The notes beneath the pieces are model-generated. The model saw nothing but the letters and a program-made list of their open reading frames with translations, was not told where the DNA came from and did no database searches. Position numbers and translations under genes: made by a program. Below are positions 1 to 64,000 of a DNA stretch of 64,000 nt, piece by piece. Origin of the DNA: Peptococcaceae bacterium (GTDB lineage Bacteria > Bacillota > Peptococcia > Peptococcales > Peptococcaceae). The stretch lies in NCBI GenBank assembly GCA_017399005.1, contig JAFQEO010000035.1, positions 62,001-126,000 on the forward strand, written 5' to 3'. The first letter of the stretch is position 1; every line of letters starts with the position of its first letter.

Positions 1-74
1 CTGCATTATAAAAACCGGTTTAAAACTGAGCCAATACCGGGATTTCCATATGACGCAGGAGGAGAATCTTTGTC

Positions 75-103
75 TTGACGAAAGAATCAGATTGGTGTAA
101 TAT
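75..103 (+). promoter_or_regulatory. Candidate sigma-70 promoter upstream of purC
   Basis: A TTGACG -35 box (75-80) is followed after 17 bases by TAATAT (98-103); an overlapping TATAAT lies at 101-106 with a 20-base spacer. Transcription would begin near 110, directly at the foot of the hairpin at 113-162. Confidence 0.6.
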
Positions 104-112
104 AATTGTGTT

Positions 113-165
113 AAAGGCAAAGGCGTCTTTAAGGATAAAACCTTAAAGGCGCCTTTGCCTTTTTT
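113..165 (+). terminator. Very strong intrinsic terminator or attenuator ahead of purC
   Basis: Two 22-base arms (113-134 and 141-162) pair fully with one G-U pair around a six-base loop (135-140), and the stem runs into a T tract at 160-165. It may end an upstream transcript, but it also lies immediately downstream of the promoter at 75-103, so it could act as an attenuator for the purine cluster or release a short RNA of about 50 nt. Confidence 0.8.
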
Positions 166-182
166 GTATGCATTTGTATGTA

Positions 183-207
183 TGTGATACCAGAAAACTG
201 TATCACA
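183..207 (+). promoter_or_regulatory. Inverted repeat just upstream of the purC ribosome-binding site
   Basis: TGTGATA (183-189), one bulged C, CAG, AAAA loop, CTG and TATCACA (201-207) form a hairpin or palindromic operator. It ends 13 bases before the GGAGG (220-224) of purC. A repressor site or RNA hairpin are both possible. Confidence 0.45.
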
Positions 208-232
208 ATGAATCAGACTGGAGGTAGTGATA

Positions 233-949
233 ATGAACAAAATGGAACTGCTTTATGAAGGAAAAGCAAAAAAAGTTTATGCGACCCGGCATCCGGAACG
301 GCTGGTTGTGTCTTACAAAGACGATGCAACAGCGTTTAACGGACAAAAGAAAGGCTCTATTTCCGGTAAAGGGATTATTAATAATCAGATGAGCAATCGA
401 TTAATGCAGTATCTGGAACAGAATGGAATTCCAACTCATTTTGTGGAGGAACTCAATGAACGGGAGACACTGGTCAAAAAAGTGTCAATTATCCCACTGG
501 AGGTTATTGTGCGAAATATCGCAGCCGGCTCTTTTTCAAAACGCTATGGAGTGGAAGAAGGCTTTGTGTTTCCAGAACCGACAATTGAGTTTTCTTATAA
601 AAACGATAGCCTGAACGATCCACTGATAAATGAATATCATGCAGTGAGTATGGATCTGGCATCACAGGAAGAAGTGGAAACAATAAAACGATATGCTTTC
701 GCTATCAATGAACTTTTGAAAGCATTCTGGGAAACCTGCGGTATTACACTGGTTGATTTTAAACTGGAGTTTGGACGCCTTAGTGGTGGAACAGTTGTGC
801 TGGCCGATGAAATCAGTCCGGATACCAGTCGGCTCTGGGATAGTAAAACAGGAGAAAAACTGGATAAAGACAGGTTCCGCAGAGATTTAGGCAGCGTAGA
901 AGAAGCCTACGAAGAAGTTATGAAACGGCTTAGTGAACACTTACAGTAA
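233..949 (+). CDS. purC: Phosphoribosylaminoimidazole-succinocarboxamide synthase (SAICAR synthetase)
   Basis: PurC joins CAIR and aspartate with ATP to give SAICAR in cytosolic purine synthesis. The 238-residue length is typical of bacterial PurC. Visible family marks are the N-terminal LYEGKAKKVY, the central VDFKLEFG and the nucleotide/metal region DEISPDTSRLWD. I chose ATG 233 because GGAGG at 220-224 lies 8 bases upstream; the in-frame GTG at 227 is too close to it. It is the first gene of the cluster, with purB starting 24 bases after its stop. PurB is the next-but-one partner in making AICAR, so the two neighbours act on consecutive intermediates. Confidence 0.96.
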   Translation: MNKMELLYEGKAKKVYATRHPERLVVSYKDDATAFNGQKKGSISGKGIINNQMSNRLMQYLEQNGIPTHFVEELNERETLVKKVSIIPLEVIVRNIAAGSFSKRYGVEEGFVFPEPTIEFSYKNDSLNDPLINEYHAVSMDLASQEEVETIKRYAFAINELLKAFWETCGITLVDFKLEFGRLSGGTVVLADEISPDTSRLWDSKTGEKLDKDRFRRDLGSVEEAYEEVMKRLSEHLQ

Positions 950-973
950 GCTGGCATGAAAAGGAGAAAAAGC

Positions 974-2389
974 ATGAAAAATCACTATGAATCACCGCTT
1001 GCTTCCCGCTATGCCTCGGAATATATGTTATCGCTGTTTTCGGCAGATACGCGTATCAAAACCTGGAGAAAACTCTGGATTGCACTGGCGCGGGCAGAAA
1101 AAAATCTGGGACTGCCGATTACGGATGTTCAGATAGATGAAATGGAGGCCAATCTGGATACTATCGATTATGAGATGGCAGCAGAGCGGGAAAAAGAAGT
1201 ACGCCATGATGTTATGGCACATGTATATACTTACGGCAAAATAGCACCTTCTGCAGCAGGGATTATCCATTTAGGAGCAACCAGCTGTTATGTGACGGAT
1301 AACGCTGATTTGATTTTATATCGGGATGGACTTCGATATCTGCGGGGGGAACTCTTAAAAGTAATGGCGAATCTTGCAGATTTTGCGGAAAGATACAAAG
1401 CGATGCCAACGCTTGGATATACCCATTATCAGCCGGCACAGCTGGTTACCGTGGGAAAACGAGCTGCAGTATGGCTGCAGGACTTTCTGACAGATTTAGA
1501 AGAACTGGATTTTGTTCTGAGTCAGTTGAAATTTTTCGGCTGTCGGGGGACAACCGGCACAGAAGCCAGTTTTCTGGAACTTTTTGAAGGCGATGAGGCA
1601 AAAATTGATGAAATGAACCGACAGATTTCAGCTGAATTTGGTTTTAACAGCTGTTTTGATGTATGTGGGCAGACGTATCCGCGTAAATTAGATAGCCGCA
1701 TCCTGAATCTGCTGGCTTCGATTGGCTCCAGCTGTTATCGTATGGCAAATGATATCCGCTTATTACAGCACGACCGCCAGCTGGAGGAGCCATTTGAAAA
1801 AAATCAGATTGGCTCATCTGCTATGGCCTATAAACGAAATCCGATGCGCAGTGAACGCATCTGTTCGCTGGCTCGATATCTGATTGCTGATAGTATGAAT
1901 GCACACATGACAGCATCGACCCAGTGGATGGAGCGTACACTGGATGATTCGGCCAATCGTCGGATTTCCATGCCGGAAGGTTTTCTTTGTGCAGACGCTA
2001 TTTTGCGGCTTGCACAGAATGTGACAGACGGTATTCTTGTTAATGAAAAAATTGTAGAAAAAACGGTAAAGGAGTATCTTCCCTTTATTGCTACGGAAAA
2101 TCTGATGATGGAGGGAGTAAAACGGGGCGGTGATCGGCAGGAACTGCATGAGGTTATTCGAAGATGTTCCATGGAAGCGACAGCGAAGATGAAAGAGGGT
2201 GAGGCATGTGATTTGTTAAAACGTCTGGCAGCGGAACCTGCTTTCGCAATGACCGAAGCGGAGATGGAGAACATGCTGGAGCCAGATTTGTATATCGGTC
2301 GCTGTGCCGGGCAGGTAACAGCTTTTCTGGATAAAGTGAAATCTTTGCTGAATGATATTTCGGATAAGAGCGCGGAAATTGCGCTCTGA
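974..2389 (+). CDS. purB: Adenylosuccinate lyase
   Basis: PurB cleaves SAICAR to AICAR and adenylosuccinate to AMP, releasing fumarate each time. The 471-residue protein belongs to the fumarase/aspartase superfamily; the signature loop [11 protein letters not shown] begins near residue 280 and carries the mobile catalytic serine. I place the start at ATG 974, preceded by AGGAG (962-966); an in-frame ATG at 956 has no good ribosome site. The last codons lie in a short inverted repeat (AGAGCGC at 2367-2373, GCGCTCT at 2381-2387) that overlaps the stop codon. It lacks a T tract, so it is probably a stability or coupling hairpin and not a full terminator before guaA. Confidence 0.96.
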
Positions 2390-2444
2390 TATGTCTGTTT
2401 TGAATAATAGAGAAAATAAACAACACATGAAGGATGCGTGTTTT

Positions 2445-3977
2445 ATGGATAAAATTTTGATTCTGGATTTTGGCGGTCAGTATAGTCAGTTGATTGCCCG
2501 CCGGGTTCGTGCACAGCATGTATATGCGGAAATAAAGCCTTACAGCTGTATAACGGTGGATGAAATAAAAAAGAAGGGGTATAAAGGAATTATTTTCACA
2601 GGCGGTCCGAACAGTGTGTATGATGCGGCCTCTCCTCACTATGACCGGGAAGTGCTGGCATTAGGGATACCTGTGCTGGGTATCTGTTATGGCGTTCAGT
2701 TAATGGCCTGGATGGAAGGCGGTAAAATTACATCTGCGGAAAACAGCAGTGAATATGGAAAAACTGTTGTACAGACAGATGAGAACCTTCTGTTTGGTAA
2801 TATGCCACAGAAGAGCATCTGCTGGATGAGCCATACGGATTATATCAAAACGGTGCCGGAAGGATTTCAGATTATTGCATATACAGAAAAATGTCCATGT
2901 GCTGCAATGTGTGATGAAAAACGAAAACTGTACGGTGTTCAGTTTCATCCGGAAGTAACACACAGCGAATACGGGAAGCAGATACTTCATAATTTTCTGT
3001 TTTCTATTTGCGAGTGTGCCGGGGACTGGAAGATGGAGAACTTTATCGAAACATCTATTGCACGATATCGTCGTGAACTTACCGGTAAAAAGGTGCTGCT
3101 GGCGCTTTCTGGAGGCGTGGATTCCTCGGTTGCAGCAGTTCTGCTGCACAAGGCAGTTGGAAGCAATCTGACATGTGTATTTGTAGATCATGGCCTTCTG
3201 CGAAAAGAGGAAGGCGATTTTGTGGAAGCAACTTTTGGAAAACAGTTTGGGATTCGTCTGATTCGTGTGAATGCAGAAGAACGGTTTCTTAAAAAGCTGG
3301 CCGGAGTAACGGAACCAGAACAGAAACGAAAAATAATTGGCGAGGAATTCATTCGCGTATTTGAGGAGGAAGCCGGAAAGCTTGGAAAGATGGATGTACT
3401 GGCACAGGGGACCATTTATCCGGATGTAATTGAAAGCGGCAAAGGAGATTCGGCCGTAATTAAAAGCCATCACAATGTTGGAGGCCTGCCGGATGTAATT
3501 GCATTTGACGAGCTTGCAGAACCATTGCGGGATCTGTTTAAGGATGAAGTTCGAGAGACAGGAACACAGCTTGGAATTCCACATGAACTTGTATGGCGTC
3601 AGCCATTTCCGGGTCCAGGACTTGCAGTGCGTGTAATCGGTGAAATTGCAAAAGAGAAGCTTGAACTTTTAAGGGAAGCTGATGCAATTTTCCGCGAAGA
3701 AGTAGAACGTGCCGGTGCGGAATGCTGTACCAGTCAGTATTTTGCAGTACTGACGGATACACGCTCAGTTGGAGTAATGGGAGATGCTCGCACTTATGGA
3801 TATACGATTGCGCTTCGTGCAGTAACAACTGACGACTTTATGACAGCCGAATGGACAAGACTTCCCTATGAAGTGCTGGAGCGGGCGAGCAGCCGTATCA
3901 CCAACGAGGTAAAAGGTATTAGCCGTGTTGTTTATGATATTACATCCAAACCGCCTGCAACAGTAGAATGGGAGTGA
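2445..3977 (+). CDS. guaA: GMP synthase (glutamine-hydrolysing)
   Basis: GuaA converts XMP to GMP using ATP and glutamine. The N-terminal class I glutamine amidotransferase domain (about 1-190) shows GICYG with the nucleophile Cys81 and the partner His168/Glu170 in VQFHPE. The ATP pyrophosphatase domain begins at LSGGVDSS (222-228), followed by the C-terminal dimerisation part with the usual ending PPATVEWE. Length 510 residues is normal. The frame is open further upstream, but ATG 2445 gives the standard N-terminus [15 protein letters not shown] with AAGGA about 10 bases before it; ATG 2427 is an alternative. pyrG begins 5 bases after its stop. Confidence 0.96.
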
Positions 3978-3982
3978 TTGGG

Positions 3983-5596
3983 ATGACAAAATATATTTTT
4001 GTAACCGGCGGTGTGGTGTCTGGCCTTGGGAAAGGGATTACAGCAGCATCCCTTGGAAGACTGCTGAAAGCAAGAGGGCTGAAAGTTGCGGCACAGAAAC
4101 TGGATCCGTATATCAATGTGGATCCGGGAACGATGAGCCCTTATCAGCATGGTGAAGTATATGTGACAGAGGATGGGGCGGAAACAGATCTGGATTTAGG
4201 TCATTATGAGCGGTTTATTGATGAGGATTTGAACCAGTATTCTAATCTGACTGCAGGCAAAGTGTACTGGAATGTACTCAATAAAGAGCGTCGAGGGGAA
4301 TATCTGGGCTCCACGGTACAGGTAATTCCTCATGTCACAAGTGAAATTAAGGATTTTGTTTATCAGCTTGGAAGAAAGACTGGTGCAGATATTGTAATCA
4401 CAGAAATTGGCGGAACAATTGGTGATATGGAATCACTGCCGTTTTTAGAGGCGGTTCGTCAGATATCGCTGGAAGTGGGGCGTGAAAACAGCATTTTTAT
4501 TCATGTGACACTAGTGCCGTATCTGAAAGGTTCGGAAGAACATAAGTCAAAACCGACACAGCATTCGGTAAAGGAACTGCAGGGCATGGGGATTCATCCT
4601 GATATGATTGTGCTGCGCTGTGATGAGCCGCTGGAAAAAGGAATTTTCGAAAAGGTTTCTATGTTCTGCAATGTGAAGCCGGATTGCGTAGTTGAAAACA
4701 GAACACTTCCAAATCTGTATGAGGCTCCATTAATGCTGGAACAATCCGGATTTTCTGAAATCGTATGTCGAGAACTGGGTATTTCTGCACCTGTTCATGA
4801 TTTGAGTGAATGGGAAAAGCTGATACAGCAGATTTATAACCGACCAAAAACAGCGACAATCGGGCTTGTAGGAAAATATGTGCGGTTGCATGATGCCTAT
4901 CTGTCTGTTGCAGAGGCATTGCGTCATGCCGGCTATTCACTTGGTGCAGACATTGATTTACAATGGATTGATTCGGAAACTCTGACAGAAATAAACTGCG
5001 AGGAACAGCTGAAACATCTGGATGGTGTGATTATACCAGGCGGATTTGGAAACCGTGGAGTTGAAGGGATGATTCTGGCTGCTGAATATGCGCGGAAACA
5101 ACATATTCCATATTTCGGCATCTGCCTGGGGATGCAGATTGCAGTAATTGAATTTGCGCGAAATGTGTTAGGTTATATCGATGCAGATTCTGGTGAGTTT
5201 GCGGAAAACAGTTCTCATAAAGTAATTGATTTTATGCCGGGGCAGAGCAATGAAATTGATAAAGGCGGAACCCTTCGTCTGGGCAGTTATCCGTGTGTAA
5301 TTAAAAATAATACAATAATGGAGAAATGTTACGGCTGCACAAAGATTCAGGAGCGACATCGACATCGCTATGAGTTCAATAATCAGTATCGGGAAACATT
5401 TGTGCAGCATGGCATGGTATTGAGCGGTACTTCGCCGGATGGATATCTGGTAGAGGCTGTGGAACTGCCGGAGCATACATTTTATGTGGGTGTTCAGTTT
5501 CATCCGGAATTCAAAAGCCGACCGAATCGTCCTCATCCGTTGTTTATAGGGTTTGTTAATGCTGCTCTGCAGAAATCAGAGGAGGAAAAAGGATGA
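3983..5596 (+). CDS. pyrG: CTP synthase
   Basis: PyrG aminates UTP to CTP with glutamine and ATP. The 537-residue protein starts with the family-typical [18 protein letters not shown], which includes the P-loop of the synthetase domain (to about residue 270). The C-terminal class I amidotransferase domain holds Cys381 in FGICLGMQ and the His/Glu pair in VQFHPEF. ATG 3983 is chosen over the in-frame ATG 3968 because GGGAG at 3970-3974 then acts as ribosome site. Its ribosome site overlaps the end of guaA, and its stop overlaps purF by 4 bases, suggesting translational coupling through the three genes. Confidence 0.97.
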
Positions 5597-7011
5597 GTAT
5601 TCATGAAGAATGCGGTGTGTTCGGAGTGTTTTCCAGTCAGCGAAACCATGTGGCAGGGATGGTTTATTATGGTTTATATGCACTCCAGCATCGGGGGCAG
5701 GAGAGCTGCGGAATTGTGGTAAATGATGATGGTGTATTTCATTCTCATAAAGATATGGGACTTGTCAGTGATGTGTTTCATGGTCCGGTGCTGTCAAACT
5801 TTCCTGAGGGAACTATGGCGGTAGGGCATGTACGTTATGGAACCACTGGAGAAACAAACCGGAATAACTGCCAGCCGATTGAAGTGAATCATCAGAAAGG
5901 GAAACTGGCACTGGCGCATAATGGCAATCTGAGTAATGCGAAAGAGCTTCGGGATATAATGGAGCTTTCCGGTTCGATTTTTCATACCACCAGTGATACC
6001 GAAACCATTGCTTATCTGATTACCAGAGAGCGCCTGACGAGTTCCTCTATTGAGGAGGCGGTCAGTCGTGCTATGAATTTTCTGGAAGGTGCTTATTCAC
6101 TTTGCATGATGTCCAGCTGCAAGATGATTGCTGCAAGGGACCCTTACGGGTTTCGGCCGCTCTGTTATGGCCGAACACCGGACGGAAGCTGGGTTGTGGC
6201 TTCAGAAAGTTGTGCTTTGAGTGCTGTCGGTGCCGTATTTGAACGGGATATCAAACCCGGAGAAATTCTGGTATTTACGAAAAATGGTGTCGTATCCCGA
6301 ACGGAACATTGCAATCGAATGCCGGAAAAATTCTGTGTATTTGAATATATTTATTTTGCCAGAACAGATTCTGTGATTGACGGTGTTTCTGTACATGAAG
6401 CCCGTATGCATGCAGGTGAGGTACTGGCTAAGCAGTTTCCAGCACAGGCCGATGTGGTAATTGGAGTTCCGGATTCGGGGCTGGATGCTGCACTAGGTTA
6501 TAGTCGAGAATCCGGAATTCCATATGGAATTGGACTGATTAAAAATCGGTATATTGGCCGGACATTTATTGCACCAGGTCAGGAAAACCGGATAGATAAA
6601 GTAAAAATAAAGCTGGCACCCGTTTCCAAAACAGTTCATGGCAAACGAGTAGTGCTTGTGGATGATTCTATTGTACGAGGCACAACAAGCGCGCAAATTG
6701 TAAAACTATTACGGGAAGCCGGTGCAAAAGAGATTCATATGCGGATTTCCGCACCACCGTTTTTATATCCATGTTATTATGGAACTGACATCGATTCCAG
6801 CGAAAATCTGATTGCTTATACCCACAGTGTCGAGGAGATAAAAGAGAAAATCGGGGTGGACAGCCTTGGTTATCTGCCGCTGGAAACACTTTTAGAGTTA
6901 AGTGGAGGACGAGGAATCTGCAGTGCATGTTTTGATGGCTGTTATCCGACGGAAATTGCAGTGGAGACAGGAAAAAATAAATTTGAACAGAAGCTTTCAG
7001 AGATTGATTAA
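5593..7011 (+). CDS. purF: Amidophosphoribosyltransferase (Fe-S type)
   Basis: PurF makes phosphoribosylamine from PRPP and glutamine, the committed step of purine synthesis. The protein has 472 residues. A six-residue propeptide precedes Cys7 (EECGVFG), expected to become the N-terminal nucleophile after self-cleavage. The PRPP-binding motif [14 protein letters not shown] is intact. Cysteines in FCVFEY, LYPCYY and [12 protein letters not shown] match the ligands of the [4Fe-4S] cluster in the Bacillus-type enzyme, which is oxygen sensitive. It starts inside the pyrG stop (ATGA overlap). PurF is usually feedback-inhibited by purine nucleotides. Confidence 0.96.
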
Positions 7012-7040
7012 CAGAGGAGAGAAAGAGAGGCACAGAATAT

Positions 7041-8159
7041 ATGCAGTATAATAAGAAGATTATTCTGGAAGATGGAAGTGAATATTCTGGTTATGGATTT
7101 GGTGCCGACCGGGACTGTGTATGTGAGATTGTATTTAACACTTCTATGACAGGATATCAGGAGATTCTGTCTGACCCGTCTTATACGAATCAGGCTGTGG
7201 TGCTGACATATCCGTTAATCGGCAATTACGGCATGGCAGAGGAAGACTATGAAACCTGTTTTCCAACTATCGGTGGTTTGATTGTGCGGGAATATAATGA
7301 TGAGCCTTCAAATTTCCGAAGTATTGCTTCTTTATCAGATGTTATGAAAAAATACGGTATTCCCGGTATTTATGGAATTGATACCAGAAAAGTAACCCGT
7401 TCTGTTCGTGAACTGGGAAGTCGTAAAGTTCTGATAACCGGTATTGACACAGAACTGGAGGACGGGCTTTCCATTTTGCGAGAAACAGAACTGCCTCATG
7501 ATGCGGTTTCCCGTGTCAGCTCAAAAGAAATCTGGTGTTACAGCAGTTCAGAGCAGCAGGATGATTTGCCGGAACGCTTTCATGTGGTAGCCGTAGACTG
7601 TGGAATCAAATATAATATTCTGCGTTCACTGAAAAAGAGAGGCTGCGGGATTACTGTAGTACCATGGGATACCAGCGCGGATGAGATTGCATCTCTGCAA
7701 CCGGATGGAATTTTTCTTTCCAATGGTCCAGGTGACCCGATGGATGTATTGCCGGTTATTGAAACAGTTAGAAGACTTAAAGGAAGATATCCGATTTTTG
7801 GAATCTGTCTGGGACATCAGATTATTGCGCTGGCGTATGGTGCAAACACCTACAAGTTGAAATTCGGCCACCGGGGTGGAAATCATCCGGTAAAACAGCT
7901 CGAAACAGGACGATTAGAAATTACATCACAGAATCATTCTTATGCGGTAGATGCAGACAGCCTGAAAAACACGAACCTCTGTGTAACACATATCAATCTG
8001 TTAGACAATACTGTTGAAGGGCTGAAATGTGAAAAGGACCGGATTTTCAGTGTACAATACCATCCGGAAAGTGCTCCTGGACCTCAGGACAGTGCCTACC
8101 TGTTTGACCGTTTTATAAAACTGATGGAGGAGGAACAAAGCCATGTCAAAACGAACTGA
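7041..8159 (+). CDS. carA: Carbamoyl-phosphate synthase small (glutaminase) subunit
   Basis: CarA hydrolyses glutamine and channels ammonia to CarB for carbamoyl phosphate, the precursor of pyrimidines and arginine. The 372-residue protein has the N-terminal CPSase small domain (YSGYGFGA, FNTSMTGYQEILSDPSY) and a C-terminal class I amidotransferase domain with Cys256 in GICLGHQ and the later VQYHPES. A GAGAGG-like ribosome site lies about 9 bases before ATG 7041. The gene overlaps carB by 17 bases. No pyrimidine-pathway gene (pyrB, pyrC) is adjacent, so the copy cannot be assigned to the pyrimidine or arginine pathway from context; clustering with pyrG favours nucleotide supply. Confidence 0.96.
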   Translation: MQYNKKIILEDGSEYSGYGFGADRDCVCEIVFNTSMTGYQEILSDPSYTNQAVVLTYPLIGNYGMAEEDYETCFPTIGGLIVREYNDEPSNFRSIASLSDVMKKYGIPGIYGIDTRKVTRSVRELGSRKVLITGIDTELEDGLSILRETELPHDAVSRVSSKEIWCYSSSEQQDDLPERFHVVAVDCGIKYNILRSLKKRGCGITVVPWDTSADEIASLQPDGIFLSNGPGDPMDVLPVIETVRRLKGRYPIFGICLGHQIIALAYGANTYKLKFGHRGGNHPVKQLETGRLEITSQNHSYAVDADSLKNTNLCVTHINLLDNTVEGLKCEKDRIFSVQYHPESAPGPQDSAYLFDRFIKLMEEEQSHVKTN

Positions 8160-11100
8160 CATTCATAAAATTCTTGTGATTGGCTCCGGCCCTATTGTAA
8201 TTGGTCAGGCAGCAGAATTTGACTACGCCGGCACACAGGCATGTCTTGCTTTAAAAGAAGAAGGTTATGAAGTGGTGCTGGTCAACTCGAATCCTGCAAC
8301 TATTATGACCGATACATCCATTGCAGACAAAGTATATATGGAGCCGCTGACACTGGAATATCTGGCCCGGATTATCAGGCGTGAACGACCGGATGCGATT
8401 CTTCCGGGAATCGGTGGTCAGACAGGATTGAATCTGGCAATACAGCTGGAGAAGAAAGGTATTTTAGCCGAGTGTCATGTGGAGCTTCTGGGAACAAAAA
8501 GCAGTAGTATCGAGCGAGCAGAGGACAGGGAACTGTTTAAAGAATTATGTAAAGAACTGGGTGAGCCGGTTCTACCATCCGATATCGCTTCCAATGTAGA
8601 AGAAGGGCTTGCAATTGCAGAAAAAATCGGGTATCCGGTTGTGCTTCGTCCTGCATTTACGCTTGGAGGAACTGGTGGAGGATTTGCTGATAATGCAGAG
8701 GAATGTTTTGTGTTGCTGAAAAACGGGCTTGCACTTTCACCAGTGCATCAGGTTCTGGTAGAGAAAAGTATAAAGGGCTATAAAGAAATTGAATACGAGG
8801 TTATGCGGGATACCAATGATACGGCCATTACCATCTGTAATATGGAGAATCTGGATCCGGTAGGAATTCACACCGGGGATTCCATTGTAGTCTGCCCGTC
8901 GCAGACTCTCACTAACAGGGAATATCAGATGTTGAGAGACAGTGCACTGAAAATTATTCGGGCACTGAAGATTGAGGGCGGATGCAATGTGCAGTTTGCT
9001 CTGGATCCTCATTCTTTTCAGTATTATTTAATTGAAGTAAATCCGCGGGTATCTCGGTCTTCTGCGCTGGCATCCAAGGCTAGCGGATACCCTATTGCGC
9101 GTGTATCGGCTAAAATTGGAATTGGTATGAGGCTTGACGAGATAACTCTTGCAAATACACCGGCCTCTTTTGAACCGTCGCTGGATTATGTGGTAACAAA
9201 AATGCCGCGATTTCCGTTCGATAAATTTACAGATGCAAGCAATGCATTAAGCACACAGATGAAAGCTACGGGCGAGGTCATGAGTGTAGGCCGTACTTTT
9301 GAAGAAAGCCTGCTGAAAGCGGTTCGCTCGCTGGAAACAGGGCGAGTTCATCTCTATCATCCTAAATTTGATACAATGTCGGAAGAGGAATTGTTTTCAT
9401 ATATTTGTGTTGGTACGGATGACCGGATTTATGCAATAACTGAGATTTTGCGGCGTAACCATTCTTTTTTGTATCAGAACAAAATAACAGAACTTACCGG
9501 AATCGACCGCTTTTTTATCAGCAAAATTCGAAATATTGTTCTTATGGAAGAGCAGCTTCGCAGTTGTTATCTTGATTATGAGACTTTGAAAGCAGCGAAG
9601 AAGATGGGGGTTTCTGACTGCTATATTGCAAAGCTCTGGAAAATGGAAGAGACAGAGCTGTTTCCCATTCGCAGAAAAGCTGGAATTATACCCGTATATA
9701 AAATGATTGACTCCTGCGCATCGGAATTCAGCAGTTATATTCCTTATTTTTATGCCACTTATGAGGATGAGAATGAATCCATTGTCTCACAGAATAAAAA
9801 AATTATTGTTCTGGGTTCTGGTCCAATTCGTATTGGACAGGGTGTAGAATTTGATTATTCGACTGTGCATGCCGTTCAGACAATCAGAGACGCCGGTTAT
9901 GAGGCAATTATTATCAATAACAATCCGGAAACGGTATCGACTGATTACACCTGTTCGGATAAATTATATTTTGAACCGCTTTGCGTAGAGGATGTTATGA
10001 ATATCATCGAACTGGAACATCCGGATGGTGTGATTGTAACACTGGGAGGACAGACTGCAATTAATCTGGCGGAGCAGCTTCATCAGCGAGGCGTGAAGAT
10101 TATTGGTACTGGCTGTGAGGCAATTCGGCGGGCAGAAAACCGGGAGGATTTTGAAAAGCTCCTTTCTGCCGAACACATTCCGCAGCCTAAGGGTAAAGCT
10201 GTAACCAGTATTGAAGAAGGGCTGAAAGCGGCACAGGAAATTGGATATCCGGTTTTAGTGCGTCCAAGTTTTGTTCTGGGCGGCCGGGCCATGCAGATTG
10301 TTGCAAAAGAAGAGCAGCTGCAGCACTATCTGAAAACCGCCGTTGAGATATCAGATGAAAAACCGGTTCTGGTGGATAAGTATATTTGCGGCAAAGAGGT
10401 CGAGGTGGATGCCGTATGTGACGGCTCGCAGGTTTTTATACCTGGCATTATGCAGCTGGTGGAACGAACTGGTGTCCATTCCGGGGATTCTATCAGTGTA
10501 TATCCGCCATACAGTCTTTCGGAACAGGTAAAGGAAACGATTCTGCATTATACAGAACAGCTTGGAATGGCAATTGGAATTTGCGGGCCGTTCAACATTC
10601 AGTTCATTGTGGATGAAAAGGATGATGTCTATATTATTGAAGTGAATCCGCGTTCATCAAGAACGGTTCCGTTTATATCAAAGGCTTCCGGGTTCAGTCT
10701 TGCGGATATTGCTACAAGGGTTATGCTGGGTGTATCGCTACGCGAACAGGGGATTCAAGTTCGATATCCGCAGGAAAAATCCAGATGGTATGTAAAGGTA
10801 CCGGTCTTTTCGTTTTATAAATTGCAGGGAATGGATTCCTGTCTTTCGCCGGAAATGAAATCTACCGGGGAGGCCATCGGTTATGACCGGGTATTTCATC
10901 GTGCTATGTACAAAGCGATGGTAGCGGCTGGTATGCGCATGCAGAATTACGGAACTGTACTTGTGACTGTGGCCGATGAAGATAAGGAAGCAGTATTGCC
11001 GCTTGTGAAACGCTTTTATGATATGGGTTTCAATATTGAAGCGACAGTCGGGACAGCAAATTATTTAAAAGAACATGGGATTCATACCAGAGTGCTGCGT

Positions 11101-11331
11101 AAACTCAGTGAGGGAAGCGAGGAGATTCTGGAAGCCATTCAGGCAGGTTATATCAGTTATGTTATCAATACAAGGGCGATTTTTTCTGATGTGCACTATG
11201 AAGATGGTGTGACAATCCGAAAATGTGCTATTCAGAATAATATTACTCTGCTGACATCGCTGGATACCGTAAAAATTTTACTGGATGTATTGGATGAAAT
11301 GACTATCGGGATATCTACGATTGATGTATGA
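8143..11331 (+). CDS. carB: Carbamoyl-phosphate synthase large subunit
   Basis: CarB joins bicarbonate, ammonia from CarA and two ATP to carbamoyl phosphate. The 1062 residues show the classical duplication: two carboxyphosphate/carbamate halves, each opening with a GSGPI(V/R)IGQ motif (near residues 13 and 563) and each with an ATP-grasp EVNPR(V/S)SRSS-like segment. The C-terminal MGS-like allosteric domain (roughly 930-1062) is present, so regulation by nucleotides or ornithine is possible. GGAGGAGG at 8126-8133 precedes ATG 8143, which lies inside carA, so the subunits are translationally coupled. It is the last gene of the cluster. Confidence 0.97.
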   Translation: MSKRTDIHKILVIGSGPIVIGQAAEFDYAGTQACLALKEEGYEVVLVNSNPATIMTDTSIADKVYMEPLTLEYLARIIRRERPDAILPGIGGQTGLNLAIQLEKKGILAECHVELLGTKSSSIERAEDRELFKELCKELGEPVLPSDIASNVEEGLAIAEKIGYPVVLRPAFTLGGTGGGFADNAEECFVLLKNGLALSPVHQVLVEKSIKGYKEIEYEVMRDTNDTAITICNMENLDPVGIHTGDSIVVCPSQTLTNREYQMLRDSALKIIRALKIEGGCNVQFALDPHSFQYYLIEVNPRVSRSSALASKASGYPIARVSAKIGIGMRLDEITLANTPASFEPSLDYVVTKMPRFPFDKFTDASNALSTQMKATGEVMSVGRTFEESLLKAVRSLETGRVHLYHPKFDTMSEEELFSYICVGTDDRIYAITEILRRNHSFLYQNKITELTGIDRFFISKIRNIVLMEEQLRSCYLDYETLKAAKKMGVSDCYIAKLWKMEETELFPIRRKAGIIPVYKMIDSCASEFSSYIPYFYATYEDENESIVSQNKKIIVLGSGPIRIGQGVEFDYSTVHAVQTIRDAGYEAIIINNNPETVSTDYTCSDKLYFEPLCVEDVMNIIELEHPDGVIVTLGGQTAINLAEQLHQRGVKIIGTGCEAIRRAENREDFEKLLSAEHIPQPKGKAVTSIEEGLKAAQEIGYPVLVRPSFVLGGRAMQIVAKEEQLQHYLKTAVEISDEKPVLVDKYICGKEVEVDAVCDGSQVFIPGIMQLVERTGVHSGDSISVYPPYSLSEQVKETILHYTEQLGMAIGICGPFNIQFIVDEKDDVYIIEVNPRSSRTVPFISKASGFSLADIATRVMLGVSLREQGIQVRYPQEKSRWYVKVPVFSFYKLQGMDSCLSPEMKSTGEAIGYDRVFHRAMYKAMVAAGMRMQNYGTVLVTVADEDKEAVLPLVKRFYDMGFNIEATVGTANYLKEHGIHTRVLRKLSEGSEEILEAIQAGYISYVINTRAIFSDVHYEDGVTIRKCAIQNNITLLTSLDTVKILLDVLDEMTIGISTIDV

Positions 11332-11353
11332 TAATTAAAATTTTCTTTATTAA

Positions 11354-11389
11354 AAATGGAGCCGAATCCTTATTGGATAGGCTCCATTT
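11354..11389. terminator. Bidirectional terminator between carB and the transporter
   Basis: AAATGGAGCC (11354-11363) pairs with GGCTCCATTT (11380-11389). The minus-strand copy is followed by a good T run, the plus-strand copy by a weaker one. It lies between two genes that converge. Confidence 0.75.
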
Positions 11390-11416
11390 CATTATAGGTT
11401 AAATATTTTATTTGTT

Positions 11417-12742
11417 TTAGAATGCTACTTTCATGAATAATGCAATCAGGCATAAAATCAGAGCGCAGGTTACATATAAGAAACGACCGGTATTATGCCA
11501 GAGTGTACCGTGTGGTTTGGCTACGCCTTTGTTGATTTCATCCAGTAAGTCTTCTTTTTTCATAATCCAGAACCAGGAGATAGCACCCAGGGTTGCGCCA
11601 ATTGGGATGATATAAATAGAAACGATATCCATCCATGGACCCCAGTTGAAGATTGGTTCCATATGCAGACCAAAACCTAAACATACAACGGCTAACAGCA
11701 CTAAAACATGACCGCGTTTCAGTTTCGGGAAGCGGTTCTGCAAGGATTCGCCTACTGCTTCAAACATATTTTGTAAGGAGCTGATACCGGCAAAAATCAT
11801 TGCAGTGTAGAGAATGATAGCAAACAACTGACCGAATGGAATATCTTGCAGAATGCGAGGTAATGTTACAAACAGCAGAGATGGACCGGCTCCTACATCC
11901 AGGCCATAGGCAAAACATGCAGGAATCATTACCAGAGCTGCAGTCAGGGCGGCAATGGTATCAAATAATGCTGTGCGTGTTGCAAGTTTTACAACATCTT
12001 CTTTGCTGTCTAAGTATGCACCGTAAACAATCATACCGCTGCCGGTAACCGACAGAGAGAAGAATGCCTGCCCCATTGCCCATACCCAGGTCATTGGATC
12101 CGCCAGTTTACTCCAGTCAGGAGTAAACATAAATTTATAACCTTCCACTGCACCCGGTAAGAACGAAACGCGAACAGCCAGAACAATGAAAATGATAAAG
12201 AAAACAGGCATCATAATTTTATTACTTTTTTCAATACTTTTTGCGCCGAGCAGAAGTGTCAGCAGTGTACCAATAACCACAATAATATGGAATGGAACAA
12301 CAGAATACTCGGTAGTAGAGAATGTTTCAAACCATACTCCGGTATCCAGTGTCATTAATTCACCGGTAACAGACTGGCAGAAAGCTTTCAGAATATATGC
12401 GATAATAACTGCGTAACCGATTGCGATACACATAGAACCTGCCAGTGGCAGCCAGCCTAAAAGTCCACCGGCTTTGCCCAGTTTCGGATTACGGGATTCC
12501 CATGCCTTCTGGTAGGAACCGAGCGTACCGGTACGGGAACGACGACCGATTGCATATTCTGCAGATAAACCAACGGTACTGAACAGTACAACAAAAAACA
12601 GATAGGCAACTAAAAACGCACCGCCACCGTTTGCACCCATTTTAGCCGGGAAACCCCAGACATTTGCCATCCCTACAGCAGAACCAACCGCAGCTAAAAC
12701 AAAACCCCAGCGGCTGGAAAAATTATTTTTTTTCTGTTCCAT
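11417..12742 (-). CDS. Sodium-dependent transporter of the NSS/SNF family
   Basis: A 441-residue integral membrane protein of the neurotransmitter:sodium symporter family, which couples Na+ entry to uptake of amino acids or related solutes. The family signature is clear at the N-terminus: SRWGFVLAAVGSAVGMANVWGFP, the unwound TM1 that binds Na+ and substrate (given here as two overlapping parts: SRWGFVLAAVGSAVG and GMANVWGFP). About eleven hydrophobic segments follow, as in bacterial 11-TM members of the Tyt1 type. The substrate cannot be read from sequence. GGAGG lies 13 bases before the ATG, a long spacing. It diverges from a LysR gene with overlapping promoters, so that regulator probably controls it. 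Confidence 0.9.
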   Translation of the reverse strand: MEQKKNNFSSRWGFVLAAVGSAVGMANVWGFPAKMGANGGGAFLVAYLFFVVLFSTVGLSAEYAIGRRSRTGTLGSYQKAWESRNPKLGKAGGLLGWLPLAGSMCIAIGYAVIIAYILKAFCQSVTGELMTLDTGVWFETFSTTEYSVVPFHIIVVIGTLLTLLLGAKSIEKSNKIMMPVFFIIFIVLAVRVSFLPGAVEGYKFMFTPDWSKLADPMTWVWAMGQAFFSLSVTGSGMIVYGAYLDSKEDVVKLATRTALFDTIAALTAALVMIPACFAYGLDVGAGPSLLFVTLPRILQDIPFGQLFAIILYTAMIFAGISSLQNMFEAVGESLQNRFPKLKRGHVLVLLAVVCLGFGLHMEPIFNWGPWMDIVSIYIIPIGATLGAISWFWIMKKEDLLDEINKGVAKPHGTLWHNTGRFLYVTCALILCLIALFMKVAF

Positions 12743-12770
12743 AATGATAATAAGTCCTCCTTAATGATTC

Positions 12771-12798
12771 TTGACAGAAAATATAGAGTTATTATAAT
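12771..12798 (+). promoter_or_regulatory. Near-consensus promoter of the LysR gene
   Basis: TTGACA (12771-12776), a 16-base spacer and TATAAT (12793-12798) face the LysR gene at 12871. The -10 box overlaps the -10 box of the opposing promoter. Confidence 0.75.
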
Positions 12799-12820
12799 AA
12801 TAGTACAGGTATTTGTCCAA
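12791..12820 (-). promoter_or_regulatory. Promoter of the sodium-dependent transporter gene
   Basis: Read on the minus strand, TTGGAC (12820-12815), an 18-base spacer and TATAAT (12796-12791) face the transporter. Its -10 box shares four bases with that of the divergent LysR promoter. Confidence 0.65.
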
Positions 12821-12870
12821 TGAATGGTTTGCATCTACGCTATTATTATTCTTAATATCTTGGAGGGCTT

Positions 12871-13755
12871 ATGGATATCAGAAATCTAACAACCTTTGTT
12901 CATGTTGCCGAGCTTGGTAATTTTTCACGGGCTGCAGAGCGACTGGGTTATTCGCAGCCAACCATCTCTGTACAAATTCGTCAGTTGGAACAGGAATTAG
13001 GGTTTCGATTATTTGATCGAATCGGACATGCCGTACGGCTGACAGATAAAGGCCGTGATATGCTCTCCTATGCCCAGCAGGTTTGTCTTCTGTGTCAGCA
13101 GATGGTAGAAGAGGATGATGAAAATGAAAAACGGGAAACATTGATTCGTGTTGCCACCTCAGACTCTTTGAGTGCTTCTCTGCTGTTCGAGTGTTTTCCC
13201 TATATTCGTGAAAAACATCCGAATATTCATCTGGAACTGACCACTGCCGGAACGGAAGATCTGTTTCGTATGTTGGATCACAATGAGGCGGATATTGTTT
13301 GTACGCTGGACAATCATATTTATAATACCAGTTATAGAATCGAAGGGGAGAGAAAAGTTGGATTACATTTTATTGTACCAGCGCATTCTTCTTTAGCGGA
13401 CAGAGAGTCTCTCAGCATAGAGGATATACTGGCACAGGACTGGTTGTTAACAGAAAAGGGTATGAGTTATCGTCGTCTGTTAGATGAATGGCTTGCGAAA
13501 GAATCTACGGAAGTGCGGCCTGTGCTTGAGGCAGGTCAGGCTGATTTGCTCTGTTCGCTGGTAGAGAAGGGGCTTGGATGCTCTTTCCTGCCGGATTATA
13601 TAACAGAGAATGCTGAAAAATCTGGTACAGTAAAACGCATGACTGCAGAGGGATTTGAACCGGATCTCTGGAAACAGATTCTGTACCATCGGGAAAAATG
13701 GGTATCTCCTTCTATGCAGACAGTTCTTCATATTATGAGAGAACGCTGGCTGTAA
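12871..13755 (+). CDS. LysR-family transcriptional regulator
   Basis: A 294-residue LysR-type regulator. The N-terminal winged helix-turn-helix (about 1-60) contains FVHVAELGNFSRAAERLGYS and QPTISVQIRQLEQELG, which are typical of the family; the rest is the periplasmic-binding-protein-like effector domain. GGAGG (12862-12866) sits 4 bases before ATG 12871. LysR regulators commonly control the divergent gene and themselves; here the target should be the NSS transporter at 11417-12742, and the ligand may be its substrate. The overlapping promoters allow direct competition for RNA polymerase. Confidence 0.9.
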   Translation: MDIRNLTTFVHVAELGNFSRAAERLGYSQPTISVQIRQLEQELGFRLFDRIGHAVRLTDKGRDMLSYAQQVCLLCQQMVEEDDENEKRETLIRVATSDSLSASLLFECFPYIREKHPNIHLELTTAGTEDLFRMLDHNEADIVCTLDNHIYNTSYRIEGERKVGLHFIVPAHSSLADRESLSIEDILAQDWLLTEKGMSYRRLLDEWLAKESTEVRPVLEAGQADLLCSLVEKGLGCSFLPDYITENAEKSGTVKRMTAEGFEPDLWKQILYHREKWVSPSMQTVLHIMRERWL

Positions 13756-13906
13756 TAATAGTTTCTGGATGATTCAGGACTTCCGGTTTTTTGATGTATC
13801 CGCAAAAGTGATTACATGGAATAGATTATGGAAGAAATTTCGTGTTTATGGTAAACTGATTTTAGAAACAGAAAAGTGTTGTTTGTTTTAGCAGAGGTGA
13901 TATGTC

Positions 13907-14716
13907 ATGTTTGGTGCAATTTTAGGAGATATTATTGGTAGTCCGTATGAGTTTGACCAGGGGGAGAAAACAAAAAATTTTCCGCTGTTTTCAGAAACAT
14001 CTGCATTTACCGATGACACCGTTATGACCATTGCAGTTTGTGATGCGTTTTTATCGGCATACGGGAAATCAGATGAAGAAATAAAAAATGCATTGATTGA
14101 TTCGATGAAAAAATGGGGCAAAGCGTATCCAGATGCAGGCTATGGTGGAAATTTCGGTTTGTGGCTCCGTCTGGATGACAGAAAACCGTATAACAGTTTT
14201 GGAAATGGTTCTGCTATGCGGGTATCGTCAGTGGCATGGCTGTATAAAAGCATTAAAGATGTCCGGCATGCAGCGAGGTTATCAGCGGAAGTCACCCACA
14301 ATCATCCGGAAGGCGTTAAAGGGGCAGAGGCTGTAGCTAGTGCCATTTTTCTTGGGCGAATCGGGAGCAGCAAAGCAGAGATTCGCGAATATATAGAAAA
14401 AGAGTTTCAGTACGATTTAAGCCGTACCTGTGATGAAATCCGTCCGGGGTATCATCATGTGGAAAGCTGTATGGAAACTGTACCAGAGGCTATCACTGCA
14501 TTTCTGGAAGGCGTTAATTATGAGGATGTTATCCGCAATGCAGTGTCTTTAGGCGGGGACTGTGATACTCTGACCGCTATTGCCGGCAGTATTGCAGAAG
14601 GTTATTATGGTGTGCCGAGTCCTTTAAAACGAGCCTGTTATGAACGGATTCCTGCTGATATGCAGGCTGTTTTGCAGCGTTTTGAAGAAGCCATGTTCCG
14701 AGTGTTATATATGTAA
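13907..14716 (+). CDS. ADP-ribosylglycohydrolase family protein (DraG-like)
   Basis: A 269-residue protein of the DraG/ARH family, which removes ADP-ribose from proteins or splits ADP-ribose conjugates with a two-metal centre. The N-terminal metal motif FTDDTVMT (Thr35, Asp36, Asp37) and the C-terminal LGGDCDT (Asp218, Asp220, Thr221) are intact, so it should be active. Length fits the family. No ADP-ribosyltransferase (DraT) or nitrogenase gene is adjacent, so a classical nitrogenase-regulation role is unsupported. It is followed by its own terminator and is probably monocistronic. I see no clear promoter in the 150 bases before it. Confidence 0.88.
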   Translation: MFGAILGDIIGSPYEFDQGEKTKNFPLFSETSAFTDDTVMTIAVCDAFLSAYGKSDEEIKNALIDSMKKWGKAYPDAGYGGNFGLWLRLDDRKPYNSFGNGSAMRVSSVAWLYKSIKDVRHAARLSAEVTHNHPEGVKGAEAVASAIFLGRIGSSKAEIREYIEKEFQYDLSRTCDEIRPGYHHVESCMETVPEAITAFLEGVNYEDVIRNAVSLGGDCDTLTAIAGSIAEGYYGVPSPLKRACYERIPADMQAVLQRFEEAMFRVLYM

Positions 14717-14735
14717 TGAATATTAAAAAGTGTTT

Positions 14736-14771
14736 AGCCGAATGTTCTGATAAAGGGGCATTCGGCTTTTT
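14736..14771 (+). terminator. Terminator after the ADP-ribosylglycohydrolase gene
   Basis: AGCCGAATG (14736-14744) pairs with CATTCGGCT (14759-14767), followed by a T run to 14771. Confidence 0.88.
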
Positions 14772-14773
14772 GG

Positions 14774-14802
14774 TTGAATTTTCAAAAAAGCAGCAGTATA
14801 AT
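14774..14802 (+). promoter_or_regulatory. Promoter of the two-gene small-protein operon
   Basis: TTGAAT (14774-14779), a 17-base spacer and TATAAT (14797-14802) lie directly after the preceding terminator and 40 bases before the first ATG. Confidence 0.75.
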
Positions 14803-14841
14803 AAATCATAACAGAATATAGATTAGCAGGAGGCGAACAGA

Positions 14842-15027
14842 ATGCTGCCAAAAGAACCGGGTTTTGTTAATGAGAACAATCAGAAAAACCTGCGCCAGAC
14901 CGATGAACCGGGTACGGAATATGAACAGTGGTTTTACGAGATTCAGTGTATGAATTGCGGACTGGTATATAAAGTGAACGAACAGGATATCTTTCATGCT
15001 AAATGTCCGGCATGTCAGGAGCAGTAA
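14842..15027 (+). CDS. Small protein with one CxxC pair at each side of a zinc-ribbon-like fold
   Basis: A 61-residue protein I do not recognise. The N-terminal half is polar and probably unstructured. The C-terminal half has CMNCG (starting at residue 36) and CPACQEQ at the very end, the spacing of a minimal zinc ribbon with four cysteines. AGGAGG precedes the ATG by about 8 bases, and a consensus promoter and downstream gene with equally good ribosome site support real expression. It may bind zinc and a protein or nucleic acid partner; the function is unknown. Confidence 0.7.
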   Translation: MLPKEPGFVNENNQKNLRQTDEPGTEYEQWFYEIQCMNCGLVYKVNEQDIFHAKCPACQEQ

Positions 15028-15057
15028 AACAGATAGAACGTAAAAGGAGGCTGTGCT

Positions 15058-15369
15058 ATGCAGATTACAGCAGACAAAACAATTTTCAACATTGATATGG
15101 AGACACTGAAAAAAGAACCAATCTGGTCGGTACGCCGCAGCTCTGCCGAATATTATATGGGCAGTTCGCTGTATATGCTGGGTATGATTTCCTGGCGTGC
15201 TTCGGAAGATAAACCATGGTCCTACTATTATGCCTCTCGTACAGAATGCCATCCGGGCACGAATATTCCGGTATGGTATCCGGTGAATGCTAGCCATCTG
15301 TATGATAATACTCTGGTGGATGGTGTAACTTATGCGGAAGCGGAAGAAGTCTATAATTCTCAGATGTAA
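15058..15369 (+). CDS. Conserved-looking small protein of unknown function
   Basis: A 103-residue soluble protein, rich in Tyr and Trp, with no signal peptide or membrane segment and no motif I recognise. GGAGG lies 8 bases before ATG 15058. It follows the small zinc-ribbon gene by 30 bases within the same promoter/terminator unit, so the two are likely co-expressed. The aromatic-rich middle (SAEYYMGSSLYMLGMISW) and ADKTIFNIDMETLKKEPIW beginning suggest a small folded domain. No function is proposed. Confidence 0.65.
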   Translation: MQITADKTIFNIDMETLKKEPIWSVRRSSAEYYMGSSLYMLGMISWRASEDKPWSYYYASRTECHPGTNIPVWYPVNASHLYDNTLVDGVTYAEAEEVYNSQM

Positions 15370-15402
15370 TAGAATAACATGTAATTAAATACCAGACATT
15401 GC

Positions 15403-15430
15403 AATATGCCTCCTCGGGGGCATATTTTTT
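15403..15430 (+). terminator. Terminator of the small-protein operon
   Basis: AATATGCC (15403-15410) pairs with GGCATATT, followed by a T run (15425-15430); the loop region TCC/GGG can extend the stem. Confidence 0.88.
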
Positions 15431-15457
15431 ATAGATTGGATAAAAGATGAATCGGCA

Positions 15458-15487
15458 TTGCACAGAAATCTGTCCATATAGTAAAAT
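15458..15487 (+). promoter_or_regulatory. Candidate promoter of the dehydrogenase-like gene
   Basis: TTGCAC (15458-15463), an 18-base spacer and TAAAAT (15482-15487) lie about 60 bases before the ATG at 15550. Confidence 0.5.
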
Positions 15488-15549
15488 AAAACTGAGAATA
15501 AACGGGTATATATCAGAAGAACGAAAACTTAAAAAGTGAGGATGTTTTC

Positions 15550-16809
15550 ATGTTTTATTATCGTATAGAGAATCATGTGGTCTGTTCCCGCATAGAGCTT
15601 GCATCGTTTGATAAAATTTCAGAACAGGAAGCAGAACAGGCAAATCATCTTATATATGTGAGTAACCGAACCGGCAACGGAAAACATAAGTATCGTATCA
15701 ATCATCGTGGATATCTGGCAGATGCAGCAGAAGGCCTGTGGTGTCTGGACAGGAATCAGTTAAATGCTCTGGCAGATTCTATGGAGCCTGTTCCGGAATG
15801 GCTGGCAGATAAAGCCGATGCGGGCAATCTAACGGGCATCTGTGCCGATATAGAACAGATTGAGAAGATTCTGAGCCTGAAAACGGATTCGGAAAAGAAA
15901 ACAGTGCATATTCTGGCTATGGGCGATGTGGGTGGTACGCTGCTGATTGGGATGGCACTGATGGGCGGAGATTGTGTAAAAGAAATCGGAATTTATGATT
16001 TTAATGAAAATCTTTGCCATCGCTGGGAGCATGAAATCAACCAGATTTCCTTTCCGTGGGATTATGAACGAATGCCAAAGGTGAAAGTATTGAAGCAGGA
16101 AGAACTGTTTCAGTGTGATGTGTTTGTGTTCTGTGCATCCAAATCCATTCCGCCGGTTGGCTCGGAAGTTCAGGATGTGCGGATGGCACAGCTGGAAGCA
16201 AACAGTGCAATCATCAGCCAGTACGGAAAAATGGCGCGGGATGCCGGATTTAAAGGATTATTTGCTGTGGTATCCGACCCGGTTGACCCGTTATGCCAGA
16301 GGGTCTGGGCGGCAAGCAACCGGAATGAAAATGGAATTTTTGACGGCAGGGGGCTTCGTCCGGAGCAGATTCAGGGCTACGGGCTGGGTGTAATGAACAG
16401 CCGGGCGGCTTATTATGCCAAACAGGATAAGCGGTTCAGCCGGTTTTTAACAGAAGGCAGAGCCTATGGTCCGCACGGGCAGCGCCTGGTAATTGCCGAT
16501 AGTGTAGATAATTATAATCATGAGCTCTCTATGGAACTGACAAAGAAAACCGTAGAGGCTAATCTGGAAGTGCGTGCGCTGGGTTATAAACCTTATATTG
16601 CACCGGCAATCTCCTCGGCAGCGATTTCTATTCTGCTGACCATTCGAGGCCAGTGGCATTACAGTTCCAACTATCTGGGCGGCATCTTTATGGGTGCGAA
16701 GAACAGAAGCACAGCCTATGGTGTGGAACTGGAGCATCTTGCGCTGCCTGATGCATTGCTAGAGCGATTACAGGCAGTTGTGGATGATTTGAATCAGTCT
16801 GTCAGATAA
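15550..16809 (+). CDS. Lactate/malate-dehydrogenase-like protein with N-terminal extension
   Basis: A 419-residue protein. The first ~115 residues match no family I know. From residue 118 it resembles the lactate/malate dehydrogenase fold: a dinucleotide-binding turn GDVGGT (125-130), an acidic end to strand two (Asp150), the NPVD-like VVSDPVDPLC (240-249) and GPHGQ with a candidate catalytic His309. The DxxR pair of true dehydrogenases is not clear: around GVMNSRAAYY, Arg285 is present but the position three residues earlier is Met, not Asp. Activity as lactate dehydrogenase is therefore doubtful. GTGAGG lies 8 bases before the ATG. It is separated from the next gene by a structured 220-base gap. 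Confidence 0.65.
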   Translation: MFYYRIENHVVCSRIELASFDKISEQEAEQANHLIYVSNRTGNGKHKYRINHRGYLADAAEGLWCLDRNQLNALADSMEPVPEWLADKADAGNLTGICADIEQIEKILSLKTDSEKKTVHILAMGDVGGTLLIGMALMGGDCVKEIGIYDFNENLCHRWEHEINQISFPWDYERMPKVKVLKQEELFQCDVFVFCASKSIPPVGSEVQDVRMAQLEANSAIISQYGKMARDAGFKGLFAVVSDPVDPLCQRVWAASNRNENGIFDGRGLRPEQIQGYGLGVMNSRAAYYAKQDKRFSRFLTEGRAYGPHGQRLVIADSVDNYNHELSMELTKKTVEANLEVRALGYKPYIAPAISSAAISILLTIRGQWHYSSNYLGGIFMGAKNRSTAYGVELEHLALPDALLERLQAVVDDLNQSVR

Positions 16810-16830
16810 TTTTGTTAGAATAGCGATGTG

Positions 16831-16994
16831 CTTACATGCAGGAAACTATCATCACTCTTCTGTTTAATGCTGGACCTCTCCTTGATTGTTCATCTTTGCC
16901 AGACTTCGTCTGTCACGATTTGAACAATCTTCGTCGAAGTTCATCGTAAAGCAGAATTCGTTCTGGTAGATTTGCTGCATGTAAGCTGACTAAG
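16831..16994 (+). ncRNA. Candidate structured RNA element (nested inverted repeats)
   Basis: The gap between the dehydrogenase-like gene and the flavodoxin-fold gene holds nested complementary arms: CTTACATGCAG (16831-16841) with CTGCATGTAAG (16975-16985); GATTGTTCA (16884-16892) with TGAACAATC (16921-16929); CAGAC/GTCTG (16900-16912); and CAGAA-TTCG-TTCTG (16952-16965), which has a UUCG loop. This looks like a closed multi-branch RNA of about 155 nt in the leader of the downstream genes. I cannot match it to a known riboswitch. A small DNA repeat is the alternative. Confidence 0.5.
16980..16994 (+). repeat. 15-base repeat, copy 1 (TGTAAGCTGACTAAG)
   Basis: The same 15 bases occur again at 19579-19593, upstream of uppS. 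In both places the repeat starts inside the 3' arm of an inverted repeat. Confidence 0.6.
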
Positions 16995-17032
16995 AAATAC
17001 CGTATACGAAATAAACAAGGCGGGTGAAGGAT

Positions 17033-18115
17033 ATGCAGAACGAAACGGATTTTTTAATTATCATGCCTGAGGATGATGAACAACAGGTAAATGAACGCCA
17101 GCTGATGATTCTGAATCAGGCGATAGAAGGATATCAGGTGGAAATCTGGCGAAAGGCGGAGGAGTTTACACCGGTGCGGAATCGTCGTATTCTGTTTGTG
17201 CTCAATCTGGGAAGCGATGGAATCAATGTGGAGTATCAGCGTCTGCTTCGTGTTATGCGTCACAGCCCGGAATCTCTAAAAGGTTGTGTAGGCTCCATTC
17301 TGGTTGATGCCGACAGCGAATTATACACCAAGGCGGAAGCCCGTGAACTTGTGTTTGCGGCCAATCTGTGCGGCTGTATGTTTCCGGGAAAACCTCTGGT
17401 GGAAGGCACTGCCTCGCTGGATAATTTTCTGATTCAGGCGCGCAATCTGGAAACCGACCGGATGGGTGCCTACAAGAAGCTGGCCCGCAATCTGATTGAA
17501 CAGCTGATCGCTTTTGAGCTGCCTCTGCATGAACGCCCAAAAGTGCTGGCGATTCATGCCAGCAACCGTGCAACATCTAATACACTTACACTCTGGGGTA
17601 AAGTAAAACAGCATATTGAACAGGACTGTGATGTGCAGGAGCTTTCTCTGCAGAACGGAAGTGTTGTAGACTGTAATGGATGTCCGTATCAGACATGCCG
17701 GCATTTTGGAGAAACCTACAACTGTTTCTATGGCGGCGTGATTGTAGAAGCAGTATATCCGGCGATTCTGGAATGTGATGCTCTGATTGTACTCTGCCCG
17801 AATTACAACGATGCAGTCAGTGCCAATATTTCGGCATTTATCAATCGTCTGACGGCTCTGTTCAGCCGTACCCGTTTTTATAACAAGGCAGTGTTCTGCA
17901 TTGTGGTATCCGGCTACAGCGGTGGCGATATTGTTGCCAAACAGATTATGGGTGCGCTGAATATGAACAAGACATTTCTGCTGCCTGCTAATTTTTCGCT
18001 GCTGGCAACGGCGAACGATCCGTTCAGCATCAACAAAATTGCAGATATTGACCAGCGGGCAGAGGACTTTGCTCAAAATATGCTGCGTCATCTTCGAAAG
18101 GAGCCGGATGCATGA
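17033..18115 (+). CDS. Flavodoxin-fold (NADPH-dependent FMN reductase-like) protein
   Basis: A 360-residue protein. The N-terminal ~165 residues are of unknown type. The C-terminal ~190 residues resemble NAD(P)H-dependent FMN reductases: strand PKVLAIHASNRATSNT (FMN phosphate loop), a CNGCPYQTC segment with further cysteines nearby, and the core IVLCPNYNDAVSANISAFINR. The cysteine cluster recalls iron-sulfur flavoproteins, although cluster binding is inference. The start is uncertain: ATG 17033 or GTG 17024, both with imperfect ribosome sites. It overlaps folA by 4 bases, so the two proteins are made together; a redox link to folate is conceivable but not shown. Confidence 0.7.
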   Translation: MQNETDFLIIMPEDDEQQVNERQLMILNQAIEGYQVEIWRKAEEFTPVRNRRILFVLNLGSDGINVEYQRLLRVMRHSPESLKGCVGSILVDADSELYTKAEARELVFAANLCGCMFPGKPLVEGTASLDNFLIQARNLETDRMGAYKKLARNLIEQLIAFELPLHERPKVLAIHASNRATSNTLTLWGKVKQHIEQDCDVQELSLQNGSVVDCNGCPYQTCRHFGETYNCFYGGVIVEAVYPAILECDALIVLCPNYNDAVSANISAFINRLTALFSRTRFYNKAVFCIVVSGYSGGDIVAKQIMGALNMNKTFLLPANFSLLATANDPFSINKIADIDQRAEDFAQNMLRHLRKEPDA

Positions 18116-18579
18116 GCATACATCTGATTGCTGCCGTTGCAAAAAACAATGTGATTGGATATCAGGGAGCTATTCCATGGAACATTCCAGAGGATTTACA
18201 GCATTTTAAAGAACTTACCATGGGACAAACGGTTATCATGGGTCGCAAAACTTTTAAGAGTATTGGGCGGCCACTGCCCGGCAGGCAGAATATTGTAGTA
18301 ACATCCACTATAGATTTCATCGAAGGATGCCAGATTGCACGTTCCCTTGAAGAAGCGATAGAACTGGCAGAGAGGGACGAGATTTTTATTATCGGTGGCT
18401 CTATGCTTTACGCAGAGGCAATGCCGATGGCGCAGATTCTGGATTTAACGCTGGTGGATATCGAACCGGAAGGTGATACCTGTTTCCCGGCAATCAACTG
18501 GAACGATTATGAAGAAACAGAACGGGAGCTGCATGAGGGAAATCCGGCGTATACCTATGTAACATTGCAAAAAAAATGA
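18112..18579 (+). CDS. folA: Dihydrofolate reductase
   Basis: FolA reduces dihydrofolate to tetrahydrofolate with NADPH. The 155-residue length is standard. Visible family parts are IAAVAKNNVIGYQGAIPWNI with the IPW loop, the acidic active-site residue in PEDLQHFK, the NADPH-binding GRKTFKSIGRPLPGR and IIGGSMLYAEAM. AGGAG precedes ATG 18112, which overlaps the previous stop (ATGA). The usual partner thyA is not beside it, so either thyA lies elsewhere or thymidylate is made by ThyX. A terminator follows directly. Confidence 0.95.
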   Translation: MSIHLIAAVAKNNVIGYQGAIPWNIPEDLQHFKELTMGQTVIMGRKTFKSIGRPLPGRQNIVVTSTIDFIEGCQIARSLEEAIELAERDEIFIIGGSMLYAEAMPMAQILDLTLVDIEPEGDTCFPAINWNDYEETERELHEGNPAYTYVTLQKK

Positions 18580-18600
18580 GAAATACAGAACCGTATCGGA

Positions 18601-18634
18601 AAAGCTGAGGGAACAGTATCCTTCAGCTTTTTTG
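18601..18634. terminator. Terminator after folA, shared with the convergent gene
   Basis: AAAAGCTGAGG (18601-18611) pairs with CCTTCAGCTTTT (18621-18632) with one bulged base and continues into T residues. A run of A on the left makes it usable from the opposite strand. Confidence 0.85.
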
Positions 18635-18673
18635 TATATCGGAAACCGGCAGCTGGTTAAAAGATGCAGTCGT

Positions 18674-19315
18674 TCACAGCTTCTGCCGGTGATTCTTTTC
18701 AAACAGTAGATGAAAGGTGTAGAAAATGATGATGCCGTTGTTAATCAGAGCAATCAGACATTCCAGAAAGACCAGCAGATAAAACCAGTTACCATATGGA
18801 TAATAGGCACCGTAGCCTAATGAGAAATAACAGCTGAAACTAAAATAAAAAGCGGTGGGAAAATCCAGAAGCACCGGCTGATAGTGCAGATAGGCGCTGC
18901 GCAGTCCCTGTGTGCAGCCGGAAAGCCGGTCCAGCCATACATAATACAGAGCAAAGAAAAATATAATAGCCAGCATCATAATAACAGAAAACAGCGTTGT
19001 GCTGAGCAGTTTGACATTATCTGACACTGAATCGCCTGGCAAAGCAAGAAGGGCCAGCCACATGAGTTTATACCACTGGGGAATCAGCAGAAGAACGGTA
19101 AGTGTACTGAACATGCAGAACATTTCATGCCAGCGGCGTAGTGTTTCCATTGAAATCACATGTAAATCCAGCCAGATTATCATGCATCCGGCAGCAAAAG
19201 GGGCGAGAAACAGAATCAGTCTGGCAACCCATCCCCGGTACCAGCACGGATGAAAAAAACACCAGCGCCAGAACAGAAGGAGGAGTATGGTCTGGACCGT
19301 AAAGAGAACAGGCAT
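18674..19315 (-). CDS. Membrane protein with potassium-channel-like pore motif
   Basis: A 213-residue integral membrane protein with about four hydrophobic helices before and one after a pore-like loop. The segment FSFSCYFSLGYGAYYP (158-173) resembles the pore helix and selectivity filter of K+ channels (TVGYGD..P), with GYG at 167-169 and Ala170 where Asp is usual; a long hydrophobic helix (176-205) follows, as in the ion-channel-2 fold. I see no regulatory cytosolic domain. I chose ATG 19315 because AGGA is 7 bases upstream; the open frame extends further without a ribosome site. It converges on folA. Ion selectivity is inference. Confidence 0.6.
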   Translation of the reverse strand: MPVLFTVQTILLLLFWRWCFFHPCWYRGWVARLILFLAPFAAGCMIIWLDLHVISMETLRRWHEMFCMFSTLTVLLLIPQWYKLMWLALLALPGDSVSDNVKLLSTTLFSVIMMLAIIFFFALYYVWLDRLSGCTQGLRSAYLHYQPVLLDFPTAFYFSFSCYFSLGYGAYYPYGNWFYLLVFLECLIALINNGIIIFYTFHLLFEKNHRQKL

Positions 19316-19511
19316 AACATCATCCTTTCTTTCAGAATGGTTTACTCTTTTATCGAAAACAGGATTGCAAACCATATCTGCTGTATGATATGCACAGCTG
19401 CAGAAAAACAGGATTTTTTTTCTGGAGGATGGAACTAAAAAACCAGGAGACATAATGTGGCTTTTCTGTGCTGCAGGAAGGAGAGTACTGCGAGAAAATC
19501 CGCGTCTGTCC

Positions 19512-19540
19512 TTGCTTTATAACGGTAGACATATTATAAT
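19512..19540 (+). promoter_or_regulatory. Promoter of the uppS-cdsA-dxr cluster
   Basis: TTGCTT (19512-19517), a 17-base spacer and TATAAT (19535-19540) lie 64 bases before uppS. The rest of the 288-base gap 19316-19603 holds only the hairpin and repeat listed separately. Confidence 0.65.
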
Positions 19541-19560
19541 AAAGAGTACTGTAAATTTTC

Positions 19561-19593
19561 TACAGGCACCATTTTGCCTGTAAGCTGACTAAG
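19561..19593 (+). promoter_or_regulatory. Leader hairpin of uppS joined to a 15-base repeat
   Basis: TACAGGCA (19561-19568) pairs with TGCCTGTA around a six-base loop. The 3' arm runs directly into TGTAAGCTGACTAAG (19579-19593), the second copy of the repeat seen at 16980-16994. No T run follows, so it is not a terminator. Confidence 0.55.
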
Positions 19594-19603
19594 GGAGAAT
19601 TTT

Positions 19604-20338
19604 ATGAAAGTAACATTGGAAGACATTAAACAGAAACCAATGCCAAAACATATAGCAGTTATCATGGATGGAAACGGACGCTGGGCAAAAAGCCGCGGTC
19701 TGCTTCGCACAGCCGGTCACCGGATGGGCGTTCAGGCATTGAAAAATCTGGTACTGGCTCTGGATGAGCTGGATATTCATTATGTGACTGTGTACGCCTT
19801 TTCTACAGAGAACTGGAAACGTCCGGCTGATGAAGTAAATACTTTGATGGAACTGATTGTAGAATTTCTGGATAAAGAGCTGGATTACATGCACGAGAAA
19901 GGTGTGCGGATTCATCCAATCGGAGATATCAGCCGCTTGACAGGGAAAACCTACGACAAAATTGTGGCTGCACAGGAGAAAACAAAAGACAACACCAACA
20001 TTATTCTGAATGTTGCGCTGAATTACGGCGGCCGTCAGGAAATCGTACGTGCGGCTAAAAATATCTGTGCAGATGTGCAAAGTGGCCGGCTGGCTATGGA
20101 TGACATTGACGAGGCACTGTTTGGCAGTTATTTGTATACCGCAGGGCAGCCTGATCCGGATCTGCTGATTCGTCCGTCTGGTGAGCTGCGTGTCAGCAAT
20201 TTCCTGCTGTGGCAGATTGCTTACACCGAATTCTGGTGCACCAATATCCTGTGGCCGGATTTCGGCAAGGAGCATTTGTGGCAGGCCATCTGGGAATACC
20301 AGAACAGAGATCGCCGATACGGCGGTCTGACAAAATAG
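19604..20338 (+). CDS. uppS: Undecaprenyl diphosphate synthase (isoprenyl transferase)
   Basis: UppS extends farnesyl diphosphate with eight cis-isoprene units to the C55 carrier of peptidoglycan synthesis. The 244 residues show the family motifs HIAVIMDGNGRWAKSRG, with the catalytic Asp and diphosphate-binding GNGRW, and the C-terminal RPSGELRVSNFLLWQ followed by TEFWCTNILWPDF. GGGAG precedes the ATG. It opens the conserved envelope cluster in which Dxr and IspG make the isoprenoid units UppS uses. The ribosome recycling gene frr, often upstream, is absent here. Confidence 0.96.
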   Translation: MKVTLEDIKQKPMPKHIAVIMDGNGRWAKSRGLLRTAGHRMGVQALKNLVLALDELDIHYVTVYAFSTENWKRPADEVNTLMELIVEFLDKELDYMHEKGVRIHPIGDISRLTGKTYDKIVAAQEKTKDNTNIILNVALNYGGRQEIVRAAKNICADVQSGRLAMDDIDEALFGSYLYTAGQPDPDLLIRPSGELRVSNFLLWQIAYTEFWCTNILWPDFGKEHLWQAIWEYQNRDRRYGGLTK

Positions 20339-20366
20339 GTTTGACTAAATAAAGGAGTGAACTTCG

Positions 20367-21203
20367 TTGAAACAGAGAATTCTGACCGCAATTGTGGGTG
20401 TACCGGTTCTGCTGCTGTTTATGTATCTGGGCGGCACCCCGTTTGCATTTTTAATATTCGTTCTTGCAACTGTTGGAACCCATGAGCTGTATACTATGGC
20501 AAAAGGAAAACATCATATTCTGTTTATCCCGGTACTGCTGGGTGTGTGGGCAATGCTGCTGTGCAGCTGGCTTGGTGTTTCAAACTGGATGACAATGGGC
20601 ATACTGATAACATTCTGTCTGGTATTTGGTTATGCGGTATTCCGGTTCCCGGCTTTTGGCGTGGAAGACATTGCAGTAAACTTTCTGGCATTGATTTACA
20701 TTGGCTGGACCATGTCGCATCTGATTCTGATGGGACATCTGGAAAACGGCCGCCTGCTGGTATTTATGGCCTTCCTGGCTATGTGGGCCAATGATTCCGG
20801 TGCTTATTTTATCGGTACCTGGTTCGGCAAACGCCGCCCGTGGGGGGCAATCAGCCCGAAAAAAAGTGTGGAAGGTACCATCGGTGGCATTGTAATTACC
20901 TGTATTGCGCTGTTCCTGATGAATCTGTATTTTGATTTAATGCCTGTAATTGCTCCGGTATTTATCGGGATTGCAGTTGCGATTATCGGTTTAATCGGCG
21001 ATTTAATGGAAAGCATGCTGAAACGCTACTACGGAGTGAAAGACTCAGGCAAACTGCTGCCGGGTCACGGCGGGATTCTGGACCGTTTCGACAGCGTTAT
21101 GCTGGCGGCTCCAATGATGTACTACTGCATTTTACTGGTGCAGCTGCTGAGCAGCGGTGCTATGACGGATATGTATGGCTTTACAGCGTTCTTTTCGTTT
21201 TAA
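20367..21203 (+). CDS. cdsA: Phosphatidate cytidylyltransferase
   Basis: CdsA makes CDP-diacylglycerol from phosphatidate and CTP in the membrane, the branch point of phospholipid synthesis. The 278-residue protein has about eight hydrophobic segments and the C-terminal signature seen as SPKKSVEGTIGG and IGDLMESMLKR...KDSGKLLPGHGG.LDR.DS. The start is a TTG codon at 20367, with AGGAG (20353-20357) 9 bases upstream; no better ATG is available. It sits 28 bases after uppS in the same unit. Confidence 0.95.
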   Translation: MKQRILTAIVGVPVLLLFMYLGGTPFAFLIFVLATVGTHELYTMAKGKHHILFIPVLLGVWAMLLCSWLGVSNWMTMGILITFCLVFGYAVFRFPAFGVEDIAVNFLALIYIGWTMSHLILMGHLENGRLLVFMAFLAMWANDSGAYFIGTWFGKRRPWGAISPKKSVEGTIGGIVITCIALFLMNLYFDLMPVIAPVFIGIAVAIIGLIGDLMESMLKRYYGVKDSGKLLPGHGGILDRFDSVMLAAPMMYYCILLVQLLSSGAMTDMYGFTAFFSF

Positions 21204-21267
21204 ATAGCGTTTAGGATAGCATTTTGAACACAATACATCTTCTTTTTATGATACAGGGGGCATAGTT

Positions 21268-22425
21268 ATGAAACGATTAGCCGTTCTGGGGGCTACTGGT
21301 TCTATCGGTACCCAGACACTGCAGGTAGTAGATGCATTTCCGGGCTGGTTTGAAGTAACCATTCTGGCAGGGCACAGCAACTGGCAGTTATTATTGCAGC
21401 AGGCAGAGAAATATCAGCCGAAGTGTGTGGTAATCACAGAACCATCTGCCTATGAGAAGTTCAAACAAGAAAACAGAAATACAAACATGACTGTATTATG
21501 CGGAATGCCAGGCGTTCTGCAGGCGCTGGAACAGTTCCCGACCGATATGATGGTGGGGGCTATGAGCGGTGCGGCTGGTATCGAGCCAACATTAAAAGCG
21601 CTGGAACTGGGCATTGATTTAGCACTGGCCAATAAAGAAACGCTGGTTTCCGGCGGCAGCCTGGTGCGTAAGGCTCAGCAGAAAACAGGGGTCAATATCA
21701 TTTCGGTCGACAGCGAACATTCGGCTATTTACCAGTGTATTGAAGACGGCACCAAATGCCTGAACAAAATCCTGCTGACTGCTTCCGGCGGTCCGTTCCG
21801 CACATGGAACAAAGAGGATTTGTACAAAGTAACCAAAGCACAGGCTCTGAAACATCCAAACTGGTCCATGGGTCAGAAAATCACAATCGATTCGGCTACT
21901 CTGATGAACAAAGGGCTGGAAGTTATCGAAGCAAACTGGCTGTTCAATGTGGATTACGATGATATTCAGGTGCTGGTGCATCCGCAGAGTGTGGTGCATT
22001 CCATGGTGGAATACGGCGACGGGTCGGTTCTGGCGCATCTGGGAAAAGCCGATATGCGCATTCCGATTCAGTATGCGTTAACCTGGCCGGAACGCCAGGG
22101 CAATCCATTTCCGAAACTGGACTTTACGCAGATTGCGGGGCTGGAGTTCTATGCACCTGATTTTGAAAAGTTCCCGGCGCTGAAACTGGCCTATGAAGTG
22201 GGGCGTGTGGGCAAATCAGCTCCGGCAGTCTTAAATGGAGCCAATGAAATTGCGGTAGCAGCCTTTTTAAAAGACCAGATTGGTTTTATGGATATTCCTG
22301 CACTGGTACAGTGGGTTGTGGAACAGCATAACCCGGTGGAAATTGAAAGCTTCAGCCATCTGCTGGAAATTGACCAGTGGGCGCGCAGCCAGGCACAGGT
22401 ATTTGTACAGAACCGCAAAGCATAA
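21268..22425 (+). CDS. dxr: 1-deoxy-D-xylulose 5-phosphate reductoisomerase
   Basis: Dxr converts DXP to MEP with NADPH, the first committed step of the non-mevalonate isoprenoid pathway. The 385 residues include the NADPH-binding LGATGSIGTQTL, ANKETLVSGG, the metal/substrate motif SVDSEHSAIYQ and the flexible-loop region with SGGPF. Length is normal. GGGGG-rich ribosome site lies about 7 bases before ATG 21268. IspG of the same pathway is two genes downstream. Confidence 0.97.
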   Translation: MKRLAVLGATGSIGTQTLQVVDAFPGWFEVTILAGHSNWQLLLQQAEKYQPKCVVITEPSAYEKFKQENRNTNMTVLCGMPGVLQALEQFPTDMMVGAMSGAAGIEPTLKALELGIDLALANKETLVSGGSLVRKAQQKTGVNIISVDSEHSAIYQCIEDGTKCLNKILLTASGGPFRTWNKEDLYKVTKAQALKHPNWSMGQKITIDSATLMNKGLEVIEANWLFNVDYDDIQVLVHPQSVVHSMVEYGDGSVLAHLGKADMRIPIQYALTWPERQGNPFPKLDFTQIAGLEFYAPDFEKFPALKLAYEVGRVGKSAPAVLNGANEIAVAAFLKDQIGFMDIPALVQWVVEQHNPVEIESFSHLLEIDQWARSQAQVFVQNRKA

Positions 22426-22449
22426 CTCTATAGAGATGCTAAAAAAGCA
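22426..22449 (+). repeat. Intercistronic element related to the one after proS
   Basis: A 10-base palindrome CTCTATAGAG (22426-22435) is part of TATAGAGATGC (22429-22439), followed by AAAGCAAAG. The same two strings recur in the same order at 26475-26499. Confidence 0.4.
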
Positions 22450-22474
22450 AAGACAGAAAAAGGGAGCGTAGCAG

Positions 22475-23575
22475 ATGACTACTGCGATTATTGCAATTTT
22501 AATATTTGCGTTACTGGTGTCGGTTCATGAGTTTGGTCATTTTATTACGGCGAAGCTGTCCGGCATGTATGTAGAAGAGTTCAGCATCGGTATGGGACCG
22601 CAGCTGATTTCAAAACGTATCGGGGAAACCCGTTATACATTGCGTGCATTACCGCTGGGCGGTTTTGTGCGTGTTCTCGGTGAGGATATTGCCGAGGAGG
22701 AGCGCAGCGGTGTGGAAGCTGTGCATGTTCCGGAGGAACGCCGTTATCAGAACCGCCCGGTATGGCAGCGCATGATTTTTGCGGCAGCCGGTTCCTTTAT
22801 GAATATGGTTTCCGCTGTTGTGATTTTTGCCATTATGTTTCTGGTGCTGGGTGTTGCGGTACCCATTGAACATCCGGATACTACCATCTCTGCGCTGGTG
22901 GAAAACGGACCTGCGTACAGTGCCGGTGTGGAACCGGGAGATAAATTTGTTGCCATTGACGGGCGGCCTGTGGAAACCTGGGAGGAAATGAACAGCATCA
23001 TCATGGCAGCTTCCACAGAGGATATTCTGAATGTAACGGTAGAACGTCAGAATGAGGAAGATGGTATCGAACGGTTTGATGTGCAGATTCAGCCGATGAT
23101 GAGTGAAGACGGAAGCCGTGTATTGCTAGGCATTTACGGGCAGACTGCAGAACGTCAGGCTGTCGGACCAATTCGTGCAATGGGGCTTGGTTTTATAACC
23201 ACCTGGGAAACCACGGTTATGATGGTGGATGTGCTGGGGGATCTGTTTACCGGACAGATTAATATTATGGACGACGAGGAAGGCTTAACAGGGCCGGTAG
23301 GCATTGTACAGATTATCGATGAATCGGCAAAAGCAGGCTGGGTATATGTGTTCAATCTGGCAGCGCTGTTATCCATCAATCTGGGAGTTATTAACCTGCT
23401 GCCGATTCCAGCGCTGGACGGCTGCAAACTGATATTCCTGCTGTATGAGGCATTACGAGGGAAACCGGTTGCACCGGAGAAAGAAGGCATGCTGAACATG
23501 ATTGGCTTCATGCTTCTGATGGGGCTGATTCTGGTGGTAACTTACAAGGATATTATGCGGCTGCTTATGCCGTAA
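22475..23575 (+). CDS. rseP: Site-2 protease, RseP/RasP family zinc metalloprotease
   Basis: An intramembrane metalloprotease that cuts anti-sigma factors and leftover signal peptides. The 366-residue protein has the HEFGH zinc motif in the first helix (residues 14-18), one PDZ domain (about 125-215) including ENGPAYSAGVEPGD, and the C-terminal LPIPALDGCKL, in which Asp is the third zinc ligand. A single PDZ domain fits the Bacillota RasP type, not the two-PDZ E. coli RseP. It lies between dxr and ispG, the normal place for this gene. Confidence 0.94.
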   Translation: MTTAIIAILIFALLVSVHEFGHFITAKLSGMYVEEFSIGMGPQLISKRIGETRYTLRALPLGGFVRVLGEDIAEEERSGVEAVHVPEERRYQNRPVWQRMIFAAAGSFMNMVSAVVIFAIMFLVLGVAVPIEHPDTTISALVENGPAYSAGVEPGDKFVAIDGRPVETWEEMNSIIMAASTEDILNVTVERQNEEDGIERFDVQIQPMMSEDGSRVLLGIYGQTAERQAVGPIRAMGLGFITTWETTVMMVDVLGDLFTGQINIMDDEEGLTGPVGIVQIIDESAKAGWVYVFNLAALLSINLGVINLLPIPALDGCKLIFLLYEALRGKPVAPEKEGMLNMIGFMLLMGLILVVTYKDIMRLLMP

Positions 23576-23616
23576 CAGATAATATATAACAAATACTGCA
23601 AGAGAAGGTGAAAATA

Positions 23617-24684
23617 TTGCAGAAAACAGAAACGGGCAGAAGACAAACAAACAGCTTTAAAATTGGAAATGTGGGCGTTGGTTCGGATTATCCGGTAAGT
23701 ATTCAGTCGATGACCAACACCGACACCCGCGATGCAAAGGCAACACTCGCACAGATTGGTCAGCTGGCTGATGCCGGGTGCCAGATGGTGCGCGTTGCAG
23801 TGCCAGATGAGGAAGCAGCCTCTGCATTGAAAGTAATCTGCAAGGAGAGCCCAGTGCCTGTTATCGCCGATATTCATTTTAATCATCGGCTGGCATTGCT
23901 GGCTATGGAATACGGAATTTCCTCTCTGAGAATCAATCCGGGCAATATCGGCAGCGAAGAGAAGGTGCGCGAGGTTGTCAATATGGCAAAAGGTATGGGT
24001 GTACCGATTCGTATCGGGGTAAATGCTGGTTCGCTGGAGAAAGATTTGCTGGAACAGTATCAGCATCCGACTGCGGAGGCTCTGGTGGAAAGTGCGATGC
24101 GTCATGTGCGGATTCTGGAGGACTTAAACTTTGACCAGATTAAAATTTCGCTGAAAGCATCCGATGTGCCGTTGATGATTGCGGCATACCGCCTGATGGC
24201 AGAAAAGGTATCCTATCCGCTGCATCTTGGGGTTACCGAGGCCGGCAATGCCAAACACGGTACGGTAAAATCGGCTGTAGGCATCGGTACTCTGCTGGCG
24301 GAAGGCATCGGGGATACCATTCGTGTATCGCTGACCGGCAGCCCGCTGCAGGAAATTCCAGTAGCCAAACAGATTCTGCGTTCGCTGGATTTATATCCGA
24401 AAGGCGTAGAGATTATATCCTGTCCTACCTGCGGGCGTACCCAGATTGGTCTGGAACGTCTGGTAGATCAGGTTGATCAGCTGGTAAGCGGCATTGATAA
24501 ACCGTTAAAACTGGCCGTTATGGGCTGTGTTGTAAACGGTCCCGGCGAAGCAAGAGAGGCCGACCTGGGCATTGCAGGCGGCAAAGGTGAAGGCCTGATT
24601 TTCCGCAAGGGCGAGATTATCAAAAAGGTGCCGGAAGACAAACTTCTGGAGGCCTTTAAAGAGGAACTGGACAAGTTATTATAA
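23617..24684 (+). CDS. ispG: 4-hydroxy-3-methylbut-2-enyl diphosphate synthase (flavodoxin)
   Basis: IspG reduces MEcPP to HMBPP in the MEP pathway using a [4Fe-4S] cluster. The 355-residue bacterial form shows SIQSMTNTDTRD at the N-terminus and the cluster ligands in SCPTCGR (Cys269, Cys272) and MGCVVNGPGE (Cys304). I chose TTG 23617, which has GAAGGTG 6 bases upstream; GTG 23608 is in frame but overlaps that site. It lies downstream of dxr and rseP and just before proS. Confidence 0.95.
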   Translation: MQKTETGRRQTNSFKIGNVGVGSDYPVSIQSMTNTDTRDAKATLAQIGQLADAGCQMVRVAVPDEEAASALKVICKESPVPVIADIHFNHRLALLAMEYGISSLRINPGNIGSEEKVREVVNMAKGMGVPIRIGVNAGSLEKDLLEQYQHPTAEALVESAMRHVRILEDLNFDQIKISLKASDVPLMIAAYRLMAEKVSYPLHLGVTEAGNAKHGTVKSAVGIGTLLAEGIGDTIRVSLTGSPLQEIPVAKQILRSLDLYPKGVEIISCPTCGRTQIGLERLVDQVDQLVSGIDKPLKLAVMGCVVNGPGEAREADLGIAGGKGEGLIFRKGEIIKKVPEDKLLEAFKEELDKLL

Positions 24685-24705
24685 TCAGTCATGATTTATA
24701 AATAA

Positions 24706-24725
24706 TGCATTTCATCGGAAATGCA
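24706..24725 (+). promoter_or_regulatory. Intercistronic hairpin between ispG and proS
   Basis: TGCATTTC (24706-24713), loop ATCG, GAAATGCA (24718-24725): a perfect 8-bp stem without a T run. It is too short and lacks the conserved parts to be a T-box. It may be an mRNA processing or stability site. Confidence 0.45.
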
Positions 24726-24756
24726 AAACGAACATATCGGGGAGAGAAAGAATATT

Positions 24757-26463
24757 ATGAGAATGACAAATGCTTTAATTCCAACCTTACGTGACAACCC
24801 TGCAGATGCAGATACCGTCAGCGCACAGTTATTACTGCGTGCAGGCTTTATCCGCAAAAGTGCAGCAGGTCTGTATCATTATCTGCCGCTGGGCAAACGC
24901 GTTCTGCACAAAATCGAAACCATCGTGCGTGAAGAAATGGATGCATTCGGCGGTCAGGAACTGCTGATGCCAATCGTTCAGCCTGCTGAACTGTGGCTGC
25001 AGACCGGCAGATGGCATGCGTACGGTCCGGAAATGTTCAAAGTTACCGACCGTCATGAACGTCAGTTCTGCCTGGGGCCTACACACGAAGAACTGATTAC
25101 CGACCTGGTACACAGCGAAGTTACTTCTTATCGTCAGCTGCCTCTGCGTCTGTATCAGATTCAGAACAAATACCGTGACGAAAAACGTCCGCGCTTCGGG
25201 TTAATCCGCAGCCGTGAATTTATCATGAAAGACCTGTACTCTTTTGACCGTGATCCGGAAGGTCTGGATAAAGCATACTGGGATATGTACCAGGCTTATA
25301 CAAATGTATTTGATCGCTGCGGTCTGAAATTCCGTCCAATCGAAGCAGACGGCGGTGCCATTGGCGACAGCCAGACACATGAATTTACCGCACTGGCTGA
25401 AATCGGTGAAAACACAGTTGTTTACTGCGACCACTGCGGCTATGCAGCAAACCTGGAAATCGCCCCATGTCCTGCTCCTGCACCAAAATCCGGTGAAGAG
25501 GCAGAGTTGGTTCTGGAAAAAGTATTCACACCAGACTCCAAAACCATCGAAGACGTATCTGCATTCCTGAATGTACCGGCTGATAAAACCATTAAAACAC
25601 TGTTCTTCCAGGCTGACGATGAACTGATTTGTGTTCTGGTTCGCGGCGACCGTGAAGTGAACGATGTAAAAGTGCAGCGTGTACATCCTTGTCTGGCTCT
25701 GGAAATGGCAGAAGAAGACCAGGTTGCAAAAGTAGTGGTAGGTGGCTTTGGTTCTCTGGGCCCTGTTGGTCTGAACAATGTGAAAATCTATGCGGACCTG
25801 GAAGTAGAACAGATGACCAATCTGGTTTGCGGTGCAAACGAAGAGGCATATCACTTTATTAATGTAAATCCTGGTCGTGATTTCCAGGTAACCGGCTATT
25901 ATGACCTGCGTATGATGACCGAAGAGGATCCATGTCCAAAATGCGGTCAGAAAACAGATTCCGCACGCGGTATCGAAGTTGGTCAGGTATTCAAACTGGG
26001 TACCAAATACAGTGAAGCGCTGGGTGCAAAATATCTGGACGAAAACGGGAAAGAACAGGTTATGCATATGGGCTGCTACGGCATCGGCGTAAGCCGTACT
26101 ATGGCTGCTGCTGTTGAACAGTGGAATGATGAAAATGGTATCATTTGGCCAAAATCCATCGCACCATACCATGTTGTTATCGTACCAATCTCTGCAAAAG
26201 ATGAAAATCAGATGGCGATTGCAGAACAGTTATATGCTGACCTGCAGAAACGCGGCGTTGAAGTTATGCTGGATGACCGCAACGAACGTCCAGGCGTTAA
26301 ATTCAAAGATGCTGACCTGATTGGCTATCCGGTTCGTATTACTGTTGGTAAGAAAGCACTGGAAGAACAGATTGTAGAATACAAACTGAGAACCGAAGCA
26401 GACAATGAAGTAGTAGCATTAGCAGATGTAGTAGAAAAAACGGTATCCTACATCTTTGAATAA
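24757..26463 (+). CDS. proS: Prolyl-tRNA synthetase (bacterial type with editing domain)
   Basis: ProS charges tRNA-Pro. The 568 residues form the bacterial type: class II catalytic motifs (motif 2 around [17 protein letters not shown]), a YbaK-like editing insertion (about 220-400) that clears Ala-tRNA-Pro, then motif 3 [13 protein letters not shown] and the anticodon-binding domain starting at [12 protein letters not shown] 24757 gives the standard [11 protein letters not shown] start; the frame opens earlier at 24721 without need. Codon choice looks like that of a highly expressed gene. Confidence 0.96.
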
Positions 26464-26474
26464 ACATAACATTG

Positions 26475-26512
26475 TATAGAGATGCATCTTAAAGCAAAGC
26501 TGCATTTCTATA
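26475..26512 (+). repeat. Intercistronic hairpin after proS
   Basis: TATAGAGATGCA (26475-26486) pairs with TGCATTTCTATA (26501-26512) over 12 bp with one G-U pair and a 14-base loop. No T run follows. The left arm and loop share strings with the element at 22426-22449 behind dxr. Confidence 0.55.
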
Positions 26513-26547
26513 GCTATATATCTTAATAAAAAGGACGGTGAGGCGTT

Positions 26548-27201
26548 ATGATGATGGAGCTGATTAACAGATTTTACCCAGTCGATTTCTGGCAGTATGA
26601 ACTGGTGTATATCTTTCGGCTTGTAATGGCACTGATTCTTGGCGGCATGATTGGTGTCGAGCGTCAGTGGAAAAAAGGAAATCATCTGACGCCCGCCGGA
26701 TTGCGTACACACATTCTAGTAACAGTGGGAGCCTGCATTTTTATGCTTGTCTCGATTTCTATGCCGATGATTATAGAAAACATGGGCGGCGGAATTGTGA
26801 ACAATGCGGATCCTGGCCGTATTGCGGCGCAGGTGGTAAGCGGTATCGGTTTTATCGGTGCCGGGGCCATTCTGCAGAGCAAAGGAAGGATTCGCGGCTT
26901 AACCACAGCGGCTTCCCTATGGGTGGCGGCAGCAATCGGGCTTGCAGTAGGCTCGGGGCTGTACCTCACTTCTATTGCAGCTACGCTTCTAACGCTGATT
27001 ACGCTTCGCTGGTTTTCCAGTCTTGAGATAAAAGCCGACAAGATTATGGCAAAGCGAACCATCTGTTTCAGCGAAGAAGAATGCGAGGCGCTGGCCGATG
27101 AAATCGGTGCAGAGAATGTGATGTATCTGGAACAAACCAGAGTAGAAGCGGAGGATGCGTCTGAAGCTTCCATGAAAAACGAAAAGGTCGATTTTTCCTA
27201 A
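26548..27201 (+). CDS. MgtC/SapB family membrane protein
   Basis: A 217-residue protein with about four to five N-terminal membrane helices (to about residue 150) and a short cytosolic tail. Family features are MALILGGMIGVERQW, HLTPAGLRTHILVTVGACIFML (overlapping parts: HLTPAGLRTHILVTVG, ACIFML) and VVSGIGFIGAGAILQ followed by GLTTAASLWVAAAIG. MgtC proteins affect Mg2+ starvation responses and ATP synthase activity in some bacteria; many members have unknown roles. The C-terminal ACT-like half of true MgtC is short here. It lies between proS and polC, 17 bases before the polC start. Confidence 0.85.
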   Translation: MMMELINRFYPVDFWQYELVYIFRLVMALILGGMIGVERQWKKGNHLTPAGLRTHILVTVGACIFMLVSISMPMIIENMGGGIVNNADPGRIAAQVVSGIGFIGAGAILQSKGRIRGLTTAASLWVAAAIGLAVGSGLYLTSIAATLLTLITLRWFSSLEIKADKIMAKRTICFSEEECEALADEIGAENVMYLEQTRVEAEDASEASMKNEKVDFS

Positions 27202-27218
27202 ATATGCATGGAGGTCTT

Positions 27219-30200
27219 ATGGAACTGGATTTCAACAGCTTAATGCAAAAACCGAATAGCGATGTTATTGAATTTCTGGGGAAATCCAGTATACGTAAGA
27301 TCACAATCTCACAGCAAAGCAAGGCCTGTGAGATTTTTCTTGCGTGTCCGGAAATGCCGGAGCCAGCGCTTTATGTGCAGTGTCTGCAGTTCTTTATGCA
27401 AAATATGACACAGGCCAGCGGCGTGCGGCTGGTTCTGCAACCCATAAAAAAAATGGATGCCGATACATTTTTGACCAGCCATTACGAGCTGTTTATCACC
27501 ATGTTGCAGCAGCAGCATCCAACGGTAGCAGGCTGGCTGTTTAACAGCTACTGGAAAATGGATGCCGAGGAACTGGAACTGACCATCTGTATCGGGCAGG
27601 AAATCGGGCTGAAATACTTACATAATTTACAATTTACTCTGCAAGCCAGTGTTTTGCTGGATGAAATGCTGCAGGAGAAACTGATTGTGCGCCTGGAACA
27701 CGACGGCGCCATCAAACCACCGGAAATCAAAAAAGCGCCGCCTCAGGCAGCTTATGTTGCGCCGAATACTTCGGTACCAGCAGCCAAACCGGCGGAAGTA
27801 AAAACGGGCGATGCTCTGGCTGACGAAATTGTGCTGCTTGGCAAGCTGATTAAAGATACACCTCGCGCGATTGATTCCTTTGAGGAAGAGGAGAAATTTG
27901 TGACGGTAGAAGGCCGCATTTTCGGTATGGATGTGCGGGAACTGAAAAACGGCAAGCAGCTCTTAACCTTTAAGATTACGGACGACCGCGATTCCATTCT
28001 GTGCAAGGTTATCAAGGAAGCCGATGAAATCAAGGAATTGAAAGGTAAGCTGAAAAAAGTGAAGGCACTGAAAGTAAAAGGCAGTATCCGGGAAGACAGC
28101 TTTGCCCGTGAACTGACCATGATGGCCTTTGACCTGAACCTGACAAAACTGAAAAAACGAAGTGACCATGCGCCGGACAAACGCATTGAACTGCATCTGC
28201 ATACCAATATGAGTGCCAATGATGCACTAAGCGATGTGGGCACTTTAATCAAACTGGCAGGGGATATGGGCCATGAGGCCATTGCTATTACCGACCATGG
28301 TGTGGTGCAGTCGTTCCCGGAAGCTTATAAGGCGGGACAGGATGCCGGAGTGAAAATTATCTACGGTCTGGAAGGGTATCTCTTTGACGACGACCTGCCG
28401 AAAGAGGAGCAGAAAACCTATCACTGCATCCTGCTGGCAAAAAACCAGGCCGGGCTGAAAGCAATCTATCAGCTGGTAACCGAGTCCAACCTGAATTTCT
28501 TTTATCGCCGCCCTAGAATGCCGAAACGGCTTGTGGAGGCAGTGCGTGAAAATCTGGTAATCGGCAGTGCATGCGAAGCAGGCGAGCTGATTCAGACTTA
28601 TATCAAAACCAATAAAGACCACGATGCGCTGGTGAAAATTGCATCGTTTTACGACTTTTTAGAAGTACAACCCCACCTGAACAACGAATTTATGCTGCGC
28701 AAGGGGATCTTTCAGAGCGAGGATGAACTGAAGCAGATTAATCTGGATATCTATGCGCTGGGCAAAGAACTGGGCAAACCGGTTGTGGCTACCGGTGATG
28801 TCCACTTTGCCAATAAAGACGACAGTATTTACCGGGCAATTCTGATGGCCGGCAAAAAATTTGAGGATGCTGACCAGCAGGCACCGCTGTATTATCGCAA
28901 TACCGAGGAAATGCTGGATGAGTTTGACTATTTCCCGCCGGATATTGCAAAAGAGATTGTTATCACCAATCCAAAAAAAATCATTGCTGATTTCGAGGAC
29001 GTCAAGCCAGTACCAGACGGGCTTCACTCGCCGGAAATCGAGGGAGCGGAGGATGAAATCCGGAACCTGACCTATACAAAGGCGCACGAATTGTACGGCC
29101 CCGAGCTTCCTGAACTGGTACAGGCCCGTATCACCAGAGAGTTGGATTCCATTATCGGCAACGGCTTCTCAGTGCTGTATCTGATTGCGCACAAACTTGT
29201 AAAAAAATCAAATGATGACGGCTATCTGGTAGGCTCCCGCGGCTCGGTAGGGTCATCCTTTGTGGCCAATATGACCGGTATTACCGAGGTTAACTCACTG
29301 CCGCCCCATTACCGCTGCCCGAACTGTTACAATACGATTTTCAAAAATGACGGGCAGTATGGCTGCGGGGCAGATATGCCCGATGCTGTCTGTGAAAAAT
29401 GCGGCACACCGATGATTAAAGACGGACACGATATTTTATTCGAAACCTTTCTGGGCTTCAAAGGCGACAAGGTACCTGATATCGACCTGAACTTCTCCGG
29501 TGTGTATCAGCCGAGGGCGCATGCCTACACCGAGGAACTGTTCGGCAAAGACAATGTGTTCCGTGCCGGGACCTTCCAGACCTTTGCGGAGAAAACCGCA
29601 CAGGGCTATGTGGTAAACTATCTGAACGAACGCAATATGAAACGGCGGCAGGCCGAAATCGAGCGCCTCGCTCTTGGTTTTACCGGTGTGCGCCGCACAA
29701 CCGGTCAGCACCCGGGCGGTCTGATGGTTATTCCAAAAGGCATCGACGTGCACGACTTTACGCCGCTGCAGATTCCGGCCGATGACCCGAACAAAGGCAC
29801 TGTCACCACTCATTTTACCTACGAGCAGATTCATGACCGTCTGGTAAAACTGGATATTCTGGGTCACGATAATCCGACCATCATTCGTATGCTTGAGGAT
29901 TTAACCGGATGCAGCTATCAGGATATCCCGCTGGATGAGCCGAAAACATTATCGCTGTTTTCCAGCACGGAGGCGCTTGGCCTTACACCGGAACAGCTTG
30001 GCTCCGAGGTGGGCACCTACGGTATTCCCGAGTTTGGTACCAAATTCACCCGTCAGATGCTGGTGGATGTACAGCCGAAGAACTTTACCGAGCTGGTACG
30101 TATTTCCGGTTTCTCGCACGGGACGGATGTATGGCTTGGCAATGCACAGGATTTAATTTTAAGCGGCACCGCCACAGCGTCCGAAGTAATCGGTTGTCGT

Positions 30201-30896
30201 GATGATATTATGATTTATCTGATTCATATGGGGCTGGAGCCAATCCGCGCCTTTAAAATCATGGAGGCTGTACGTAAGGGGAAAGGCCTCAAACCTGATG
30301 AAGAGGAATACATGCGGGAGAAACACGTGCCGGAATGGTACATCAAATCCTGCAAGACTGTAAAATATCTGTTCCCGAAAGCCCACGCTGTAGCCTATGT
30401 AATGATGGCTTTCCGTATCGCATGGTTTAAAGTCTATCATCCGCTGGCGTTCTATGCCGCAGCCTTTAGCGTGCGAACCGATGATTTTGATGCCGACATT
30501 ATCTGTAAAGGATTGCCGGAAATCGAGAAGCAGATGAAAAACATCAAAGCGATGGGTAACGAGGCAACCGAGAAAGACAAGAAGTTTCAGATCATTCTGG
30601 AGCTCAGCCTGGAACTGTATCTCCGCGGGTTTAGCTGCGAGCGCGTAAACCTGATGGAATCCGATGCAGAAGTGTTCCGTGTTGTAGACGGCCGCCTTAT
30701 TCCACCGTTCTGCGCTCTGCAGGGGCTGGGTCAGTCTGTAGCCTGCAATATTGTGGAAGCCAGAGAACAGGCACCGTTTACATCTATCGAAGATTTGGCC
30801 AACCGTGCAAAAGTCGGTAAATCGCTTATCGAAACCTTGCAGAACCACGGCGTGTTAAACGACCTGCCCGAATCGGATCAGCTTCAGCTGTTCTAA
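27219..30896 (+). CDS. polC: DNA polymerase III PolC, form lacking the 3'-5' exonuclease domain
   Basis: PolC is the main replicative polymerase of Bacillota. This one has 1225 residues instead of about 1430-1440. Order: N-terminal domain (1-165), OB fold (about 226-305), PHP domain starting at ELHLHTNMS (324-332), zinc ribbon with Cys700/703/725/728, catalytic DIDLNFSG (754-761), fingers/thumb and the C-terminal end. In Bacillus PolC the DEDD exonuclease (FDVETTGL...) is inserted in the PHP domain after the GLEAN segment; here GLEGYLFDDD (384-392) runs directly into KTYHCILLAKN, so the whole insert is missing. ATG 27219 follows GGAGG by 4 bases. Confidence 0.95.
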   Translation: MELDFNSLMQKPNSDVIEFLGKSSIRKITISQQSKACEIFLACPEMPEPALYVQCLQFFMQNMTQASGVRLVLQPIKKMDADTFLTSHYELFITMLQQQHPTVAGWLFNSYWKMDAEELELTICIGQEIGLKYLHNLQFTLQASVLLDEMLQEKLIVRLEHDGAIKPPEIKKAPPQAAYVAPNTSVPAAKPAEVKTGDALADEIVLLGKLIKDTPRAIDSFEEEEKFVTVEGRIFGMDVRELKNGKQLLTFKITDDRDSILCKVIKEADEIKELKGKLKKVKALKVKGSIREDSFARELTMMAFDLNLTKLKKRSDHAPDKRIELHLHTNMSANDALSDVGTLIKLAGDMGHEAIAITDHGVVQSFPEAYKAGQDAGVKIIYGLEGYLFDDDLPKEEQKTYHCILLAKNQAGLKAIYQLVTESNLNFFYRRPRMPKRLVEAVRENLVIGSACEAGELIQTYIKTNKDHDALVKIASFYDFLEVQPHLNNEFMLRKGIFQSEDELKQINLDIYALGKELGKPVVATGDVHFANKDDSIYRAILMAGKKFEDADQQAPLYYRNTEEMLDEFDYFPPDIAKEIVITNPKKIIADFEDVKPVPDGLHSPEIEGAEDEIRNLTYTKAHELYGPELPELVQARITRELDSIIGNGFSVLYLIAHKLVKKSNDDGYLVGSRGSVGSSFVANMTGITEVNSLPPHYRCPNCYNTIFKNDGQYGCGADMPDAVCEKCGTPMIKDGHDILFETFLGFKGDKVPDIDLNFSGVYQPRAHAYTEELFGKDNVFRAGTFQTFAEKTAQGYVVNYLNERNMKRRQAEIERLALGFTGVRRTTGQHPGGLMVIPKGIDVHDFTPLQIPADDPNKGTVTTHFTYEQIHDRLVKLDILGHDNPTIIRMLEDLTGCSYQDIPLDEPKTLSLFSSTEALGLTPEQLGSEVGTYGIPEFGTKFTRQMLVDVQPKNFTELVRISGFSHGTDVWLGNAQDLILSGTATASEVIGCRDDIMIYLIHMGLEPIRAFKIMEAVRKGKGLKPDEEEYMREKHVPEWYIKSCKTVKYLFPKAHAVAYVMMAFRIAWFKVYHPLAFYAAAFSVRTDDFDADIICKGLPEIEKQMKNIKAMGNEATEKDKKFQIILELSLELYLRGFSCERVNLMESDAEVFRVVDGRLIPPFCALQGLGQSVACNIVEAREQAPFTSIEDLANRAKVGKSLIETLQNHGVLNDLPESDQLQLF

Positions 30897-30953
30897 AGTA
30901 TCTGAATCATATAAAATAATACGTTGTAACTAAGCAGGAACTGGAGGGACAGT

Positions 30954-31562
30954 ATGGATTCAAAAAAATCAGGGAGCCGTACGATGATGTGGTCGGTTAT
31001 TATGTCATCCCCGGGGCCGATTGTAGTTGGTCTGGGGCTTCTAATCGGGCAGAGTTCTACACAGATTGCCGATTTTGTGCGCCGCAGCTCGGAGCTTCTG
31101 GCGATTATTATGGCCTTTGCTGTTTATCAGATGTGCAACAGGGAAGGGCAGATTGATACTGCCAGAAAAGAGAAACTGGAACGGCTTTCCAACCTGTTTG
31201 TAGGGGCTATGATGTGTCTGGGCGGCTCGGTCATGCTGTTTCTGGCATTTGCATCGGAACATGGTGACAAGGGCAATGTAATTCCAGGGCTTGTGATTGC
31301 GCTGCTGGGTGTACTTGCCAATACCATCTTCTGGCGCCGGTATACAAAGCTGAACAAAGCAGAGCCAGATGCTATTTTAGCGGTGCAGGCACGATTATAC
31401 CGTGCCAAGAGTCTTGTGGATATCTGCGTCAGTACCGCGCTGCTTTCCGTGGCTATCTTTCCGCAGGCATTAGTTTCCTACTATCTGGATACCATTGGAT
31501 CTATTATTGTAGCGTTGTATCTGGTCTATTGCGGAGCCAAAACCATACGAGAACGAATGTAA
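30954..31562 (+). CDS. Cation-diffusion-facilitator-like membrane protein without cytosolic domain
   Basis: A 202-residue protein with about six hydrophobic segments. The C-terminal half resembles the membrane part of cation efflux (CDF) proteins: YTKLNKAEPDAILAVQ, then LYRAKSLVDICVST where Asp and Ser fall in the place of the transport motif, and LDTIGSIIVALYLVYCGAKT like CDF helix 6. The cytosolic metal-binding domain of canonical CDF proteins is absent. Metal transport is thus uncertain. GGAGGG precedes ATG 30954. It ends at a terminator facing the convergent SLC13 gene. Confidence 0.6.
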   Translation: MDSKKSGSRTMMWSVIMSSPGPIVVGLGLLIGQSSTQIADFVRRSSELLAIIMAFAVYQMCNREGQIDTARKEKLERLSNLFVGAMMCLGGSVMLFLAFASEHGDKGNVIPGLVIALLGVLANTIFWRRYTKLNKAEPDAILAVQARLYRAKSLVDICVSTALLSVAIFPQALVSYYLDTIGSIIVALYLVYCGAKTIRERM

Positions 31563-31580
31563 CAATTATGAAACATATAA

Positions 31581-31621
31581 AAAGCCTCGGCAGACTGTAT
31601 ACAACAGTTCGTCGAGGCTTT
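31581..31621. terminator. Bidirectional terminator
   Basis: AAAGCCTCG (31581-31589) pairs with CGAGGCTTT (31613-31621), with ACTGT/ACAGT pairing inside. It lies between two convergent genes. Confidence 0.85.
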
Positions 31622-31647
31622 GTGCTGTTTATGAGATAATTAGTTAT

Positions 31648-33087
31648 TTAGAAAATCAGTGTACCATAAAAATACAGGATTGTTACTGTAAGGATAATTA
31701 GAAATACGTTTGCTGGAAGCATTACTTTGAAAAGCGATTTAAAATCGGTCAGTTCAGTTTGCGAATATACAATAGCAGCAACCGGGTTGGCAGAAGGCAG
31801 AACCATGGAAATATGAGCAGCCAGAGAAATCATACAGAATACAACAATCATGCTGATATCCGGATAAATAGCCAGAGCTGTGAAAGCTACGGTCATGAAG
31901 GATACTGCAACAATCATATTATTTGCAACCTGTGTAATAAGAGTTGTAGCAATTACGATGAATGCGACTGCAATATAAGGAGTCATATTTGCCAGGAATG
32001 GTTCTACACAGCCTACCAGGAATGGTTTGATACCGGTAATGTCTGCTGTTAAGCAGTTTGCCAGAGGCATCAGGCCTAAAATCAAGAACCATGGATCTAA
32101 GGCAACATTTGGCATGACTGTACGGATATTCAGTAGTGGTTCTCCATCAATACGAATGAAGGAAATCAAACCGAGGAACAGAAAACAGGTTCCACCGGTA
32201 CCGATAGAAGTAATCCATTCAACGCCTGGAATCCATTTTGGAAGATAGGTTGGAGCCATTAACAGGAAAATCAGTACAATAAATGCCCATAATGCCCATT
32301 TCTGCTGTCTCGTAACAGTTGGTTCTTCCAGAACACTGGTATCCTGCAGCATGCTGACATCTGGACGGATAACAAACCGTGCCAGTAAGATGTATGCAAG
32401 CAGAAGGATAATACATGCAGGAAGCATTAAAATTGTGTACTGCATTAAATCGACAGTGTTGCCACTGAAAGTTTCGTATAGACTAATGTAGATATACGCA
32501 CAACCTTTTACAGGCAGCGGTAATTCAGACAGAGTAGCTGCAAGGCAAATCCCGCCTAGGTAGATAGCAGTCAGCTTTTTGTTGGTTTTAAAATGCAGAG
32601 CATCTGCCTGTGCCATTAGAATATAGATGAAAATTAAGGCGGCAGCCATGCTGTTTGTCATAACAGCAGTAATGAACATGGCAAAAATGAACATGGAGAT
32701 ACTCAGCCAAGGGCGGCCTTTCAGGAATTTTCTAGTTGTCATGAATTTTGCAATAACATCACATAATCCCAGAGATAACAGCCAGCCGCTTAAAATGCAG
32801 ATACCTAAGATAACAATCGCATTGGCATTTGCGAAGGAGGCAGTAAACAGGTCATTGATAGTCGGATAACATTCGGTACTTCCTAAAAACACCAGGCACA
32901 GCATAGTTGGCATGATAAAGTTAAAGTTAACCCAGCCGAATACTGTACCAAACAGAAGACCGATAATTTCCATGCCGACAGGAGTGATACCTCCAAATGG
33001 AGGAATATATTTAAAACCGAGCATAAAGAACAGCATGATAGCAACTTTTGCAAGATACTTTGCATCAAATTTAGTAGAGGCTGTCAT
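31648..33087 (-). CDS. SLC13/DASS-type sodium:anion (dicarboxylate) transporter
   Basis: A 479-residue membrane protein with about eleven helices of the divalent anion:Na+ symporter family. Family marks include the two SNT-like hairpin regions (VMTNSMAAALIF and TQVANNMIVAVSF) and the late HISMVLPSANPVAA segment. Members carry succinate, malate, fumarate, citrate or sulfate. Its position directly after an amidohydrolase of the dicarboxylate-lactone type, with a 37-base gap, suggests an organic acid as substrate. Both genes are read from the promoter in the inverted repeat at 34112-34150. Confidence 0.85.
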   Translation of the reverse strand: MTASTKFDAKYLAKVAIMLFFMLGFKYIPPFGGITPVGMEIIGLLFGTVFGWVNFNFIMPTMLCLVFLGSTECYPTINDLFTASFANANAIVILGICILSGWLLSLGLCDVIAKFMTTRKFLKGRPWLSISMFIFAMFITAVMTNSMAAALIFIYILMAQADALHFKTNKKLTAIYLGGICLAATLSELPLPVKGCAYIYISLYETFSGNTVDLMQYTILMLPACIILLLAYILLARFVIRPDVSMLQDTSVLEEPTVTRQQKWALWAFIVLIFLLMAPTYLPKWIPGVEWITSIGTGGTCFLFLGLISFIRIDGEPLLNIRTVMPNVALDPWFLILGLMPLANCLTADITGIKPFLVGCVEPFLANMTPYIAVAFIVIATTLITQVANNMIVAVSFMTVAFTALAIYPDISMIVVFCMISLAAHISMVLPSANPVAAIVYSQTELTDFKSLFKVMLPANVFLIILTVTILYFYGTLIF

Positions 33088-33124
33088 AATGGTTCATCTC
33101 CTTAAAATTAATATAACAGAACGT

Positions 33125-34009
33125 TTATAGTTTTTCATTATCAAACCCGTATACAATTGCAGGGTTTTCAACAAGAATCTGATGACGAATGGATTCATCT
33201 TTAATCTGTTCCGGTAAAACCTTTACCAGAGTTTCCATATCAGTTTCGGCAGAGAAGTTGGACCAGTTGAATGGCCAGTCACTGCCCCAGAGCAGACGAT
33301 CCGGTGCTGCTTCAATCAGTTTTTCGCCAACGGCGATATTTCTTGCAATTTCATTGGCGTAAACAGTATTGCCGGCCATATCACCCATAATATCAATCGG
33401 GCGGAAGATTGCAGACAGTTTCATCCAGATTCGTTTTTCCTGCAGCAGTTTGATAAATACAGGAAGATAAGGGTCGTTTACATCATGCAGGCATGCCTGA
33501 TGAGAAACAACGATTTCACATGGCAGCAGAGATAGATGCTTTAAAAACAGATCCGTTTCTTCCGCGTTTGAAAACATGAAATCCAGATGCCAGCCCATTT
33601 TTGCAAATCTTGGTGCCAGACTCAGATAATCTTCAATGGTTTCTTCTGTCATGAAGTAGCCTCTGGAGCCGCGCATGCCTTTTTTGTGTAGTTCCAGCAG
33701 TTCTTCATCAGTGATGTCTTTCTTTAATAGACCGACGATTCGGGTTGTGTTGCTGCCGAATTTGGTCATTGCATCCAAATCACTGGCACGGTTATATCCG
33801 TAAGCGGAGGTAGCAATAATTACATTGCGGGTAAAGCCAGACTGAAACTGCAGTTTTCGGTAATCTTCCATGGTGTGTTCCGGTTTTCCATCCCAGTTCA
33901 TCCCTGCCGGATATGGTGTAGCGTCAAATTCTTTCGGGTTGTAGATATGGTGGTGGCAGTCACATGCCCCATAAGGCATTTTAAAATCGAGCGAATACTT
34001 TTCTGTCAT
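33125..34009 (-). CDS. Amidohydrolase of the 2-pyrone-4,6-dicarboxylate hydrolase-like family
   Basis: A 294-residue TIM-barrel hydrolase. The N-terminal DCHHHIY holds the usual HxH metal motif, and WGSDWPFNW near residue 241 carries the conserved Asp. This pattern fits the COG3618/LigI-like branch, which opens lactones of dicarboxylic acids or similar esters, often with little or no metal. The real substrate is unknown. It is the first gene of a two-gene unit with the SLC13 anion transporter, so the pair may import and hydrolyse an organic acid lactone or related compound. The LysR gene opposite is the likely regulator. Confidence 0.8.
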   Translation of the reverse strand: MTEKYSLDFKMPYGACDCHHHIYNPKEFDATPYPAGMNWDGKPEHTMEDYRKLQFQSGFTRNVIIATSAYGYNRASDLDAMTKFGSNTTRIVGLLKKDITDEELLELHKKGMRGSRGYFMTEETIEDYLSLAPRFAKMGWHLDFMFSNAEETDLFLKHLSLLPCEIVVSHQACLHDVNDPYLPVFIKLLQEKRIWMKLSAIFRPIDIMGDMAGNTVYANEIARNIAVGEKLIEAAPDRLLWGSDWPFNWSNFSAETDMETLVKVLPEQIKDESIRHQILVENPAIVYGFDNEKL

Positions 34010-34095
34010 AGTAGAACTCCTTTCGTTGTAGAAGAAAAATGTGTGTTACATATTGTCGACAATAACTTTTATTGATTTATAGTATAATGGCACTG

Positions 34096-34125
34096 TTTAT
34101 ACATAGGTGTTCCAGTTTGTTTCAA
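34096..34125 (-). promoter_or_regulatory. Promoter of the amidohydrolase-transporter unit
   Basis: On the minus strand TTGAAA (34125-34120) in the left arm, an 18-base spacer and TATAAA (34101-34096). Confidence 0.6.
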
Positions 34126-34150
34126 TTTTCGGTTAATTGAAACAAACTGG
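34112..34150. promoter_or_regulatory. 16-bp perfect inverted repeat with outward-facing -35 boxes
   Basis: CCAGTTTGTTTCAATT (34112-34127), a 7-base spacer and AATTGAAACAAACTGG (34135-34150). Each arm contains TTGAAA pointing outward. No T run flanks it. It lies midway in the 259-base gap between the amidohydrolase and LysR genes and is the probable operator of the LysR protein. Confidence 0.8.
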
Positions 34151-34165
34151 TTATGGTTTTATAAT
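34137..34165 (+). promoter_or_regulatory. Promoter of the second LysR gene
   Basis: TTGAAA (34137-34142) in the right arm of the inverted repeat, a 17-base spacer and TATAAT (34160-34165). Confidence 0.7.
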
Positions 34166-34268
34166 AAAATTTTATAAATTTAAATGAAATAGCTATATAA
34201 ATCTGATAGAATATATGGTACAGGAAAGAAATGCGGGACAAGTCAATAATTTAAGAGCGGTGAGTCTT

Positions 34269-35183
34269 ATGAAAATAGAATGGCTGGAATGCCTAGTTGC
34301 ATTAAAGAAATACAATTCAATATCGAAGGCGGCGGAAGCCTGTTTTACCACAACACAGAATTTCGGGAAAGTCATAAAAAATCTGGAGTCGGAAATGGGG
34401 TTTGCTTTGCTGAAAAAAGAGGGACGAAATTTAGTTTTAACGGAAGCAGCGCTGGATTTTGCAAACACTGCTGAAAAAATGATTATGACTATTGAACAGA
34501 CAAAACTGAAATATCATGAAAAGGAAGAAACGATAATCGGAAAAATTGATATCATAGCTAACGACTTTGATACCATTGAATTCCTTCTGGATAACTTTGT
34601 GGCCGGTTATCCAGGGGTTACGGTATCCCTGAATGAAATGGAGATTACAAGTGCCTTTCAGTATATTATCGAGCATCCGCAGACCATTGGGATACTTCCC
34701 GTTCCTGCCAATCGAGAACAGGCGACATTTCAGAATTTTTTTGATTACCTGAACATTATACCGCTTTGCAAGGACCAGACAGTCTGTCTGGCATCAAAAT
34801 ATTCTGATTTTGCAAAATATAAAGCCATCCGTTATGAAGATCTGGCGCAGGAGAAAATTGTGAATATGCGCAAAAGTGCCTTTACCAACAACTTTCATGA
34901 GCAGTTTCTGAAAAGCAAGGTGGTCCTGAATAGAGATATTATCACTACCAACTCCTACAACTACTTTTTTGCCGGGGTCAGTAAGAACCTGTTTAAAGGA
35001 ATCTCTATTATGAGCGATTATAATTCGACACCGCATGTATATAAAGAAAATGTGGTGGCAATTCCAATTGAGGACAGCGAAGAAATTGTGAAATGTCTGG
35101 TTTACCATGCACAGCACAAGAAGTTTTCGGAGGCGGAACAGATTTTGATAAAAACGGTCGAAGAGTTTTATCGACAATCCTGA
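34269..35183 (+). CDS. LysR-family transcriptional regulator
   Basis: A 304-residue LysR-type regulator. The N-terminal helix-turn-helix (1-60) reads LECLVALKKYNSISKAAEAC and then TTQNFGKVIKNLESEMGFALL; a linker helix and an effector-binding domain follow. The DNA-recognition segment (FTTTQNFGKVIKN) is less standard than in the LysR at 12871. ATG 34269 has GGTGAG about 5 bases upstream; the open frame begins earlier. It is divergent from the amidohydrolase and SLC13 genes and shares the symmetric promoter with them, so it most likely senses the transported organic acid. Confidence 0.85.
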   Translation: MKIEWLECLVALKKYNSISKAAEACFTTTQNFGKVIKNLESEMGFALLKKEGRNLVLTEAALDFANTAEKMIMTIEQTKLKYHEKEETIIGKIDIIANDFDTIEFLLDNFVAGYPGVTVSLNEMEITSAFQYIIEHPQTIGILPVPANREQATFQNFFDYLNIIPLCKDQTVCLASKYSDFAKYKAIRYEDLAQEKIVNMRKSAFTNNFHEQFLKSKVVLNRDIITTNSYNYFFAGVSKNLFKGISIMSDYNSTPHVYKENVVAIPIEDSEEIVKCLVYHAQHKKFSEAEQILIKTVEEFYRQS

Positions 35184-35201
35184 ACATGATGGTTGGTCAA
35201 C

Positions 35202-35245
35202 AAAGCTGCTGATTATGCATTGTATAGTCAGCAGCTTTTCTATTT
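35202..35245 (+). terminator. Terminator after the LysR gene
   Basis: AAAGCTGCTGA (35202-35212) pairs with TCAGCAGCTTT (35228-35238), followed by a TTCTATTTTT tail. Confidence 0.85.
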
Positions 35246-35286
35246 TTGCAGATATTCAGAAATCCTTCTCTTATTACCGTCAGCGG

Positions 35287-35315
35287 TTGAAATTGCGGGG
35301 AGTTTCTGCTAAACT
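35287..35315 (+). promoter_or_regulatory. Promoter of the ABC-F gene
   Basis: TTGAAA (35287-35292), a 17-base spacer and TAAACT (35310-35315) lie 55 bases before the start codon. Confidence 0.55.
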
Positions 35316-35370
35316 ATAAGGATAGTAAAATGCCAGTATTATGCTTGCAGAACTCTGAGGAGTGAACGCT

Positions 35371-37275
35371 TTGATTATCTTACAAGGGAAACATTTAAAA
35401 AAATCATATATTACCGACTTAATTTTCGAAAACGTGGATTTTAATGTGCAGGAAGGCGAGAAGGTGGGGCTAGTTGGCCCCAACGGCACCGGCAAATCCA
35501 CGCTGTTCCGCTGCATTACCGGCGAGGAGAGTTTTGATGAAGGCCAGCTTTCCATGAGTGCCCGCCATACCATGGGGTATATGGAGCAGATGCCGGAGTT
35601 TGCACCTGGGTTTACGCTTCTGGATGCGGTGATGGAGATGTTTAACGATATTTTCGCCATGCGCGACCAGCTGCGCCATCTGGAACAGCGAATGGGCCAG
35701 GTGGATGGCGATGCGCTGGAACACCTTCTGGAGCAGTACAGCAATCTGACCCATCAGTATGAAGACCTGGGCGGTTTCAGCTGCGAGAGCCGGGCGAAAG
35801 GCATTATCAAGGGGCTTGGCTTTCACGATGACGATTTCAACCGCGAGATTGCATGTTTCAGTGGCGGCGAGAAAACAAGAGCGTCACTTGCCCGTTTACT
35901 GGTGCGTGAACCGGACTTACTGCTTCTGGACGAACCGACCAACCATCTGGATTTAGAAGCGCTGGACTGGCTAGAAGGGTATCTGCGCAATTACAAAGGT
36001 GCCGTGCTGGTAATCTCCCACGACCGCTATTTTCTGGATCAGGTAACCACACGCACACTGGAAATGAATCATCATATGCTGAAAAGCTATGCGGGAAACT
36101 ACAGTCGTTATGTGGATTTGAAAGCCGAGCAGGAGATGGCGCAGATGCGTGCCTACGAGAAACAGCAGGCAGAGATTGCCAAAACCGAGGAGTACATTCG
36201 CAAGTACAGAGCCGGTATCAAATCAAAACAGGCAAGAGGCCGTGAAAAACAGCTTTCCCGCGTAGAGCGGCTGGATGCGGTGCAGAGTAACAAATCCATG
36301 ATGTTGCACATGCACGATGTATCGGGCACTGGTGAAATGGTGCTGGAAATCCGGGATTTATCCATGGCCTATCCGGACAAGGTGCTGTTCCGTGATTTTA
36401 ACGAGACCGTTTACAAAGGTGAGAAAATCGGCTTAATTGGCGGCAACGGTGTAGGCAAATCCACCATTTTAAAAATTATTATGGGGCAGCTGGAGCCTGC
36501 CAGCGGTACGGTGCGTCTTGGCTCCCGTGTCAAAGTGTCCTATTATGACCAGGAGCACCGACAGCTCAACCCGAACAACAAAATTATCAACGAGATTGTG
36601 TATCAGTATGATGTGACCTTAAACGAAGCCCGAGACTTGCTGGCACAGGTGCTGTTCTTCGGTGAGGATGTAGAGAAACGCATCGGCGATTTAAGCGGGG
36701 GCGAGAAAGCCCGCGTGGCGCTCTTGAAAATCATTCTGGAAGAGCCGAACCTGTTAATCATGGACGAACCGACCAACCATCTGGATATCGCGTCCAAAGA
36801 GATTGTGGAGCAGTTTTTAGACGAGTTCCCGGGCACGGTGTTTATGGTTTCCCACGACCGTTACCTGCTGGATGCTGTCTGCACCCGCACCATCGTGCTG
36901 GAAGACCAGAAGTTCATGGCCTACCTGGGCAACTACAGCTATTATAAACAGAAACGGGCCGAGCTGGAACGCATTGCTCGCGAAAAACAGGAGGAAGCCG
37001 AAGAAAAGGCGAGACGGCAGAATCCAAAGCAGAAAGCGGCACCAGCGCAGCCTAAGATTAATAAAGCCAAAGTGAAAAAAGAAATCGAGCAGCTGGAGGA
37101 ACAGATTCAGCAGGGCGAAGCCCGCTCGGAGGAATTGTCAGCACTGCTGGCCGACGGGGCAACCTATCAGGACGAGGAGAAAAGCAGACTGCTGGTGGCT
37201 GAATATAAAGAGCTGGAAGAGCAGATTCCATTGTGGTACGAAAAATGGGAGGAACTCCAGCTGTTACTGGAATAG
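35371..37275 (+). CDS. ABC-F family ATPase (ribosome-associated type)
   Basis: A 634-residue protein with two ABC domains and no membrane segment. The first has GPNGTGKST (36-44), FSGGEKTRASLA and LLLLDEPTNHLDL; the second has GGNGVGKST, LSGGEKARVALLK and MDEPTNHLDI. The linker between them is charged (about 235-300), and a C-terminal coiled-coil-like tail (from about 545) follows, as in Uup/EttA-like proteins. ABC-F proteins act on ribosomes to relieve stalls or protect from antibiotics; the subgroup cannot be fixed by eye. I chose the TTG start at 35371 because GAGGAG (35357-35362) is 8 bases upstream; GTG 35362 overlaps it. Confidence 0.9.
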   Translation: MIILQGKHLKKSYITDLIFENVDFNVQEGEKVGLVGPNGTGKSTLFRCITGEESFDEGQLSMSARHTMGYMEQMPEFAPGFTLLDAVMEMFNDIFAMRDQLRHLEQRMGQVDGDALEHLLEQYSNLTHQYEDLGGFSCESRAKGIIKGLGFHDDDFNREIACFSGGEKTRASLARLLVREPDLLLLDEPTNHLDLEALDWLEGYLRNYKGAVLVISHDRYFLDQVTTRTLEMNHHMLKSYAGNYSRYVDLKAEQEMAQMRAYEKQQAEIAKTEEYIRKYRAGIKSKQARGREKQLSRVERLDAVQSNKSMMLHMHDVSGTGEMVLEIRDLSMAYPDKVLFRDFNETVYKGEKIGLIGGNGVGKSTILKIIMGQLEPASGTVRLGSRVKVSYYDQEHRQLNPNNKIINEIVYQYDVTLNEARDLLAQVLFFGEDVEKRIGDLSGGEKARVALLKIILEEPNLLIMDEPTNHLDIASKEIVEQFLDEFPGTVFMVSHDRYLLDAVCTRTIVLEDQKFMAYLGNYSYYKQKRAELERIAREKQEEAEEKARRQNPKQKAAPAQPKINKAKVKKEIEQLEEQIQQGEARSEELSALLADGATYQDEEKSRLLVAEYKELEEQIPLWYEKWEELQLLLE

Positions 37276-37301
37276 ATGACAGGCAGAAAGGAATGTCTGA
37301 T

Positions 37302-39830
37302 ATGAATAAAATTGAATTGTTAGCACCGGCCGGCAGCCTGGCTGCATTAAAAGCAGCGGTTGAAAACGGGGCCGATGCGGTATATATCGGCGGGAGCCAG
37401 TTCAGTGCCCGCCAGAAGGCAGACAACTTCACCCGGGAACAGATGGCGGAAGGCATTGCCTATGCCCACGCCCGTGGATGCAAGGTGCACGTGGCAGTCA
37501 ATACACTGGTTAACAACGAGGAAATCGGCAGTCTGGTGGAATACGGCTATCAGCTGGCCGAACTGGGCGTAGATGCGGTTATCGTGCAGGATTTAGGCGC
37601 TGCCCATATTTTAAGAGAAACCCTGCCTCAGCTGGCGCTGCATGCCAGTACCCAGATGGCAGTACACAATACACCGGGGGTTCAGATGCTGGAGCGCGAA
37701 GGCTTTGAGCGTGTGGTTCTGGCCCGTGAAACCTCCTTTGAATCCATCAAATCCATCAAAGAACAGACCGATGTGGAGCTGGAAGTGTTTGTACACGGTG
37801 CTCTGTGCGTGGCCTACTCGGGGCAGTGTCTGTTAAGCAGTATGATTGGCGGACGCAGCGGCAACCGGGGCTTATGTGCCCAGCCGTGCCGTATGCCGTA
37901 TCAGCTGGTGGGCGCCGACGGCACCGAGTTTGAAAATGCCGATGGCCCTTATCTGTTAAGCACCAGAGATTTAAATATGCTGCATCATCTGCCCGATTTA
38001 ATCGCCAGCGGCGTATCGTCGCTGAAAATCGAAGGCCGCATGAAACGGCCTGAATATGTGGCAACCGTTGTGCGTCATTACCGTCAGGCAATCGATGCGT
38101 ACTATAATCATAAGAAACCGGATTTCAAACTGGCGGATAAGGAAATCACCCAGATTTTCAACCGTGACTTCACCACAGGCTATTATTATGCTAACCAGGG
38201 CAGAAATCTGATGAGCCACACCCGTCCGGACAACCGCGGCGTTCTGGTGGCTGATGTGCTGAAAACCGAGCAGAAGAAAGTTTGGATTCAGCTGAAAGAC
38301 AGCCTGTCGGTAGGCGACGGCTATTTATTATACAACAGCCGCGGCGAGGAGATTGCCGGTAAAGTGCATGAGCTTTCGATTAAGGGCAAATCCATCGAAA
38401 GCGGCTATCCGGGGCAGATTGTGATGCTGACCGTAAGCGGCAATGCTGCCGGAGCCAAACAGTTTTTCCGCACTGCCGATGTGCAGCTTTTAAAACAGGC
38501 GGAGGCCAGCTTTGCGCGTCCGTCGCAGGTTACAAAGCAGACCGTGCATTTTAAAGTGGAGCTGCATGAAGGGCAGCCAATCTCCATGCTGGCATGGGAT
38601 GATGCCGGGCATCAGCAGTACGGCGAGAGCGAGTATCTGGTGGAGAAAGCCAAAAACCGCCCGAGCGATTACGACAGCGTATATAAACAGCTGGACCGTC
38701 TGGGCAATACCGCCTTTGATTTAGGCGATGTGGTTACCGAAATTAACGACGGTGTTATCGCACCGGCCAGCGAACTGAATCAGCTGCGCCGCAGTGTCAT
38801 CGAGGCTCTGGAAGCACAGATTCAGGACGAAACCGGCGATGAAGAGCCGCTTTGCTCCTATGACGAATATCTGGAGGATGCCGGCGATTTATTAGACCGC
38901 ATCCCGCCGCAGGTAATGGCTTACGGCTTAAAACAGAAGCTGGCAGTGACCGCTGGCAGTGCCGAAGGGGTAAAAGCTGCAGCCGATAACGGTGCCGACA
39001 TCATTTACCTGAACGCCACTGCGCTGCGCCGTGAAAAGCCGGTGTTAAAAGAGGAATATGCGGAGCTGCTGCAGTACTGCCATGATAAACAGGCAGCCTT
39101 ATACTGGACCTGCAGCCCGATTGAAAACGATAAACAGCTGGCACAGATAAAACCGCTGATGGAAGCGGCAAAAGAAGCCGGTTTTGACGGCATCATGACC
39201 GGCAATCTGGGGCTGTTTGAAATGGCGCGTCAGATGGGCTGGGAAACCATCGTGGCCGACTACCAGATGAATATCTTCAACGACGTGACCTTACAGTATC
39301 TGTCGGAGAAAGAAATCAGCCGTGCGGTACTGAGCCCGGAACTGAGTCTGGAACAGATCAGCGAGTTCTCTTATCTGGGCAATCTGCCGATGGAGTTAAT
39401 CGTACACGGCAATCTGCCGCTGATGGTATCGGAGCAGTGTGTATGCGGCTCGGTGCTGGGCGGCCGCACTGCCGAAACAAAATGCAGCATGCCTTGCATG
39501 AAGCAGCATTATTATTTAAAAGACCGTATGGGCGTTCACTTCCCGCTGTTTATGGACCAGAACTGCCGGATGCATGTGTTTAACAGCAAAACACTGAATC
39601 TGTACAAACGTCTGGACGAGTGCCTGAAAACAGGCGCCGACATTCTGCGCATCGAGGCAAGAGAGCAGGATGCCCAGTGGATTGGCGAAGTGACCGCCGT
39701 TTATAAAAAAGCAATTGACGAATACAACCGCACCGGAGCCTTTGTGACCAGCCTGACAGATTTAGAGCTGCTGGATGATCTGGCACCGGAAGGTTCTACC
39801 TATGGACATTATTTCAGAGGTGTATTATGA
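37302..39830 (+). CDS. U32 family protein with two U32-like halves (DUF3656 type)
   Basis: An 842-residue protein related to U32 'peptidases', now known to hydroxylate rRNA or tRNA bases (RlhA, TrhP). The N-terminal barrel starts IELLAPAGSLAALKAAVENG and has the cysteines Cys169, Cys176, Cys192 and Cys196 around HGALC...GQC...GLCAQPC. A linker (about 370-545) follows, then a second half beginning LAVTAGSAEGVKAAADNGAD that repeats the layout, with HGNLP...EQC...CSMPC: the first cysteine is replaced by Pro. ATG 37302 has AAGGA 9 bases upstream. It overlaps mutS2 by 4 bases. RNA hydroxylation is inferred from family members. Confidence 0.8.
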   Translation: MNKIELLAPAGSLAALKAAVENGADAVYIGGSQFSARQKADNFTREQMAEGIAYAHARGCKVHVAVNTLVNNEEIGSLVEYGYQLAELGVDAVIVQDLGAAHILRETLPQLALHASTQMAVHNTPGVQMLEREGFERVVLARETSFESIKSIKEQTDVELEVFVHGALCVAYSGQCLLSSMIGGRSGNRGLCAQPCRMPYQLVGADGTEFENADGPYLLSTRDLNMLHHLPDLIASGVSSLKIEGRMKRPEYVATVVRHYRQAIDAYYNHKKPDFKLADKEITQIFNRDFTTGYYYANQGRNLMSHTRPDNRGVLVADVLKTEQKKVWIQLKDSLSVGDGYLLYNSRGEEIAGKVHELSIKGKSIESGYPGQIVMLTVSGNAAGAKQFFRTADVQLLKQAEASFARPSQVTKQTVHFKVELHEGQPISMLAWDDAGHQQYGESEYLVEKAKNRPSDYDSVYKQLDRLGNTAFDLGDVVTEINDGVIAPASELNQLRRSVIEALEAQIQDETGDEEPLCSYDEYLEDAGDLLDRIPPQVMAYGLKQKLAVTAGSAEGVKAAADNGADIIYLNATALRREKPVLKEEYAELLQYCHDKQAALYWTCSPIENDKQLAQIKPLMEAAKEAGFDGIMTGNLGLFEMARQMGWETIVADYQMNIFNDVTLQYLSEKEISRAVLSPELSLEQISEFSYLGNLPMELIVHGNLPLMVSEQCVCGSVLGGRTAETKCSMPCMKQHYYLKDRMGVHFPLFMDQNCRMHVFNSKTLNLYKRLDECLKTGADILRIEAREQDAQWIGEVTAVYKKAIDEYNRTGAFVTSLTDLELLDDLAPEGSTYGHYFRGVL

Positions 39831-42190
39831 ACCCTTTCACGTTTCGAAAGTTAGAATATGACCGCATTACCGAAATGCTGGCAAAGGAGTGCAGCTCCAA
39901 TCTTGGTAAGGCCATGGCCGAGGATTTAGAGCCCGTTACCGACAGCCAGCAGATTGCCAACTGGCAGCGGGAAACCACCGAGGGTGTAACGGTTCGCCGC
40001 ATGGAGCCCAATATTCCTCTGGGCGGTATTGTGGATTTAACCCGTCAGATTCGCAAGGCACAGATTGGCGGCATGCTGGAGCCGGAGGAATTTCTGCAGC
40101 TTCTGGATGTGCTGAAAGCCTGCAAACGGATTTCCCACTTCTTTCTGGGCCGCAAGCGCACTTACGAGATTCCCCGTCTGGAATGGTGGGCCGGTCAGCT
40201 GACCCTGCTGCCCGATTTAGAAGCTGAAATCGATGCAGTGATTTCGCCCGATTCGCAGGTGCGTGATACTGCATCCAGCGATCTGTTAACCGTGCGCCGC
40301 AAAATCAATACCTTAAAAAATAAAATCCGGGAACGGCTGGAACATATCGTGCGCTCGGAAAGCAGCAGCAAATATCTGCAGGATGCGCTGGTAACCATCC
40401 GTAACGACCGTTATGTAGTGCCGGTAAAACAGGAATACCGCAGCCAGATTCCGGGCATTGTGCACGACCAGTCGGCCAGCGGTGCCACACTGTTTATCGA
40501 GCCGATGGCCGTTGTGGAAATGAACAACGATTTGCGTAAAGCCTACAGTACTGAACGGGACGAGGTAACCCGCATTCTTTTAGAACTGAGCGGCAAACTG
40601 ACCCCGTACACCGAGGATTTGCAGTACAATATGCAGGTGCTGGCACAGATTGACTTCATCTTTGCCAAAGCCCGCTTAAGCGAAAAAATGAACGGTGTGG
40701 AGCCTATCCTGCGCAACACACCGCAGTTATCCATTATCAAAGGCCGTCATCCGCTGATTCATCCCAAACAGGTGGTGCCGTTAACCATCTCTCTGGGCAA
40801 GGATTTCGATTCGGTGATTATCACCGGGCCTAACACCGGCGGTAAAACGGTAACCTTAAAAACCGTGGGTCTGTTTGTGCTGATGGCGCAGTCCGGCCTT
40901 CATATTCCTGCCGAGGTTGGCAGCGAGATGGGTCTGTTCCACGGTGTGTTTGCCGATATCGGTGACGAACAGAGCATTGAACAGTCGCTGAGTACCTTCT
41001 CGTCCCACATGACCAACATTGTGCGCATACTGGAAGATATCGACGAGCGCTCTCTGGTTCTGCTGGACGAGTTGGGTGCCGGTACCGACCCTTCCGAAGG
41101 TGCTGCGCTGGCTATCTCTATTTTAGATGATATCCTGCATCGGGGCAGCAAGATTATTGCCACCACCCATTACAGTGAACTGAAAACCTACGCCTTTGAC
41201 GAACCTCGCGTTCAGAATGCCAGCGTGGAGTTTGATGTGGAGACCCTGCGCCCGACTTATCGCTTACTGGTTGGCGTGCCGGGGAAAAGTAACGCCTTCG
41301 AGATTGCAAAAAAACTGGGCATTCACAGCCACATTATTGAGAATGCCCGCGGCATGATTTCGCAGGAGGAGCAGGATGTGGCAGGGCTGATTGCATCGCT
41401 GGAAACCAGCAATGTACTGGCCGAACAGAAAAAACAGGAAGCGGAAGACAAACTGCAGGAGATTCAGGATCAGCTGAAAGCGCTGGAGGAGGAACGCGCC
41501 GAACTGGTGGCCTCCACCGATAAAATCCGCCGCAAGGCACAGGCCGAAGCACTGGATATTATCCGTGCTGCCCGTCAGGAGAGCGAGGATATTCTGAAAG
41601 AGCTGCGCCAGATGCAGATGGATAACGCCAAGGCATTTGCCGAAGCGCAGGAGAAACGCAAGAAACTCAGCGAGAAAGAGGAAAAACTGGCCGACAAGGT
41701 AAACAAAGGGCCAAAAGTATTAACCAACAAAGTCAAGAAAGTCAAACTGGGCGAGGAAGTGTATGTGCCAAAGTTTACACAGCACGGCACCGTTATCTCC
41801 ATGCCGGATAAAAACGGAAACCTGCAGCTGCAGATTGGTATCATGAAAGTGTCGGTCAATCTGGAGGAGCTGCAGCAGTCTGCCAAACCGAAAGAAACAG
41901 GCAAAACCATGGTACACAAGATTTCGTCCAGCAAGACGCAGAATATCTCCAGTGAGCTGGATTTACGCGGCCTGATGGTGGAAGAGGCGCTGGACAAGGT
42001 GGATAAATATCTGGACGATGCCTACCTCAGCAGCCTGGCATCGGTGCGCATCATTCACGGGAAAGGCACCGGGGCACTGCGCAGTGCCGTAAGAGAGCAG
42101 CTGAAACATCACCGCCATGTGGCAAGCTATCGCTTTGGAGCCTTCAACGAAGGCGGCGATGGTGTAACTGTGGCTGAATTGAAAAAATAA
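39827..42190 (+). CDS. mutS2: MutS2 (endonuclease / ribosome rescue factor)
   Basis: A 787-residue MutS2. It lacks the mismatch-recognition domain of MutS and begins with the core/lever helices. The ATPase part has Walker A GPNTGGKTVTLK near residue 334 and ELGAGTDPSEGAAL. A coiled-coil region (about 515-640) leads to a C-terminal Smr domain with LDLRGLMVEEAL and RIIHGKGTGALR. MutS2 suppresses recombination in some species and splits collided ribosomes in Bacillus subtilis. It starts within the U32 stop (ATGA), so both are co-translated, which fits an RNA/ribosome context. Confidence 0.95.
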   Translation: MNPFTFRKLEYDRITEMLAKECSSNLGKAMAEDLEPVTDSQQIANWQRETTEGVTVRRMEPNIPLGGIVDLTRQIRKAQIGGMLEPEEFLQLLDVLKACKRISHFFLGRKRTYEIPRLEWWAGQLTLLPDLEAEIDAVISPDSQVRDTASSDLLTVRRKINTLKNKIRERLEHIVRSESSSKYLQDALVTIRNDRYVVPVKQEYRSQIPGIVHDQSASGATLFIEPMAVVEMNNDLRKAYSTERDEVTRILLELSGKLTPYTEDLQYNMQVLAQIDFIFAKARLSEKMNGVEPILRNTPQLSIIKGRHPLIHPKQVVPLTISLGKDFDSVIITGPNTGGKTVTLKTVGLFVLMAQSGLHIPAEVGSEMGLFHGVFADIGDEQSIEQSLSTFSSHMTNIVRILEDIDERSLVLLDELGAGTDPSEGAALAISILDDILHRGSKIIATTHYSELKTYAFDEPRVQNASVEFDVETLRPTYRLLVGVPGKSNAFEIAKKLGIHSHIIENARGMISQEEQDVAGLIASLETSNVLAEQKKQEAEDKLQEIQDQLKALEEERAELVASTDKIRRKAQAEALDIIRAARQESEDILKELRQMQMDNAKAFAEAQEKRKKLSEKEEKLADKVNKGPKVLTNKVKKVKLGEEVYVPKFTQHGTVISMPDKNGNLQLQIGIMKVSVNLEELQQSAKPKETGKTMVHKISSSKTQNISSELDLRGLMVEEALDKVDKYLDDAYLSSLASVRIIHGKGTGALRSAVREQLKHHRHVASYRFGAFNEGGDGVTVAELKK

Positions 42191-42207
42191 AAGTCGTATG
42201 CTATACT
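42179..42207 (+). promoter_or_regulatory. Promoter overlapping the mutS2 stop
   Basis: TTGAAA (42179-42184), a 17-base spacer and TATACT (42202-42207) lie just before the gene at 42243, so that gene can be expressed apart from mutS2. Confidence 0.6.
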
Positions 42208-42242
42208 ATATACAGTAACAAAACAGGATCGGAGGGAACAGA

Positions 42243-43166
42243 ATGAGTAAGAATGCACTGGCTCTGGTGGATTGCAACGTCAGAGATGTCCTGTTCCAGT
42301 ATATTATTGAAACATTTGACCGGAAAGCAACGAAAAACGAAATGGTTTCACCTTACGATGACCAGTTAATCGGCAAAATGAATTTTCGTTACGGCGGTAT
42401 GGAACATGCCATGTTCTTTACCTATGCCAAAGCAAATGAATATCCGGGAAAACGCTTCCGGAACCGTAAAATTTTATATCTGAGCCTTGGTGTAAACGAA
42501 ATCAGTTCGGATATTTTTAATCAGATCTGCAGCACATTCGGCGGATTTGTAGATTACAACGATGATTTAGACGACGGCTGGCAGAAAATCGAACGTGTGA
42601 AAGTGGAGGATGACCCGTGGCAGGCAGCTATGGCTGAAGCCAATGCCCGCGAGAAAGAAGCTCTGGATTTGCGTCCGGAAATGCGCCAGCTTCTGAAAAT
42701 GGACCAGGAAGACGACGATGCCGAAGAACGGCAGCCGGAAGTATCTCGTGATAAGGAGCTGCGCAATAAAGAACCACGTGAGCCCCGTGACAGAGAACCG
42801 CGCGAGAAAGACGGCCGTGGTGATAAAGAAAACCGTGAGAAAGACAGCCGCCGTCATAAACCAAAACGGGGCGGTCAGCACGGTAATGATGCCAGAAACA
42901 GCGCCGACAAACCGGAAAAACCGGTGAAAGCAGAGAAATCGGATAAAGCCGACAAACCGGAAGCAAAAGTCGAAGGCAGACCGGACGCTGAAACCGCAAA
43001 CGCAGCTGGCAACGGTGAACGGAAGGAACACCGCCGTCCGCGTCATCACAGAGGGCACCGTCCGCATGGCGAGAAAGGTGCGCCGAAGAAAGACGATGCA
43101 AAAAAAACGGAACCGAAAGGTGATGCAAAACCGGCCGCACAGAAAAACGGAACCAGACAGGAATAA
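42243..43166 (+). CDS. Protein of unknown function with a long charged, disordered C-terminal tail
   Basis: A 307-residue protein. The first ~135 residues look folded (LVDCNVRDVLFQYIIETFD, RKILYLSLGVNEISSDIF) and match no family I recognise. From about residue 140 the sequence is made of Lys, Arg, Glu, Asp, Pro and Gly, with short repeats such as EPREPRDREPREKDGRG and KPEKPVKAEKSDKADKPE, and His/Arg-rich RRPRHHRGHRPHG near the end. This is typical of intrinsically disordered RNA- or ribosome-binding tails. It has its own promoter and a GGAGGG ribosome site. It lies between mutS2 and mutS, but no repair role is evident. Confidence 0.75.
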   Translation: MSKNALALVDCNVRDVLFQYIIETFDRKATKNEMVSPYDDQLIGKMNFRYGGMEHAMFFTYAKANEYPGKRFRNRKILYLSLGVNEISSDIFNQICSTFGGFVDYNDDLDDGWQKIERVKVEDDPWQAAMAEANAREKEALDLRPEMRQLLKMDQEDDDAEERQPEVSRDKELRNKEPREPRDREPREKDGRGDKENREKDSRRHKPKRGGQHGNDARNSADKPEKPVKAEKSDKADKPEAKVEGRPDAETANAAGNGERKEHRRPRHHRGHRPHGEKGAPKKDDAKKTEPKGDAKPAAQKNGTRQE

Positions 43167-43173
43167 ACAGCTG

Positions 43174-43209
43174 CTCCCGCTGCTGCGCAACAGCGCGGCA
43201 GGAAGGGAG
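43174..43209 (+). promoter_or_regulatory. Leader hairpin before mutS
   Basis: CTCCC (43174-43178) and CTGCTGCGC (43180-43188) pair with GCGCGGCAG (43193-43201) and GGGAG (43205-43209) around an AACA loop. A second pair, GAAGCCGC and GCGGCTTC, brackets the following bases up to about 43272. No T run follows. These fill the 127-base gap before mutS. Confidence 0.55.
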
Positions 43210-43293
43210 AGCCTTGAATTTGAAGCCGCCGCCGGGCGTGGAACAGAATCTGCGTGCAGGTGCGCGGCTTCTGATTTTCAGGAGGGATGAACG

Positions 43294-45921
43294 ATGCTGG
43301 GGAATACCCCTATGATGAAACAATACGAAGAAATTAAAAAGGATTACCAGGATTGCCTGCTGTTTTATCGTCTGGGTGACTTTTACGAGATGTTCGGCCC
43401 CGATGCAGAGCTGGGCAGCCGTCTGCTGGGCATTACCCTGACCGCCCGGGATGGGGGCATGGGCAAAGTGCCGATGTGCGGCGTACCGTTTCATTCAGCC
43501 GACAACTACATTGCAAGACTGATTGCCCTCGGGCAGAGGGTGGCTATCTGTGAACAGATGGAGGACCCGAAGAGTGTCAAAGGCATTGTAAAACGGGAAG
43601 TAATTCGTGTTATCTCGCCGGGCACCATTCTGGAAGGCAAATTCCTGCAGGAGCGAAACAGCAACTATCTGCTGGCCATTGTACGCGGTGAAACGGGCTA
43701 TGGGCTGGCAGTTGCCGATGCCTCCACCGGTGAATTTATCGCCACTGAAGTACCGGACTGGCACACACTGCACAACGAATTCTGGCGCTTTGACCCGGTA
43801 GAGTGCCTGGTATCGGCGGATGACAGCCAGGTGCTGGAGGATGTTACCCGCATTGCCGGGGAAAACCGGGTAACCATCACCTGCCATCACGCCCATGCCT
43901 TTGGGCAGGCCTATGCAGAACAGAAAGTATTAGACCATTTTCATATCAACTCGCTGACCAGCCTGGGCTGCGATGAAAAGCCGCTGTTAACCATTGCGGC
44001 AGGTGCTATTCTGGATTATCTGAACATTATGCAGAAGAGCCGCCCGGCCAATATTATGAGCCTGAAGGTCTATTCGCTGAAAGAGACTATGGATTTAGAC
44101 TATGCCACACGGCGCAATCTGGAGCTGGTTCGCTCGCTGCACGGCGGAGAGCGCAAAGACTCGGTGCTGGGTATTATTGATTACACCCGCACTGCACTGG
44201 GCGGCCGTCTGCTGAAAAACTGGCTGGAGAAACCGCTGTTAAGCGCAGAGGAAATCCAGCGCCGCCTGGACAGTACCGAAGAACTGGTGAACGATACCAC
44301 CATGCGCCTGTCGCTGAAAGAACATCTGGACCCGGTGTACGATTTAGAACGCATCGTATCCCGTATTGCCTACGGCACCGCCAATGCCAAAGACCTGCTG
44401 GCGCTGAAGAACTCGCTGGCCCATCTGCCTGCTCTGCAGCAAAGCATTGCCTCCAGCCGCACCGGTTATCTGCAGCACTTAAACAGCCGGTTTGACCTGC
44501 TGCAGGATATCTACGAACTGCTGGAGGCAGCGGTACATCCGGAAGCGCCGTTTTCGGTAAGAGAGGGCGGCCTGATAAAAGACGGCTACCATGCCGAAAT
44601 TGATGAGCTGCGGGATGTGCTGGTAAACGGCAAACAGTGGATTGTGGAGCTGGAACTGCGGGAGCGGGAACGCACCGGCATTAAGAATCTGAAAGTCAGC
44701 TATAATAAAGTGTTCGGCTATTTTATCGATATCACACGAAGCAAGAGCGGCGATGTGCCGGAGGAATACGTGCGCAAGCAGACACTGGCCAACAGCGAGC
44801 GCTTTATCACACCGGAGCTGAAAGAGCTTGAAAACCGTGTGCTGGGCGCCGACGAAAAACTGAAAGCGCTGGAATACCAGCTGTTTGTGGAGCTTCGCAA
44901 TCAGGTGGGCGAACAGGTGGCGCGCATTCTGAAAAGCGCTCATATTATCGCTCAGCTGGACTGCCTGTTCTCGTTAAGTCAGGCAGCGGTATATCATAAT
45001 TTCTGCAAGCCGGTGATTTCAGAGGACGGCCAGTATATCTTAAAAGACTGCCGCCATCCGGTGGTGGAGGAAAAACTGAAAGACGGCTGGTTTATTCCAA
45101 ACGACGTACACTTTCATCCGGAGCAGGAACGGTTTTTAATTATCACCGGGCCCAACATGGCAGGGAAGAGCACCTACTGCCGAAGCGTGGCAGTAGCATC
45201 GGTACTGATGCAGATTGGCTCTTTTGTACCGGCACGGGAGGCCGTTATGCCTGTGGTAGACCGGGTATTTGCCCGCATCGGGGCAAGTGATGACCTGAGT
45301 ACCGGGCAGAGCACCTTTATGGTGGAAATGAACGAGGTTGCCAACATTGTAAACAATGCAACGAAGGACAGCCTGATTATTTTAGACGAGGTAGGCCGCG
45401 GCACCAGCACCTATGACGGGCTGGCCATTGCCTGGGCATTAACCGACTATATCAACAATACCGTGAAGGCGAAAACCATGTTCGCCACCCATTATCATGA
45501 ACTGACCGCTCTGGACGAGCAGCCGGGCATCCGCAACTACTCGGTGGCGGTAAAAGAGGACGGGGAGAAAATTACCTTCCTTCGCAAGATTGTGGCAGGC
45601 GGCGCCGACCGCAGCTACGGCATTCATGTGGCAAGCCTTGCCGGTATTCCGGAAACCATTCTGCAGAACGCACGGGATGTGCTGCGCACACTAGAGCTGG
45701 AGAAGGAACAGCACCGGCCAAAAGCCAGCCAGATGGAGCTGTTTGTGGCAGAGCCGGAGCCGGAAAGGAAAACAAACGTGCAGACCATCGTGGAGATTCC
45801 GGAAGTGGTGCAGGAACTGGCAGCGGTTAATGTCAACAATCTGACACCGATGGATGCCATGAATCTGTTATTTACACTGCAGCGAAAAGCACAGGAGGTG
45901 ATACAGCTTGGGACAGATTAG
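43294..45921 (+). CDS. mutS: DNA mismatch repair protein MutS
   Basis: MutS recognises mismatches and starts repair with MutL. The 875-residue length is standard. The mismatch-binding Phe-x-Glu motif is seen in LGDFYEMFGPDA near residue 31. The core, clamp and ATPase domain with Walker A GPNMAGKSTYCRS near residue 623 and LDEVGRGTSTYDG are intact. AGGAGGG lies 6 bases before ATG 43294. Its 3' end overlaps mutL by 14 bases, so both are made in fixed ratio. Confidence 0.97.
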   Translation: MLGNTPMMKQYEEIKKDYQDCLLFYRLGDFYEMFGPDAELGSRLLGITLTARDGGMGKVPMCGVPFHSADNYIARLIALGQRVAICEQMEDPKSVKGIVKREVIRVISPGTILEGKFLQERNSNYLLAIVRGETGYGLAVADASTGEFIATEVPDWHTLHNEFWRFDPVECLVSADDSQVLEDVTRIAGENRVTITCHHAHAFGQAYAEQKVLDHFHINSLTSLGCDEKPLLTIAAGAILDYLNIMQKSRPANIMSLKVYSLKETMDLDYATRRNLELVRSLHGGERKDSVLGIIDYTRTALGGRLLKNWLEKPLLSAEEIQRRLDSTEELVNDTTMRLSLKEHLDPVYDLERIVSRIAYGTANAKDLLALKNSLAHLPALQQSIASSRTGYLQHLNSRFDLLQDIYELLEAAVHPEAPFSVREGGLIKDGYHAEIDELRDVLVNGKQWIVELELRERERTGIKNLKVSYNKVFGYFIDITRSKSGDVPEEYVRKQTLANSERFITPELKELENRVLGADEKLKALEYQLFVELRNQVGEQVARILKSAHIIAQLDCLFSLSQAAVYHNFCKPVISEDGQYILKDCRHPVVEEKLKDGWFIPNDVHFHPEQERFLIITGPNMAGKSTYCRSVAVASVLMQIGSFVPAREAVMPVVDRVFARIGASDDLSTGQSTFMVEMNEVANIVNNATKDSLIILDEVGRGTSTYDGLAIAWALTDYINNTVKAKTMFATHYHELTALDEQPGIRNYSVAVKEDGEKITFLRKIVAGGADRSYGIHVASLAGIPETILQNARDVLRTLELEKEQHRPKASQMELFVAEPEPERKTNVQTIVEIPEVVQELAAVNVNNLTPMDAMNLLFTLQRKAQEVIQLGTD

Positions 45922-48028
45922 ACTGCTGGAGGAACACATTGCTGATAAAATTGCAGCCGGCGAGGTTGTGGAGCGTCCGTTATCGGTTGTGAAGGAACTT
46001 TTAGAAAACAGCCTGGATGCCGGTGCCGATTTTGTGGAAATTGAAATCCGTGAAGGCGGCACAGGGCTCATTCGTGTAAAAGATAACGGCAGAGGCATGG
46101 ACGGCGACGATTTAAAGCTGGCCTTTCAGCGCCATGCCACCAGTAAAATCCGCCAGTTTCAGGATTTGTATCAGTTGAACACCTTCGGGTTCCGCGGAGA
46201 AGCGCTGCCAAGTATCGCAGCCGTTGCCCAGGTGGAAATGACAAGCTGCACAGCGGAAGAGCCCATCGGGCATAAAATCCGCATCGACGGCGGCATGGTG
46301 CAGGAATTTAGTGAAACGGCCAGTGCACCGGGCACGGTGATGGAAGTAAAGAACCTGTTTTACAATATTCCGGCGCGACGCAAATTTCTGAAAAGCAACA
46401 GTTATGAAGCCGGGTTAATCGGTGATTTAATCAGCAAGTACGCCATGGGGCAACCGAATGTGCGCTTTCGCTATGTATCGGGCGGCCAGATGCAGCTGGA
46501 TACCGCAGGGCTGCACACAGCCGAACAGCGCATTGCCTATGTATACGGCAGCAATCTGGAGTCGCTGATTGTGCCGGTGGCGCAGACCGAACTTGGCCCG
46601 GGCCGTTATTTAAAAGCATGGCTGGTTCGGGAAGAGGTTACCCGCAACAACCGTGGACAGGAAGTGTTCTTTGTAAACGGGCGGCTGGTAAAGAGTGCAG
46701 AACTGAGCCAGACGTTAGAGGAAAGCTATTATACCTTAATTGCCAAAGGCCGGTTTCCGGTGGCAGTTATGCATCTTACACTGCCTGGCAGTGAACTGGA
46801 TGTGAATATCCATCCTGCCAAAACCGAGATTAAAATCAACGGGTACGAACAGCTGAAACCGAAAATTGTGGAAGTGCTGAAAGATGCTCTGTGGGAAGCC
46901 AGCATCACCAAAAATGCCTTTCTGCCGGAGAGTGTAGCACCGGCTGCCCACCAGCCGAAACAGCAGAACCCATCACAGACTGTATCTCCGATTGCGATGC
47001 AGCCGAAACAGGAGCAGCATTCTGCCAAAGCGGCGGTATCTTACAACAGCCGAACAGAAAGCAAAACCGACAGCACACCGGCTGGTAAACCAGCTGCAGC
47101 ACAAAATAAGGCAGTAAAACCGACTGCAACTCTCCATCCGAGAGAGGAGGAGGGGTCTTCCGGCAAACATCTGGATGGCAGACTGAGTTCCGCCAGTGTA
47201 GTTGCCGAACCGGAAAAACTGTATCAGTTTAAAACGACGGATACCGCAGAAAAATCGGCAGAAACAAAGCCATCTGTAACACAGGATGTACTCTTTGATG
47301 CTGCTGTCTTGAAATCACAAAAACCGGATAGCAAACAGCAAAATGCTGTTTTTTATAACGATGTTAAAAAACAGATACAGAACACAAAATCTGATTCTGT
47401 TGCATCACAGAAATCGGAAGCTGTGCAGGTGAAAGGGATTGCAAATTTATCTGTTATAGGTCAGCTGAATAACGCCTTTATCCTGGCGCAAAACGAGGAA
47501 GGCCTCTATATTATCGACCAGCACACCTGTCACGAACGGATTCTATACGAGAAGTTCATGAAGGCTGAAGCACAAAAGGAGCTTATCTCCCAGCCGCTGC
47601 TGATTCCGGTGACGGTAAACCTTTCGGCACAGCAGGACAGCATTCTGATTCAGCATATTTTCACATTGCGGGAGCTGGGCTTCGTGCTGGAGAACTTCGG
47701 CGAGCGCTGCTATCTGATTCGCAGCCTGCCGCTGGGTCTGCATGAGCTGACCAATGTAGAGGAGTTCTTTATCGACCTGCTGCACGATTTAGAAGAACAG
47801 AAAGAAGTGACAGCCGCCGCCATCAAAGAAAAGCTGCTGATTACCGCATCCTGCAAAGGCGCTGTGAAAGCAAACTGGCCGCTGACTGAAATTGAAATGC
47901 GCACCCTTCTGCATGATCTGTCGCAGGTGGATAACGCCCATACCTGCCCGCACGGCAGACCGATTATCTATAAAATCACCATGCAGGAGCTTTATAAAAT
48001 CTTTAAGCGGGGAACCTGGCATGGATAA
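45908..48028 (+). CDS. mutL: DNA mismatch repair protein MutL
   Basis: MutL links mismatch recognition by MutS to strand incision. The 706 residues comprise an N-terminal GHKL ATPase (ELLENSLDAGAD, DNGRGMDGDD, GFRGEALPSI), a long Gln/Lys/Ser/Thr-rich linker (about 335-505) and the C-terminal dimerisation domain. The latter has the endonuclease motif as DQHTCHERILYEK (Ala of the usual DQHA changed to Thr), plus SCKGAVK and CPHGRPI, so nicking activity is likely, as expected in bacteria without MutH. The start is TTG 45908 behind a perfect GGAGGTGA (45894-45901). Confidence 0.95.
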   Translation: MGQIRLLEEHIADKIAAGEVVERPLSVVKELLENSLDAGADFVEIEIREGGTGLIRVKDNGRGMDGDDLKLAFQRHATSKIRQFQDLYQLNTFGFRGEALPSIAAVAQVEMTSCTAEEPIGHKIRIDGGMVQEFSETASAPGTVMEVKNLFYNIPARRKFLKSNSYEAGLIGDLISKYAMGQPNVRFRYVSGGQMQLDTAGLHTAEQRIAYVYGSNLESLIVPVAQTELGPGRYLKAWLVREEVTRNNRGQEVFFVNGRLVKSAELSQTLEESYYTLIAKGRFPVAVMHLTLPGSELDVNIHPAKTEIKINGYEQLKPKIVEVLKDALWEASITKNAFLPESVAPAAHQPKQQNPSQTVSPIAMQPKQEQHSAKAAVSYNSRTESKTDSTPAGKPAAAQNKAVKPTATLHPREEEGSSGKHLDGRLSSASVVAEPEKLYQFKTTDTAEKSAETKPSVTQDVLFDAAVLKSQKPDSKQQNAVFYNDVKKQIQNTKSDSVASQKSEAVQVKGIANLSVIGQLNNAFILAQNEEGLYIIDQHTCHERILYEKFMKAEAQKELISQPLLIPVTVNLSAQQDSILIQHIFTLRELGFVLENFGERCYLIRSLPLGLHELTNVEEFFIDLLHDLEEQKEVTAAAIKEKLLITASCKGAVKANWPLTEIEMRTLLHDLSQVDNAHTCPHGRPIIYKITMQELYKIFKRGTWHG

Positions 48029-48872
48029 ATTGGCTATGACAACCAGCAAAGCGCGCGGCAAACATGGTATCGGCCTCACGGCTGATGCTCTGGAACTGTG
48101 CGAAGAACTGCAGATTCCGGTTATCGACCGGCAGAACAAAGGCATTCCCAAATTAATGGAGATGCACCAGCTGGACTGCCTGCTTGTGGAGGAAGATGAT
48201 GAACTGATTGCCCACTGGACCGACGGCGGCCACTTCACCTATCATCCGGGTATGGCAGTGCCGCGCATGAAACAGCTGAAAGACGGCGAGCCGGAAATGC
48301 TGGTGCAGGTGGCGGGCATCCGCCCCGGCGACCGGATTCTGGACTGCACGATGGGCATGGCAAGCGATGCCGTTGTGATGGCCTTTGCCGCGGGCGAAAC
48401 CGGGCATGTAACATCGCTGGAAAGCAGCCCGCTGATTTATGCCATCACCCGGTACGGCCTGAAACACTGGCCAACCGGAAGCTGGCGCATGAAAGAAGCC
48501 ATGGGGCGTATTCAGCCGGTGCATACAGATTATGAGGACTATCTTGCAGAGCTGACCGGGAACGGTGCGGAACAGCAGTATGATATTATCTATTTTGACC
48601 CCATGTTTGAGCGTCCCGTTATGGAATCGTCGGGCATTGCGCCGCTTCGACGCGAGGCAAACTATGCACCGCTCACGCAGGATGCCCTGGAGCGTGCACG
48701 AAGGGCGGCAAAGCGCCGCGTTGTGGTGAAACACCGGGCAGGTACTCTACAGTCGCTCACATTTGACGAGATTCTGGGCGGCCGTTACAGTGCCATCGCC
48801 TACGGGGTGTTATATGCCGACAGAAACAACCGAAACAACCGAAGCGATGACAAAGGAGGGGAAAACCTGTGA
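48021..48872 (+). CDS. Class I SAM-dependent methyltransferase, RsmJ-like
   Basis: A 283-residue protein. The C-terminal ~210 residues form a SAM-binding fold with DRILDCTMGMASDAVVMA as motif I, an acidic end in TSLESSPLIY, DIIYFDPMFERP as motif IV and RRVVVKHRAG. The DPMF and RVVVK parts resemble RsmJ (16S rRNA guanine-1516 N2-methyltransferase), so an rRNA target is plausible, though RsmJ is best known from proteobacteria. The ~70-residue N-terminus has no clear match. The gene overlaps mutL by 8 bases and miaA by 4 bases. ATG 48036 is an alternative start. Confidence 0.75.
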   Translation: MDKLAMTTSKARGKHGIGLTADALELCEELQIPVIDRQNKGIPKLMEMHQLDCLLVEEDDELIAHWTDGGHFTYHPGMAVPRMKQLKDGEPEMLVQVAGIRPGDRILDCTMGMASDAVVMAFAAGETGHVTSLESSPLIYAITRYGLKHWPTGSWRMKEAMGRIQPVHTDYEDYLAELTGNGAEQQYDIIYFDPMFERPVMESSGIAPLRREANYAPLTQDALERARRAAKRRVVVKHRAGTLQSLTFDEILGGRYSAIAYGVLYADRNNRNNRSDDKGGENL

Positions 48873-49843
48873 CGGATCGTAAGACAGATACCGATAAGAA
48901 ACCGCTGGTGATTCTGGTGGGCCCTACGGCCGTGGGCAAAACTGCCGCCAGCATCGGCCTTGCAAAAGTGTTAAACGGCGAGATTATCTCTGGTGACTCC
49001 ATGCAGATTTTCCGCGGCCTGGACATCGGAACCGCAAAGATTACAAACGAAGAGATGGACGGCGTGGTTCATCATATGATTGATATCAAAGAGCCGTGGG
49101 AGACTTTCAGCGCTGCCGAGTTTAAAGACCGGGTGGATGTATTAATCGATGATATCACCAGCCGCGGAAAGCTGCCGATGATTGTGGGCGGCACCGGCTT
49201 TTATATCAACGGCGTGCTGTATGAGTACCATTTCGGCGAGGCCGATACCGATGAAGCCTATCGGGAAGAGCTGGCAGCCTATCACCAGCAGCACGGAAAC
49301 GAGGCACTTTGGAACATGCTGAACGAAGTGGATGCCCAGTCGGCACAGCGGCTTCACGCCAACGATGTGAAGCGTGTGATGCGGGCACTGGAAGTGTTTC
49401 ATGTAACGGGCATTCCGGCATCGGAGCGGCAGAGCGAAGTGGATAAGAAAACCATGCGCTACAATGCCGTATATCTGGGCCTCAGCCTGCCGCGGGATAT
49501 TCTGTATGACCGCATCAACCGCAGAGTGGACATGATGATGGAGCAGGGCCTGGAAGCCGAAGTGCGCTGTGCACTGGATGCCGGTGTGCCGCAGGATGCC
49601 CTGTCTATGAAAAGCCTTGGCTACCGGCAGATGATTCAGTACTTTAATGGTGACATCTCGCTGGAGAAGGCCGTGGAGCTCATCAAACGGGATACCCGGC
49701 ATTTTGCCAAACGGCAGCTTACCTGGTTCCGCCACGACCCCAACATTCAGTGGGTAGATAAACAGAACAAAACTGATGCACAGATTGAAGCCGAACTTCT
49801 GGAACTGGTACACCATACAATTAAAACAGACATTATAAAATAA
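48869..49843 (+). CDS. miaA: tRNA dimethylallyltransferase
   Basis: MiaA transfers a dimethylallyl group to A37 of tRNAs that read codons starting with U, using the isoprenoid made by the MEP pathway. The 324 residues include the P-loop GPTAVGKTAAS (18-28), SGDSMQIFRGLDIGTAK, the tRNA-binding insertion and GGTGFYI. It starts with GTG at 48869 overlapping the previous stop; AGGAGGGG is 7 bases upstream. The hfq gene often found after miaA is not present here. Confidence 0.95.
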   Translation: MTDRKTDTDKKPLVILVGPTAVGKTAASIGLAKVLNGEIISGDSMQIFRGLDIGTAKITNEEMDGVVHHMIDIKEPWETFSAAEFKDRVDVLIDDITSRGKLPMIVGGTGFYINGVLYEYHFGEADTDEAYREELAAYHQQHGNEALWNMLNEVDAQSAQRLHANDVKRVMRALEVFHVTGIPASERQSEVDKKTMRYNAVYLGLSLPRDILYDRINRRVDMMMEQGLEAEVRCALDAGVPQDALSMKSLGYRQMIQYFNGDISLEKAVELIKRDTRHFAKRQLTWFRHDPNIQWVDKQNKTDAQIEAELLELVHHTIKTDIIK

Positions 49844-49844
49844 A

Positions 49845-49875
49845 AGCATATCGTGTATAATGCAATATGCTGTTT
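49845..49875 (+). terminator. Weak terminator after miaA
   Basis: AGCATAT (49845-49851) pairs with ATATGCT (49865-49871), followed by GTTTTC. Confidence 0.5.
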
Positions 49876-49978
49876 TCACTTCTAGCTGATTTCAGTATAG
49901 ATTACTGTTTAAATTTCATTTGTAGTAACTTCTTATATATTTTTAATAGATTTGATGAATATAAAATGTCGACAAGTT

Positions 49979-50015
49979 AAGCCGACGGCTGAATAGTTCA
50001 GCTGTCGGCTTTTTT
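49979..50015 (+). terminator. Strong terminator between miaA and yifB
   Basis: A 15-bp stem: 49979-49993 pairs with 49997-50011 with one G-U pair, a 3-base loop and a T run 50010-50015. It ends plus-strand transcripts; on the minus strand the following bases are poor in T. The bases 49876-49978 are AT-rich and hold nothing else I can name. Confidence 0.9.
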
Positions 50016-50023
50016 GTGTATAG

Positions 50024-51556
50024 TCAGGCTTTCCATAGTTTTTTATCCAGCGTGCGATACTGGATAGCTTCTGCCAGATGATTGAGCTGAATCTGTTCGC
50101 TGCCGGATAAATCGGCAATGGTGCGGGCTACTTTTAGAATCCGGCTATGGGCTCGTGCACTGAGACCCAGTTTTTGAAAAGCCTGTTCCAGAAAATTACG
50201 GCTTTTTTCATCTAACTGACAGAACTTTTGAATCTGTGAAGCGGTCATTGCGCCATTATGAATTGTGCCGGAGCCGGCAAACCGGTTCTGCTGAATCTGA
50301 CGGGCAGCAATTACCCGATTGCGGATGGATGCAGAACATTCTTCCGGTGTATCTCTGTGAAGTTCTTGAAAGGTAACAGGTACAACTTCCAGCTGCAAAT
50401 CAAAGCGATCTAATAAAGGGCCGGATATTTTATTGCGGTATCGCTGCAGAGCAGCCGGGCTACAGGTACATTCTCTGTGCGGGTCATTATAGTATCCGCA
50501 GGGGCAGGGATTCATGGATGCTGCCAGAAGAAAACGGCACGGAAAGGTAATCTGTGCCTGCACACGGGAAACCGTTACCTGTCCGTCTTCTAAAGGCTGG
50601 CGCAATGCCTCCAGCACCTCACGGTGATATTCGGGAAACTCGTCCAGAAACAGTACGCCGTGATGAGAAAGCGATACTTCGCCGGGATGTGGAATCCGTC
50701 CGCCTCCGATAATACTTGCCGAAGATGCACTGTGATGCGGTGAGCGGAAAGGCCTTTGCATAATTAATGGCTGTTTTTCGGGAAGAAGCCCGGCAATGCT
50801 GTAAATTTTGCTTAGTGACAGGCTCTCTTCAAAGGTAAGCGGTGGCAGAATACCGGGCAGTGCCTGAGAAAGCATGGTTTTGCCGGAGCCGGGCGAACCC
50901 ACCATCAGAATATTGTGATTGCCGGCTGCAGCAATTTCCAGTGCACGTTTTGCCTCGCTCTGGCCTTTAATCTGACTAAAATCGTGCAAAGTCTGCATAG
51001 CGGCCAGCTTTGAAAAGTCAGGCAAGTTTACCTGTACCGGTGAATAAACTTCGGGATTTTCCAGAAAAGCGACAACCTCTTTCAGATGGTGAAAGCCATA
51101 GGTTGTGCATCCTCCGATAGCACTTTCCTCCTGATTTGACGCAGGAACCAGCATGGTATAATTTCTTTTGCTGTATTCCAGCGAGATTGGCAGAACACCG
51201 CGAACCGGACGCAGTGAGCCGTCCAGACTGAGTTCGCCAAGCAGAAGGTACTGGTTCAGATTTTCGCAATGCAGCTGTTCTGTGACCGTAAGAATTGCAA
51301 TGGCGATTGCCAGATCAAAACTAGGACCTTCTTTGCGAAGATAAGCCGGAGCCAGATTTACTACGATGCGACGCGGAGGCACCTCGAATCCTGCATTTTT
51401 GATTGCAGTGCGAACTCGCTCTTTACTTTCTTTGACCGCAGTATCGGCAAGCCCTACAATATCCCAGGCCGGTAAACCTGCTGCCGCATCTACCTCAATA
51501 TCTACCATAGAAACCGATAATCCTAATAATGTTGCACTTTTCAACTGTGCCAGCAT
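50024..51556 (-). CDS. YifB/ComM-family Mg chelatase-like AAA+ ATPase
   Basis: A 510-residue protein: N-terminal domain of the Lon-protease-like fold (LLGLSVSMVDIEVDAAAGLPA, here given in parts LLGLSVSMVDIEV and AAGLPA), a central AAA+ ATPase with Walker A GSPGSGKTML near residue 211 and a cysteine-rich CPCGYYNDPHRECTC segment, and a C-terminal Mg-chelatase-like lid. ComM, the characterised relative, is a helicase that extends branch migration during natural transformation. The gene is read opposite to the addAB genes from the same intergenic region. I chose ATG 51556 with CCTCC (GGAGG on its strand) 7 bases away. Confidence 0.9.
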   Translation of the reverse strand: MLAQLKSATLLGLSVSMVDIEVDAAAGLPAWDIVGLADTAVKESKERVRTAIKNAGFEVPPRRIVVNLAPAYLRKEGPSFDLAIAIAILTVTEQLHCENLNQYLLLGELSLDGSLRPVRGVLPISLEYSKRNYTMLVPASNQEESAIGGCTTYGFHHLKEVVAFLENPEVYSPVQVNLPDFSKLAAMQTLHDFSQIKGQSEAKRALEIAAAGNHNILMVGSPGSGKTMLSQALPGILPPLTFEESLSLSKIYSIAGLLPEKQPLIMQRPFRSPHHSASSASIIGGGRIPHPGEVSLSHHGVLFLDEFPEYHREVLEALRQPLEDGQVTVSRVQAQITFPCRFLLAASMNPCPCGYYNDPHRECTCSPAALQRYRNKISGPLLDRFDLQLEVVPVTFQELHRDTPEECSASIRNRVIAARQIQQNRFAGSGTIHNGAMTASQIQKFCQLDEKSRNFLEQAFQKLGLSARAHSRILKVARTIADLSGSEQIQLNHLAEAIQYRTLDKKLWKA

Positions 51557-51672
51557 ATGAACCCCTCCAGTAATTACCATTAATTATATAGAACTACCAT
51601 ACCATAGACTGGAAAAAACTTCAATTTCTTTTCCGGTGCTATTAAAAAGTTGTATGAGTCAGTCTCAGAAAA

Positions 51673-51681
51673 TGCTATAAT
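51673..51681 (+). promoter_or_regulatory. Extended -10 promoter of addB-addA
   Basis: TGCTATAAT (51673-51681) is an extended -10 box 41 bases before the addB start; no good -35 box is seen, as is usual for this promoter type. Confidence 0.5.
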
Positions 51682-51721
51682 AGGAGACAAAGCAACTTGT
51701 TTCGACAAAGGAGGAGATTCT

Positions 51722-54700
51722 TTGGCAGTACAGTTCATAATCGGCCCGGCAGGAAGCGGCAAAAGTCGTCATATTTTGCAGACCATCGCCCGAAACCTGC
51801 AGCAGGAGCCGCGAAAAAAAATAATTGTGATGGTGCCGGAGCAGGCAACTTTTACCTATCAGTATGAATTAATTAATGAATATGGATTATCCGGTGTGCT
51901 GACGCTGGAAATTCTGAGCTTTCAGCGTATGGCGCGCAATGTTATGCAGCAGACTGGCGGACTAGCCTGTCAGAATCTTGATGATTTAGGCAAACTGCTG
52001 ATTCTTCGCCGTCTGCTTCAGCAGAATGAACAGCAGTACCGGTTTTTAAACCAGTCGGTGAATCGGCCAGGTTATTTGATGAAAATTGGTCAGGCATTTC
52101 AGGAACTAAAGCGTTATCAGATTTCCAGCCAACAGCTTGAAGATACCTTAGAGCAGTCACAATTGCCGCAGACGCTTTTTACCAGCAAGATTCAGGAAAT
52201 TTCCAGTCTGTATTCGGGCTATGAGGCATTTCTTGAACAGGATTATCTGGACAGTGAAGATGTTCTTGATTTACTGTTGGAACGGCTGGAGCAGAATAAT
52301 CTGTTTTGTGATACCGATATCTGGATTGATGAGTTTTACGATTTTACACCGCAGGAGTATGCCATTATCGGTGCTTTAATGAAACAGGCAGCCAATGTAT
52401 ATATTGCATTGCCCGCAGATATAAATAATCCAAATCCGGGAAGAGTATCCGCTTTTCACAGCACAGAAAAAACAAGGAATCGCTTACGTCAGATTGCACT
52501 GGAACAGCAGGCTGCCATTCTGTCTGATAAGCAAATGCAGGCTGCTCGCTGGGAGAATGCCGATGCCCTGGCATTTCTGGAAGAACAGTATTTTTTAATC
52601 GGTGCGGGGCAGTATCCGAGTGATACAGAGCAGATTTCGCTGACACAGGGGCAGAATCGAATATCCGAGGTGGATGCCGCAGCCAGAAAAATCCGGCAGC
52701 TTTGCCGTGAAAAAGGATACCGGTATCATGAAATCGGGATTTTCACTCGCGGTGATCAGTATGAGCTTCTGCTTGAAACGGTTCTGACCGATTACGATAT
52801 TCCGTATTTTGTAGACCATAAAGAAGCGGTGCGTCAGCATCCAATGACGGAACTGCTGCTGGCAGCGTTTGAAATAATACAAAGCAACTGGAGCTATCAG
52901 AGTGTGTTTCGGTTTCTGAAAACCGAATTACTGCCTTTTGAACAGCACGATTTAGACCTTCTGGAGAACTATGTGCTGCAATATGGAATACGGGGCAGTT
53001 CCTGGTACCAGACGAAAGACTGGTGCTATGGAAAGGAAACCGAAGAAGTTCTGGCTATGCTGAATCATCTGCGCCGTCAGATTGCAGGGCCGCTGCGCAA
53101 ATTGCAGATAGCTCTGGCGGAACCGCAGAGCGCCGCGCAGATTATCGGGGCTCTGTATGAAATGCTGGATGATTTTACTGTGCCGGAAAGGCTGCAGGCT
53201 ATGTGCCGGGAAGCTGTAGAGCATAATCTTCTGGAAGCGGCTCAGGTACATCAGCAGATATGGGATAAAGTGATTCAGATTTTCAATCAGATGACCCGGA
53301 TTCTGCAGGAGTCTCTGTTATCCGCAGATGAGTTTGCAGTGATTCTGCACAGTGCTTTTGATAATCTGGATTTGGGGCTTTTGCCAAACAGTCTGGATCA
53401 GGTTTTAATCGGTTCGCTGTCGCATTCCCGAAGTCGCGGTTTAAAAGCCGTGTTTGTATTAGGGCTGAATGAGGGGATATTCCCTGCCAAAGGTGGACAG
53501 GATGGATTTTTTAATGATTTGGAAAAGCAGACGCTGCGTGATTTAGGAATTGAATTATCGCCGGATAGTGCAGAGCAGCTTTATGATGAACAGTTTCTGA
53601 TTTATCTGGCGCTTACCAGAGCGTCTGAATTTTTGTGTCTCAGCTATTCGCTAAGCGATGAGGAGGGCAAAGCCCTTCGTCCGTCAGGGATTGTTGAGCG
53701 TATCAGACATCTTTATCCAAACCTGAAGGAACAGCCTGTACAGTGGCCTCCAGCCGACGGGCAGAATCTGCTGCCGTATCTGAATCATCCAGGCAAGGCC
53801 ATGGGGCTTCTGGGCAGCCATCTGAGCAGCCGGGAAGTACCGGAACAGCAGGATATCTGGGCAGAGCTATATAACTGGTTTTTGCGCCATCAGATCCCTT
53901 TATTTGAAGCGGTGCAGCACAGTCTTAGCCATGAAATGCAACTGGAACAGCGCTCACTGACCAGCACTCAGATTTACGGTATGCCGCTTCATCTCAGCGT
54001 ATCTGCTCTGGAGAAATATCGCCAGTGCCCGTACAGTTATTTTCTGACTTATGGTTTACGATTGAAAGAGCGTATGCTGTACCAGATGGAAGCGGTAGAT
54101 GTGGGCAGTTTCTACCATGAAGCGATTGAACAGTTCAGCCGTTATTTACTGGAGCAGAATATTTCCTGGCAATCGCTGGATGAAAAGAAAACAAAAGAAA
54201 TTATGGCGATGATAGTAGATCAGCTGGCGCCGTCCATGCAGAATGAGATTCTTCTGAGTACGGGCCGATATCGGTATCTGCGCCGCCGTTTACAGAAAAC
54301 ACTGGAGCGTACGGCTCTGATGCTGATGGAGCATGGTCAGAAAGGTGACTTTGTGCCTGTAGCTCTGGAGGCTGACTTTGGCGGAAGCCAGAGTAAACTG
54401 CCGCGATGGGATATCATGTTGCAGGATGGAAGCCGTTTGACATTGCAGGGACGCATCGACCGCATTGAGAAGGCGGAACGGAACAGCAGTCATTATTTGC
54501 GCGTGATTGATTTTAAAAGCGGTACGCAGGGGCTAAGCCTGCTGGATATCTATTATGGATTAAAAATTCAGCTTTTAACGTATTTGCAGGTGGCACTTGA
54601 ATATTATGAGGCAATGCTGCTGCCTGGTGAAGAGGTGCTTCCGGCTGGTGTGCTGTATTATTTCTTTCGTAATGGCATTCTGGGTACCGATGGACCTGTT

Positions 54701-55198
54701 TCAAAACAACAGGCAGAACAGCTCCATTTCACCAGCATGAAGGCCGACGGGCTTCTGATTGCCGATATGCATGCACTGCAGCTTGCCCAGCGGGATTTAT
54801 CCACAGGTGGCAGTACACTGCTTCCAGTGTCTCTTCTGAAAAGTGCTGAGGAATATCTGGATGACCCTGATGGATTTAATCATCTGGACAATCCGATGGA
54901 ATATTTCCGTAAAACAAATCATGCAGTTGTAACCAGAGAACAGCTGGAACTTCTGATGAAACATACAAAACAGATGATAACCTCTCTTGGTGAAGAGATT
55001 CATAACGGCAACATTGCAGTACGGCCATGCCGGATTCGGCAGTTTATCGGATGCCAGTACTGTAACTATCAGGCAATCTGTCAGATTCAGACGGTGGAAC
55101 TGGAGAAAACCGTTGAGGATTTACCGGTTTTGAAGCGAGAGGAAATCTGGGCTCGCATGGAACAGCTAATACAACCTGAACAGAAAGGAGGCGTGTAA
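51722..55198 (+). CDS. addB: ATP-dependent nuclease subunit B (AddB)
   Basis: AddB pairs with AddA to process double-strand breaks and is the Chi-scanning partner. The 1158 residues start with a Walker A motif GPAGSGKS (8-15). The C-terminal nuclease has the RecB-family motif VIDFKSGTQG. The four Cys of the AddB iron-sulfur staple are all visible: one in YRQCPYSYF and three in GCQYCNYQAIC with the 3- and 6-residue spacing known from Bacillus subtilis AddB. Start is TTG 51722, 5 bases after AAAGGAGGAG; no ATG fits. addA begins 1 base after its stop. Confidence 0.95.
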   Translation: MAVQFIIGPAGSGKSRHILQTIARNLQQEPRKKIIVMVPEQATFTYQYELINEYGLSGVLTLEILSFQRMARNVMQQTGGLACQNLDDLGKLLILRRLLQQNEQQYRFLNQSVNRPGYLMKIGQAFQELKRYQISSQQLEDTLEQSQLPQTLFTSKIQEISSLYSGYEAFLEQDYLDSEDVLDLLLERLEQNNLFCDTDIWIDEFYDFTPQEYAIIGALMKQAANVYIALPADINNPNPGRVSAFHSTEKTRNRLRQIALEQQAAILSDKQMQAARWENADALAFLEEQYFLIGAGQYPSDTEQISLTQGQNRISEVDAAARKIRQLCREKGYRYHEIGIFTRGDQYELLLETVLTDYDIPYFVDHKEAVRQHPMTELLLAAFEIIQSNWSYQSVFRFLKTELLPFEQHDLDLLENYVLQYGIRGSSWYQTKDWCYGKETEEVLAMLNHLRRQIAGPLRKLQIALAEPQSAAQIIGALYEMLDDFTVPERLQAMCREAVEHNLLEAAQVHQQIWDKVIQIFNQMTRILQESLLSADEFAVILHSAFDNLDLGLLPNSLDQVLIGSLSHSRSRGLKAVFVLGLNEGIFPAKGGQDGFFNDLEKQTLRDLGIELSPDSAEQLYDEQFLIYLALTRASEFLCLSYSLSDEEGKALRPSGIVERIRHLYPNLKEQPVQWPPADGQNLLPYLNHPGKAMGLLGSHLSSREVPEQQDIWAELYNWFLRHQIPLFEAVQHSLSHEMQLEQRSLTSTQIYGMPLHLSVSALEKYRQCPYSYFLTYGLRLKERMLYQMEAVDVGSFYHEAIEQFSRYLLEQNISWQSLDEKKTKEIMAMIVDQLAPSMQNEILLSTGRYRYLRRRLQKTLERTALMLMEHGQKGDFVPVALEADFGGSQSKLPRWDIMLQDGSRLTLQGRIDRIEKAERNSSHYLRVIDFKSGTQGLSLLDIYYGLKIQLLTYLQVALEYYEAMLLPGEEVLPAGVLYYFFRNGILGTDGPVSKQQAEQLHFTSMKADGLLIADMHALQLAQRDLSTGGSTLLPVSLLKSAEEYLDDPDGFNHLDNPMEYFRKTNHAVVTREQLELLMKHTKQMITSLGEEIHNGNIAVRPCRIRQFIGCQYCNYQAICQIQTVELEKTVEDLPVLKREEIWARMEQLIQPEQKGGV

Positions 55199-55199
55199 G

Positions 55200-58100
55200 A
55201 TGCCAACCTGGACAACAGAACAGCAGCAGGCAATTGATTTACGCGGAAAGAGCCTGCTGGTTGCAGCAGCAGCCGGTTCGGGAAAAACGGCCGTGCTTGT
55301 AGAACGAATTATTCAGATCATCAGTGACGAAAATTATCTGGTTAATCTGGATGAACTGCTGGTGGTGACTTTCACCAATGCGGCGGCCGCAGAAATGAAA
55401 GAGCGAATTGGTGCTGCCATTCAGAAGCAGCTTTTAGAGCATCCTATGTCGGAACATCTTTACCGGCAGAGCCTTTTGCTGCATAAAGCACAGATTATCA
55501 CACTGCACGCTTTCTGTCTGGAAATGGTGCGTCAGAACTTCTTCCGTCTTGGGCTGGACCCTCAACTGAAAATTGCAGATGAGACTGAAAATCAGCTGCT
55601 TTTGGCAGAAGCACTGGATGAGGTTCTGGAACAGTATTACAGCGAAGAAGAAAAGATGGACGCCTTTATAGATTTGGTGGACCGCTATGGAGGCCGTGAG
55701 GATGAGCAGCTTCGCGATGTGTTACTGCGCCTGTACAACATGGCACAGAGTATGACTCAGCCGGAAAAATGGCTGAATCAGATTGCCAGTGGTGTGGAAA
55801 CAGACTGGTTTGCACTGGCAAAACAGGATGCTGTTCGCCAGCTTCGTGCAGCACAGCATAATTTAATCAAAGCTGTCAATCTGGCTAGTACGGATGAAGG
55901 GCTAACCGGTTATCTGCATCATATTGAGAATGAATACAACTGGGTGACAGAAATTCTGCTGGCTCTGGAAAAGAACTGGGATGATGCTGCCCGTCAACTG
56001 GTGGCTGGCGGCTTTGAACGGCTGCCTTCTGCGAAAAAGGGAACTTTTGATGAAGATACCAAAATACAGGTTGCACATTTTCGAGATGCTGCCAAAAATC
56101 AGATTGGTTCTCTGCGTGAGAATTATTTCAGTCGTTCCCGTGAAGAAATGCTGCAGGAAATTACAGATCAGCAGCCTGTAAAAGCGCTGCTTGCGGAACT
56201 TGTTCTGACTCTGATGAAACGCTTTGGCGAAAAGAAATCAGAAAAAAATCTGATGGATTTTTCGGATATGGAGCATTTCTGTTTTCAGCTGTTGTATGAA
56301 ACCGATGAGGCGACAGGTAGTTTGCAGTTCAGTGAACTGGCACAGCAGTTAAAAAATCAATATTATGAAGTTATGGTGGACGAGTATCAGGATATTAATG
56401 ATTTGCAGGAAAGCATTCTACAGGCGGTCAGCCGGGAAAATAATCTGTTTATGGTAGGTGATATCAAGCAGAGTATCTATGGATTCCGTATGGCAAATCC
56501 GCAGCTGTTTGCAGAAAAATATGCATCATTTCCAACGGAACACAGTGCGGAAGAAACGCTTGCAGTCTGTCAGCGTTTAGATCTGAACCGTAATTTCCGA
56601 TGCCGTCGTAATGTGGTGGACGGTGTAAATGAAGTATTTGCCCGGCTTATGAATGGAAGAGACGGCGATTTACTGTATGATGAACATGCAGCACTGGTTT
56701 ACGGTGCCGATTATCCTGATGTTCTGGAAGGTCAGCAGCCTGTTCCGGAACAGATTCATATGCTGGTGTTAACGCAGACAGCAGATAACGAAGACGATGC
56801 TTCAGATGATGCAGAACAGCCTCTGTCTGCCATGGAGGAAGAAGGCATTCTGCTGTGTCGGGAAATGCAGAAACTGATAGAGGAAAAGGCGCAGGTTTAC
56901 GATAAACGCCTACAGGGATACCGGGATATCACCTGGCGGGATATGGTGGTTTTGCTTCGTTCGCCAAAATCAGTCGGGGCTGTTTATGCGCGGATACTCA
57001 AAGAAGCCGGGATTCCAGCGGCAGTTGATACCGGGGAAGGCTATTTTGCAGCCTGGGAGATTCAGATTATTCTTTCCATGCTGCACATTATTGATAATCC
57101 TCTTCAGGATTTACCATTGCTGGCGGTTTTAAAAGCTCCGTTTTTTCAGTTCAGTGAGGAAGAACTGGCGCAGCTTCGTCTGCTTGCACCACGCGGCTAT
57201 TTTTATAACTGTCTGGTAAAAGCGGCGGAGGAAGAAAACCAGATTACCAGGCCGTTACAACAGAAAGCTGAGGCATTTCTGGAACAGCTCAATCACTGGC
57301 GTAAACTGGCTCGTCAGATTGATTTGAGCAGTTTAATCTGGCAGTTATATAAAGATACTGGTTTTTACGAATATACGGGTGCGTTACGAGATGGTGTGCA
57401 GCGTCAGGCAAATCTGCGTGCACTTCATGAACGGGCTCGTGCCTATGAGAAAACCAGTTTTAAAGGTGTTTTTCTGTTTCTGCGTTTTCTTGAACAGATG
57501 CAGGATAATCATGCCGATCTGGAACCGGCGCGAATTCTCAGTGACAACGAAAATGTTGTACGGATTATGAGTATTCACAAAAGCAAAGGTCTGGAATTTC
57601 CAGTGGTATTTATCGGCGGGCTGGGAAAACGATTTAATATGCAGGATATTCAGCAGGACTTTCTGCTGGATAAGGATTACGGGCTGGCATTTTCTGTGGT
57701 GGATGGTGAGCTGGAAATCAAATATCATACCATCGCTCAGAAAGTTCTACGCCAGAAAAAACGGATGGAGGCTCTGCAGGAGGAAAAACGTGTACTGTAT
57801 GTTGCTATGACTCGTGCCAGAGAGCGGCTCTATCTGATTGGAAGCTGCAAAGACCCGGCAAATAAACAGGAAATTTCGATAGACAGTGCATGCAGTTATC
57901 TGGACTGGCTGATTCCTATGGAACTGCACCAGCCTTTGTGGGATGTGCAGTATCTGACAGCCGGAACCGTTTCTTGTGAAACGGAGCAGACGGAGAAAGC
58001 CGCACCACTGCGCCTGGCTATGGAAGAAGGCAAACCGCTGCCGTCAAGCGGTCAGTGGGCAGCGCAGATTGATAAACAGCTTGGATGGCAGTATGCAAAT

Positions 58101-58757
58101 CCGCAGTTTATTCATGTGAAAGCACAGTCCTCGGTAACCGAACTGAAACAGAAATTTAATACGGAAACCGAATATACGGCTTTGCAGTTTTCCTTTGATG
58201 AAAGACCGGAGGCGGTAATCGCAAAAGAAGGGTTAACATCGGCAGAAAAAGGGACGCTGCTTCATCTGATTTTAAGCCGTGTGGATTTGCATGCCGATAT
58301 CACAGACGAATATCTGCAGAATCTGATTGCCGAGCTGGAGGCAAAAAAATATATTGCAGCCGGTTCAGCGGAGGGTATTTCTATGCAGGGAATTCTGGAC
58401 TTTTTCAAAAGCCCGCTGGGGAAACGCTTCCTTGCGGCCGATGATGATAAACGCTATCGGGAACTTCCGTTTATCACCGCGCTGGATAGTCATGCACTGG
58501 ATAATGCTCTGCCAGAAGGCGAAAAAAATATTCTGGTGCAGGGGGTTATCGACTGCCTGTGGCAGGAGGACGATGGGAGCTGGGTTCTGGTGGATTATAA
58601 GAGTGACCGCATAAGCCCGGGCCAGACCCATCTGATTTTAGAACGATACAGCGGCCAGATGCAGTTATATCGCTATGCCGTAGAAAAAATTCTCGGCCAG
58701 CCGGTCAAAGAAGCATATTTCTATTTAGTCAGCAGTGGAATGGTAATAGAGGCATAA
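55200..58757 (+). CDS. addA: ATP-dependent helicase/nuclease subunit A (AddA)
   Basis: AddA is the 3'-5' helicase and nuclease of the AddAB complex. The 1185 residues form a UvrD/Rep-type superfamily 1A helicase: Walker A AAAAGSGKTAVLVERI near residue 22, VDEYQDIN as motif II, GDIKQSIYGFR as motif III, MSIHKSKGLEFPVV as motif V and YVAMTRARERLY as motif VI. A C-terminal RecB-like nuclease domain has WVLVDYKSDR. AAGGAGG is 8 bases before ATG 55200. A hairpin terminator follows its stop. Confidence 0.96.
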   Translation: MPTWTTEQQQAIDLRGKSLLVAAAAGSGKTAVLVERIIQIISDENYLVNLDELLVVTFTNAAAAEMKERIGAAIQKQLLEHPMSEHLYRQSLLLHKAQIITLHAFCLEMVRQNFFRLGLDPQLKIADETENQLLLAEALDEVLEQYYSEEEKMDAFIDLVDRYGGREDEQLRDVLLRLYNMAQSMTQPEKWLNQIASGVETDWFALAKQDAVRQLRAAQHNLIKAVNLASTDEGLTGYLHHIENEYNWVTEILLALEKNWDDAARQLVAGGFERLPSAKKGTFDEDTKIQVAHFRDAAKNQIGSLRENYFSRSREEMLQEITDQQPVKALLAELVLTLMKRFGEKKSEKNLMDFSDMEHFCFQLLYETDEATGSLQFSELAQQLKNQYYEVMVDEYQDINDLQESILQAVSRENNLFMVGDIKQSIYGFRMANPQLFAEKYASFPTEHSAEETLAVCQRLDLNRNFRCRRNVVDGVNEVFARLMNGRDGDLLYDEHAALVYGADYPDVLEGQQPVPEQIHMLVLTQTADNEDDASDDAEQPLSAMEEEGILLCREMQKLIEEKAQVYDKRLQGYRDITWRDMVVLLRSPKSVGAVYARILKEAGIPAAVDTGEGYFAAWEIQIILSMLHIIDNPLQDLPLLAVLKAPFFQFSEEELAQLRLLAPRGYFYNCLVKAAEEENQITRPLQQKAEAFLEQLNHWRKLARQIDLSSLIWQLYKDTGFYEYTGALRDGVQRQANLRALHERARAYEKTSFKGVFLFLRFLEQMQDNHADLEPARILSDNENVVRIMSIHKSKGLEFPVVFIGGLGKRFNMQDIQQDFLLDKDYGLAFSVVDGELEIKYHTIAQKVLRQKKRMEALQEEKRVLYVAMTRARERLYLIGSCKDPANKQEISIDSACSYLDWLIPMELHQPLWDVQYLTAGTVSCETEQTEKAAPLRLAMEEGKPLPSSGQWAAQIDKQLGWQYANPQFIHVKAQSSVTELKQKFNTETEYTALQFSFDERPEAVIAKEGLTSAEKGTLLHLILSRVDLHADITDEYLQNLIAELEAKKYIAAGSAEGISMQGILDFFKSPLGKRFLAADDDKRYRELPFITALDSHALDNALPEGEKNILVQGVIDCLWQEDDGSWVLVDYKSDRISPGQTHLILERYSGQMQLYRYAVEKILGQPVKEAYFYLVSSGMVIEA

Positions 58758-58758
58758 A

Positions 58759-58804
58759 GCAAAAGGATGACTACCCTGAGAGTCAGGGCGGTTATCCTTT
58801 TTGC
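58759..58804 (+). terminator. Terminator after addA
   Basis: GCAAAAGGAT and CCCTGA pair with TCAGGG and ATCCTTTTTGC, giving a long interrupted stem with GAG loop and a T run at 58798-58802. Confidence 0.85.
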
Positions 58805-58828
58805 ATTTATATCATGTTTCTGACAGAC

Positions 58829-58866
58829 AGAGGCTGTGTAATATGCGATCACTTTACTCAGCCTCT
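58829..58866 (-). terminator. Hairpin downstream of the membrane LuxR gene
   Basis: AGAGGCTG (58829-58836) pairs with CAGCCTCT (58859-58866), with GTAA/TTAC possible inside. A T run is missing, so termination is uncertain. Confidence 0.45.
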
Positions 58867-58902
58867 GCTATTGTCACGATTTACGGTTATATCCTGCGTA
58901 TT

Positions 58903-60480
58903 CTACCGCAGTCCTGCCTCATGCCGGTTGATAATCTGTGCGGCGGCATGGCGGCTGTGAACCTCTAGCTTGCGATAGATATTCTTGGTGTGGTCTTTGA
59001 CAGTATGTTCGGAGATGTAAAGTGCTTTTGCGATATCGCCGTTGCTGTAACCGCAGCTGATTAAATCCAGTACTTCTCGTTCCCGTCTGGTAAGGCGAGA
59101 GAGAAGAAGTTCCGTATGGGAAGGTGTAGTTTCGGTATGTGCTTCTTCTGCCGCTGGCGGCTCTGCCTTATCTTCCATGACAGACTGTGCTGCTTCTTCG
59201 ATTACCGCAGTCGCCTCCAGTTGGTTTGTGTCTGCACGCTCTGTTTCAGAAACATACGCTTTTATCGAAGCGGCAGGGCGTTCATCGCGCAGTACAGAGA
59301 TAATCTGACCGTCCGGTGTTTTTTCGCACAGCGGAATGTGTTTTTTCATGGTGTATAACAGATACGGCGCCAGCTGAAGATAAATCATAGCCAGAATGAC
59401 GGTGATAGCCATATACGCCAGATGCAGCATATTCGGTGCACTACGGAACAGCTCCACAAGACCGCTCTGAATCACAACCGTAATCACCGCCAGTATCATA
59501 ATGGACGATGTAATATAACGGGACGGATACTGTTTCATCAGAATAAAGCCGTACATCGGCAAAAGCTGACACGGCATAAAGCCGAAGCCCATTAAAATGC
59601 AGGCAGGATAGGCCAGCGACGGCTGATATTCGGTGAGGAACATAAACAGAAAGCCGACAACTGAAAACCCGATAAAGAGCGACACGGTGCGAATCGGATG
59701 AATATTGCATTTTTTGTACAGCATATAGAGCAGTACAGCCGCAACGGCATCGGCAAAATAGGATATCGATACACCGTTTGGCACATTGGCCGCGGCGGCA
59801 GGCCCTGCCAGCATCATAATGCAGGCAACAAAAATCAGTACATAGATGCCGCCGAACAGTTTGCGCGGCCGCACCATATCATCGTTGCGGGTTACATACA
59901 CCGGGTAGGCCTCGCGGTTTGCCGGCAGATGAAAGAAAAACCACAGCATCATGAACAGCATAATTACGCACAGCACGCGGAATACCGGAAAACTTACCGG
60001 CACCACATCGTTCTGCACGATGGAGACTAATAGAGTCGCCGCGGCATAGGCAATGGTTAAATGGGTGATAACGGTTTCTTCGGCAAACAGATTGATAATG
60101 ATATAGCTTTCGAAGCCAATCATAAAACAGCAGAAGAACACATGCAGATACACCAGCATAGTTAATGCTTCCGGCGAGAGCGGCAGAAACAGCCCTGAAA
60201 TGGTAACAAGGGAAGCCAGTGCGCTGAGGCGTGCCGCCCACACCACTTTGCGGGGGATTGCAATCATAAGAATAATGGCCAGCAGATACGCCGCCACAAT
60301 GACAATGGTGATGTTATCCATGGAAATCGGCAGAGGGGTACGGCCATCCACCACCAGCGACGGCCCCGCAAAATAAATAAAGCCCATCTGCCAGGCGTTG
60401 AACATGGCAAAGCATACTAACATTGGATAGGGAAGATGCAGACGTTTGGTCTGGTTTTCGGATAAAATAGGACAGCTCAT
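58903..60480 (-). CDS. Membrane-bound LuxR-type regulator with twelve-helix MFS-like domain
   Basis: A 525-residue protein with about twelve hydrophobic segments in residues 15-385, resembling a major-facilitator fold, a charged linker (about 390-460) rich in Glu and Ala, and a C-terminal LuxR/GerE helix-turn-helix (LTRREREVLDLISCGYSNGD, then IAKALYISEHTVKDHTKNIY). This type is known as an uncharacterised family of one-component membrane regulators that may sense small molecules and bind DNA directly. AAGGAG lies 10 bases before the ATG. It diverges from a small LuxR protein and a lipoprotein cluster. The intergenic operator pair is a likely target. Confidence 0.85.
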   Translation of the reverse strand: MSCPILSENQTKRLHLPYPMLVCFAMFNAWQMGFIYFAGPSLVVDGRTPLPISMDNITIVIVAAYLLAIILMIAIPRKVVWAARLSALASLVTISGLFLPLSPEALTMLVYLHVFFCCFMIGFESYIIINLFAEETVITHLTIAYAAATLLVSIVQNDVVPVSFPVFRVLCVIMLFMMLWFFFHLPANREAYPVYVTRNDDMVRPRKLFGGIYVLIFVACIMMLAGPAAAANVPNGVSISYFADAVAAVLLYMLYKKCNIHPIRTVSLFIGFSVVGFLFMFLTEYQPSLAYPACILMGFGFMPCQLLPMYGFILMKQYPSRYITSSIMILAVITVVIQSGLVELFRSAPNMLHLAYMAITVILAMIYLQLAPYLLYTMKKHIPLCEKTPDGQIISVLRDERPAASIKAYVSETERADTNQLEATAVIEEAAQSVMEDKAEPPAAEEAHTETTPSHTELLLSRLTRREREVLDLISCGYSNGDIAKALYISEHTVKDHTKNIYRKLEVHSRHAAAQIINRHEAGLR

Positions 60481-60513
60481 GATGTAAACACTCCTTGTTG
60501 TACAAATAGCTCA

Positions 60514-60525
60514 TTCCGACCGGAA
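60514..60525. promoter_or_regulatory. Short palindrome upstream of the membrane LuxR gene
   Basis: TTCCG-AC-CGGAA (60514-60525) lies 34 bases from the start of the membrane regulator gene and could be an operator. The 374-base gap 60481-60854 otherwise holds C- and G-rich tracts and the two operators listed here. Confidence 0.35.
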
Positions 60526-60644
60526 CGGAGAAATTCTGCCGCATCAGTCCTTCGAAATGACGTTTTTACCGGATATCCCCCGTCTGTATGCCTTGAAAAG
60601 ACAAAGATTCGTGTGAGGAAGACCAATATCCCCCCAACGTGGGA

Positions 60645-60658
60645 TACCCAAAGGGGTA
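60645..60658. promoter_or_regulatory. Operator candidate, copy 1 (TACCC-N4-GGGTA)
   Basis: TACCC AAAG GGGTA is a perfect inverted repeat with a 4-base centre. It is flanked by further short hairpins, ATCCC...GGGAT (60628-60645) and AGGGG-TAGTT-CCCCT (60652-60665). The same 5+4+5 arrangement occurs at 60808-60821. Confidence 0.6.
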
Positions 60659-60770
60659 GTTCCCCTGTAAGATGAGGGTAAAGATTCAGAAGAAACAGGT
60701 AACAGACCTATACAAACAGACAGAATCTTAAAACCAGCTTATTACTATTTTAGTACAGCCGGAATCAATG

Positions 60771-60799
60771 TTCAACCAGAGAATGGTTTTGCGTATGAT
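60771..60799 (+). promoter_or_regulatory. Promoter of the small LuxR/lipoprotein gene cluster
   Basis: TTCAAC (60771-60776), a 17-base spacer and TATGAT (60794-60799). The operator copy 2 begins 8 bases after the -10 box, at the expected transcription start. Confidence 0.55.
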
Positions 60800-60807
60800 A
60801 GGAAAAC

Positions 60808-60821
60808 TACCCGTTGGGGTA
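60808..60821. promoter_or_regulatory. Operator candidate, copy 2 (TACCC-N4-GGGTA)
   Basis: TACCC GTTG GGGTA, a perfect inverted repeat placed between the promoter and the ribosome site of the small LuxR gene. A protein bound here would block transcription. Confidence 0.6.
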
Positions 60822-60854
60822 AAACTGCAACACAACAAAAACAGGAGGTGTGAA

Positions 60855-61148
60855 ATGAACAGCAATCGCAAGCTGAATTATTTTGATTATATGAGGCTGG
60901 CTAAAGAGGCATTTCAGGAGCTGGTGCTCCGGCATCCCGAACTGAAGAGCCTTTCCGCCAGAGAACTGGAGATATTTGAACTGCTCTTGACCGATAAAAC
61001 CATGGCAGCCATTGCAGAGGAACTGTTCATTTCTCATTCGGCGGTTCACTTCCACTGCAAAAACATCTATAAGAAGCTGAACATCTCCAGCCGTCGGCAG
61101 CTTTTACTTAGCTATATCGATCTCTGTCAGCATACAGAGATGATGTAA
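60855..61148 (+). CDS. Small LuxR/GerE-type DNA-binding protein
   Basis: A 97-residue protein that is little more than a LuxR helix-turn-helix (about 34-90: LSARELEIFELLLTDKTMAA, IAEELFISHSAVHFHCKNIY) with a 30-residue N-terminal helix. No receiver or sensor domain is present, so it may act as a constitutive regulator, an adaptor or a partner of the membrane LuxR protein. ATG 60855 follows AGGAGG by 6 bases; the open frame starts earlier without a ribosome site. It is the first gene of the plus-strand cluster running to the end of the window; the next gene is 35 bases away. Confidence 0.85.
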   Translation: MNSNRKLNYFDYMRLAKEAFQELVLRHPELKSLSARELEIFELLLTDKTMAAIAEELFISHSAVHFHCKNIYKKLNISSRRQLLLSYIDLCQHTEMM

Positions 61149-61183
61149 CATAACAATTAGAAGAGAGAAAAGGAGGATTCACA

Positions 61184-62056
61184 ATGGGATTTTTAGACAG
61201 AGCAATTAAAAAAGGCATCAGTGAAGGCGTAGGAAAAGCGGTTGGCGATGCTATCAGCAAAACCATCGAGCCAAAAGCAACAGAGTTTGCGAATCAGGCA
61301 GCACAGAAAATGAATCAGGCTGCCGATAACACTGCAAACCAGATGAACACACAGACAGCACAGAAACCACAAGGGCTGAGCAATCTGGAAAACGCTTTCG
61401 CAAATTTAGAAAAAGCGGCGCAGGGCTATGTTACAAAGCTAAGTGAAAACATTAAAGTTTGTCCATCCTGCGGGCGGCCTTGCGAAGCAGCACAGGAGTT
61501 CTGCCCGGAATGCGGTGCTGAACTGCCGAAGGAAACCATGGCGCAGAGTGCAGTTTGTCCAAACTGCCAGAAACAGAATCCTCTTGGCACAAAATTCTGT
61601 CAGGACTGCGGCACCAAATTGCCGATAGCTGTACAGGAGGAACAGGCCGCAGCGCAGAAAAACGAAGCCGTTATGGCTGAGTGGGATACAAAGCTGGGAG
61701 CCTATCCAAAATGGAATTGTGGAGGTACCGGTTTTTACATTGAGGACGATGGCGGTTATTACAGATTTGGCGCTGAATTTAAAAATAACAGCGCAGCCGC
61801 ACAGAATGCCGTAGTACAGTATCAGCAGATTCTGATGCAGAACGGTTTTGCACCGGCCGGGCAGTATCCAAGCCAGGAGCATTTATATAAAATGATAAAC
61901 GGCACCTGCTATCATGTAGATTTAGAACATTGCTTCGATGGCGGAAGCGAGAGCCCGGTAATCTACTTTAATATCGGGGAACCAACCGTCGGCTATCACT
62001 ATGTGAAACCAGAACCGAAAAAACCGGCAGGTCTGAAAGATTTGTTTAAATTCTAG
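61184..62056 (+). CDS. Double zinc-ribbon protein with unknown C-terminal domain
   Basis: A 290-residue protein. The N-terminus (1-90) is an Ala/Gln/Asn-rich, probably helical and amphipathic stretch. Two zinc ribbons follow: Cys93/96/107/110 (CPSCGRPC...CPECG) and Cys125/128/139/142 (CPNCQ...FCQDCG). The C-terminal ~130 residues (from WDTKLGAYPKWN) are of unknown type. No signal peptide or clear membrane segment is present. AGGAGG precedes ATG by 7 bases. Its position between the small LuxR gene and the lipoproteins suggests a shared cell-surface or stress function, though that is inference. Confidence 0.75.
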   Translation: MGFLDRAIKKGISEGVGKAVGDAISKTIEPKATEFANQAAQKMNQAADNTANQMNTQTAQKPQGLSNLENAFANLEKAAQGYVTKLSENIKVCPSCGRPCEAAQEFCPECGAELPKETMAQSAVCPNCQKQNPLGTKFCQDCGTKLPIAVQEEQAAAQKNEAVMAEWDTKLGAYPKWNCGGTGFYIEDDGGYYRFGAEFKNNSAAAQNAVVQYQQILMQNGFAPAGQYPSQEHLYKMINGTCYHVDLEHCFDGGSESPVIYFNIGEPTVGYHYVKPEPKKPAGLKDLFKF

Positions 62057-62100
62057 CAAGCAATGAAACAAATAATACAAAAATTTGCGTAAAGCGCACA

Positions 62101-62237
62101 AAAGGAGAACGAGTGTATGAAAAAGTGGTTATCAATCTTACTGGTGTTTATGATGATGTTTACCTTAACAGCCTGTGGTGGCGGCGGTGGAGAAGCTGAC
62201 CAGCAGGAGGCAAACAATAATGAAGCTGTGGAACAGC
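62101..62237 (+). repeat. Lipoprotein 5' cassette, copy 1
   Basis: The ribosome site, signal peptide and spacer region of the first lipoprotein gene is nearly identical to 63610-63743: by eye about four or five base changes and one 3-base indel. The middle lipoprotein gene (63044-63180) has a more diverged copy. Confidence 0.85.
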
Positions 62238-63019
62238 CAGCGGATGAGAACGCACCGGTAAGCAGTATCAGCTTAGCAGCTGATAAAGGCTCTTACTGGA
62301 GTATGGATGCCGCGGACGCTCAGGAACTACTTGTTTCTATGGGTTTACCGGAATATCCAGACGGCGAGATTATCTATGGCAGTCAGTTTGAATCGGACAA
62401 CAGCGGTACCATTTATATCAATAATACAAGCCTAGATGCGTGCGTAAGCTATTGTGAATCCATTGCGAATGTATCTCCTGCTTATGCAGAGAGCAATTCC
62501 AACGGCGAGTACCTCAAATATGAGTTTGCAAACGATAACTACGAGTTTGTAGTGAAATACTTTGCAGCAGCGCAGGAACGTTCTTACAAACGCAATGGCG
62601 AGCCGGTAAAAGACACCTGGCAGGCTGAAATTGACTTTACACCAGTTGTAAATGATGAGCCAGCCGGTTCGGCAATTGCAGACGGATGGGAAATCCCGGA
62701 ATATCCATACGGTGAAGTTGTTTATACCGAATACGATGAAAACGGCGCAGTTGTTTCTCTGTACATCAATAATACAACCGTTGAAGAATGTCACGAATAC
62801 TGCATTGATGTAGAGAATAAAGGCTTTATGGAAGTAACAAACAATGATATTCATGTAGATTCCGACGGATTAGGCAACTATATGCATTACATTGCAATGC
62901 ATCCATCCAGCTATATCAATTATGAAATCAGCTATGAATATGATGGAATGGAACATACCGTAGCAACTCCAGACGGCGAAGTTCCGTATCAGTTGGTAAT
63001 CAGCAACAGAGGGAAATAA
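62117..63019 (+). CDS. Lipoprotein with two related C-terminal domains
   Basis: A 300-residue lipoprotein. A signal peptide of 19 residues ends at LTAC, with Cys20 as the lipid site, followed by a Gly run and a polar spacer (DQQEANNNEAVEQ). The rest contains an internal duplication: LPEYPDGEIIYGSQFE with IYINNTSLDACVSYC (79-113) matches IPEYPYGEVVYTEYDE with LYINNTTVEECHEYC (193-229). Each repeat has a C-x3-C pair. I know no function for the repeat. AAAGGAG precedes the ATG. It is probably in the outer surface of the cell membrane and part of the operon starting at 60855. Confidence 0.8.
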   Translation: MKKWLSILLVFMMMFTLTACGGGGGEADQQEANNNEAVEQPADENAPVSSISLAADKGSYWSMDAADAQELLVSMGLPEYPDGEIIYGSQFESDNSGTIYINNTSLDACVSYCESIANVSPAYAESNSNGEYLKYEFANDNYEFVVKYFAAAQERSYKRNGEPVKDTWQAEIDFTPVVNDEPAGSAIADGWEIPEYPYGEVVYTEYDENGAVVSLYINNTTVEECHEYCIDVENKGFMEVTNNDIHVDSDGLGNYMHYIAMHPSSYINYEISYEYDGMEHTVATPDGEVPYQLVISNRGK

Positions 63020-63057
63020 GAGTCAGACAGATAAGCGAATAAAAGGAGGACAACACT

Positions 63058-63582
63058 ATGACAATGAAGAAATCGTTATCGATGTTACTGGTGCTGATGA
63101 TGGTATTCTCCTTAACCGCCTGTGGCGGAAACAACGCCGACCAGCAGGAAGCAAATAATAACGAGGCAGTGGAACAGCAGCCTGTAGCAAGTGAACAGGA
63201 CTACGATAATGTGGGGTTCACAAAAGCGCAGCGTCAGGTGATTGCGGAAGAGATCGGCATCACCACCGAGGGTGAAAAAGTGGTGTTCATGTATGAAGTA
63301 GAAGAAGGCGATGAGGTTATCTACTTTGACGTATACGATGAATTCACTGGAACAAGCTCCCGCTATACCGACTATCGCTTCTGCCTGAATGAAGAAGCAT
63401 ACGAAGGCGAACAGCACGACATGGTTGACAGCTATGAAGACCTGACCGAAGTAAAAGGCGACCTGTATCTGTACGGCAGTGAAGAAGCAGATTTCAGCTG
63501 GTCTGGCAGCTATGAAGATCTCGTTGCTTATTATGATGAACGCTACAGACCTTACAATACGGACTATTTAATCGTTGAATAA
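63058..63582 (+). CDS. Lipoprotein of unknown function
   Basis: A 174-residue lipoprotein. Signal peptide MTMKKSLSMLLVLMMVFS with LTAC and lipid-site Cys22, followed by the same spacer DQQEANNNEAVEQ as its neighbours. The C-terminal part is acidic (rich in Glu, Asp, Tyr) and unlike the other two lipoproteins. GGAGG is 8 bases before ATG 63058. It belongs to the same tandem set, 38 bases after the previous stop. No domain is recognised. Confidence 0.8.
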   Translation: MTMKKSLSMLLVLMMVFSLTACGGNNADQQEANNNEAVEQQPVASEQDYDNVGFTKAQRQVIAEEIGITTEGEKVVFMYEVEEGDEVIYFDVYDEFTGTSSRYTDYRFCLNEEAYEGEQHDMVDSYEDLTEVKGDLYLYGSEEADFSWSGSYEDLVAYYDERYRPYNTDYLIVE

Positions 63583-63609
63583 CACAAAGATAATGTAAAT
63601 CGAGATACA

Positions 63610-63743
63610 AAAGGAGGACGAGTGTATGAAAAAGTGGTTATCAATCTTACTGGTGTTTATGATGATGTTTACCTTAACAGCCTGCGGTGGCGGCGGAGAA
63701 GCTAACCAGCAGGAAGCAAACAATAATGAAGCTGTGGAACAGC
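63610..63743 (+). repeat. Lipoprotein 5' cassette, copy 2
   Basis: Nearly identical to 62101-62237; it covers the ribosome site, signal peptide and spacer of the third lipoprotein gene. Confidence 0.85.
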
Positions 63744-64000
63744 AGCAGGAAGAGCAACAGCAGGAAGTGGAATTGAGTCCGTGGCTGAAAACCAAAACCG
63801 GTCAGTTCTACAGCCAGTTTAAAGACGGTAAGATGTATATGAAATACGAAACCGAATATGAGGGCATGGCTATGCAGATGATTTCTGCAACCAGCGGCGA
63901 TAAAACCTATTCGGAAACCCTGATTGACGGGCAGCGCACCGGCACAAGCCTGATGATTGGCGAAGATATGTACGCAATCGACCACGGCAGCAAAATGATT
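63626..64000 (+). CDS. Lipoprotein, partial at the window end
   Basis: The first 125 codons of a lipoprotein open to the window edge. The signal peptide is identical to that of the lipoprotein at 62117, with LTAC and Cys20, followed by NQQEANNNEAVEQ and a Gln/Glu-rich stretch. The visible mature part (LSPWLKTKTGQFYSQFKDG, MYMKYETEYEGMAMQMISAT) has no internal similarity to the first lipoprotein by eye. It resembles proteins with repeated Met/Tyr strands that fold as beta sheets, but no family is assigned. Confidence 0.8.
   Translation, partial: MKKWLSILLVFMMMFTLTACGGGGEANQQEANNNEAVEQQQEEQQQEVELSPWLKTKTGQFYSQFKDGKMYMKYETEYEGMAMQMISATSGDKTYSETLIDGQRTGTSLMIGEDMYAIDHGSKMI

Follow-up and report, generated by a model that had tools for sequence, protein, structure and literature searches.

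The polC gene described here raises the question of how a replicase proofreads when its own proofreading domain is missing. PolC, as the textbooks have it, proofreads by a built-in DEDD exonuclease. The window, a stretch of 64,000 nucleotides from a gut bacterium of the Peptococcaceae, encodes a PolC of 1230 amino acids in which this insert is absent, and the original prediction left three options open for it: a separate exonuclease, the PHP domain, or no proofreading at all.

The window PolC lacks the built-in exonuclease

The open reading frame at 27204..30896 (+ strand) was identified as PolC by two NCBIfam profiles, NF001688 (1509 bits) and TIGR01405 (1370 bits), both scoring above their cut-offs. 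Pfam matched the PHP domain (residues 329-483 for the Pfam part; 28188..28652, +), DNA_pol3_alpha (residues 618-887), the finger domain and HHH_6; the polymerase motifs are kept, as had been claimed. The polymerase core and finger domain together span residues 618-1034 (29055..30305, +) and contain the PDIDLNFSG motif, and the protein ends, by translation and alignment, in the clamp-binding motif QLQLF (residues 1226-1230; 30879..30893, +). N-terminal of PHP, placed as in PolC, lies an OB-fold domain (residues 233-312; 27900..28139, +), whose PF01336 score of 25.9 bits is 1.1 below the 27-bit Pfam cut-off. Residues 1-230, the site of the N-terminal NI/NII domains, gave no Pfam match, and conservation of these domains is poor (PMC3919608). 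Modelled with AlphaFold (pLDDT 86), residues 318-620 had Geobacillus kaustophilus PolC (3f2b) as their best PDB match, followed by PolC entries of the 9QPC group and DnaE structures. The model supports a complete PHP fold, continuous in sequence, and says nothing on activity.

In place of the DEDD exonuclease of other PolCs, the alignment shows an 11-residue linker, FDDDLPKEEQK (28383..28415, +), which connects GLEGYL to TYHCILL, while exonuclease-bearing PolCs have about 200 residues there. Counted between the same anchors, anchor residues included, the distance is 202-215 residues in 84 exonuclease-bearing PolCs versus 14 in the window PolC; among 87 exonuclease-less PolCs it is 10-20 residues in 81 and 42-82 in the other six. 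The segment is absent where the original prediction had it absent, and the missing piece amounts to about 195 residues, slightly above the 165-190 residues claimed. A Pfam search of the window PolC at E<=10 returned no RNase_T match, and no DEDD domain was found elsewhere in the protein; the DEDDh pattern was matched by 84/84 exonuclease-bearing PolCs. Because the same junction is common to six congeneric genomes and to other genera and families (linkers of 13-17 amino acids), an assembly deletion at 28380-28420 is ruled out; the loci L006-L009, labelled Peptococcaceae or Clostridia, apparently overlap with the MAGs of the congeners and were not counted as independent. Relocation of the exonuclease within the protein or the genome was rejected at Pfam sensitivity. 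These data confirm that the window PolC has no built-in DEDD exonuclease and that the flanking segments are joined directly.

The six exonuclease-less PolCs with linkers of 42-82 residues (L200, L256-L259 and L027) have charged or low-complexity sequence at the junction. None of the longer linkers inspected contained DEDD motifs, and they may be scars of separate losses.

The PHP zinc site in PolCs with and without the exonuclease

Using a published definition of the PHP motif (PMC12926913), we aligned nine zinc-ligand codons in the window PolC (28194..28805, +). The ligands H331, H333, D340, H365, E390, H407, C457, D532 and H534, of which the last two form the DxH pair (28797-28805, +), give the motif HHDHEHCDH, and the earlier impression that the metal-binding motifs are intact is thereby borne out. 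All nine ligands were intact in 87/87 exonuclease-less versus 73/84 exonuclease-bearing PolCs; 10 of the 11 altered proteins carry a D to N change. Since most exonuclease-bearing PolCs are intact as well, conservation of the ligands is, on these alignments, not specific to exonuclease loss. On the tree, the ligand-loss events (4/4) fall on exonuclease-bearing lineages. Exonuclease-less branches make up 23.9 of the 43.0 units of assignable branch length, and random placement would put all four losses on exonuclease-bearing branches with a chance of about 0.04, a weak signal. Nor did loss of the exonuclease go with a tighter constraint on PHP: the ratio of PHP to polymerase rates was equal in the two groups (1.60 versus 1.58).

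The eleventh altered protein, a Lachnospiraceae PolC (L073; CACYCJ010000310.1), presents the reverse of an exonuclease-less PolC with intact PHP: its DEDD exonuclease is present, and its PHP motif is wrecked, reading SNDNKESNH instead of HHDHEHCDH.

Other exonucleases, DnaE1 and mismatch repair

The genome to which the window belongs (2.41 Mb, 99.8% complete) has a sole RNase_T match, which falls on the N-terminal domain of a 927-amino-acid DinG-type helicase; the DEDDh domain of this protein looks intact. A free DnaQ was not detected with Pfam RNase_T, a Pol I-type exonuclease (PF01612) gave no match, and the YprB-type family (PF13482) gave only a weak match to the same DinG-type protein. At the sensitivity of Pfam, a separate dedicated DnaQ is therefore excluded here, and such a protein does not provide a general answer either. 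When free and DinG-type RNase_T proteins were told apart by ORF length, free ones were found in 28/61 exonuclease-less versus 12/25 exonuclease-bearing genomes on the tree (Fisher p=1). Compensation by a free DnaQ was rejected on this lack of association; a tree-based paired test had too few informative pairs to speak for or against it. Fourteen exonuclease-less genomes had no RNase_T match above cut-off, neither DinG-type nor free; four of these are single-contig (G059, G063, G138 and G166), and in G100 and G166 no PF01612 or PF13482 match was detected either.

Four genus-mates (G001, G003, G005 and G006) encode a DnaQ-like exonuclease as a free protein of about 226 amino acids, which was not detected in the window genome. 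At two loci (L264 and L265), free exonuclease ORFs of 226 and 227 amino acids lie on the minus strand beside a conserved ORF of no assigned function.

A single DnaE is encoded in the window genome (G000:C35:199594). Its intact PHP and its clamp motif, QISLF, mark it as a probable DnaE1, unlike DnaE3. The PHP of the main DnaE1 was intact in 18/18 fully covered cases, a count which leaves out the incomplete proteins of G013 and G150 and includes the window genome; the 17 others come from exonuclease-less genomes, 12 of them without any RNase_T protein. Second DnaE copies in several exonuclease-less genomes (L304, L305, L308 and L309) carry a D to N change in PHP, and the main DnaE1 there is intact. 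The mismatch repair genes near polC had been described as complete, and indeed mutS (43294..45921, +), mutL (45908..48028, +) and also MutS2 are.

The exonuclease-less state is widespread and has changed repeatedly

In an even sample of the phylum, 112/149 genomes had a PolC match and 37/149 had none at a strict cut-off. By ORF length, with more than half of the lengths checked against measured linkers, the 112 comprise 61 exonuclease-less, 41 exonuclease-bearing and 10 not assignable genomes, that is, an exonuclease-less share of about 60% (61/102). Nearly all PolCs of the window's class are exonuclease-less, which together with the shared junction agrees with the guess that the trait belongs to a lineage. 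Pectinatus, which can be cultured and is harmless, is exonuclease-less too. On our main tree of 146 PolCs, built with the insert columns left out, at least 10 changes of state are needed, and well-supported branches force 8 of them; a smaller maximum-likelihood tree, in which deep branches are poorly resolved and the window's class is scattered, gave 9 changes, at least 5 on supported branches. Thus, the exonuclease-less state has changed at least 8-10 times on the PolC tree. The exonuclease insert always sits at the same position, which points to one gain, and the main tree implies 14 losses if the insert was ancestral and never regained. We speak of loss as opposed to primitive absence by inference, because the root of the tree was not inferred.

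Two members of the window's own family, G009 (C31; L281:4163-8548) and G012 (C6; L280), carry an exonuclease-bearing PolC that falls within Lachnospiraceae on both trees, and no native PolC was found in either genome. Most simply, these are probable horizontal replacements of the replicase.

Candidate routes of proofreading

We favour the reading in which this lineage lost the PolC exonuclease and proofreading probably now falls to the zinc PHP domains of PolC and DnaE1; among the three options originally left open, PHP is the best remaining. An ancestral PolC would have carried the DEDD exonuclease in its PHP loop; after its loss, the protein would have stayed a full replicase in the usual pair of PolC and DnaE1, the trinuclear zinc PHP site of one or both polymerases would excise mismatched 3' ends in the manner of mycobacterial DnaE1, and MutS/MutL would act behind this step. 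While the architecture itself is observed, PHP proofreading in PolC is a reasonably probable reading, reached by elimination and by analogy with Mycobacterium tuberculosis DnaE1, the precedent for a zinc PHP exonuclease (PMC5636811). G. kaustophilus PolC, with a D to N change in PHP, shows no exonuclease activity (PMC5636811), and we found no published report of exonuclease activity for any PolC PHP. The intact ligands of most exonuclease-bearing PolCs, the equal rate ratios and the short loop by the active site (about 12 residues in the window PolC versus 29 in M. tuberculosis DnaE1) also count against this reading. The broader proposition, that a replisome of PolC and DnaE1 which lacks any dedicated proofreader of the DEDD family relies on zinc PHP sites alone for proofreading, and arose repeatedly through loss of the PolC exonuclease, we regard as evenly balanced.

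That polymerase selectivity and MutS/MutL carry fidelity with proofreading absent or nearly so is rather improbable, although intact MutS, MutL and MutS2 would fit it, PHP evolves without extra constraint, and the bound metal could have a role in folding alone. Against it, the exonuclease-less state is of long standing and occurs across many families, and the ligands show no decay in 87 exonuclease-less PolCs even though they can go from working enzymes, as in E. coli DnaE and G. kaustophilus PolC (PMC5636811). Slightly less probable still is that the main replicase is DnaE1, with proofreading by its own PHP, and that PolC is a minor enzyme whose exonuclease was dispensable. This idea was raised in 2014 for bacteria with PolC and DnaE1, related bacteria having DnaE1 alone (PMC3919608), and it would suit both the intact PHP and QISLF motif of the window DnaE1 and the genomes of the phylum sample without a PolC match; however, the window PolC has retained both catalytic core and clamp motif, and the replacement of native PolC by a Lachnospiraceae-type enzyme in G009 and G012 suggests that PolC matters. 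We consider least probable, and quite unlikely, a separate exonuclease that proofreads in trans, whether a free protein of DnaQ type or DinG through its DEDDh domain. The intact-looking DinG domain and the free exonuclease of some congeners speak for it, but the free protein was not detected in the window genome, its presence does not track PolC exonuclease loss, and fourteen exonuclease-less genomes have neither type. Moreover, dinG deletion in Bacillus subtilis lowers mutation 2-3 fold, so that DinG is no back-up proofreader there (PMC12525004).

A large share of PolC-bearing lineages thus has no PolC exonuclease, and in some of them RNase_T exonucleases are missing altogether. This absence would leave PHP as the likely source of proofreading in PolC, and makes these bacteria, some with single-contig genomes, natural test organisms for PHP proofreading outside DnaE1.

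Comparison with known systems

Exonuclease-less PolC is not new. It was described in 2014 by Timinskas et al. (PMC3919608), who reported PolCs without the Exo insertion in Clostridia and Negativicutes, which pair them with DnaE1, plus one extra copy in Thermotogae. The window PolC differs from theirs in nothing essential: PHP, Pol3, (HhH)2 and OB, no Exo insertion, and a DnaE1 partner. In their survey this form made up 6% of PolCs and 16% of PolC + DnaE1 systems, versus about 60% by ORF length in our even phylum sample; that share, the repeated change of state, the DinG-type helicase as sole RNase_T protein of the window genome, the lack of compensation by free exonucleases and the PHP ligand counts are our additions. 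Excerpts of a 2026 survey by the same group, which maps proofreaders, credit most Clostridia with three active ones and do not discuss exonuclease-less PolC (PMC12926913). Compared with canonical PolC (G. kaustophilus 3F2B; 9QPC/9QRL/9QRN), the fold, core and clamp motif are alike, and the modelled PHP region is 44% identical to 3F2B. In the 3F2B crystal sequence, too, no more than a short linker stands in for the exonuclease, but the natural canonical enzymes carry the DEDD exonuclease, unlike the window PolC, and both solved sequences have N where it has the PHP ligand D532. M. tuberculosis DnaE1 (5LEW, 7PU7) differs in being DnaE-type, in its proven exonuclease activity and in a loop of 29 residues bordering the groove at the active site (18 in Taq; about 12 here by the E390-H407 spacing), yet it has the same nine-ligand PHP site as the window PolC.
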